From the IMG/VR virus record IMGVR_UViG_3300024520_000426, positions 1 to 26,412 of that record: a stretch of DNA of 26,412 nt; one strand, given 5' to 3'. The notes beneath the pieces were generated by a model. It saw only the letters and a program-made list of their open reading frames with translations, was not told the origin of the DNA and searched no databases. Source of the DNA: a virus. A program made the position numbers and the translations under genes. Shown piece by piece: positions 1 through 26,412 of the stretch; position 1 is the first letter of the stretch; every line of letters begins with the position of its first letter.

Positions 1-112
1 CTATAGGTTAACACCTGTGTCACCTGAACTGCCTTTCTCAACTGGGCTTGATATTTATTGGCCTTTTTTGTGTCTGGTGCATGGCGAATGAAGCACTGCT
101 TTAGTTGTTACT

Positions 113-133
113 GTCGCAGCCTTGAGGCACGAC
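113..133. other. short hairpin in the non-coding left end
   Basis: Arms GTCG (113-116) and CGAC (130-133), with inner arms GCC (119-121) and GGC (126-128), close a TTGA loop. It sits in a stretch with no convincing reading frame on either strand. It may be part of the larger structured region that follows. There is no U-run after it, so it is not a terminator. Confidence 0.3.
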
Positions 134-166
134 AAGCCAACACAGGCACAACCTTTCTAAAGACCA

Positions 167-328
167 GTAGTACGAATATGTGGTGGTGTTAAAGCAAGGC
201 TGGCGAAAGCAGGTCGTATTGTCTGGGATCATGATTGACCACGTGGTTGACCCTTAAATGGGAAAGACATGACGCAAATGTTGCAGGTTGGACATGCTTT
301 ATTTAGCACCCCTTCATATTCGTATTAC
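167..328 (+). ncRNA. candidate structured RNA
   Basis: I see no protein gene in bases 1-427, but the sequence folds in a nested way. Arm 167-180 (GTAGTACGAATATG) is complementary at 13 of 14 positions to 315-328 (CATATTCGTATTAC). Inside it, GGTG 185-188 pairs with CACC 307-310, and AAAGCA 191-196 pairs with TGCTTT 295-300, in the collinear order of one long stem. Inside that are small hairpins: GC-GAAA-GC near 203-210, the self-complementary ACCACGTGGT near 237-246, CCC/GGG at 251-253/260-262, and GCAA/TTGC at 274-277/281-284. A rho-independent terminator follows at 362-383. The strand is taken from that terminator. No known RNA family is recognised and no clear promoter was found, so this could also be an untranslated leader or a double-stranded DNA element. 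Confidence 0.35.
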
Positions 329-361
329 ATCCCCCCCATACGTTTACCCATTTAATTTACG

Positions 362-383
362 AAAGAGCTTGACGGCTCTTTTT
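362..383 (+). terminator. rho-independent terminator
   Basis: The stem AAAGAGC (362-368) / GCTCTTT (375-381) has a 6-base loop, TTGACG, and the T-run continues to 383. It would end rightward transcription coming from the candidate structured RNA or from further left. The loop doubles as the -35 box of the next promoter. Confidence 0.75.
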
Positions 384-396
384 ATTACGATACAAT
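369..396 (+). promoter_or_regulatory. sigma70-type promoter
   Basis: A -35 TTGACG (369-374) and a -10 TACAAT (391-396) are separated by 16 bases. The -35 box is exactly the loop of the terminator at 362-383. It would drive the Phd-like gene at 428 and probably the replication genes downstream. Confidence 0.65.
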
Positions 397-406
397 GTAC
401 ACATTG
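393..406. promoter_or_regulatory. operator-like inverted repeat over the -10 box
   Basis: CAATG (393-397) and CATTG (402-406) are perfect inverted arms around TACA. The repeat overlaps the -10 hexamer and the likely start point of the promoter before the Phd-like gene. Phd/YefM proteins commonly repress their own promoters through short palindromes, so autoregulation is a fair inference but is not shown. Confidence 0.4.
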
Positions 407-427
407 GATACATAAAGAGGGTAACAA

Positions 428-586
428 GTGAAGACATTTACAGTGACAGAATTAAGACGGGAAAGCCCTAAGGTTTTCAATGAAGTGCAAAGCAATGGCT
501 CTGCCGCTATAGCTAACAGGGATAGACCTTTAATGGTGTTAATAACTCAGCAAGAGCTAGATAAAAGAGTAAGGCAAGGGAAATAA
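428..586 (+). CDS. Phd/YefM-like antitoxin or DNA-binding regulator, solitary
   Basis: A 52-residue protein that starts with GTG behind AAAGAGGGTAA. The N-terminus, MKTFTVTELRRESPKVFNEV, has the Phd/YefM pattern: a beta strand, then a helix with E-L-R-x-x-x-x-K-V-x-x-x-V. It is followed by a short 'IANRDRPLMVLIT' strand pair and a basic tail. In toxin-antitoxin pairs this fold binds operator DNA through the N-terminal half and neutralises a toxin through the C-terminal tail. No Doc, RelE or other toxin frame follows: the next gene is a replication gene 64 bases away, past a hairpin. It may therefore be a stand-alone regulator, or an anti-toxin decoy against a host toxin. A clear relative lies on the minus strand at 12358-12516. 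GTG is chosen because the only upstream in-frame context lacks a start with a ribosome site. Confidence 0.6.
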   Translation: MKTFTVTELRRESPKVFNEVQSNGSAAIANRDRPLMVLITQQELDKRVRQGK

Positions 587-591
587 AAAAA

Positions 592-616
592 CCGCCGAGC
601 TGGGGAGCGAGGGCGG
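592..616 (-). terminator. hairpin with T-run on the minus strand
   Basis: Arms CCGCC (592-596) and GGCGG (612-616) enclose an inner GCT/AGC pairing around GGGG. On the minus strand the stem is followed by seven T residues (complement of the A-run 585-591), the pattern of a rho-independent terminator for leftward transcripts. On the plus strand the downstream side is only CTTAATC, so rightward termination would be weak. No leftward gene is seen immediately to its right, so it may block antisense transcription or attenuate the leader of the O-like gene. Confidence 0.45.
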
Positions 617-649
617 CTTAATCATTCACATTGTAGAGAATAGTATAAC

Positions 650-1504
650 ATGCACTATTACCAATTCAACATAGGCGATTATCACACCCATACTAGCCAC
701 CTTGAGCTTATAGAGGACTTGGCTTACCGGCGTATGATTGACTGGTGTTACTTACACGAATCGCCACTGCCAGAATCAACTGAAGAGATAGCCAAAAGAA
801 TCAGAATGAAAGGTGAGTGCAAGTGCATAGCAAATGTATTGCACGAGTTCTTCACACTGCAAGATGACGGTTATCACAGTGATAGAGTTGATTCAGAAAT
901 AAAATCTTACCATGATGTATCTAAGAAACGTAAGAAGGCCGCAAACAAGCGTTGGGCCAATAAACATAAGGGCTTGAGTAGTGATGCAAATGCATTACAA
1001 GTGCAATCCACAAGCAATGCTAAACAAGAACCAGGAACCAAGAACCAGGAACCATTAAACAAGAGTAATAAAACATTAGGTCAAAACGAGTTTGACCACG
1101 CCTTTGAGTCATTCTGGGGGTCAGGCATTCGTAAGCTCAACAAGAAAAAAGCCAAGAGCGTATTTACTAACATTCTCAAAAAGCAGGCCGACAAGACAGG
1201 TTTTGTTCAGATGCTAATCGATGACGTACAAGCTAGGCTTAATCTTAATCAACTGGGTTTTACGGAAATGCACCCAACGACGTATTTAAACGGAGAGCGC
1301 TGGACTGACGAAAAGGTGAAAACGAATGAAACCAATCAACGATCTAATCAACCAAGACAATCCCTTGCAGAGCGCACAGCAGAGCAAGCCAGATTCATCC
1401 ACGATCAGTGTGAGGCAGAAGAGGCTAGTCAGCGCGCTATGGGTTCGGATGAATCAATTGTTTCGCAACAAGTGGGCCTCATCGGAAGGGGAGATGCTGG
1501 TTAA
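650..1504 (+). CDS. phage replication initiator, O-like, with DUF1376 N-terminus
   Basis: A 284-residue protein. Residues 1-105 match the DUF1376 pattern of phage and prophage replication proteins: MHYYQFNIGDY at the start, 'EDLAYRRMIDWCYLHESPLP' near 22-41, and a K/R-rich 'SKKRKKAANKRWANK' end. A Gln/Asn-rich linker follows. A second domain, around 148-220, has the 'F..FW....RK.NKKKAK..F' and 'HPTTYLNGERWTDE' signature seen at the C-terminus of O-like and primosomal replication proteins. The family is expected to bind the phage origin and recruit the helicase loader, which is encoded next. The last 60 residues are hydrophilic and low in complexity, and their DNA is shared in another frame with the P-like gene over 179 bases. 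The ribosome site before ATG 650 is weak (AGAGAA). The lambda-O-type iterons usually found inside such genes were not seen. Confidence 0.75.
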   Translation: MHYYQFNIGDYHTHTSHLELIEDLAYRRMIDWCYLHESPLPESTEEIAKRIRMKGECKCIANVLHEFFTLQDDGYHSDRVDSEIKSYHDVSKKRKKAANKRWANKHKGLSSDANALQVQSTSNAKQEPGTKNQEPLNKSNKTLGQNEFDHAFESFWGSGIRKLNKKKAKSVFTNILKKQADKTGFVQMLIDDVQARLNLNQLGFTEMHPTTYLNGERWTDEKVKTNETNQRSNQPRQSLAERTAEQARFIHDQCEAEEASQRAMGSDESIVSQQVGLIGRGDAG

Positions 1505-1838
1505 CGGCAAATACTCAGGCTCATTCAACTTGTGGGCTAGGAAGACTGACCACTTGACAGACGAGGAGTGGGGTATCGCATTCAAAGAGCTAGAGCGCAA
1601 AGTGGTAGCCGATGCTGGAAACGGCAGGGAATCATGGCCACCCAGTTACGCAGAGTTCGTAGCAATGGCCAAGAAGACAAACAGCCCTACCGGATTAAAC
1701 TCGGGGGCATACTTGGAATACGGAACGAAAGACCACCCAAGTTACGAAAGGCCAGCAATCGAAGATATGGGCAAGAAAGCGAGAGCTGATAAAGTTAGGA
1801 ACGAAACACTAACCAACCTAAAGGATTTGCTACAATGA
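1326..1838 (+). CDS. lambda P-like helicase loader
   Basis: A 170-residue protein whose core reads 'RLVSALWVRMNQLFRNKW', 'WARKTDHLTDEEWGIAFKELER' and 'WPPSYAEFVAMAKK'. This has the layout of the lambda replication protein P family (W..ai....lt.eei..al.......PPsp.eFva.c). Such proteins deliver the host DnaB helicase to the origin bound by the O-like protein, which fits its position after the O-like gene. The start at 1326 is backed by AAGGTG at 1313-1318, spaced 7 bases, and by the domain beginning before any later Met. This makes a long out-of-frame overlap with the O-like gene. The later ATGs at 1449 and 1494 would cut the domain. The stop overlaps the next start (ATGA), which implies translational coupling. 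Confidence 0.65.
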   Translation: MKPINDLINQDNPLQSAQQSKPDSSTISVRQKRLVSALWVRMNQLFRNKWASSEGEMLVNGKYSGSFNLWARKTDHLTDEEWGIAFKELERKVVADAGNGRESWPPSYAEFVAMAKKTNSPTGLNSGAYLEYGTKDHPSYERPAIEDMGKKARADKVRNETLTNLKDLLQ

Positions 1839-2032
1839 TACACAAGGCCATTAAACAGCTCTGGAGAGCTAAAACAAGGGTGGAGGCAGGTATCGCCCTA
1901 GATGAAGTGCAACGTTGCTTAGGTGGCGATTGCGGCCCTCTCAGCCCTATCGAGTTTTCTAGTTTAGAGGCGTTAATGAGGGTAAAAGGGCGAACATTAC
2001 ACACTAACAACGACTGGCGCGAAGGATTATAA
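1835..2032 (+). CDS. small hypothetical protein
   Basis: A 65-residue protein starting inside the stop of the P-like gene (ATGA overlap at 1835-1838), so it is almost certainly translated by re-initiation. The sequence is helical and mildly basic at the start ('MIHKAIKQLWRAKTRVEAG'), followed by 'ALDEVQRCLGGDCGPLSPIEFSSLEALMRVKGR'. No family is recognised. It belongs to the cluster of small accessory genes that follows the replication pair, comparable in position to the nin region of lambdoid phages. The overlapping minus-strand frame at 1795-2010 is taken as a shadow because this frame is the coupled one. Confidence 0.55.
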   Translation: MIHKAIKQLWRAKTRVEAGIALDEVQRCLGGDCGPLSPIEFSSLEALMRVKGRTLHTNNDWREGL

Positions 2033-2033
2033 G

Positions 2034-2168
2034 ATGGAAAAAATAAGTGAGCGAATGCTAGAGCATTATGAGTGGCTGGTTAAGAAAGAAGAGAGCGAAT
2101 GGAGATTTATATTCATTGGCACTGGTGTTTTTCTTATGGCTTTTGTGCTGGTGCTTTTATCTATTTAA
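2034..2168 (+). CDS. 44-residue single-pass membrane protein
   Basis: The ATG at 2034 directly follows the stop of the previous gene (2030-2032). The first 23 residues are charged and soluble ('MEKISERMLEHYEWLVKKEE'). Residues 24-44 form one hydrophobic span, 'FIFIGTGVFLMAFVLVLLSI', that ends the protein, so it looks tail-anchored with the N-terminus in the cytoplasm. The longer frame that starts at 2099 in another phase reads through this gene and is rejected as a start. Function is unknown. Lysis control, exclusion or host-membrane interaction are possibilities for a small phage membrane protein, but nothing here selects one. Confidence 0.55.
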   Translation: MEKISERMLEHYEWLVKKEESEWRFIFIGTGVFLMAFVLVLLSI

Positions 2169-2191
2169 CACACACCAAAGAGGGTAAGAAG

Positions 2192-2464
2192 ATGACAAAG
2201 CTAGACAGAATCATACAAGAAGGTTTTAACAGGATTGACGAGGCGGTGCTGAGAGTGATTGACAAATACGATCACATGCTTTGGTGTAACGGATTGAATG
2301 ATGACGCCCCCATCCTACAGCGCCTATTAGACCGTGATGGTCGTGTGCTCCTAGGCGAAGATGTACACGCTGTTTACTCGGCTATAGAGATGCGCGATGG
2401 GGACAGGATTGAAGGGTCAGGGTCTACCAAAACGGCAATTTTTAATAGAATAACCACACACTAA
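2192..2464 (+). CDS. hypothetical protein, 90 residues
   Basis: The start is placed at ATG 2192 ('MTKLDRIIQEGFNRIDEAVL') because AAAGAGGGTAAG precedes it at ideal spacing. An in-frame ATG at 2099 would add a 31-residue segment that is only the wrong-phase reading of the membrane gene upstream. The protein is acidic, helical at the N-terminus, then 'DDAPILQRLLDRDGRVLLGEDVHAVY' and a short hydrophilic C-terminus. No domain is recognised. The stop codon lies within a copy of the repeated junction module, typical of this cassette row. Confidence 0.6.
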   Translation: MTKLDRIIQEGFNRIDEAVLRVIDKYDHMLWCNGLNDDAPILQRLLDRDGRVLLGEDVHAVYSAIEMRDGDRIEGSGSTKTAIFNRITTH

Positions 2465-2477
2465 AGAGGGTAAGAGA

Positions 2478-2693
2478 ATGGAAGATATTTGTTTGAATTG
2501 TGGGCGAGAGCATGGGAGAAAATTGTGGGGTGCTGACTGTGATTGCGATTCACCTAATGTGGTGCATCAAGAAAAATGTAATTCATGCGAAAATATAACA
2601 GGCCAGTTAATCGATGATGATTATTGCGGGCCAGAAAAAAACTACTGCCATGAGTGTATAAACAAGGCCAGAAAGACAGTTAACACACGCTAA
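2478..2693 (+). CDS. small Cys-rich, probably zinc-binding protein
   Basis: A 71-residue protein with nine cysteines. C5-x-x-C8 and C34-x-x-C37 are followed by C57-x-x-C60, plus C21, C23 and C50. The paired CxxC knuckles suggest two zinc sites, as in zinc-ribbon or FYVE/RING-like mini-proteins, but the order does not match one family I can name. A ribosome site AAAGAGGGTAAG precedes ATG 2478. The C-terminus ends in 'NTR', and its stop falls in the third copy of the junction repeat. Possible roles are nucleic-acid or protein binding. No catalytic motif is visible. Confidence 0.6.
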   Translation: MEDICLNCGREHGRKLWGADCDCDSPNVVHQEKCNSCENITGQLIDDDYCGPEKNYCHECINKARKTVNTR

Positions 2694-2705
2694 AGAGGGT
2701 AAGAC

Positions 2706-2873
2706 ATGACGATTGAGGAGTTAAAGGTTATCAGTAATCTGACGCTAAAACTAACAGAGCTAAAACTAACAGAGCTGCGGCAGAAAGAGTGCTTGTATCT
2801 TTGTATTGAAAACTTCGCACCTGAGCTATTTGCTAAGCTTTTAGATGAGATGAGGAAAAGCACAGGGGGCTAG
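2706..2873 (+). CDS. small helical hypothetical protein with a tandem duplication
   Basis: A 55-residue frame from ATG 2706, preceded by AAAGAGGGTAAG (2692-2703) and ending at TAG 2871-2873. Residues 14-23 are two exact copies of the 5-residue unit L-K-L-T-E, encoded by a tandem 15-base duplication (2745-2759 and 2760-2774). The rest is a helix-forming, Leu/Glu-rich sequence ending 'LLDEMRKSTGG'. It probably forms a coiled coil or a helical hairpin. No family is recognised. The next gene starts 2 bases after its stop. Confidence 0.5.
   Translation: MTIEELKVISNLTLKLTELKLTELRQKECLYLCIENFAPELFAKLLDEMRKSTGG
2745..2774 (+). repeat. exact 15-base tandem duplication inside a small gene
   Basis: CTAAAACTAACAGAG occurs twice back to back (2745-2759, 2760-2774). 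Its length is a multiple of three, so the reading frame is kept and a pentapeptide is doubled. This fits slipped-strand replication and marks a site likely to vary in copy number between close relatives. Confidence 0.85.
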
Positions 2874-2875
2874 AC

Positions 2876-3046
2876 ATGAACAACCCGCAGGAAGACATAG
2901 GCTACAAACCTATTGACCGTAGTAAAGAGCGGGTATCAATTGTCGATTACGGAAAGACAGCCTTGGCTGAAAAGGGCAAAGAAGAGGTTAAGAGGTTGCT
3001 TAGAGAGCTTAAGGCTGAGAGCGATAAACTAGGGAGGTTAAAGTAA
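2876..3046 (+). CDS. small charged hypothetical protein
   Basis: A 56-residue protein from ATG 2876 to TAA 3044-3046. AGGGGGC upstream (2865-2871) may serve as the ribosome site, though it lies within the previous gene's end. The N-terminus, 'MNNPQEDIGYKPIDRSKERVSIVDYG', is extended and polar. The C-terminal half is a basic amphipathic helix ('KGKEEVKRLLRELKAESDKL'). The stop shares a base with the next start (TAATG), which implies coupling. No family is recognised. Confidence 0.5.
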   Translation: MNNPQEDIGYKPIDRSKERVSIVDYGKTALAEKGKEEVKRLLRELKAESDKLGRLK

Positions 3047-3231
3047 TGATAGAGATGGTTTATTTTAATAAAGATATCAGCAGTCAAGAGGCGGATAAGC
3101 TTGTAAAGCGGGGCTTAGAACTAAGACACGGCCTGTACGATAAGCTTCTAGCTAACGCTGAGACGATAAAAGATGCCAAGCAGAGAGGTGACTATATTTC
3201 GGCTTGCCTTCCTTTTATCGCGATGATTTAA
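3046..3231 (+). CDS. small hypothetical protein
   Basis: A 61-residue protein starting in the TAATG overlap with the preceding gene, with AGGGAGG (3031-3037) upstream as a good ribosome site. The sequence is helical: 'DISSQEADKLVKRGLELRHGLYDKLLANAETIKDAKQRGDYISA', then a short hydrophobic tail 'CLPFIAMI'. The tail is too short for a membrane span. No family is recognised. Confidence 0.5.
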   Translation: MIEMVYFNKDISSQEADKLVKRGLELRHGLYDKLLANAETIKDAKQRGDYISACLPFIAMI

Positions 3232-3276
3232 GCGCCTAATCCGCTATTAAACTAGATAAACTACGAGGGTAAAACA

Positions 3277-3426
3277 ATGAAAAAACTATTACTAATCACA
3301 CTACTAGCAGTATCAACCACAGCGCAGTCTGCGGCACTATGCCAAAGCCTAAGAGATCCAGGGTATAAGGCATGGTTTGAGGGTTGGAGATGCCCAGCAG
3401 GTTATTATTTAATCACTACTAGATAA
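3277..3426 (+). CDS. secreted mini-protein with signal peptide
   Basis: A 49-residue protein from ATG 3277 with GAGGGTAAAA upstream. Residues 1-20 are a classic Sec signal: MKK, then 'LLLITLLAVSTTA', then small residues 'QSAA' before a likely cleavage after Ala19 or Ala20. The mature part is only about 30 residues, 'LCQSLRDPGYKAWFEGWRCP' and a short tail. It has two cysteines, which could form one disulphide, and several aromatic residues. It would act in the periplasm. Small exported phage proteins can block superinfection or alter the envelope, but this sequence gives no direct sign of which. Confidence 0.55.
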   Translation: MKKLLLITLLAVSTTAQSAALCQSLRDPGYKAWFEGWRCPAGYYLITTR

Positions 3427-3435
3427 CAAAAAGAT

Positions 3436-3455
3436 ATGCAGCCGCAGGTCTGCAT
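3436..3455 (+). other. intergenic hairpin
   Basis: ATGCAG (3436-3441) and CTGCAT (3450-3455) are perfect inverted arms with an 8-base loop. No T-run follows, so it is not a canonical terminator. It lies between the secreted mini-protein gene and the next ribosome site and may stabilise the upstream message or affect translation of the next one. Confidence 0.4.
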
Positions 3456-3485
3456 CATTGAAGAGTTAAAACCGAGGGTAAAGAG

Positions 3486-3500
3486 ATGGTGGCATCATGA
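3486..3500 (+). CDS. possible 4-codon leader mini-cistron
   Basis: ATG GTG GCA TCA TGA encodes Met-Val-Ala-Ser. The GAGGGTAAAG module used by neighbouring genes is placed ideally for this ATG, while the next gene's ATG (3497) lies within the mini-cistron's stop (ATGA). Ribosomes would therefore load at 3486 and re-initiate at 3497. It is too short to be a functional protein and is listed because it decides how the next gene is started. Confidence 0.4.
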   Translation: MVAS

Positions 3501-3709
3501 GCTATAAAAACGATCAAGCTAAAGTCCATAAAAATATCAGAAAGCTACTACAGCACAAGAAACAGGGATTACGCTGCTACGCCATTAGGGATTTATACGA
3601 AAAGACCTATGGTAAATTCTACTCAGAAAGCGGCTTTAGTGCGCGATTGAGGGAAATGGCAGACGTTGTGTGTAATCTAAGCGATTATACATACAGCATT
3701 AACACGTAA
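3497..3709 (+). CDS. small basic hypothetical protein
   Basis: A 70-residue, Lys/Tyr-rich protein. It reads 'KVHKNIRKLLQHKKQGLRCYAIRDLYEKTYGKFYSESGFSARLREMADVV', and the helical pattern with 'FYSESGFSARLREM' could be a small helix-turn-helix or a nuclease-inhibitor-like fold. Neither can be confirmed by eye. The start at 3497 overlaps the stop of the 4-codon leader, and no later Met is available before the conserved-looking helices. It belongs to the same accessory cassette row as its neighbours. Confidence 0.5.
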   Translation: MSYKNDQAKVHKNIRKLLQHKKQGLRCYAIRDLYEKTYGKFYSESGFSARLREMADVVCNLSDYTYSINT

Positions 3710-3740
3710 TTAGACCACAACAACGAGATAGGAGGTTAAT

Positions 3741-3893
3741 GTGAATTGTGAAAATAAAAAGACATTTAGCCCGCTTGAAGCCCATGTAGTGGCGGTGCAA
3801 TTAGCGCAATCCGATCAAGGGTACAAAATAAAGCGCGGTCTTAAATACTGTGAAACCTGCAAGGGTTATCATATTGAAGTTATTAAAAACTAA
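3741..3893 (+). CDS. small protein with a CxxC...H knuckle, GTG start
   Basis: A 50-residue protein starting at GTG 3741 behind a strong AGGAGGT (3730-3736). The overlapping ATG at 3739 is immediately followed by a stop, so GTG is the only workable start. The C-terminal half reads 'GYKIKRGLKYCETCKGYHIE', with C37, C40 and H44 forming the half zinc-knuckle typical of very small phage proteins whose motif is 'Y.C..C..yHl'. With Cys3 it could complete a zinc site. Function is unknown. Confidence 0.55.
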   Translation: MNCENKKTFSPLEAHVVAVQLAQSDQGYKIKRGLKYCETCKGYHIEVIKN

Positions 3894-3931
3894 CTTTTCA
3901 ACTAGACCATAAAAACAATTAAGGAATTAAA

Positions 3932-4006
3932 ATGCTAAAAGTACACAGGTGCAAATTATGGAATGGCAGTATATTTTCTGTGGAGGCCGCAAGTGTTCAA
4001 ATATAG
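3932..4006 (+). CDS. possible 24-residue peptide
   Basis: ATG 3932 is preceded by AAGGA (3921-3925) at 6-base spacing, and the frame runs to TAG 4004-4006. The peptide is MLKVHRCKLWNG followed by 'SIFSVEAASVQI'. It overlaps the start of the next gene by 14 bases, so one role may be to carry ribosomes to the GTG at 3993. The good ribosome site is the main evidence. Confidence 0.35.
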   Translation: MLKVHRCKLWNGSIFSVEAASVQI

Positions 4007-4241
4007 GGATCACAGGGGTGGCCTGATTGAGTCAATGGAGACCACGCAAGAGTTTAATAATAAAGATTCTCTATTGGAATATCTGCAATCAGTATTGGAT
4101 GACTGCTTTAGCGGCCACCTTGATTCAAGCAATGTAAAAATAGAGCCTTATTGTTTTGATGAGAGAGTGGGCTGGGATTGTCATATAGTGCATCTTGAGG
4201 GGTGGGGAGTGTTTGGGTTTACAAATGGCCCTGTGGATTGA
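3993..4241 (+). CDS. small acidic hypothetical protein, GTG start
   Basis: An 82-residue protein. GTG 3993 is preferred because GGAGG (3982-3986) stands 6 bases before it. An in-frame ATG at 3963 has no ribosome site and would add ten residues read from the middle of the 24-residue peptide frame. The sequence is 'VFKYRDHRGGLIESMETT', an acidic helical middle 'LLEYLQSVLDDCFSGHLDSS', and a Trp/Gly-rich end 'DCHIVHLEGWGVFGFTNG'. No family is recognised. It is the last gene of the accessory row before the regulatory gap at 4242-4284. Confidence 0.55.
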   Translation: MFKYRDHRGGLIESMETTQEFNNKDSLLEYLQSVLDDCFSGHLDSSNVKIEPYCFDERVGWDCHIVHLEGWGVFGFTNGPVD

Positions 4242-4267
4242 GTCACGACTAGTATAAATCCTCGCAG

Positions 4268-4283
4268 CTGGTATTATAAACAG
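4268..4283. promoter_or_regulatory. LexA/SOS-box-like operator next to the LexA-like gene start
   Basis: CTGGTATTATAAACAG has the CTG-N10-CAG spacing of the gammaproteobacterial LexA box, with AT-rich centre and CAG followed by TA as in the consensus. One position of the left half (CTGG instead of CTGT) departs. The right half ends 1 base before the ATG at 4285. The centre contains TATTAT (4272-4277), a plausible -10 box, which would put the transcript start at or near the ATG and give a leaderless or nearly leaderless message. No good -35 is visible. Confidence 0.5.
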
Positions 4284-4284
4284 T

Positions 4285-4500
4285 ATGAGGGACGAACTAA
4301 CAATAACACAGGCCGACGTATACGGATGGCTCATTCATTTCCATGCAGTTAATGAATACATGCCATCTAGGGTAGAGATAGCCAACGAGTTTGGATGGGC
4401 CAGTGCAAATGCTGCTCACGAAGTCCTTTCTGCTTTGGCTAAAAAGGGCTATATTACGTTAGTGCCCAGTGTTGCTAGAGGGATAAGGATCAATGATTAA
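4285..4500 (+). CDS. stand-alone LexA-type winged-helix DNA-binding domain
   Basis: The 71-residue protein aligns without gaps to the N-terminal DNA-binding domain of LexA: 'LTITQADVY', '[20 protein letters not shown]', '[15 protein letters not shown]' and 'ARGIRI' match LexA's 'LT.RQ..V', 'P.R.EIA...G..S.NAA', 'E.L.AL.RKG.I..V' and 'SRGIR'. Recalled E. coli LexA gives about 40% identity by hand. In the recognition helix, S40, N42, A43 and E46 match LexA's contact residues S39, N41, A42 and E45, while LexA E44 is replaced by H45. The protein stops where LexA's linker begins. It has no Ala-Gly cleavage site, no Ser/Lys protease dyad and no dimerisation domain, so RecA cannot cleave it. It has no ribosome site and sits directly after an SOS-box-like operator. 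It may repress its own and other SOS-type promoters. Confidence 0.8.
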
Positions 4501-4717
4501 CTTAATAAAGTGGTGGAAGGGCGTTACTAAGCCTAAACCTTTAAATTGGGTTGTTGGCAGCTTACCTGCAAATGATGTTTTTGTGGCCATTGATCGAGGC
4601 AATAAGTATCATGAGCTAGGCTTGTATGACGATGGCCAGTGGTCACTTGTCGAAGATGCTATGTGGGGCTTTAATTATGAAAATATTGATTCACCACTCC
4701 GCTGGAGCTATGAATAA
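4493..4717 (+). CDS. small Trp-rich hypothetical protein
   Basis: A 74-residue protein whose ATG lies 8 bases inside the LexA-like gene, so the two are co-translated. It has seven tryptophans. The first 20 residues are basic ('[16 protein letters not shown]'), followed by a compact acidic part, '[43 protein letters not shown]', that looks like a small beta fold. No family is recognised. Coupling to the LexA-like gene suggests a partner or modulator, but this is inference only. Its stop overlaps the next start (TAATG). Confidence 0.55.
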
Positions 4718-5823
4718 TGGGTAATTTTGTTTACGGCCCACACACATTAAACCCGATGAATGACGCTTTAAGCTATACGGGTACAGCCTCACAAGGCGGC
4801 ACAATAACCATAATCACCGATGGCACCTACGACTTTGGTGCAACAGGCCCGACCCTATCCTATAGGATGCCTATAAGCTCTATGGTTGATGGTAGCCCTA
4901 TCCCATTAACAAACTCAGGCGCAGCAACGGTAACTAATAACGCCTTTGGCCCACCTATCGTTGAGGATGTGGTTGCTATGCCACGCGGTAAGGCGATTCA
5001 GATTGGTGCCGAAGACTCTGTTGACAATTCAACGGATTACCGCCAGCTGAAAATGGTTGACCCTGCAGTGGAGTTAGAGTTTTTCGAGCATTACTACTGG
5101 TACTTCCCCACAGCAAACCAAGTAGCAGCAGCCCCAGAGCTAGACGGTGCAGCCACATGGCAGCAAAAATGCTTCTGGGAGTTCGTTGATACGGACGGAA
5201 CATCAAGCGGCACTAAGAGTGATGGCTTCCACGGAACGCCCTTGTGGAATGCTGGCGGGCTGTACTGGACATCCGGCAACGCATTCTCTACTAACATGAC
5301 CTCGCAAACCATAACGGGTAACGGATCAGGTATTACCAATCCCGGTAATAATGCGACAGTACGCGACACGCCTTGTTCACGGCAGATGTGGATTAAGTGC
5401 GATCCTATACTGAGCGGTACAGTCTCCAGCGGCTTCTGTGAAACCATTGAATCAGGTACAGGTGATCAAACCACAACCGACCTATCAGGTAATAACTTAG
5501 GGGGTACGGCCACAACAGGGTACGATAGAGCTAACCTCCCCGGCTTTAGTCGCGGCCATAACATACCTCTAGGCGCTCATACGCTAATAGGCGATGTGTA
5601 CAGAACATACGGAGCCGGTGCAGCAGCCAGGGTTGAAATACATGATGCAGAATTAGATGCAAATGTGACTAAAAAGGCTATATGTAATATTGTCACATGG
5701 GTAGATGATGAGCTTGTATTAACGGTTGATGAGGGTATCTTTTACCAGGAGGTGTCATTAAGCGGTAAGTTTTTCGCCATTTATGATTCAACGAGCACCT
5801 TAATAGCGAAGATTGTGATATGA
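4717..5823 (+). CDS. probable virion or surface beta-rich protein
   Basis: A 368-residue protein rich in Gly, Thr, Ser and Asn and poor in Lys, with no signal peptide or membrane span. The composition and strand-like repeats fit an extracellular or virion-surface beta protein. Recognisable parts are an N-terminal 'GGTITIITDGTYDFGATGPTL', an aromatic middle 'ELEFFEHYYWYFP', 'WQQKCFWEFVDTDG' and 'GLYWTSGNAFS', and a C-terminal strand region 'DDELVLTVDEGIFYQEVSLS'. The aromatic middle hints at a lectin or jelly-roll sandwich. The gene is co-translated with the small Trp-rich gene upstream (TAATG) and with the next large gene (ATGA at 5820-5823). Placing such genes before the terminase, not after the tail genes, is uncommon. 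No enzyme motif is recognised. Confidence 0.55.
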   Translation: MGNFVYGPHTLNPMNDALSYTGTASQGGTITIITDGTYDFGATGPTLSYRMPISSMVDGSPIPLTNSGAATVTNNAFGPPIVEDVVAMPRGKAIQIGAEDSVDNSTDYRQLKMVDPAVELEFFEHYYWYFPTANQVAAAPELDGAATWQQKCFWEFVDTDGTSSGTKSDGFHGTPLWNAGGLYWTSGNAFSTNMTSQTITGNGSGITNPGNNATVRDTPCSRQMWIKCDPILSGTVSSGFCETIESGTGDQTTTDLSGNNLGGTATTGYDRANLPGFSRGHNIPLGAHTLIGDVYRTYGAGAAARVEIHDAELDANVTKKAICNIVTWVDDELVLTVDEGIFYQEVSLSGKFFAIYDSTSTLIAKIVI

Positions 5824-6995
5824 CAACGATATATATTAACTTAGGCTCTACAGGCTCAAACGTAGTACCGCCATGGGATGATAATAACTTCGGAACCACT
5901 GCCTCAACAACTGTCGGTGTTATTAGTAGCGATCTTTTAGATGACACGTCCAGTTCAACAGGTATTGGGTTCGAGAACATAACAGCGTTTAATGGTGCTT
6001 CAGGGTCGATAGGTGCCGCTACTGTAGATTCTGGAGGTTGGCCACACCAGACTTTTGACTTCTTTTGGTATTTCAATGGAACGGGCGGCACACAGCGACT
6101 AACAGGCCTAACCAACGGTGATACTTACGTTATAGAGGCTGCCGGCCATCAATCAAACGCAGCCAGAGATACAAACTTCACGATTGGCGGAACAACTACT
6201 TTATACGACTCTTCAGGCACCACTACACCTAACCCCCCTATTAGTTTCAGCGGCACAATATCAGGCACAACCCTAGACATTGACCCGGCCCTCGTTAGTA
6301 CATTTGGTTATGTTAATGGCTTTAAGATCATTATCACAGCCGCAGCATCTGGCCCAACAGTAACAGGCCCAACTACGATTACCGATGGTGTAGCGGTACA
6401 ATTCACAGGTACAGACCTAGATACAGCGACTACAGCAGGCTTTCAGTCTGGAACTGATATCGTAACTAACACCATAGATGCCCAAACAGCGACTACACTC
6501 GATATCACACCAGACTTAGGAACACCTACTTCAAGTACACCAGTAGCGAGTATGCCCGTAACTCCAGACGTTACAGCAGCAGGTATCACGCCTTACGTAT
6601 TAGAATCATGGGCAGACGATGGCAGTAACAAAGGTACATTCACACTTACTACATTAAGCGCTGGAGCTAATACAACTACGTGTCAGGGCATGATAGCTAC
6701 CTCAAACACCACTGAGGGTGAGTCATTGCTCGCTGCTAGCATTCTACCGACCATGGAAGATGATTATCAGTGGACAGGCCCATCAACTCAGAGCGGCGTT
6801 ACAATCACGTACAACGCAGATGGTACGGTATCAACATCACCCGCTAATCAAATCACAGTAGACATTATAGGGTTCTCACCAGCAACCGGACAAAGATCAC
6901 TAGCTAGAGTAACCATAACAGGCACCGTCATTGGCGCAGGGCTATCAATTAAGTCAGTCATTAAGAAATCAGTACGTAGAAGTATATTGGGATAG
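5820..6995 (+). CDS. Ser/Thr-rich beta-repeat protein, probable virion decoration; possible amber-extended form
   Basis: A 391-residue protein, over a quarter Thr/Ser, overlapping the preceding stop by 4 bases. Residues 1-180 form a beta domain with 'TFDFFWYFNGTGGTQRLTGLTNGDTYVIEAAGH', the pattern of galactose-binding-like modules on surface proteins. Residues 180-260 look like an IPT/Ig-type module ('GPTVTGPTTITDGVAVQFTG'), and 260-370 like another Ig-like module. The tail, 'GLSIKSVIKKSVRRSILG', is basic. After the TAG stop (6993-6995) the frame stays open for ten codons, reading QGLGKRSILG before TAA 7026-7028 and repeating the same terminal motif. Readthrough, or a recent nonsense mutation, is possible. 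The role is inferred from composition only. Confidence 0.55.
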   Translation: MTTIYINLGSTGSNVVPPWDDNNFGTTASTTVGVISSDLLDDTSSSTGIGFENITAFNGASGSIGAATVDSGGWPHQTFDFFWYFNGTGGTQRLTGLTNGDTYVIEAAGHQSNAARDTNFTIGGTTTLYDSSGTTTPNPPISFSGTISGTTLDIDPALVSTFGYVNGFKIIITAAASGPTVTGPTTITDGVAVQFTGTDLDTATTAGFQSGTDIVTNTIDAQTATTLDITPDLGTPTSSTPVASMPVTPDVTAAGITPYVLESWADDGSNKGTFTLTTLSAGANTTTCQGMIATSNTTEGESLLAASILPTMEDDYQWTGPSTQSGVTITYNADGTVSTSPANQITVDIIGFSPATGQRSLARVTITGTVIGAGLSIKSVIKKSVRRSILG

Positions 6996-7103
6996 CAGGG
7001 ACTGGGCAAAAGGTCTATATTAGGCTAATTTAAAGCAGACCCTAATTTCCCAGGCACAGCTCCAAGCTTTCAATTTACAGCAATCAAAATATAGGTACAC
7101 ATC

Positions 7104-7385
7104 ATGGCTACAGGCATATTAACAGCAGATGGCACAACCAAGTCGATCCTAATAAGCAAGGGTGAAACTCATGTAAGCCTAAACGGTACATTTGGCGGCG
7201 GCGTTGTCGCGATAGAGAAAGTGGTCAATGGCCAAACAGCGCCCGCTTACGACTCTACAACAGCTATCACAGTATCAGCACCAGAAGACATGATTCTATC
7301 CATAGGAGAGGGCATTAAGCTAAAGCTAACCCTATCCGGCGCTACATCGCCTAATATTATATGGTCAATCAGCGCAGTTAGATAA
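7104..7385 (+). CDS. small beta-rich phage structural protein
   Basis: A 93-residue protein beginning 'MATGILTADGTTKSILISKGETHVSLNGTFGGG' and continuing with 'VAIEKVVNGQ' and 'GEGIKLKLTLSGATSPNIIWSI'. Regular alternation of polar and hydrophobic residues indicates a single beta sandwich. Such short 'GT..s..l.k..t.vsl.gtfggatv.ie' proteins are found in phage virions as fibre-associated or decoration proteins, but no specific family can be named. It follows a 75-base gap after the two large surface-type genes. Its stop overlaps the start of the HNH gene (TAATG). Confidence 0.55.
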   Translation: MATGILTADGTTKSILISKGETHVSLNGTFGGGVVAIEKVVNGQTAPAYDSTTAITVSAPEDMILSIGEGIKLKLTLSGATSPNIIWSISAVR

Positions 7386-7750
7386 TGGCCCTAACACTGA
7401 TAGCGTTCACGATTATTTGTATAGCTATCGGTGAGATACAGGTACTAACAACGAGAAAGGTCGATAGCGCAGCATTAATGCGCCATTTTCACAGATCGCC
7501 AAGCTGGAAAAGATTAAGCTATCTAGTAAAGGTCACACAAAAACAGATTGACGGCTATCTACACTGTGAATGCTGCAAGACAAAAGAGGGTGACATGGAC
7601 GAAGACGGCAAAGCAATCAGCTTTCACACCGACCACATACTACCCAAATCCCTATACCCTGAATACGCACTAGAGATAAGCAACACACAAATTCTCTGTG
7701 CAGACTGCAATCAAGCAAAAAGTAATATTGATTTCACCGATTGGCGCTAA
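7385..7750 (+). CDS. HNH endonuclease with an N-terminal membrane segment
   Basis: A 121-residue protein. The C-terminal half is an HNH nuclease of the zinc type: C61-x-x-C64 and C105-x-x-C108 for zinc, the catalytic D83-H84 in 'HTDHILPKS', N100, and 'LCADCNQAKSN' ending the fold. HNH proteins beside terminase genes assist DNA packaging cleavage in several phages (HK97 gp74 is the known case), and TerS lies only 140 bases downstream. Unusually, residues 1-21 form a hydrophobic span, 'LTLIAFTIICIAIGEIQVL', so as written the nuclease would be membrane-anchored. The start is set by the TAATG overlap with the previous gene. The internal ATG at residue 32 lacks a ribosome site but would give a soluble protein. 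Confidence 0.8.
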   Translation: MALTLIAFTIICIAIGEIQVLTTRKVDSAALMRHFHRSPSWKRLSYLVKVTQKQIDGYLHCECCKTKEGDMDEDGKAISFHTDHILPKSLYPEYALEISNTQILCADCNQAKSNIDFTDWR

Positions 7751-7762
7751 TTAGGTTATAAT
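7733..7762 (+). promoter_or_regulatory. probable late-gene promoter
   Basis: A perfect -10 TATAAT (7757-7762) has a TTCACC (7733-7738) 18 bases upstream, matching TTGACA at four positions. The start point would fall near 7769, inside the LexA-box-like operator. It lies in the only gap between the HNH gene and the terminase operon, so it is well placed to drive packaging and head genes. Confidence 0.55.
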
Positions 7763-7763
7763 A

Positions 7764-7779
7764 CTGTATAAGTTAACAG
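7764..7779. promoter_or_regulatory. LexA/SOS-box operator over the late promoter
   Basis: CTGTATAAGTTAACAG fits the gammaproteobacterial LexA box CTGT-N8-ACAG at all eight fixed positions. It is preceded by TA as in the consensus and has an AT-rich spacer. It begins two bases after the TATAAT box, so a bound LexA-type protein would block initiation. The bound protein could be host LexA or the phage's own LexA-type domain encoded at 4285-4500. Confidence 0.65.
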
Positions 7780-7799
7780 CAACAACCGGAAGGACTGCT

Positions 7800-7898
7800 A
7801 TGGAATATGCAATAATGGGTTTCTTTGTCACAGGGTGCGTAGGCTGCTATTACCTAGGGGCGATGAATGAAAGAGCTAGGGGTAAGGGCAATGGCTAA
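7800..7898 (+). CDS. 32-residue membrane mini-protein
   Basis: ATG 7800 has a strong ribosome site GGAAGGA (7788-7794) at 5-base spacing. The peptide reads 'MEYAIMGFFVTGCVGCYYLG' and ends with a basic 'AMNERARGKGNG'. It is one short hydrophobic segment with two cysteines, then a positive tail that should stay in the cytoplasm. It is the first gene after the late promoter, and its last codons overlap the TerS start at 7891. It may be a coupling leader for TerS as well as a peptide. No family is recognised. Confidence 0.5.
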   Translation: MEYAIMGFFVTGCVGCYYLGAMNERARGKGNG

Positions 7899-8343
7899 AC
7901 TAACCGATAAGCAGCAAGCTTTCTGCGAAGAATACCTAGTAGACCTCAATGCCACTCAAGCTGCTATACGTGCCGGATACAGTGAAGACACCGCAAGGCA
8001 AATAGCTTCTCAGAACTTGTCAAAAGTTAACGTAGCCGAAACTATAGCTAATCTTCAAGCTGAGCGTAGCGCTAAGACCGAGCTAAACGCCCAGTGGGTG
8101 CTTGATAGACTTCAGCGAGTACATGACAGGTGCATGCAAGAAGAGGCTGTAACGGACGGTGACGGCCCCACAGGGGAATATCGTTTTGAGCATTCAGGCG
8201 CTAATAAGTCATTAGAGCTAATTGGTAAGCACTTGGCTATGTTCACCGACAAAACAGAACACCGGGGCGCAATAGGTGCTATCGATATGTCTAATTGGTC
8301 TGATGAGCAGATAGATGCCTACATCGCTAGCAATTCGAAGTAG
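7891..8343 (+). CDS. terS: terminase small subunit
   Basis: TerS binds the packaging site on phage DNA and hands it to the large subunit. The 150-residue protein starts 'MAKLTDKQQAFCEEYLVDLN', then 'ATQAAIRAGYSEDTARQIAS', the N-terminal helix-turn-helix signature of the Terminase_2 family, followed by 'QNLSKVNVAETIANLQAER'. A helical central part probably mediates ring assembly, and the acidic C-terminus ends 'SDEQIDAYIASNSK'. ATG 7891 is preferred because family members begin with this M-x-K-L-T and AGGGGT lies 8 bases upstream. An in-frame ATG at 7867 would add eight residues. The gene overlaps TerL by 29 bases. Confidence 0.88.
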   Translation: MAKLTDKQQAFCEEYLVDLNATQAAIRAGYSEDTARQIASQNLSKVNVAETIANLQAERSAKTELNAQWVLDRLQRVHDRCMQEEAVTDGDGPTGEYRFEHSGANKSLELIGKHLAMFTDKTEHRGAIGAIDMSNWSDEQIDAYIASNSK

Positions 8344-9922
8344 AGACGATAAGCTCGCACTGGCTAACGCTATAGCTATCCGCAATCAACGCCGGAATAG
8401 GCTAAAGACTGTCTTTGGCATTTACGCCCCTTCAGATAACGGCCCCAAGCTTGTTAAGTCATTGCAAGAAGTCGGCGGTGAGTTTATCGAGGTTGATAAG
8501 CCGCCCACTGTCACTATCCCCCAAAAGCTAGAGAGATTCGTCACTACTAAGAAGCGGTTTAAAATAGGCTTTGGCGGGCGATCAGGTGCCAAGTCGAATA
8601 CCTTTGGCGATATCTTTGCTGCCCAGGCCAAGGACTACGGCACTAAAACTATATGTCTGCGAGAACTGCAAAACTCTATCGAAGACTCGGTACATGCTCT
8701 ATTGGCCGCTGAGATTAAACGCCTAGCCTTTGATGGGTTTGATATTACTAATAACGCTATACGCCTTAATGGCGAAGATGTGTTTAAGTTCAAGGGCTTG
8801 GCCAGAAACCCGGACGCTGTTAAATCAATGTTTGGCTTCAGACGAGCCTGGGCAGAAGAAGCGCAAACGCTAAGCCGCGAATCAATAGCCATGCTAACGC
8901 CAACGATCAGGGAAAAGGACAGTGAGATATGGTTTAGCCTTAACCCTGGCAGCAGTGAAGACCCTATAAGCAAGCGGTTCCTTGAGCCATTCTACGACTC
9001 GCTATTACGTGATGGTTATTATGAAGATGATTTGCATCTCATAGTCTGGATTAATTACACAGATAACCCTTGGCACTCTCAAGAGCTAGAGCAGGAAAGG
9101 CTATTTGATAAGTCGGTACTGTCTCGCAGCGAGTACGATCATAAGTGGCTTGGCCATTACAACGACTCTATAGATAACGCGCTTATACCCTCAGAGGTAT
9201 TTGATTCGTGCATTGATGCCCATAAGAAGCTTGGCTTCGGCCCTATTGGCGCTAAGTACGCAGCACACGACCCCAGCGACACCGGCCCAGACAGTAAAGG
9301 CTATGCCATGCGCCACGGCTCGGTACTGTTGGCAGTAGAGGAAAATATAAGCGGTAATATCAACGAGGGCGGCGATTGGGCTACCGGCTTAGCTATTAAT
9401 CACGGCGTAGACCACTATACTTGGGATTGTGACGGCATGGGTGTCGGCTTGGGCAGGCAGACAGAGGCAGCTTTCCAAGGTAAGCCTATTCAGGTCACGA
9501 TGTTTAAAGGCTCAGAGAGGCCCGACAATCCAAAGGCAGTTTATAAAGATGCGGCAAAGCATGAGATACTAGGCGAGAAGCTGGTAGCTAATGTGTTTAA
9601 GAATAAGCGGGCGCAATACTACCAAGAGCTAAGAGATCGCTGTTATAGGACGCACATGGCGATAACAAAAGATGAGTATCACGACCCTGATGAATTGATT
9701 AGTTTTGACTCAGCTATGGACTTATTGCCTAAACTTCGATCAGAATTGTGTAGAATGCCTGTTAAGCCTAACGCCAACGGCCTTATTGAGCTATACACTA
9801 AAGATGTAATGAAGGCCAAGTTTAAGGTTCCATCACCTAATTTGGCCGATAGTGTAATGATGCTTATGCGCGTAGAAAGGCAAGAGCAAGACATAGAAAT
9901 CAACTTTGACTCAATATTTTAG
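8315..9922 (+). CDS. terL: terminase large subunit, Sf6 gp2-like
   Basis: The ATP-driven packaging motor and headful nuclease, 535 residues. N-terminal ATPase: Walker A at 87-94 reads GGRSGAKS (usual form GGRGSGKS, so Ala stands before the Lys), adenine-motif region 'ICLRELQNSIEDSV' at 113-126, Walker B with acidic pair E181-E182 in 'GFRRAWAEEAQTLS', and coupling motif 'SLNPGS' near 208-213. C-terminal RNase H-type nuclease: D319, D322 and D326 in 'AAHDPSDTGPDSKGYAMRHG', D371/D373 in 'TWDCDGMGVGLG', and D512 in 'PSPNLADSVMM'. These blocks, with 'FKGSE' and 'FKNKRAQYY', closely follow Shigella phage Sf6 gp2 and not P22 gp2. Headful packaging is therefore expected. The first 70 residues extend beyond Sf6 gp2 and look variable, so a later start is possible. 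Confidence 0.93.
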   Translation: MPTSLAIRSRDDKLALANAIAIRNQRRNRLKTVFGIYAPSDNGPKLVKSLQEVGGEFIEVDKPPTVTIPQKLERFVTTKKRFKIGFGGRSGAKSNTFGDIFAAQAKDYGTKTICLRELQNSIEDSVHALLAAEIKRLAFDGFDITNNAIRLNGEDVFKFKGLARNPDAVKSMFGFRRAWAEEAQTLSRESIAMLTPTIREKDSEIWFSLNPGSSEDPISKRFLEPFYDSLLRDGYYEDDLHLIVWINYTDNPWHSQELEQERLFDKSVLSRSEYDHKWLGHYNDSIDNALIPSEVFDSCIDAHKKLGFGPIGAKYAAHDPSDTGPDSKGYAMRHGSVLLAVEENISGNINEGGDWATGLAINHGVDHYTWDCDGMGVGLGRQTEAAFQGKPIQVTMFKGSERPDNPKAVYKDAAKHEILGEKLVANVFKNKRAQYYQELRDRCYRTHMAITKDEYHDPDELISFDSAMDLLPKLRSELCRMPVKPNANGLIELYTKDVMKAKFKVPSPNLADSVMMLMRVERQEQDIEINFDSIF

Positions 9923-9930
9923 GAACAGTC

Positions 9931-12015
9931 ATGGCTTACGGTAAGAAGAAAAAAAGCAATAAGGACGATACCCGCTATCTGGCATGGATGGAAGAGCTAA
10001 AGAAGCTTCAGGAGTCAGACCTTGACCAGCGAGAGCAGGCAAGAGAGGCAGACCGTTTCCTATTGGATAAGGACGGCCAGTGGGAGGACGCTATTCGCAG
10101 GCAGCTAGATAGCCAGCAGCGCCCCCGGTATACCTTCGACAAGATAACGCCGGTTATCGAATCAATGATGGCAGATATTGAGGATATGGACTTTGGTGCC
10201 AATGTTAAACCAGAGGGCGGCGAGGCTAACAAAGATACAGCCAAAACCCTAGATGGCATGATACGCACCATACAGAACATGAGTGGTACCGAGGCTATCT
10301 ACCGCAAGTCATGTCGTAGAATCATGCGCCGGGGCTTTGATGCCTGGATTGTTAAGGCTGATTATAAAGATCCATGGAGTTTTGTGCAGGATTTATTTGT
10401 TAAGCAAATCCCTAACGCTATTAGCCGAGTATGGGTAAGTAATACCTGCAGCAATGAAGACAGCTCTGATAGTGATGTAGCCTACGTACTCACATCACTA
10501 AGCCCAGAAGACTATAAAAAGCAATTCCCTGAAGGTTCGGGTATCAGTGTTGACGATGCCGATATCGATGAGCACTGGGATGAATACCGGCCAGAGGTTA
10601 TTACCATTGGCGAGCGCTACTACCCCAAAGAGGAAGATGTTGAGGTTGCACAGCTCAGTAATGGCGATGTGGTTAGGCTCGATGAGAAGTGGGATAAGAT
10701 CAAAGATGAGAAAGCAGCCCAGGGTATTAAGGTTGTTAAAGAGAAAACAGTAAAAGACTTTGTTTGGTGCCATATCACATTTGACGGCGGCGGCATACTA
10801 ACCGAGGAGCGGGTAACAGTCTTTAAGTCTTGCCCGGTCGTGACAATTTACGGCAACCATGAGCTATTGGGCCAAAACTCTAAAATCACTTATTCGGGTA
10901 TTGTGTTGAAAGATATGGATGCTCAGCGTGTCCATAACTACGCCAAGTCAAGAGAGATTGAAGAGGGAGCGTTAGCGCCTAGAGCTAAGTGGTGGATGAC
11001 TAAGAAGCAGGCCAAGGGCAATGAGAAACAAATAGCCCGCATGAATATAAGCGCCGACCCTATTCAATTCTACACGCCAGATGCAGAAGCACAGCAGCCT
11101 TATTATGGCGGTGGCCCGCAGATTAACCCACACCTAACCAGCCTATCTAACCAGATGGGCATAGATATCAAAGAGCAGGCCGGTGTATTCGGTGCTATGC
11201 AAGGGCAGTTTGCTGGAAGGCAGTCAGAAGACTCTGTGAGAATACAGATTGATAGGGGGACCGCCGCTACTCGTAAGTGGGTTAACTCCCTTACAAACGG
11301 CATACAGCGCGTATGCGATCTATTAGTGCAAGCTATCCCCGATGTTTACGACACCAAGCGACAAATGAACATTATTGGCATTGATGGCGCAGAGGAGCTG
11401 GTTACACTCAATGAAGAAATCTACGACCAGCAAAGCAAGAAGATGGTCAAGGTTAATAACCTTAACGCCGGTAAGTACAAGGTAACGTGTAATGCAGGCC
11501 CAGCATTTAGTAATCGCCTGGAGGCAGGTCTATCCGCTATGCTTGAATATGCCGCTATTGACCCCTCTGTAGTTCAATCAGGTGGCGACTTGATGCTTAA
11601 ATCTATCGATGCGCCGCTAGTTGATCAAATGGCAGAGCGTAAACGCGCCCAGTTGTTACAAGCTGGCCAGATACCGCCTGACCAAATGACTGATGACGAA
11701 AAAGAAATGATGACCCAGCAAGCCAATCAGCCTAAGCAGCCAGACGCCGGAATGCTATTAGCTCAAGCTGAGAACAAAAAGGCTGATGCTGACATACAAA
11801 AAGCTAAGAACGATCAGGATAGATTAACGCTAGAAATGCTGAAACTTCAACAAGGTGGCCAGAAGCTAAGTATCGAAGAGGCCAAGGCTATAGCTGATAT
11901 TCGCAATAAGAACGCCAATACAGCTAAGACCATGGCAGATACTGAAAAGGTAAGCGGAGAGGTTATAGGCAATACCATCGATAATATCGGTAAGCTATCG
12001 CCTAACCTCCAGTAG
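9931..12015 (+). CDS. portal protein, P22 gp1-like
   Basis: The dodecameric portal is the DNA gateway at one capsid vertex and binds TerL, then the gp4-like factor. The 694-residue length is close to P22 gp1 and Sf6 gp3. The N-terminus is basic with 'DLDQREQAREADRFLLDKDGQW', then 'RPRYTFDKITPVIESMMADIEDMDF', the P22-portal signature for the stem and wing. 'CRRIMRRGFDAWIVKADY' and 'GIDIKEQAGVFGAMQGQFAGRQSEDSVRIQIDRG' follow in family order. Residues 590-690 are Ala/Gln/Lys-rich helix ('AENKKADADIQKAKNDQDRLTLEMLKLQQ'), matching the long helical barrel at the P22 portal C-terminus that extends into the capsid. AGGAA precedes the start. The minus-strand lipoprotein gene ends directly at its stop. 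Confidence 0.9.
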   Translation: MAYGKKKKSNKDDTRYLAWMEELKKLQESDLDQREQAREADRFLLDKDGQWEDAIRRQLDSQQRPRYTFDKITPVIESMMADIEDMDFGANVKPEGGEANKDTAKTLDGMIRTIQNMSGTEAIYRKSCRRIMRRGFDAWIVKADYKDPWSFVQDLFVKQIPNAISRVWVSNTCSNEDSSDSDVAYVLTSLSPEDYKKQFPEGSGISVDDADIDEHWDEYRPEVITIGERYYPKEEDVEVAQLSNGDVVRLDEKWDKIKDEKAAQGIKVVKEKTVKDFVWCHITFDGGGILTEERVTVFKSCPVVTIYGNHELLGQNSKITYSGIVLKDMDAQRVHNYAKSREIEEGALAPRAKWWMTKKQAKGNEKQIARMNISADPIQFYTPDAEAQQPYYGGGPQINPHLTSLSNQMGIDIKEQAGVFGAMQGQFAGRQSEDSVRIQIDRGTAATRKWVNSLTNGIQRVCDLLVQAIPDVYDTKRQMNIIGIDGAEELVTLNEEIYDQQSKKMVKVNNLNAGKYKVTCNAGPAFSNRLEAGLSAMLEYAAIDPSVVQSGGDLMLKSIDAPLVDQMAERKRAQLLQAGQIPPDQMTDDEKEMMTQQANQPKQPDAGMLLAQAENKKADADIQKAKNDQDRLTLEMLKLQQGGQKLSIEEAKAIADIRNKNANTAKTMADTEKVSGEVIGNTIDNIGKLSPNLQ

Positions 12016-12264
12016 TTACTTGGCTAGGGAGAAGTTACCGCCGCCCTTACAAGTGAACACGAAGCGGGTTTTAGACTCGGAGTACCAGTTAAACCCTTCA
12101 CCACGGCAAAAGGTATCAGCAATAGCTGCCTTTCGTTCGTGGGCTTCGAGTATGGCGCTACCCAATTCACCCTTTTTGCTTATCTGCTCCATGTTCTCCT
12201 GATGTACCGGCGTTTGGCTGCAAGCCGTCAGTGTCATTAGTGCTGCTATCATTAGTGCTTTCAT
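12016..12264 (-). CDS. small lipoprotein, moron gene
   Basis: An 82-residue protein starting at the minus-strand ATG 12262-12264, with AAAGAGGGTAAA upstream. A longer frame from 12297 adds 11 residues with no ribosome site. Residues 1-15 form a lipoprotein signal: MKALMIAALMT, then lipobox L12-T-A-C15. Ser follows Cys15, so the +2 residue does not signal inner-membrane retention and sorting to the outer membrane is expected. The mature part has a helical segment 'ISKKGELGSAILEAHERKAAI' and two more cysteines in 'DTFCRGEGFNWYSESKTRFVFTCKGGG', probably one disulphide. It is opposite in direction to all head genes and has its own upstream promoter. Known phage lipoproteins of this size (for example Cor-type) protect lysogens from superinfection. 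The same role is possible here, but homology is not seen. Confidence 0.65.
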   Translation of the reverse strand: MKALMIAALMTLTACSQTPVHQENMEQISKKGELGSAILEAHERKAAIADTFCRGEGFNWYSESKTRFVFTCKGGGNFSLAK

Positions 12265-12313
12265 TGTTTTTACCCTCTTTGTTAAAAATACGATCAAAAT
12301 TGTTATTGAATGC

Positions 12314-12361
12314 CTATTTAGATACCGCTAGTGGTCTAGGCTTATCTCCTTTCCCGCTCAT
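12314..12361 (-). pseudogene. tiny phage protein (MSGKGDKPRP family) interrupted by an amber codon
   Basis: On the minus strand, ATG 12361-12359 overlaps the stop of the Phd-like gene (ATGA) and reads MSGKGDKPRPLAVSK, then TAG at 12316-12314. In phage genomes this very small protein usually continues with an F-x-x-x-W/F-D-x-I-F motif. Here the frame continues after TAG as AFNNNFDRIFNKEGKNN, which carries exactly that motif. The TAG therefore replaces what should be a sense codon. The frame then stays open to a TGA at 12169-12167, overlapping the lipoprotein gene. Either the gene was recently broken by a point mutation, or the amber codon is read through. The family is recalled from phage annotation and its function is unknown. 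Confidence 0.55.
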
Positions 12362-12516
12362 TTATTCTTCACTCCTGAATGCCTATCCCTAGACTCAAGG
12401 TAAAACACCTTATCATCATAGTTATTATGGTTAATCTTAACGATGCCGTTCTTATCAGCTTCGCGGAAAACCTTTTTAGGCGACTTGTTAAACTCTTCTG
12501 CGGTGAATATCTTCAC
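12358..12516 (-). CDS. second Phd/YefM-like small protein
   Basis: 52 residues on the minus strand, starting at GTG (12516-12514) with AGGAG eight bases upstream. The N-terminus, 'MKIFTAEEFNKSPKKVFREA', is parallel to the plus-strand protein at 428-586: both have MKxFT, then E, then PK-V-F-x-E, then NG, and both are 52 residues with GTG starts. The middle, 'VKINHNNYDDKVFYLESRDRHSG', differs. Phd/YefM proteins bind operators and neutralise toxins. As with the other copy, no toxin gene is adjacent: the next frame is the amber-interrupted mini-protein, overlapping by 4 bases. It is the first gene of the minus-strand operon, so autoregulation of the promoter at 12553-12581 is the likely role. Confidence 0.6.
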   Translation of the reverse strand: MKIFTAEEFNKSPKKVFREADKNGIVKINHNNYDDKVFYLESRDRHSGVKNK

Positions 12517-12527
12517 TCTCCTAGCTC

Positions 12528-12542
12528 CTATAGCTACTATAG
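12528..12542. promoter_or_regulatory. paired CTATAG sites, operator candidate
   Basis: Two copies of the 6-base palindrome CTATAG (12528-12533 and 12537-12542) are separated by CTA. They lie between the -10 box of the minus-strand promoter and the ribosome site of the Phd-like gene, a usual place for an autoregulatory operator. Binding by the Phd-like protein is inferred. Confidence 0.35.
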
Positions 12543-12552
12543 ATCAACTCCT

Positions 12553-12581
12553 TTTATAAGCTAACACCATTCACAAGTCAA
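12553..12581 (-). promoter_or_regulatory. sigma70 promoter of the minus-strand moron operon
   Basis: On the minus strand a -35 TTGACT (12581-12576) and a -10 TATAAA (12558-12553) are exactly 17 bases apart. It points away from the scaffold gene and reads into the Phd-like gene, the mini-protein and the lipoprotein. A private promoter of this strength is typical of genes expressed from a prophage. Confidence 0.7.
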
Positions 12582-12599
12582 TAGTATTATTAGACACAC

Positions 12600-12614
12600 A
12601 AGGTACGCGACCTT
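12600..12614 (+). other. small hairpin upstream of the scaffold gene
   Basis: AAGGT (12600-12604) and ACCTT (12610-12614) form a 5-bp stem with loop ACGCG. An alternative pairing uses CGCG at 12606-12609 and 12617-12620. It lies in the leader between the minus-strand promoter and the scaffold start. No function is evident. Confidence 0.25.
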
Positions 12615-12647
12615 ATCGCGGCTAAAATTTCATCTTAGGATGCTTAA

Positions 12648-13466
12648 ATGAATGACGAAAAGTTAGATGCTAATACCGAGGAAGTTATAACCCCATCATT
12701 AACACCGGCAAAAGAAGTAGAGCCAGTTATTGACGGAGAGAAAGCCGAAGCGGTTGCTGAATCATCCCCAGCTAGTGAAGAAAATCACGAAAAAAAACGT
12801 GATGGTGTTCAAGAGAGAATAAACAAGCTAACTGCTAAGCGTTATGAAGAGCAGCGTCGAGCTGATGCACTGGAGGCCAAGCTAAAAGAGATTGAGCAGA
12901 AACAAGTTCAGCCTCAAGCAGCACCTACAACGATAACAGCTCCCAAAATGCCCGATAATGCTTATGATGAGCAAGCTATGGCCAAGTATCATACTGATAT
13001 GACGGCGTATAGCACTCAGATGGCGCAGGATGCAGCTAAGCAGACTTTTGAGCAGCAACAGCAAGCGGCTGCACAGCAGCAGCAACAGGCTACACAGCAG
13101 CAAGCAGTATCAAACTACGCGAACAATGCAGCTCGCGATGGTGTCGATATGGATAAGCTCAGGGCGGCAGAACAAATGCTTAATCAAGGCGGTATTTCTA
13201 ATAGTTTAGGGGCGTACATTATGAACGACCCGAACGGTGGAAAGATCGTTGAGTATTTGGGCGATAACCCTAGTGTGGCTTATGAGTTGCTTTCGCTTGA
13301 CCCAGTAACGGCGGGGATTAAAGTAGCGAGTGAGATTAAAGCTCAAGCGCTATCGACGACCCCAAAAGTATCTAACGCGCCAGAGCCAACACCAACCATA
13401 ACGGGTGGTGGAGTTATCGAAAAAGATGAATTCGATAAGTTGTACCCTGGCACTGAATTTATTTAA
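12648..13466 (+). CDS. scaffolding protein, P22 gp8-type by position
   Basis: Scaffolding proteins fill the procapsid, set its size and leave before packaging. The 272-residue protein lies between portal and coat and has the expected make-up. Residues 1-45 are acidic and disordered. Residues 48-85 are a charged coiled coil ('KRDGVQERINKLTAKRYEEQ' onward). Residues 132-152 are almost entirely Gln and Ala. A helical region follows ('DMDKLRAAEQMLNQGG'), and the C-terminus ends 'EKDEFDKLYPGTEFI'. Little sequence matches P22 gp8 directly, so the call rests on order, size and composition. P22 scaffold binds coat with a basic C-terminal helix-turn-helix, whereas the C-terminus here is acidic, so the contact must differ. 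TAGGA precedes the ATG. Confidence 0.7.
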   Translation: MNDEKLDANTEEVITPSLTPAKEVEPVIDGEKAEAVAESSPASEENHEKKRDGVQERINKLTAKRYEEQRRADALEAKLKEIEQKQVQPQAAPTTITAPKMPDNAYDEQAMAKYHTDMTAYSTQMAQDAAKQTFEQQQQAAAQQQQQATQQQAVSNYANNAARDGVDMDKLRAAEQMLNQGGISNSLGAYIMNDPNGGKIVEYLGDNPSVAYELLSLDPVTAGIKVASEIKAQALSTTPKVSNAPEPTPTITGGGVIEKDEFDKLYPGTEFI

Positions 13467-13477
13467 GGAGCCTAACC

Positions 13478-14749
13478 ATGGCTAATGATTATCAGAGTAA
13501 TACCAATAAGAAGCTCTTAAAGTCTTTTGCTAAAGCGTTTGAGAGTTCAACTGTACTAACCAACACTGTTTCAAAGCAGCTTGTTAATGATTTCGATGCC
13601 TCAACGGGTGGAGATTACGGCAATGTTTCAATGAAGCGCCCGCCCCAATATGTTCCACAGCGTACCTCTGATGGTGACGTGACCGGCTCAACCAACCCAG
13701 TGCGAACTGGCAAGGTTCAAGCTAGTGTTTCTGACTACATCACGGTTTATGTTGAGAACACACAAGTTGAGGAAGCCTTAGAAGCTGACCAGCTAGACCA
13801 GTTGCTTGCTCCTGTAGCAGAAGACATGGTTGTAGAGCTAGAAAGCGAGCTTGGCGGTTACATGGCTGAGAATGCCGCGCATACCACAGGTGATCCAGAT
13901 ACATCGATTGCCGCATGGGCTGATGTTGCTAATGCCGGTGCCTTGCTGAAAGACATTGGCGCACCAGCAGGTAAGCGTTACGGCGTTATCGACTGCTTCG
14001 ACGAGGTAACTTTGGCCGACCTTCAAACGCAATTGGGTGTTAACCCTAATGTGAATGAAGCATGGGCAAACGCAGTAGTTAAAGAGGGGTTCGCTGGTTT
14101 GAACCAAGTTTTAACCACTAATAACCTACCTCAATATACAGCGGGTAACGATGTAACGGGTATTACTTTAGGCGCTACGCCAGCGGCTACTTATACCGCC
14201 TACAAAGATACTTACCGTATGACTATTACCTTAAGCGGCTTCACTGCCACTACAGGTACGTTAAACAAAGGTACCACCCTGGAATTCCCAGCCACTCACT
14301 TGGTTAATATGCGTAACCGCAAAACCTTGTTTAAAGCTGGCGCGGCTATCCCTCTAACCCTAACGGTATTGAACGACTATACCGCTGATGGTTCGGGTGA
14401 TATTACGGCTGAAGTATCAGGTGCGGCCATCTATGAAACTGGCGTAAACGCTGCTTTCAATACGGTTGATCGCGCTCTCGCGTCCGGTGACACTGTTACC
14501 ATTCGTGAAACAGCCGATGCTATCTACCGTCCAGGCCTAGCTTACTGCGAAGGCTTTGTGGGTATGGGTTCCGTTGTTCTACCTAAGCTACACGCTACTG
14601 ACTCAATGGTTATGAACCATAAAGGTTCTTCCATCCGGGTTCATAAGTTTAGCGATGGTGCAGGCAACAAAAACCGTTACCGCTTCGATATATTGCCTAC
14701 GTTCGCTACCTTCAACCCTTTCTGGGGTGTACGGATGAACGGTCAGTAA
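13478..14749 (+). CDS. major coat protein, P22 gp5-like
   Basis: The shell subunit, 423 residues compared with 430 for P22 gp5. The N-terminus, 'NKKLLKSFAKAFESSTVLTNTVSKQLV', then 'GGDYGNVSMKRPPQYVPQRTSDG' and the P-loop/spine region 'VENTQVEEALEADQLDQLL', follow P22 coat order. Residues of about 220-345, rich in Thr and beta strands ('YRMTITLSGFTATTGTLNKG'), occupy the place of the telokin-like inserted I-domain. The end, 'FDILPTFATFNPFWGVRMNG', is characteristic of the family. A strong AAGGAG ribosome site precedes ATG 13478, in keeping with the highest-expressed virion gene, and a strong terminator follows. Confidence 0.92.
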   Translation: MANDYQSNTNKKLLKSFAKAFESSTVLTNTVSKQLVNDFDASTGGDYGNVSMKRPPQYVPQRTSDGDVTGSTNPVRTGKVQASVSDYITVYVENTQVEEALEADQLDQLLAPVAEDMVVELESELGGYMAENAAHTTGDPDTSIAAWADVANAGALLKDIGAPAGKRYGVIDCFDEVTLADLQTQLGVNPNVNEAWANAVVKEGFAGLNQVLTTNNLPQYTAGNDVTGITLGATPAATYTAYKDTYRMTITLSGFTATTGTLNKGTTLEFPATHLVNMRNRKTLFKAGAAIPLTLTVLNDYTADGSGDITAEVSGAAIYETGVNAAFNTVDRALASGDTVTIRETADAIYRPGLAYCEGFVGMGSVVLPKLHATDSMVMNHKGSSIRVHKFSDGAGNKNRYRFDILPTFATFNPFWGVRMNGQ

Positions 14750-14769
14750 TCGACAGTAAGTAACTAACG

Positions 14770-14793
14770 GGGGGCTGAGATGCCCCCTTTTTT
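14770..14793 (+). terminator. rho-independent terminator after the coat gene
   Basis: GGGGGC (14770-14775) and GCCCCC (14782-14787) close a 6-base loop TGAGAT and are followed by six T residues. Because tail and ejection genes lie downstream with no obvious new promoter, it probably terminates only part of the transcripts, or is overcome by antitermination. Either would give coat protein in excess over tail proteins. Confidence 0.88.
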
Positions 14794-14806
14794 GTAAGGG
14801 TGTATG

Positions 14807-15037
14807 ATGAAAAAGGAAAAATTCGAGAAGCGCGAAGTCTTTTGTATGTTTAGGCGCACTGATAACGAATTAGGCTACATTCAATGTACAATCAAGGCAG
14901 AATTTAAAGCAGAGTTTATTAAGCTTGGTTTTGTTGACCACGTTGATAAACTGGAAAGAAAGAAGCCTGAGAAAGCTAAAAAGACTGAGAAGAAAGAGAA
15001 GAAAGAGCCGGACAATTTAGAACTACCAATAGAGTAA
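14807..15037 (+). CDS. small Lys/Glu-rich hypothetical protein between coat and gp4-like genes
   Basis: A 76-residue protein. Residues 1-50 contain 'FEKREVFCMFRRTDNELGYI', 'TIKAEFKAEFIKLGFVDHVDKL', a small folded part. Residues 51-70 are an almost pure Lys/Glu/Pro charged tail. Two adjacent ATGs exist at 14804 and 14807. AAGGG (14796-14800) leaves 6 bases before 14807 and only 3 before 14804, so the second is preferred. No domain is recognised. Genes at this place in P22-like phages are often small head-associated proteins, and the charged tail could bind DNA or another virion protein. Confidence 0.55.
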   Translation: MKKEKFEKREVFCMFRRTDNELGYIQCTIKAEFKAEFIKLGFVDHVDKLERKKPEKAKKTEKKEKKEPDNLELPIE

Positions 15038-15041
15038 TATC

Positions 15042-15782
15042 ATGGCCATTATAACGAAAGGCGACCTAGTAAACGGAACCTACAAGCTAATGAGAATTAG
15101 CGGGCTAACCGTTAGTGCTTCACCGGAGGCGCTAGAGAGCGGACTGGAGGTGGCAGATGATTACGCGCAAGAGCTAAAGAGTGAGGGCTTGGATTTAGGC
15201 TGGCAAGAACCGGCCATCTATGGCCAGAGTGATACCGCCGACAATTCCGGGCTTTCTGTTGAGATGGCAGGCCCATTTAAAAAGTTGCTATTTATCCAGT
15301 TGTGTAGCCATTTTGGTAAAGATGTACCTATGGCAGTAGCGGCCACAGCGGCGGCTGGAATGCGAGCGCTTGAGCAGCTATTAGTTGATGTCCCTGATGC
15401 CCAAAACCCGCCCACATTGCCCTATGGTAGTGGTAACGAGTGGGATTATAGAGATCGCACGTTTTATAGTGAGCCACCTGATAACAAAGATGCTATTTAC
15501 GTCTTCAAAGACAATATTCTTAACTTTGATTATGACTTTTCACATTGGTTAGTGGATGAAACCTTGGTTGATGTTGAGTGGTCAACCCAGGATAACGGTA
15601 TAGCCATTGGCACCAACACCTTTACCGATAACGTGGCCACAGCTGAGCTAACCTTTGAGAAAGCGGGCGGCTACTTTGTGATGATTACAGCCACGAAGAC
15701 CAATTCAACCGACCTACTAACCGTTAAGCAAAACTTTGTTATCGACAACCCACTTTCAGCAGGATTGAACTTCAATGCCTGA
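15042..15782 (+). CDS. gp4-like tail accessory factor fused to an Ig-like adaptor domain
   Basis: Residues 1-150 match P22 gp4, the first plug that binds under the portal: 'GDLVNGTYKLMRISGLTVSA', 'EVADDYAQELKSEGLDLGW', and a helical 'FKKLLFIQLCSHFGK' then 'GMRALEQLL'. P22 gp4 is 166 residues. This protein has 246, and the extra C-terminal part, from about residue 155, is a beta sandwich: 'FDYDFSHWLVDETLVDVEWSTQDNGIAIGT' through 'AELTFEKAGGYFVMITATKTNS'. That pattern (D-x-S-x-W-L ... V-x-W ... G-G-Y ... T) is seen in small phage fibre-tail adaptor proteins. The fusion would place Ig-like domains around the tail hub, perhaps for fibre attachment. It overlaps the gp10-like gene by 8 bases. Confidence 0.8.
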   Translation: MAIITKGDLVNGTYKLMRISGLTVSASPEALESGLEVADDYAQELKSEGLDLGWQEPAIYGQSDTADNSGLSVEMAGPFKKLLFIQLCSHFGKDVPMAVAATAAAGMRALEQLLVDVPDAQNPPTLPYGSGNEWDYRDRTFYSEPPDNKDAIYVFKDNILNFDYDFSHWLVDETLVDVEWSTQDNGIAIGTNTFTDNVATAELTFEKAGGYFVMITATKTNSTDLLTVKQNFVIDNPLSAGLNFNA

Positions 15783-17184
15783 TATGTCAGTAACGCTTAT
15801 TAAGGGCGACTCTACCGATAGCAATACAGACTATAGGGATGCCTTGCCGGTCAATATAACAGGTGTTGTGCGGCCTATACTTGGCGCTCAAGGCTATATG
15901 CTGAGTCATTCGGGCCTATCGCTACATGGTACTGGCATAGGTACTGACCGGGGAGGTTATTGGAATGAAAGACAAGCTACGCATTTCCGTGTTTCTGGTG
16001 AAAAGCTTATTTCTGTTGATAGTGATGGTGCCGTTAATACTATCGGTGATATTAGTGGTACTCAGCGAGCTAGTATGGCGTACTCTTTCAATACCCAAGC
16101 GATTGTTGCTGACGGTAAGATGTGGCTATATGACGCTACTACGCTTACGCAAATAACTGATCCTGATTTGGGTGTTCCTATTGATATATGTTGGATCGAT
16201 GGATATTACTTTCTAACGGACGGCGAGTATCTTTATCATACCGACATTACCGACGAATATTCCATTGACCCCTTGCAGTTTGCTACGGCTGAGATAAGCC
16301 CAGACCCCACTTTAGGCGTGGCCAGGACTTCTGATAACCAAGTTATTGTATTTGATCGCTATTCTACGGAATGGTTTGTTAACCGGGCTACTGATAACTT
16401 TGCCTTTCAACGCATTTCTGGCAAGTCGGTTAAATCTGGCATTGTGGGCACTCATTGCAAAACAGAGCTAGATAGCCGGTTTTATGTGATGGGCGGCGCT
16501 AAGTCTGAATCTGTCAGTATTCATGTGGTGAGCGGCGGCACGTATCAGGCTATAGCCAGCCGTGAGATCGACAAGCTTATATCAGCTTATGATGAGACAG
16601 AGCTTGCTAGCGTGATAATGGAAACCAGAGTAGAGGACAGGGACAAGTTTATAATTATTCACTTGCCTAACGAGACGTTGCTTTTTAATGCCACGCTTGC
16701 CGAAACCATAGGTAAGGACTTGGCTTGGTCTATCGTTAAGTCAGACATTCCAGGGGACATACCTTGGCGCGGTGTTAATGGGGTGTTTGATCCCAGAGTA
16801 TCAGGCTGGATTTACGGCGATAAGCAAAATACTAACATTGGCTTATTGGACGGCACTATATCAACGCAGTACGGCGAGGCCATAGAGCAGATTTTATATA
16901 CCCCTCTTATTGATTTAGAGGGCGCGAGTATCGATGCCTTTGAGATTGACACTATCCCCGGCCACCAAGTTAGCATGGATAATACCACTGTAGCGTTCTC
17001 GCTTACCTATGACGGCTTAACATATAGCCAGGAACACTGGACACTGTACGGCGAACAATACGGATACAATCAGCGCTTTATTGCAAGGCAGCTTGGTTAC
17101 GTGCGTGACCATGTTGGTTTTAAGCTTCGCTGTACTTCGCCGGAGCGCTTATCGTTTGGGCTAATGAAGGTTAGTTATGGCTGA
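15775..17184 (+). CDS. packaged-DNA stabilisation protein, P22 gp10-like
   Basis: Gp10 forms the second ring under the portal, sealing packaged DNA and holding the needle and tailspikes. The 469-residue length is close to P22 gp10 (472). Family features include the N-terminal 'DYRDALPVNITGVVRPILGAQGYM', the repeated beta-propeller-like strands 'YYFLTDGEYLYHTD' and 'NQVIVFDRYSTEWFVN', 'GTHCKTELDSRFYVMGGAKS', and a C-terminal 'PERLSFGLMKVSYG'. Start ATG 15775 overlaps the gp4-like gene by 8 bases and the stop overlaps the next start. Order gp4-gp10-needle is as in P22. Confidence 0.87.
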   Translation: MPDMSVTLIKGDSTDSNTDYRDALPVNITGVVRPILGAQGYMLSHSGLSLHGTGIGTDRGGYWNERQATHFRVSGEKLISVDSDGAVNTIGDISGTQRASMAYSFNTQAIVADGKMWLYDATTLTQITDPDLGVPIDICWIDGYYFLTDGEYLYHTDITDEYSIDPLQFATAEISPDPTLGVARTSDNQVIVFDRYSTEWFVNRATDNFAFQRISGKSVKSGIVGTHCKTELDSRFYVMGGAKSESVSIHVVSGGTYQAIASREIDKLISAYDETELASVIMETRVEDRDKFIIIHLPNETLLFNATLAETIGKDLAWSIVKSDIPGDIPWRGVNGVFDPRVSGWIYGDKQNTNIGLLDGTISTQYGEAIEQILYTPLIDLEGASIDAFEIDTIPGHQVSMDNTTVAFSLTYDGLTYSQEHWTLYGEQYGYNQRFIARQLGYVRDHVGFKLRCTSPERLSFGLMKVSYG

Positions 17185-17650
17185 TATAGTCAATGAATTT
17201 GAGATTGTACTTGTCTCATACCAAGACGTTAAGGCCGAGCACCCAGAATGGTCTGATGTTGCGGTTGAGGATTATCAAGCTAGGGGTCGCGATGTAATAC
17301 GCGCTGCCGATGCCGTTAATGCGATCAATGAAGAAATAGTAATAATAAAGGCAAGGCTTGATGCTTTAGAGGATAGAGTTACTTACCTTGAAGGCTCAAC
17401 AGTAGTGACCGCTGTAGATGTAACCAGTATCGGCAATCAGGTTATAATATGCACTGATGCTTTAACGGTGACATTGGCGGCAACCCCTTTAGATAAGGAC
17501 GTTGTAGAGGTTAAGGTTACTAACGGCAAAGTTATCATTGACGGTAACGGCAACACAATAGACGGAAGCGATACAGTGACGGTAAGACGGAACAATACAG
17601 GGTTAAGCATGGAATACTCAGAGTCAGCTGATGCGTGGTATATCCTATGA
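17177..17650 (+). CDS. coiled-coil protein in the tail-needle position
   Basis: A 157-residue protein placed where P22 has the gp26 needle. Residues 1-45 form a helical N-terminus. Residues 46-73, 'NEEIVIIKARLDALEDRVTY', are a clear trimer-type coiled coil with isoleucine/leucine heptads. The C-terminal 80 residues are a beta domain, 'LTVTLAATPLDKDVVEVKVT' followed by 'NGKVIIDGNGNTIDGSDTVTV', a module also found at the ends of phage fibres. It is shorter than gp26 (233 residues) and shows no direct sequence match, so 'needle' is inferred from place and architecture. A short fibre or neck protein is the alternative. It overlaps the genes on both sides. Confidence 0.5.
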   Translation: MADIVNEFEIVLVSYQDVKAEHPEWSDVAVEDYQARGRDVIRAADAVNAINEEIVIIKARLDALEDRVTYLEGSTVVTAVDVTSIGNQVIICTDALTVTLAATPLDKDVVEVKVTNGKVIIDGNGNTIDGSDTVTVRRNNTGLSMEYSESADAWYIL

Positions 17651-19062
17651 GTTATGTACCGGCTCAAGACGATCAAAAAACGGCCTATGGTGATTTGGCC
17701 ACTAATCAAAGTACGCCGGTCATTCAGGTATCGGCCCAATACGGCATACTCAAAGACGTTAACGTGCTTGCTGGCCCCTCTGGCTCCGCTACAGCCATCG
17801 ACTCTAAATTTCACTGCGAGTCAGGAACGAATGCAGCAGGCTTTGGCGCTATAACGACTGACGACGCGCTTATCTTTAGGCCGGGGCAGGGCGAAAAGGA
17901 TTTATTCAGCGCTCGGTTCTCAGCAGGGCAAGTAGGTAGCGAGCAATTCGCCGGACTTATCAATACCAATGAAGGTGGCGGCTTTGGTTATAACGGCACT
18001 GAGTTTGGCGTATTAGTCAGAAATGGCGGGGCTATAGAAATACAAGAGCTTACTGTTACAACGCCGGCCGGTGGTGCTGAGAATGCCACAGTAACTATAG
18101 ATGGCACAGGCTATACAGTCCCTTTAACGTCTGGAACGGTACAGCACAACGCTACAGAGATAGCAGATTCTTTAACCTCTCAAGTAACTGGCTGGTTCTT
18201 TGAAGCTGTAGACGACCAAGTTATTACCACGGCGTTTATCGCTCAAGTTGTCGCGGGTGCCTTTGCATTCACAAGCGGAACGGCTGTAGCGGCATGGGTA
18301 CAGGATGCAGCGGGTGTTCTACCTACTGATACGTGGACTGCTCAAGCCGATTGGAATATTGACCCCTTGCCATCACTTGACCCAGATAAGATCAATAACT
18401 ATAAAATCCAGATAGGGCCTAATGTTGGCTTTTTTAGCATTTTAGACTCAGAAACAAACGCCTATACCCTCGTTCACGTCATTAATGTGAACAATTTCAC
18501 TACAGACTTGGTTATTCAGAACCCCACCTTTGGTCATAGTTGGTACGCTCTAAACCGAGGCGGCACCACTTCAGTAACGACAGAGGGATCTTATGCGGGA
18601 TTGTATAGAGAGGGGCCGGACACGATAGTTAATGCCGATTCATCCCAGAGGCACACTATAACTGGTGTTGGCTCTACGCCTATTCCGCTAATGAGTCTTA
18701 GGGGCCGCAGCGCTATATCTAGCGTGGTTAATCTTGCAAAGGCAATTATAAAGGCCATGCAAATCACCAGTGATTCAAGTAGAACCATGTTTGTTACTAT
18801 TTCCACTAATGTAACGCTTACCGGGGCTGTCTTTGATTACATAAGCGAACTTGATTCGATACTTGAAATTGACACCTCGGCAACAGCTGTCTCAGGCATT
18901 ACGAGTGATAACAGCATATCAATATCTGGGCTATCCTCTATTGCATCTGTTGACTTAAATATTCCGATTAAAGCAAGGGATACATTAACTATATCCGTAA
19001 GTGTTGTCGGTGGGCCTGCTTCTGAATTTACTGGCACTATAGGTTATGTTGAGGATTTATAA
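17647..19062 (+). CDS. phage virion protein, fibre or tail-associated, beta-rich
   Basis: A 471-residue protein starting at ATG 17647, which overlaps the preceding stop (ATGA). A longer frame from 17635 adds four residues without support. The N-terminal half carries a pattern common in phage structural proteins: 'GDLATNQSTPVIQVSAQYGI', then 'LIFRPGQGEKDLFSARFSAG', and 'GLINTNEGGGFGYNGTEFGV', resembling a lectin-type sandwich reused in many dsDNA phages. Residues 140-240 are a separate module ('ENATVTIDGTGYTVPLTSGT' and 'DDQVITTAFIAQVVAGAFAF'), and the rest is Ser/Thr-rich beta. It probably decorates the tail or needle. No enzymatic motif is seen. Confidence 0.6.
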   Translation: MSYVPAQDDQKTAYGDLATNQSTPVIQVSAQYGILKDVNVLAGPSGSATAIDSKFHCESGTNAAGFGAITTDDALIFRPGQGEKDLFSARFSAGQVGSEQFAGLINTNEGGGFGYNGTEFGVLVRNGGAIEIQELTVTTPAGGAENATVTIDGTGYTVPLTSGTVQHNATEIADSLTSQVTGWFFEAVDDQVITTAFIAQVVAGAFAFTSGTAVAAWVQDAAGVLPTDTWTAQADWNIDPLPSLDPDKINNYKIQIGPNVGFFSILDSETNAYTLVHVINVNNFTTDLVIQNPTFGHSWYALNRGGTTSVTTEGSYAGLYREGPDTIVNADSSQRHTITGVGSTPIPLMSLRGRSAISSVVNLAKAIIKAMQITSDSSRTMFVTISTNVTLTGAVFDYISELDSILEIDTSATAVSGITSDNSISISGLSSIASVDLNIPIKARDTLTISVSVVGGPASEFTGTIGYVEDL

Positions 19063-19090
19063 CGTGGATGCCTATACAGTGTTTATGCGT

Positions 19091-19096
19091 TATAAT
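19091..19096 (+). promoter_or_regulatory. possible -10 box before the gp14-like gene
   Basis: A perfect TATAAT lies five bases before ATG 19102, in the only gap of the tail-gene row (19063-19101). A transcript starting from it would be leaderless or nearly so, and no ribosome site is visible before that ATG. No clear -35 lies 16-18 bases upstream. TTGAGG (19049-19054) with TATACA (19073-19078) at 18-base spacing is an alternative promoter. Confidence 0.3.
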
Positions 19097-19101
19097 TAGC
19101 T

Positions 19102-19458
19102 ATGTTTAATGTGTGCGAAAGGCCCGATATTTTCGGGAATGATTTTAGCAAGGTGCCTATTTGTTTAAGGCATTCAGAGTGGCCGGTTTATTTCTTGCTG
19201 TCACAACGAGGCGAGGCGCTAGAGGTGCATATAGCAGCCGATGGCAGAGAGGGTAAAAAGGCCATGAGAACGGTTGGAGCTGAGTTTTTAAAATACATAG
19301 ATATTGCCTACCCTTGGTGTAAGATGTTAATAGCGCCTGTAACGGTAAAATCGGTGTATAATTTCTGTATAAAGATGGGCTTTAATGATTTGGGTGTTGG
19401 TAATTTTGGCGACACGAAAGCAAACGTAATGGTGGTTAACTATGAGCGCTGTAACTGA
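19102..19458 (+). CDS. P22 gp14-like head-assembly protein with GNAT-like features
   Basis: A 118-residue protein between the needle-position genes and the ejection genes, where P22 has gene 14. The sequence 'HIAADGREGKKAMRTVGAEFLKYIDIAY' followed by 'KMLIAPVTVKSVYNFCIKMGFNDLG' has the helix-strand order and terminal 'N....k.GF...G' of acetyltransferase-like (GNAT) folds, which are annotated in gp14-type phage proteins. The usual acetyl-CoA loop Q/R-x-x-G-x-G/A is not clear, so enzymatic activity is doubtful. P22 gp14 is needed for infectious particle assembly, though its exact role is unknown. The end overlaps the next gene by 17 bases. No ribosome site precedes the ATG. Confidence 0.5.
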   Translation: MFNVCERPDIFGNDFSKVPICLRHSEWPVYFLLSQRGEALEVHIAADGREGKKAMRTVGAEFLKYIDIAYPWCKMLIAPVTVKSVYNFCIKMGFNDLGVGNFGDTKANVMVVNYERCN

Positions 19459-20452
19459 TCCAATAAAGGACTTTACACACGATATTTATGGCGGTACAGA
19501 TGCTGCTGAAGCGGCAGAAGAGGGCGCGGCTACCCAGGCCCGCGCCCAGCAAGAGGCGCTTGATTACTTAAAAGAGGTTGAGGCCCAGCCTCAATTCTAC
19601 CGTGAACAAGCGTTAGGCCAGTTAGCCTCGTTCTATGGGCTGCCGCAATACGAGTCAACTACAACTAATCAAGCATATGATGACTATACCTCTCAAATAG
19701 CCGATCTCGAATCTCAACTGGCTTTAGAGGGAACAGGCAAGTGGAATGATGATCGTGGTTATTTTACGAATCTAAGAGGTCAGCTTGAAACCGCCAAGAG
19801 AGAGCAGGGGTTACTTGATTACGACCCAACGGCTGCGCCAACTCAGACGGCAGACCCCGGCGGTCAATTAGCGTTTATCGAGGGCGTTAAAGAATCCCCA
19901 TTTTACCAACAGAATTTACTGGCTGGTGAGCAGGCAATAGGTCGCGGTGCCTCAATGACAGGCGGCTTAAGAAGCGGTACGGCTAACGAGGCTTTGGCGC
20001 AGAATAATCAGGCAGTTCTACAGAATCTAGTTAACCAGCGCTTACAAGGCATTACCGGGCTAGGTCAGCTACCCTCTAATGCTACGCAAATTGCACAAGG
20101 TATCAGCGGTATAGGGCAGACATTAGGACAAGGCCAAATTGCAGCAGGGCAGGCTTATCAGGATGCTATGGGCCTATTCCACAAAGGCGGTCAAGACTTT
20201 CTTAACGCTTATGCGGGCAGTGGTGCCATGTCTGATATTCGCCTTAAAGAGAATGTAACCAAGATCGGTGAGGTTGACGGCCATAACTGGTATTCATGGA
20301 CATGGAACCAGAAAGCGGCTGATTTCGGGCTTGATGGTGATTCTGAGGGCGTTATTGCCCAAGAGGTGCAGAAAACCAACCCAGAATATATTGCTGTTAA
20401 TGATGGCTACCTCGCTGTTAATTACGATGGTCTATTTGGGGAGTCACACTAA
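19442..20452 (+). CDS. ejection or DNA-transfer protein with a C-terminal S74-like segment
   Basis: A 336-residue protein occupying the place of P22 gene 7. The N-terminal part is helical and Ala/Gln/Glu-rich ('EEGAATQARAQQEALDYLKE'). The middle has 'SPFYQQNLLAGEQAIGRGAS' followed by 'GGLRSGTANEALAQNNQAVL', a pattern typical of phage DNA-transfer proteins that pack inside the head and enter the host with the DNA. Residues 264-336 resemble the peptidase S74 / intramolecular chaperone start: 'SDIRLKENVTKIG', 'YSWTWN', 'GVIAQEVQKTNPEY' and 'AVNYDGL'. S74 normally ends fibre proteins and cuts itself off before the Ser. Here the domain lacks the long C-terminal helices. The start overlaps the gp14-like gene by 17 bases, and the stop overlaps the next start. 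Confidence 0.7.
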   Translation: MSAVTDPIKDFTHDIYGGTDAAEAAEEGAATQARAQQEALDYLKEVEAQPQFYREQALGQLASFYGLPQYESTTTNQAYDDYTSQIADLESQLALEGTGKWNDDRGYFTNLRGQLETAKREQGLLDYDPTAAPTQTADPGGQLAFIEGVKESPFYQQNLLAGEQAIGRGASMTGGLRSGTANEALAQNNQAVLQNLVNQRLQGITGLGQLPSNATQIAQGISGIGQTLGQGQIAAGQAYQDAMGLFHKGGQDFLNAYAGSGAMSDIRLKENVTKIGEVDGHNWYSWTWNQKAADFGLDGDSEGVIAQEVQKTNPEYIAVNDGYLAVNYDGLFGESH

Positions 20453-21636
20453 TGAACGGCAATCCTTTTTATGTTAAGCCTATGGGCGGGTACTTAGACG
20501 GCCCCAGTGCGTTTGCCGGTCTAGGTAAGATGTTTGGCCAAAGTATGAAGGCTAAGCAAGATGAGGCCAAGCTTAATGCACAGAAAGAGATTTACGGCAG
20601 CTATATGGATGCTGTTGATTCAGGAGACTTTGAGGCGCAACGAGAAATAGAGCGGGCCAACCCTGTTTTAATGGACCAATTAGGTAAAATCAGTTCGCGC
20701 CGTAAAAGTCATATAGGTGGTATTGAAGGCGATATGGCCAATGATTATCTGCTGGGCGGAATGTCTGGCGAGCAATTGGCTGATAAATGGGAGCCACAAT
20801 TACAGTCTTTAGGCCAGGGCCGGATTTCTGAGCGGTTTAGAACGGCCTCCCCGGCCATGTTAAAGGGTATGGCTATTCAGAACATGGATGCCCAATCTTA
20901 TCAGCGGTATAGGGATTCATTAGGCGGCGGCAAGGGCGATCTACCTGCTGAGGCGGTAGCGTTTAACAATCTAATAAAAGATATGTCACCAGAGCAACAA
21001 AAAACCGCGAAACTGGTTAAGGCTGGATTAAAAGGTCGCGCCATAAGTAACGCAGAACTATCAGCAATAGAGTCTGGTGAGATAAAGGATTACTCAGATT
21101 ATAAAATAAAACAAAAACAGGCTGAAAAATTTGCCGAATTATCAGGATCGGCTAGGGCTAAAGCTATCGATTCAGGCATTGAAAGAATAGCCAAAATAGA
21201 TTTAGGTCTATCAAACATTGATGCGGCAATAGAGGCTGTTAATGCTGGCGCTGGAACCGGCGTGATTGAGAAGAAATTCCCTTCATTAAGAGCGGCTTCT
21301 GTAGCGCTTGATAATATACAGGGGAGAATGGCGCTAGATGTTATAGGTGCCGTGACTTTTGGCGCGTTATCTCAAGGCGAATTAGACTTGGCCAGAGAGG
21401 TCGCATTGCCAACAGGGCTTGAAGGCCCAGAGTTGATACGGCACCTTAGCGATAGAAAAGCAGCACAGCAAAAGCTGAGAGATTATTATAACGAGCAAAT
21501 ACAGTTCTTAGACCAGGGCGGTACGGTTGCCGGGTTCTTGAGAGAAAAAGAACGGCAACAGGGTGGCGGTAATGCCGACGGCGCACAACAGCCGTCACGG
21601 CCAAGTGACGAAGACTTATTAAACAAGTATCTTTAG
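20452..21636 (+). CDS. ejection protein, P22 gp20-position
   Basis: A 394-residue protein starting in the TAATG overlap with the previous gene. 'NPFYVKPMGGYLDGPSAFAG' at the start is followed by long charged helices ('KAKQDEAKLNAQKEIYGSYM', 'QKQAEKFAELSGSARAKAID'), then 'AVNAGAGTGVIEKKFPSLRA', 'IQGRMALDVIGAVTFGALSQ' and 'GELDLAREVALPTGLEGPEL', and a polar end. The helical, Ala/Gln-rich make-up with a central hydrophobic helix fits a protein carried in the virion that enters the periplasm to form the DNA channel. The 'TFGALSQGELDLAREVALP' block is common in phage internal proteins. There is no catalytic motif. Confidence 0.65.
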   Translation: MNGNPFYVKPMGGYLDGPSAFAGLGKMFGQSMKAKQDEAKLNAQKEIYGSYMDAVDSGDFEAQREIERANPVLMDQLGKISSRRKSHIGGIEGDMANDYLLGGMSGEQLADKWEPQLQSLGQGRISERFRTASPAMLKGMAIQNMDAQSYQRYRDSLGGGKGDLPAEAVAFNNLIKDMSPEQQKTAKLVKAGLKGRAISNAELSAIESGEIKDYSDYKIKQKQAEKFAELSGSARAKAIDSGIERIAKIDLGLSNIDAAIEAVNAGAGTGVIEKKFPSLRAASVALDNIQGRMALDVIGAVTFGALSQGELDLAREVALPTGLEGPELIRHLSDRKAAQQKLRDYYNEQIQFLDQGGTVAGFLREKERQQGGGNADGAQQPSRPSDEDLLNKYL

Positions 21637-21643
21637 GTGAGCT

Positions 21644-23479
21644 ATGCCAACTGAACAGCAATTAATGACAGCGTTGCGTAACGCCGATTCAGCAGGTGAT
21701 AATGCGGCGGCGGCTAGATTTGCTCAAATGATTAAAGAGCAGCGCACAGCTTCACAGGACGGGCCTGCAGAGGCTGCTCCTGAGCCCGGCATGTCAACCA
21801 TGGAAGCTCTAAAGGGTGGGGCTGATATATTGGGTGCCGGTGTTTATGGTGCCGGCGAGGACGTTATTTCCGGCCTTAGTGGCTTAGCGGCCCCGCTTGG
21901 AGAGCAGGCCGCTACTGTAGAGGCTGTTCAAGAGGCTATACCCGATTATCAAATGGGCGAAGATGCTCAAAAGCTGGTGGGTGTTCTATCTGAAAAATAC
22001 AAAGAGCATGCGCCTGAGATAGTCAAGGACGTTATGACCGCACTGCAAACGGGTGGCCAGCAGGTATTTGAGCGTGGCATGGGTACGGCTAAAAGGCTAG
22101 AAGAGCAAGGTATGCCCGGCATGGCAGAAGCTACTAAAACGGGCGCTGCTGTGTTTGGTGCGGCCACTGAGGCATTGCCAGAGGCTGCGGCGTTAATCCC
22201 AGCTACAGCGGCTGGAAGGGCGGCTGTCAAAGGAATTGCTTCTGATATTGGCGGCGCGACTAAGAAGGCTGCGGATTTCACCAGTGATGCGGCTAAATAT
22301 GTGGCCGATGACATTGCCAAATCAAGCGTTCAATTGCAAAGAATGAGCCCGGCCAAGGCTAAGATAGCTGAATTGCTAGAATCGGGTGCAGTAGATAAGC
22401 GAACAGCGGGCTTTATGCTCACTGATACGGGTAAGCTTGTTAAGAACAAGGCAGAACGCGAAGCCATGAAGCAAGGCTTTTCAGATCGCGCCGTTGCATC
22501 GATTAAGCAAGGCTCTGCTGCCGATAAAGCTAGATCACGTAAAATGGTTAATATTACTGAGCGTGTTACTCGCGACCCTGATTTCGCTATAGAGAACCGG
22601 CCCGGTGATGTTGTTGGTGAGTCGTTTTTAGATCGATTTAAGGCTGTTAAGCGTATTAACAAGACCGCAGGGCAAAAGGTCGATAAGGCATCTAGGGGCC
22701 TGGAAGGTAAGACGGTTGATGTTAACCCTACAAAAGATAATTTTATTAGCTCTATGAATGAGATAGGCGTTAAAGTCGGTGATGATCTTAACCCTGACTT
22801 TAGAGGCTCAAGCATTGAATATAACCCGGCAGATAAAAAGGTTATAACTAATGTTATTCAGCGGGTTAAAAGGCTAAGCAAGTCGGGTGATGCCAAAGAG
22901 GCGCACGATCTTAAAAAACTGATTGATAACCAAGTAACTTACGGAAAAGCCGAAAGCCTTGTAGGCGACTCTGAGCGCATTCTAAGAGGCGTTAGGGAAA
23001 GCATAGACGATACGCTAGATGGCAAGTTTAAAGCCTATGATCGGGCTAATCAGTCCTATTCGGATACTATATCGGCTATCAATGAGTTTAAAGACGTTTC
23101 CGGTGCTAAAATGAATCTAGCTGGGCCTAATTCTGATAAGGCGGTGGGTATATTGCTAAGGCGGTTAACCAGTAATGCCCAATCAAGAACGCCTCTTATG
23201 AGTGCTATGTCTGCCTTGGATGAGGTGGCCAATAAGTACGGCATTAAGTTTAAAGACAATATATTAAAACAGGTCGTTTTAGCTGATGAGCTGGAAGGCG
23301 TCTTTAAGATACCACCACCAACAGCGCTTAAGGGGCAAGTAGGCCAAGCCATTACCTCCGCAATTACAGAAAGCAAGGTGCAGCAGACCGCTAAGGGCTT
23401 AGGTAAGGTTGTTGAGAAAGTGGTGGGAGGGCCAAGCGAGGAAGCCGCTTTCACAGCAATTAAAGAAATACTTAAATAA
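21644..23479 (+). CDS. ejection protein, P22 gp16-like by position and size
   Basis: A 611-residue protein, nearly the size of P22 gp16 (609). The N-terminus, 'TEQQLMTALRNADSAGDNAA' and then 'AARFAQMIKEQ', is a short helical repeat often seen at the start of large phage ejection proteins. Residues 45-210 are Ala/Gly-rich with amphipathic, mildly hydrophobic helices ('GADILGAGVYGAGEDVISGL', 'TKTGAAVFGAATEALPEAAA'), suited to inserting in a membrane. The remaining 400 residues are charged helices with Lys/Asp-rich repeats, ending 'EEAAFTAIKEILK'. P22 gp16 helps DNA cross the inner membrane. No lysozyme motif is found. It is the last ejection gene before the tailspike. Confidence 0.65.
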   Translation: MPTEQQLMTALRNADSAGDNAAAARFAQMIKEQRTASQDGPAEAAPEPGMSTMEALKGGADILGAGVYGAGEDVISGLSGLAAPLGEQAATVEAVQEAIPDYQMGEDAQKLVGVLSEKYKEHAPEIVKDVMTALQTGGQQVFERGMGTAKRLEEQGMPGMAEATKTGAAVFGAATEALPEAAALIPATAAGRAAVKGIASDIGGATKKAADFTSDAAKYVADDIAKSSVQLQRMSPAKAKIAELLESGAVDKRTAGFMLTDTGKLVKNKAEREAMKQGFSDRAVASIKQGSAADKARSRKMVNITERVTRDPDFAIENRPGDVVGESFLDRFKAVKRINKTAGQKVDKASRGLEGKTVDVNPTKDNFISSMNEIGVKVGDDLNPDFRGSSIEYNPADKKVITNVIQRVKRLSKSGDAKEAHDLKKLIDNQVTYGKAESLVGDSERILRGVRESIDDTLDGKFKAYDRANQSYSDTISAINEFKDVSGAKMNLAGPNSDKAVGILLRRLTSNAQSRTPLMSAMSALDEVANKYGIKFKDNILKQVVLADELEGVFKIPPPTALKGQVGQAITSAITESKVQQTAKGLGKVVEKVVGGPSEEAAFTAIKEILK

Positions 23480-23510
23480 AACACCATAAATCAAAACATA
23501 TAGGTGAACC

Positions 23511-26042
23511 ATGGCTTTAAATGTCGTTACATTAAACATACAGTATTATCCTGACCCAGACCAAGGCAGGCCACTATTTAACGCCTCGATCTACGTAGGC
23601 GTCCCCGATACTGACCCCGAATTACCCGCTAATCAAAAGCCGGTTATCGTTCGTCAAGAGGACGGCACAGATATTCCGGTAGCTCAACCTGTTATGACCG
23701 GGGCTGGCGGTGTTCCTATGTACATGGGTTCGCCGGTATCAATTCTTACTGATGGTAACTACTCGCTTAAAGTTTTAAAGGCTTCAGGTGCCCAAGCTTA
23801 TTACTTCCCTGATGCAGCCTCAGTAGCGAATCTAGTACCAGCTAGCGCGATATTCAACGAGCGTTATATTGCTACTGATTCAGAGGTTGTTATAGGCGGT
23901 GGTGAGACGGTTATTACTTTACGCCATCCCAATACAGCAGGTTCTAACTCGCTCTCTATGTTCGTTAACGGCGCAAGGCAATTCGTCGTTGTTGATTATA
24001 CCGAGACAGACACAACCGTAACCTTTCTTAAGGAAATGCTACCAAACGACAAGATTGATATTGTCAATGGCGAGCTAGCCCTACCCGGCGTAACTATTGA
24101 TGCCTCGGTTGTTTCTTATACAGCCCCTTTTACAGGAGCTGTTCAATCTGATGCTCAAACCAAGCTCTCGGAGAGTGTGAGTGTCAAGGATTTCGGCGCA
24201 GTGGGTGATGGGGTTACTGATGACGGCGAGGCGATGCAAGCCGCGTCAGATGCTAGTAAGGTTGTATTTTATCCTGCCGGTGAATACTTAACATCGGTAC
24301 CAATTAACCTTCCACAAGGGTCATGGGTGGAAGGTGAGGGTGCATACCAGAATACGCCTAGTGACAGGATAACTAAGGTTAACTTTACAGGTACTACTGG
24401 CTTTGCTTTTCAGTATGTTTCCCCTGTTAGCTCGTCAATTTTTGCTGGTGACTTTTCAGTTTACGGTATGTGGATTGCTTCACCCAACATTACTGATACG
24501 GATAAGGGGGGCTGTCTATTATTCGGGAATACGGATTTAGCTGGCTTTTCTACCTATGCTCCGATAGGACGCGTCAGTATTAAACAATGTTATCTAACTG
24601 GCGTAGCTGATGAGAGTATAGGTATTCTTATCACTAAGGTATTCGATTCTGACATCTCAGAAAACCGTATCGGTGGAGCTAATTACGGCTTAAGGTCGTA
24701 TGGGTCGGATATTAACGGTGTTATTAACAACCGATTCATTGCGAACGGTACGCATGTTAGGGCAACGGTTGCTGGTTCGTTTAGCGGTAGTTTGCTGTTA
24801 GATCATAATGACATGCTTACTGCAACTTATTGCGGTGTGTGGCTAGAGGGGTCTATTAGTCCAATACTATCAAACAACTATATCGAGCAGGTATCTGCGT
24901 CCGCTATAGATTCGCCTCAAACTGGTACGATCACGGTAAGTCCGTATTCTACAACTTTAACGGGCGTAGGAACTACATTTACAACCCAGTTAGCGCAAAC
25001 CCTGTTTGGTGGTAACAGGCTGAGGGTGCTAATCAAAGTTGGAGATGAGTACAGACAGGTCAATACGGTTACAAATGACACTACCATAATAATTGATAGA
25101 GCCTTTAACGCAGACACTAGCGGTAACAGCTGGTCGATTATCTATGGTACTGGTGTGATTGCAACTAGTATCACTGGTATTTCATTAAAAGATAATAGGA
25201 TTGATGTAACATCTGCGAATGGGACTGTTCCCCGATGCTATTTTGGTGGTGTATCTGGGGAGGTAAGTGATGTTTCGGGCGCTAATGCCCTTAATGGCCC
25301 TATTGCTATAGCCGATCAAAACCCTAACACAGGGCTGATAATCAATGACGGTTATAAGCTAGATGGGCCGACTCCTACAGATGGGGCGGCCAGGTTTGAT
25401 TTTTCATCTGATACGGCAGACGGTGCTGGAAAAAGCCAATTACTTGATGCAATTAGAGCTAACCAAAGAGTTAGGCCGGTAGTTATAAAAAATGCAATTG
25501 ACTGGTTTGAGCAGGGCGGCGTTGATCCTCGGCTGATACTAGCGGGCGCTGATACAAATAATACTCGCTCTGTAACTGTGGCCAATACGTCTGGAGCGGG
25601 AGATGACTTATCAATGGTCTTACCAGAGAGTTTCTGGGGTAAAAGATTAAGAATTAAAATACGAGTTAACCCTCGTAGTGTAGCATCCTTTATACAATTT
25701 CATATAGGAGCTTCTCTAGGGGCTAAAACGACATCCCTAGGATCTACTACAGCTACACCGGCAGGCAGCTGGTACGAATATGAATTTTGTACAAAGCTAC
25801 CTTCAGACACTTCATCGTCTAATAAATATTTAACAGTGTCTAAAAATACTCAGATTGTTTATTACGATTACGTTCTTATTGAAGCGATGGATGATAATGA
25901 TTTTATTTTCGGAACGGGTACGCCAGAAGGTGTTTACACGGCAGATATAGGGGCTATGTTCCGCAGGACTAACGGGGGAGCCTCAACTACATTATATGTG
26001 AAAGAATCGGGAGCCGGTAATACAGGCTGGATAGCTAAGTAA
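23511..26042 (+). CDS. tailspike with P22-type head-binding domain and beta-helix
   Basis: The receptor-binding spike, 843 residues. Residues 1-105 match the P22 gp9 head-binding domain: 'RPLFNASIYVGVPDTDPELP', 'ANQKPVIVRQEDGTDIPVAQ' and 'PVMTGAGGVPMYMGSPVSIL', which attaches to gp10/gp4-type hub proteins. Residues 115-190 are a small beta module ('VITLRHPNTAGSNSLSMFVN') widely used in phage fibres. From residue 224, 'SVKDFGAVGDGVTDDGEAMQ' opens a pectate-lyase-type right-handed beta-helix, with rung-like repeats such as 'LTGVADESIGILITKVFDSD' and 'SENRIGGANYGLRSYGSDIN'. Residues 620-780 form a carbohydrate-binding-like sandwich. The C-terminus, 'YVKESGAGNTGWIAK', is a common fibre end. Catalytic residues cannot be named. 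It probably cleaves or binds host surface polysaccharide. Confidence 0.85.
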   Translation: MALNVVTLNIQYYPDPDQGRPLFNASIYVGVPDTDPELPANQKPVIVRQEDGTDIPVAQPVMTGAGGVPMYMGSPVSILTDGNYSLKVLKASGAQAYYFPDAASVANLVPASAIFNERYIATDSEVVIGGGETVITLRHPNTAGSNSLSMFVNGARQFVVVDYTETDTTVTFLKEMLPNDKIDIVNGELALPGVTIDASVVSYTAPFTGAVQSDAQTKLSESVSVKDFGAVGDGVTDDGEAMQAASDASKVVFYPAGEYLTSVPINLPQGSWVEGEGAYQNTPSDRITKVNFTGTTGFAFQYVSPVSSSIFAGDFSVYGMWIASPNITDTDKGGCLLFGNTDLAGFSTYAPIGRVSIKQCYLTGVADESIGILITKVFDSDISENRIGGANYGLRSYGSDINGVINNRFIANGTHVRATVAGSFSGSLLLDHNDMLTATYCGVWLEGSISPILSNNYIEQVSASAIDSPQTGTITVSPYSTTLTGVGTTFTTQLAQTLFGGNRLRVLIKVGDEYRQVNTVTNDTTIIIDRAFNADTSGNSWSIIYGTGVIATSITGISLKDNRIDVTSANGTVPRCYFGGVSGEVSDVSGANALNGPIAIADQNPNTGLIINDGYKLDGPTPTDGAARFDFSSDTADGAGKSQLLDAIRANQRVRPVVIKNAIDWFEQGGVDPRLILAGADTNNTRSVTVANTSGAGDDLSMVLPESFWGKRLRIKIRVNPRSVASFIQFHIGASLGAKTTSLGSTTATPAGSWYEYEFCTKLPSDTSSSNKYLTVSKNTQIVYYDYVLIEAMDDNDFIFGTGTPEGVYTADIGAMFRRTNGGASTTLYVKESGAGNTGWIAK

Positions 26043-26107
26043 TGCAAACCCTAGACCTATTAAGCTTATCAACACAAGATAAGCCCACAGAACTAACAAG
26101 AGTATAA
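26042..26107 (+). CDS. possible 21-residue linking peptide
   Basis: The ATG overlaps the tailspike stop (TAATG at 26040-26044), and the frame ends at TAA 26105-26107, five bases before the next tailspike gene. The peptide is MQTLDLLSLSTQDKPTELTR then V. It may exist only to carry ribosomes from one spike gene to the next, since no ribosome site is evident before 26112. It contains the hairpin at 26064-26084. Confidence 0.3.
   Translation: MQTLDLLSLSTQDKPTELTRV
26064..26084 (+). other. hairpin between the two spike genes
   Basis: GCTTATC (26064-26070) and GATAAGC (26078-26084) are perfect 7-base arms around AACACAA. No T-run follows, so it should not terminate transcription. It could slow degradation of the tailspike message or act as a processing site between the two genes. 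Confidence 0.45.
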
Positions 26108-26111
26108 AAAC

Positions 26112-26412
26112 ATGGTTACGATAGTAAGAGGTAGTGTATTAGAGCAGGTAAGTGTTGCAGACTTTGGCGCGATTGGTGGTAATGCAGCGATAGATACGGC
26201 AGCGTTCCAAGCAGCCTTTGCATTAGTGGGTGAGGCAGGCGGCAATAAAGTTAAGAAAGTTATTATTAATCACCCTAGCTCTGGTTTACCCTATCGGTTA
26301 AATGATCGCATCTTAATTGATGACGTATCAGGTTTAACAGTAGAAGCTGATGCCGCATGGGTAGCAAGAGATCAATATATTATCGAGTGGTACGGTGACG
26401 CTATTACGCCCG
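26112..26412 (+). CDS. second tailspike/beta-helix protein, N-terminal part only
   Basis: The 100 residues visible before the window edge begin 'MVTIVRGSVLEQVSVADFGA' and continue 'IGGNAAIDTAAFQAAFALVG'. That is the pectate-lyase-type opening (V-x-D-F-G-A-x-G ... D-T-A-A-F-Q-A-A) also found at residue 224 of the previous spike. It lacks the P22-type head-binding domain and begins almost directly with the beta-helix, so it must attach to the virion some other way, perhaps through the first spike or the Ig-like domains of the gp4 fusion. It may be a depolymerase. The rest of the gene and its end are outside the window. Confidence 0.7.
   Translation, partial: MVTIVRGSVLEQVSVADFGAIGGNAAIDTAAFQAAFALVGEAGGNKVKKVIINHPSSGLPYRLNDRILIDDVSGLTVEADAAWVARDQYIIEWYGDAITP

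Follow-up and report, generated by a model that had tools for sequence, protein, structure and literature searches.

A probable LexA-family operator on the predicted late promoter of a P22-like phage that encodes a LexA DNA-binding domain

We analysed a 26,412-bp stretch of viral DNA, which is a whole IMG/VR contig (hereafter, the window), and observed that the promoter preceding its packaging genes is overlapped by a perfect LexA-type box at 7764-7779. It is likely that this site functions as a true LexA-family operator by which the late promoter is repressed, and that it is read by a truncated LexA-like protein of the phage (mini-LexA), by the host LexA or by both. The relevant features of the window are given below; L020 is a diverged relative.

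4268-4283, plus strand: second LexA-like site CTGGTATTATAAACAG with one mismatch; at 18.0 bits the second-best score of the window
4285-4500, plus strand: mini-LexA, a 71-aa LexA DNA-binding domain (PF01726, 3.5e-14; phrog_362)
7385-7750, plus strand: HNH endonuclease gene (PF01844), 40% identical in L020, directly upstream of the promoter
7733-7762, plus strand: sigma70-type promoter, TTCACC at 7733-7738, 18-nt spacer, TATAAT at 7757-7762
7762-7781: extended operator site TACTGTATAAGTTAACAGCA
7764-7779, plus strand: LexA-type operator CTGTATAAGTTAACAG, perfect CTGT-N8-ACAG, conserved in L020 at 7570-7585
7800-7898, plus strand: 32-residue hydrophobic ORF, the first gene after the operator
7891-8343, plus strand: terminase small subunit, terS (PF03592, 6.4e-32)
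8315-9922, plus strand: terminase large subunit, terL (PF04466, 8.6e-30)
9931-12015, plus strand: P22-type portal protein (PF16510, 1.8e-109)
13478-14749, plus strand: P22-type coat protein (PF11651, 2.4e-49)

Judged by these genes, the phage is a short-tailed, P22-like podovirus. The box matches CTGT-N8-ACAG at all the eight fixed positions, as an earlier sequence-only reading had stated, and it is the sole perfect match in the window. It lies between the stop codon of the HNH gene (7750) and the 32-residue ORF at 7800, and a single base separates it from TATAAT; the -35 element falls within the last codons of the HNH gene. Transcription from this promoter is predicted to start near 7769, inside the operator, which spans about -5 to +11 relative to that start. 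The overlap with the promoter region is as expected of an SOS operator, and the earlier placement of the box on the promoter of the terminase operon is supported. The claim that packaging genes come directly after the box holds for terS and terL as the genes that follow, although the first gene is the 32-residue ORF. Portal and coat genes lie downstream, and other genes that look virion-like by comparison with the relative are found ahead of the box.

The mere presence of a perfect box proves nothing, because about 0.4 such boxes are expected by chance from the base frequencies in 26 kb and the number of near-matches is average (7 sites with at most one mismatch in the window, below the shuffled mean of 9.7). 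A single perfect match in a stretch of this length is in itself unremarkable; this one is notable for its position and its conservation. We also scored the window with a LexA weight matrix, symmetrised from 17 E. coli sites, which may not suit the host of this phage. The site at 7764-7779 obtained 18.7 bits on this E. coli-based matrix (that of the host may differ) and ranked first in the window; scoring with a LexA matrix had been proposed earlier as a check. None of 60 Markov shuffles reached this value (maximum 17.05 bits), and it falls within the 13-26-bit range of the E. coli training sites. The third-ranked site (17410-17429, 16.0 bits) falls within a coding gene and is followed slightly downstream by a TATAAT; it may be a chance occurrence.

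Evidence on conservation came from L020, which was found by a TerS-based search of IMG/VR and resides on a 40.4-kb contig, G001. This contig ends in a 127-bp direct terminal repeat and is therefore apparently complete. The gene order in L020 is the same as that in the window: mini-LexA, further genes, HNH, box, terS, portal and coat. The proteins are much diverged, with identities of about 34% for portal and coat, 37-40% for HNH, 38% for mini-LexA and 63-65% for TerS, and tblastn detected no recognisable kinship between the large terminases. The pattern TTCAC[A/C]-N18-TATAATACTGTATAAG[A/T]TAACAG is nonetheless kept at the same spot in both phages, the promoter of L020 being TTCACA-N18-TATAAT. 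Over TATAAT and the box 22 of 23 bases are identical, whereas identity falls to 81 of 120 bases in the HNH coding sequence alongside and to 8 of 40 immediately downstream of the box. A box at terS was seen in two phages only, the window and G001, and these two are not fully independent, since mosaic modules are common to both. Scans of IMG/VR with the mini-LexA protein or with the two-row alignment yielded no further relatives. The promoter-plus-box pattern occurred in 61 IMG/VR contigs, and among the loci checked a packaging block was present only on the contig of G001; in a second scan with this pattern, 32 further loci were screened by the LexA profile only.

G001 contains exactly two perfect CTGT-N8-ACAG boxes, one at the packaging operon and the other at a lysozyme operon:

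G001, 39165-39180, read on the minus strand: second perfect box, at the start of the leftward lysozyme operon, just past the ninG region

This second box is 16 nt before an ATG and overlaps TATACT. The genes after it encode a phrog_1544-type protein and a phage lysozyme (PF00959), and on the basis of this lysozyme and its neighbours we designate the unit as a putative lysis operon. A longer overlapping ORF runs across the box, and its intergenic status is therefore likely rather than certain. Both perfect boxes of G001 thus mark the early-to-late boundary of the two arms, i.e. both late operons.

Next, we considered the phage protein that could read these sites. The mini-LexA is 70-71 aa long in the window and G001 and consists of the DNA-binding domain only. 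Its AlphaFold model is a complete winged helix (pLDDT 93.9), which superimposes on the DNA-bound E. coli LexA (3jso) with a Foldseek TM of 0.92 and 0.7 A. Compared with a complete LexA repressor, it has the N-terminal winged-helix domain and is devoid of the C-terminal S24 domain for self-cleavage and dimerisation; no S24 peptidase (PF00717) was detected anywhere in the window or in G001. As the S24 peptidase is missing, the protein is not self-cleavable through RecA. A phage LexA-type protein that may read the box, as had been supposed earlier, is present, but as a DNA-binding domain without S24. The recognition helix of the window protein, SANAAHEVL, keeps the S, the NAA and one E of the E. 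coli LexA helix, SPNAAEEHL, residues by which LexA contacts the CTGT half-site. The G001 helix, RPNAVRDRL, keeps fewer E. coli LexA residues than the window helix, and so its specificity may differ.

The gene for mini-LexA sits at the early/late junction of the phage. Between it and the HNH gene, the four ORFs of the window (4493-7385) have no Pfam or PHROG match; in L020, the third ORF region after mini-LexA (3965-4330) encodes a protein matching the virion structural family phrog_3758, which places mini-LexA just ahead of the pre-terminase virion-like genes. The second LexA-like site of the window ends 1 nt before the mini-LexA ATG and overlaps a -10-like TATTAT. Its position abutting the ATG suggests autoregulation, and the site is probably the autoregulatory operator of mini-LexA; upstream of the G001 mini-LexA gene no matching LexA site was found. 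Elsewhere in the window, 428-583 encodes a lone Phd/YefM-type antitoxin homologue with no obvious adjacent toxin gene, and a similar protein is encoded in G001 near 7896.

We then asked whether the box follows the mini-LexA. A conserved box in related phages had been proposed as a check, and it was present in L020, the only relative found with mini-LexA, and absent in those where no mini-LexA was seen. The latter comprised 56 loci (616 kb) related by TerL, portal or HNH, with three sites of at least 14.5 bits, none of them at a packaging promoter; many of these contigs are fragments, so that the absence of mini-LexA is uncertain. Two perfect boxes near terminase genes were dropped as chance occurrences, one inside a lipoprotein coding sequence (L004, position 201) and the other inside a repetitive ORF (L022, 5338), and a near-match in L205, CGGTAATTAATAACAG, was also inside a coding sequence. 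Upstream of TerS homologues in bacterial genomes, a perfect box occurred within 700 bp in 1 of 79 cases.

A broader comparison involved gammaproteobacterial phages encoding a LexA with the DNA-binding domain only: the window, G001, SfV, cdtI, BPM-V3, mEp390, EPP-1, Kp4866-6 and PA8. All nine have a site of at least 16.6 bits, while the best sites of nine comparison phages were of 14.6 bits (lambda) or lower (Mann-Whitney p 0.002, Mx4 being scored as a failure). This Myxococcus phage encodes such a LexA, yet the 12 kb of it that we scanned contained no E. coli-type site; the LexA box of its host may be a different one. The nine phages are not all independent: a single homologous site, located within the initial codons of a methylase gene, is common to SfV, cdtI and Kp4866-6. 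Late promoters carry the strong site in the window and G001 alone; in the other phages it is near a dinI-like gene (mEp390), the methylase gene, a Rha-family gene and mini-LexA (EPP-1), or a DUF1654 gene and an unknown gene (PA8). From these sequence comparisons, the link between protein and site appears to be general, with late-gene control indicated in the window and G001 only.

Some of these genomes merit separate description. In Pseudomonas phage PA8 (L335/L336), the LexA sites at 25518 and 44062 of the record (24.8 and 22.5 bits) precede the DUF1654 gene and the unknown gene, the genome has no other good site, and the gene at 33888-34097 encodes a LexA of about 70 aa with the DNA-binding domain only. 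In Edwardsiella phage EPP-1 (L327), a 23.9-bit site at 31241 is upstream of the Rha-family gene, which is followed by a 71-aa mini-LexA (32005-32220), apparently a second autoregulated mini-LexA operon. In L159, a gene for a DNA-binding-domain-only LexA (7687-8240) is directly upstream of the same HNH-nuclease family that precedes the box in the window; this contig has no matching terminase genes.

We propose the following mechanism for the operator. Judging from its position, binding of a LexA-type dimer across about -5 to +11 would obstruct RNA polymerase, and the late packaging/virion operon would stay off until this dimer is released. Both mini-LexA and host LexA might be able to read these sites. 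Mini-LexA would act as an uncleavable, RecA-independent brake, its amount held steady by autorepression, and replication of the phage DNA could titrate it off the late promoters. Host LexA, in turn, would tie the first late expression to DNA damage. With mini-LexA as the main ligand, DNA damage would therefore not induce the switch and there would be no RecA response; coupling of the late operon to DNA damage is plausible only if host LexA binds as well. As far as sequence can indicate, co-occurrence favours mini-LexA as the ligand, and the canonical box together with the diverged G001 helix favours host LexA. The late genes are thus probably timed by LexA-like proteins, and not by the late regulators that phages usually employ.

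A more specific proposal, which we put forward only tentatively, is that mini-LexA is a dedicated late regulator in this group of podoviruses that represses the packaging/virion and lysis operons and its own gene via host-style SOS boxes, is independent of RecA, is released by titration and replaces a Q-type antiterminator. Such a protein could, in addition, keep the SOS regulon of the infected host repressed.

It is also conceivable, but rather unlikely, that host LexA alone reads the box, so that the late operon is directly under SOS control and mini-LexA does something else. The box is of the canonical gammaproteobacterial type with a score in the E. coli SOS range, albeit on an E. coli matrix that may differ from that of the host, and the same box is kept in two phages whose mini-LexA recognition helices differ. 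Moreover, neither a tyrosine integrase nor a serine recombinase, an S24 repressor or an AAA_31-type ParA is present in G001, which therefore does not resemble a temperate phage that integrates and relies on a CI-type repressor, although it has one HTH_3 domain; in this apparently complete genome, host LexA could serve as the repressor, as in the Bacillus tectivirus GIL01. However, host LexA alone fails to explain why the box tracks with mini-LexA instead of being spread among the relatives.

We consider it improbable that mini-LexA is an activator bound elsewhere at the late promoter, with the box serving host LexA. The precedent is gp6 of GIL01, a truncated LexA which acts at -43.5 to activate the late promoter, LexA itself repressing from separate boxes (PMC6182141), and the imperfect -35 of the window promoter would suit an activator. 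Against this, no gp6-type palindrome GNCACANNTGTGNC occurs near 7764 (the nearest match with at most two mismatches is 2 kb away), the TATAAT is perfect and the -35 of L020 matches at 5 of 6 positions, so that an activator is not obviously needed, and the mini-LexA gene itself has a LexA-like site. A chance match devoid of regulatory role, which the expected number of perfect boxes and the ordinary near-match count would allow, is hardly credible given the 22/23 island in the same promoter register beside diverged sequence, the second late-operon box in G001 and the link with mini-LexA.

Operators of host LexA share with the window box the CTGT-N8-ACAG core, the extended TACTGT half-site and the overlap with a promoter, but they control repair genes whereas the window box sits on phage late genes. 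Accounts of how phages use SOS normally concern control of the early switch. In SOS-controlled antirepressors of the 186 tum type, a LexA-type operator is likewise in a phage promoter, and it acts via the antirepressor on the early switch and not on virion genes. In the open-access papers searched, we found no report of a tailed phage whose late promoter carries LexA boxes. The phrog_362 LexAs of lambdoid, F116-like and Edwardsiella phages (SfV orf42, mEp390, EPP-1 lexA_2, PA8 lexA) are similar to mini-LexA in being about 70-170 aa long, without peptidase and accompanied by a strong LexA site in the genome; these phages differ in that their strong sites are next to other genes and that Q or a cI-type repressor is present in several of them. 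The link between such proteins and strong sites gives a testable use for this common, little-studied family, for example in the cultured phages SfV, mEp390 and PA8.

The closest precedent is GIL01, whose late promoter P3 is repressed by host LexA with gp7 and activated by gp6 (PMC6182141), gp7 also hindering the cleavage of LexA (PMC4551915). The contrast with known phages drawn in the sequence-only reading was hence overstated, since in GIL01 a late promoter is already governed by LexA boxes together with a truncated LexA (PMC6182141). No gp6 palindrome GaCACAnnTGTGaC was found at the -35 region of the window promoter, no Bacillus-type LexA box (CGAAC-N4-GTTCG) was found near it, and the virion genes are those of a tailed phage; for these reasons the window does not belong to the GIL01 type. 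GIL01 has no tail, contains a membrane and infects a Gram-positive host; its LexA boxes are of the CGAAC-N4-GTTCG type, and gp6 is an activator that has a palindrome of its own, whereas here, in a phage with the genes of a tailed P22-like virus, a gammaproteobacterial-type box overlaps the predicted start site. What the two have in common is LexA boxes on the promoter of virion or lysis genes and a phage-encoded LexA DNA-binding domain alone. If our interpretation is true, the logic of GIL01 would also operate in viruses of another, unrelated group and in a different lineage of bacteria.
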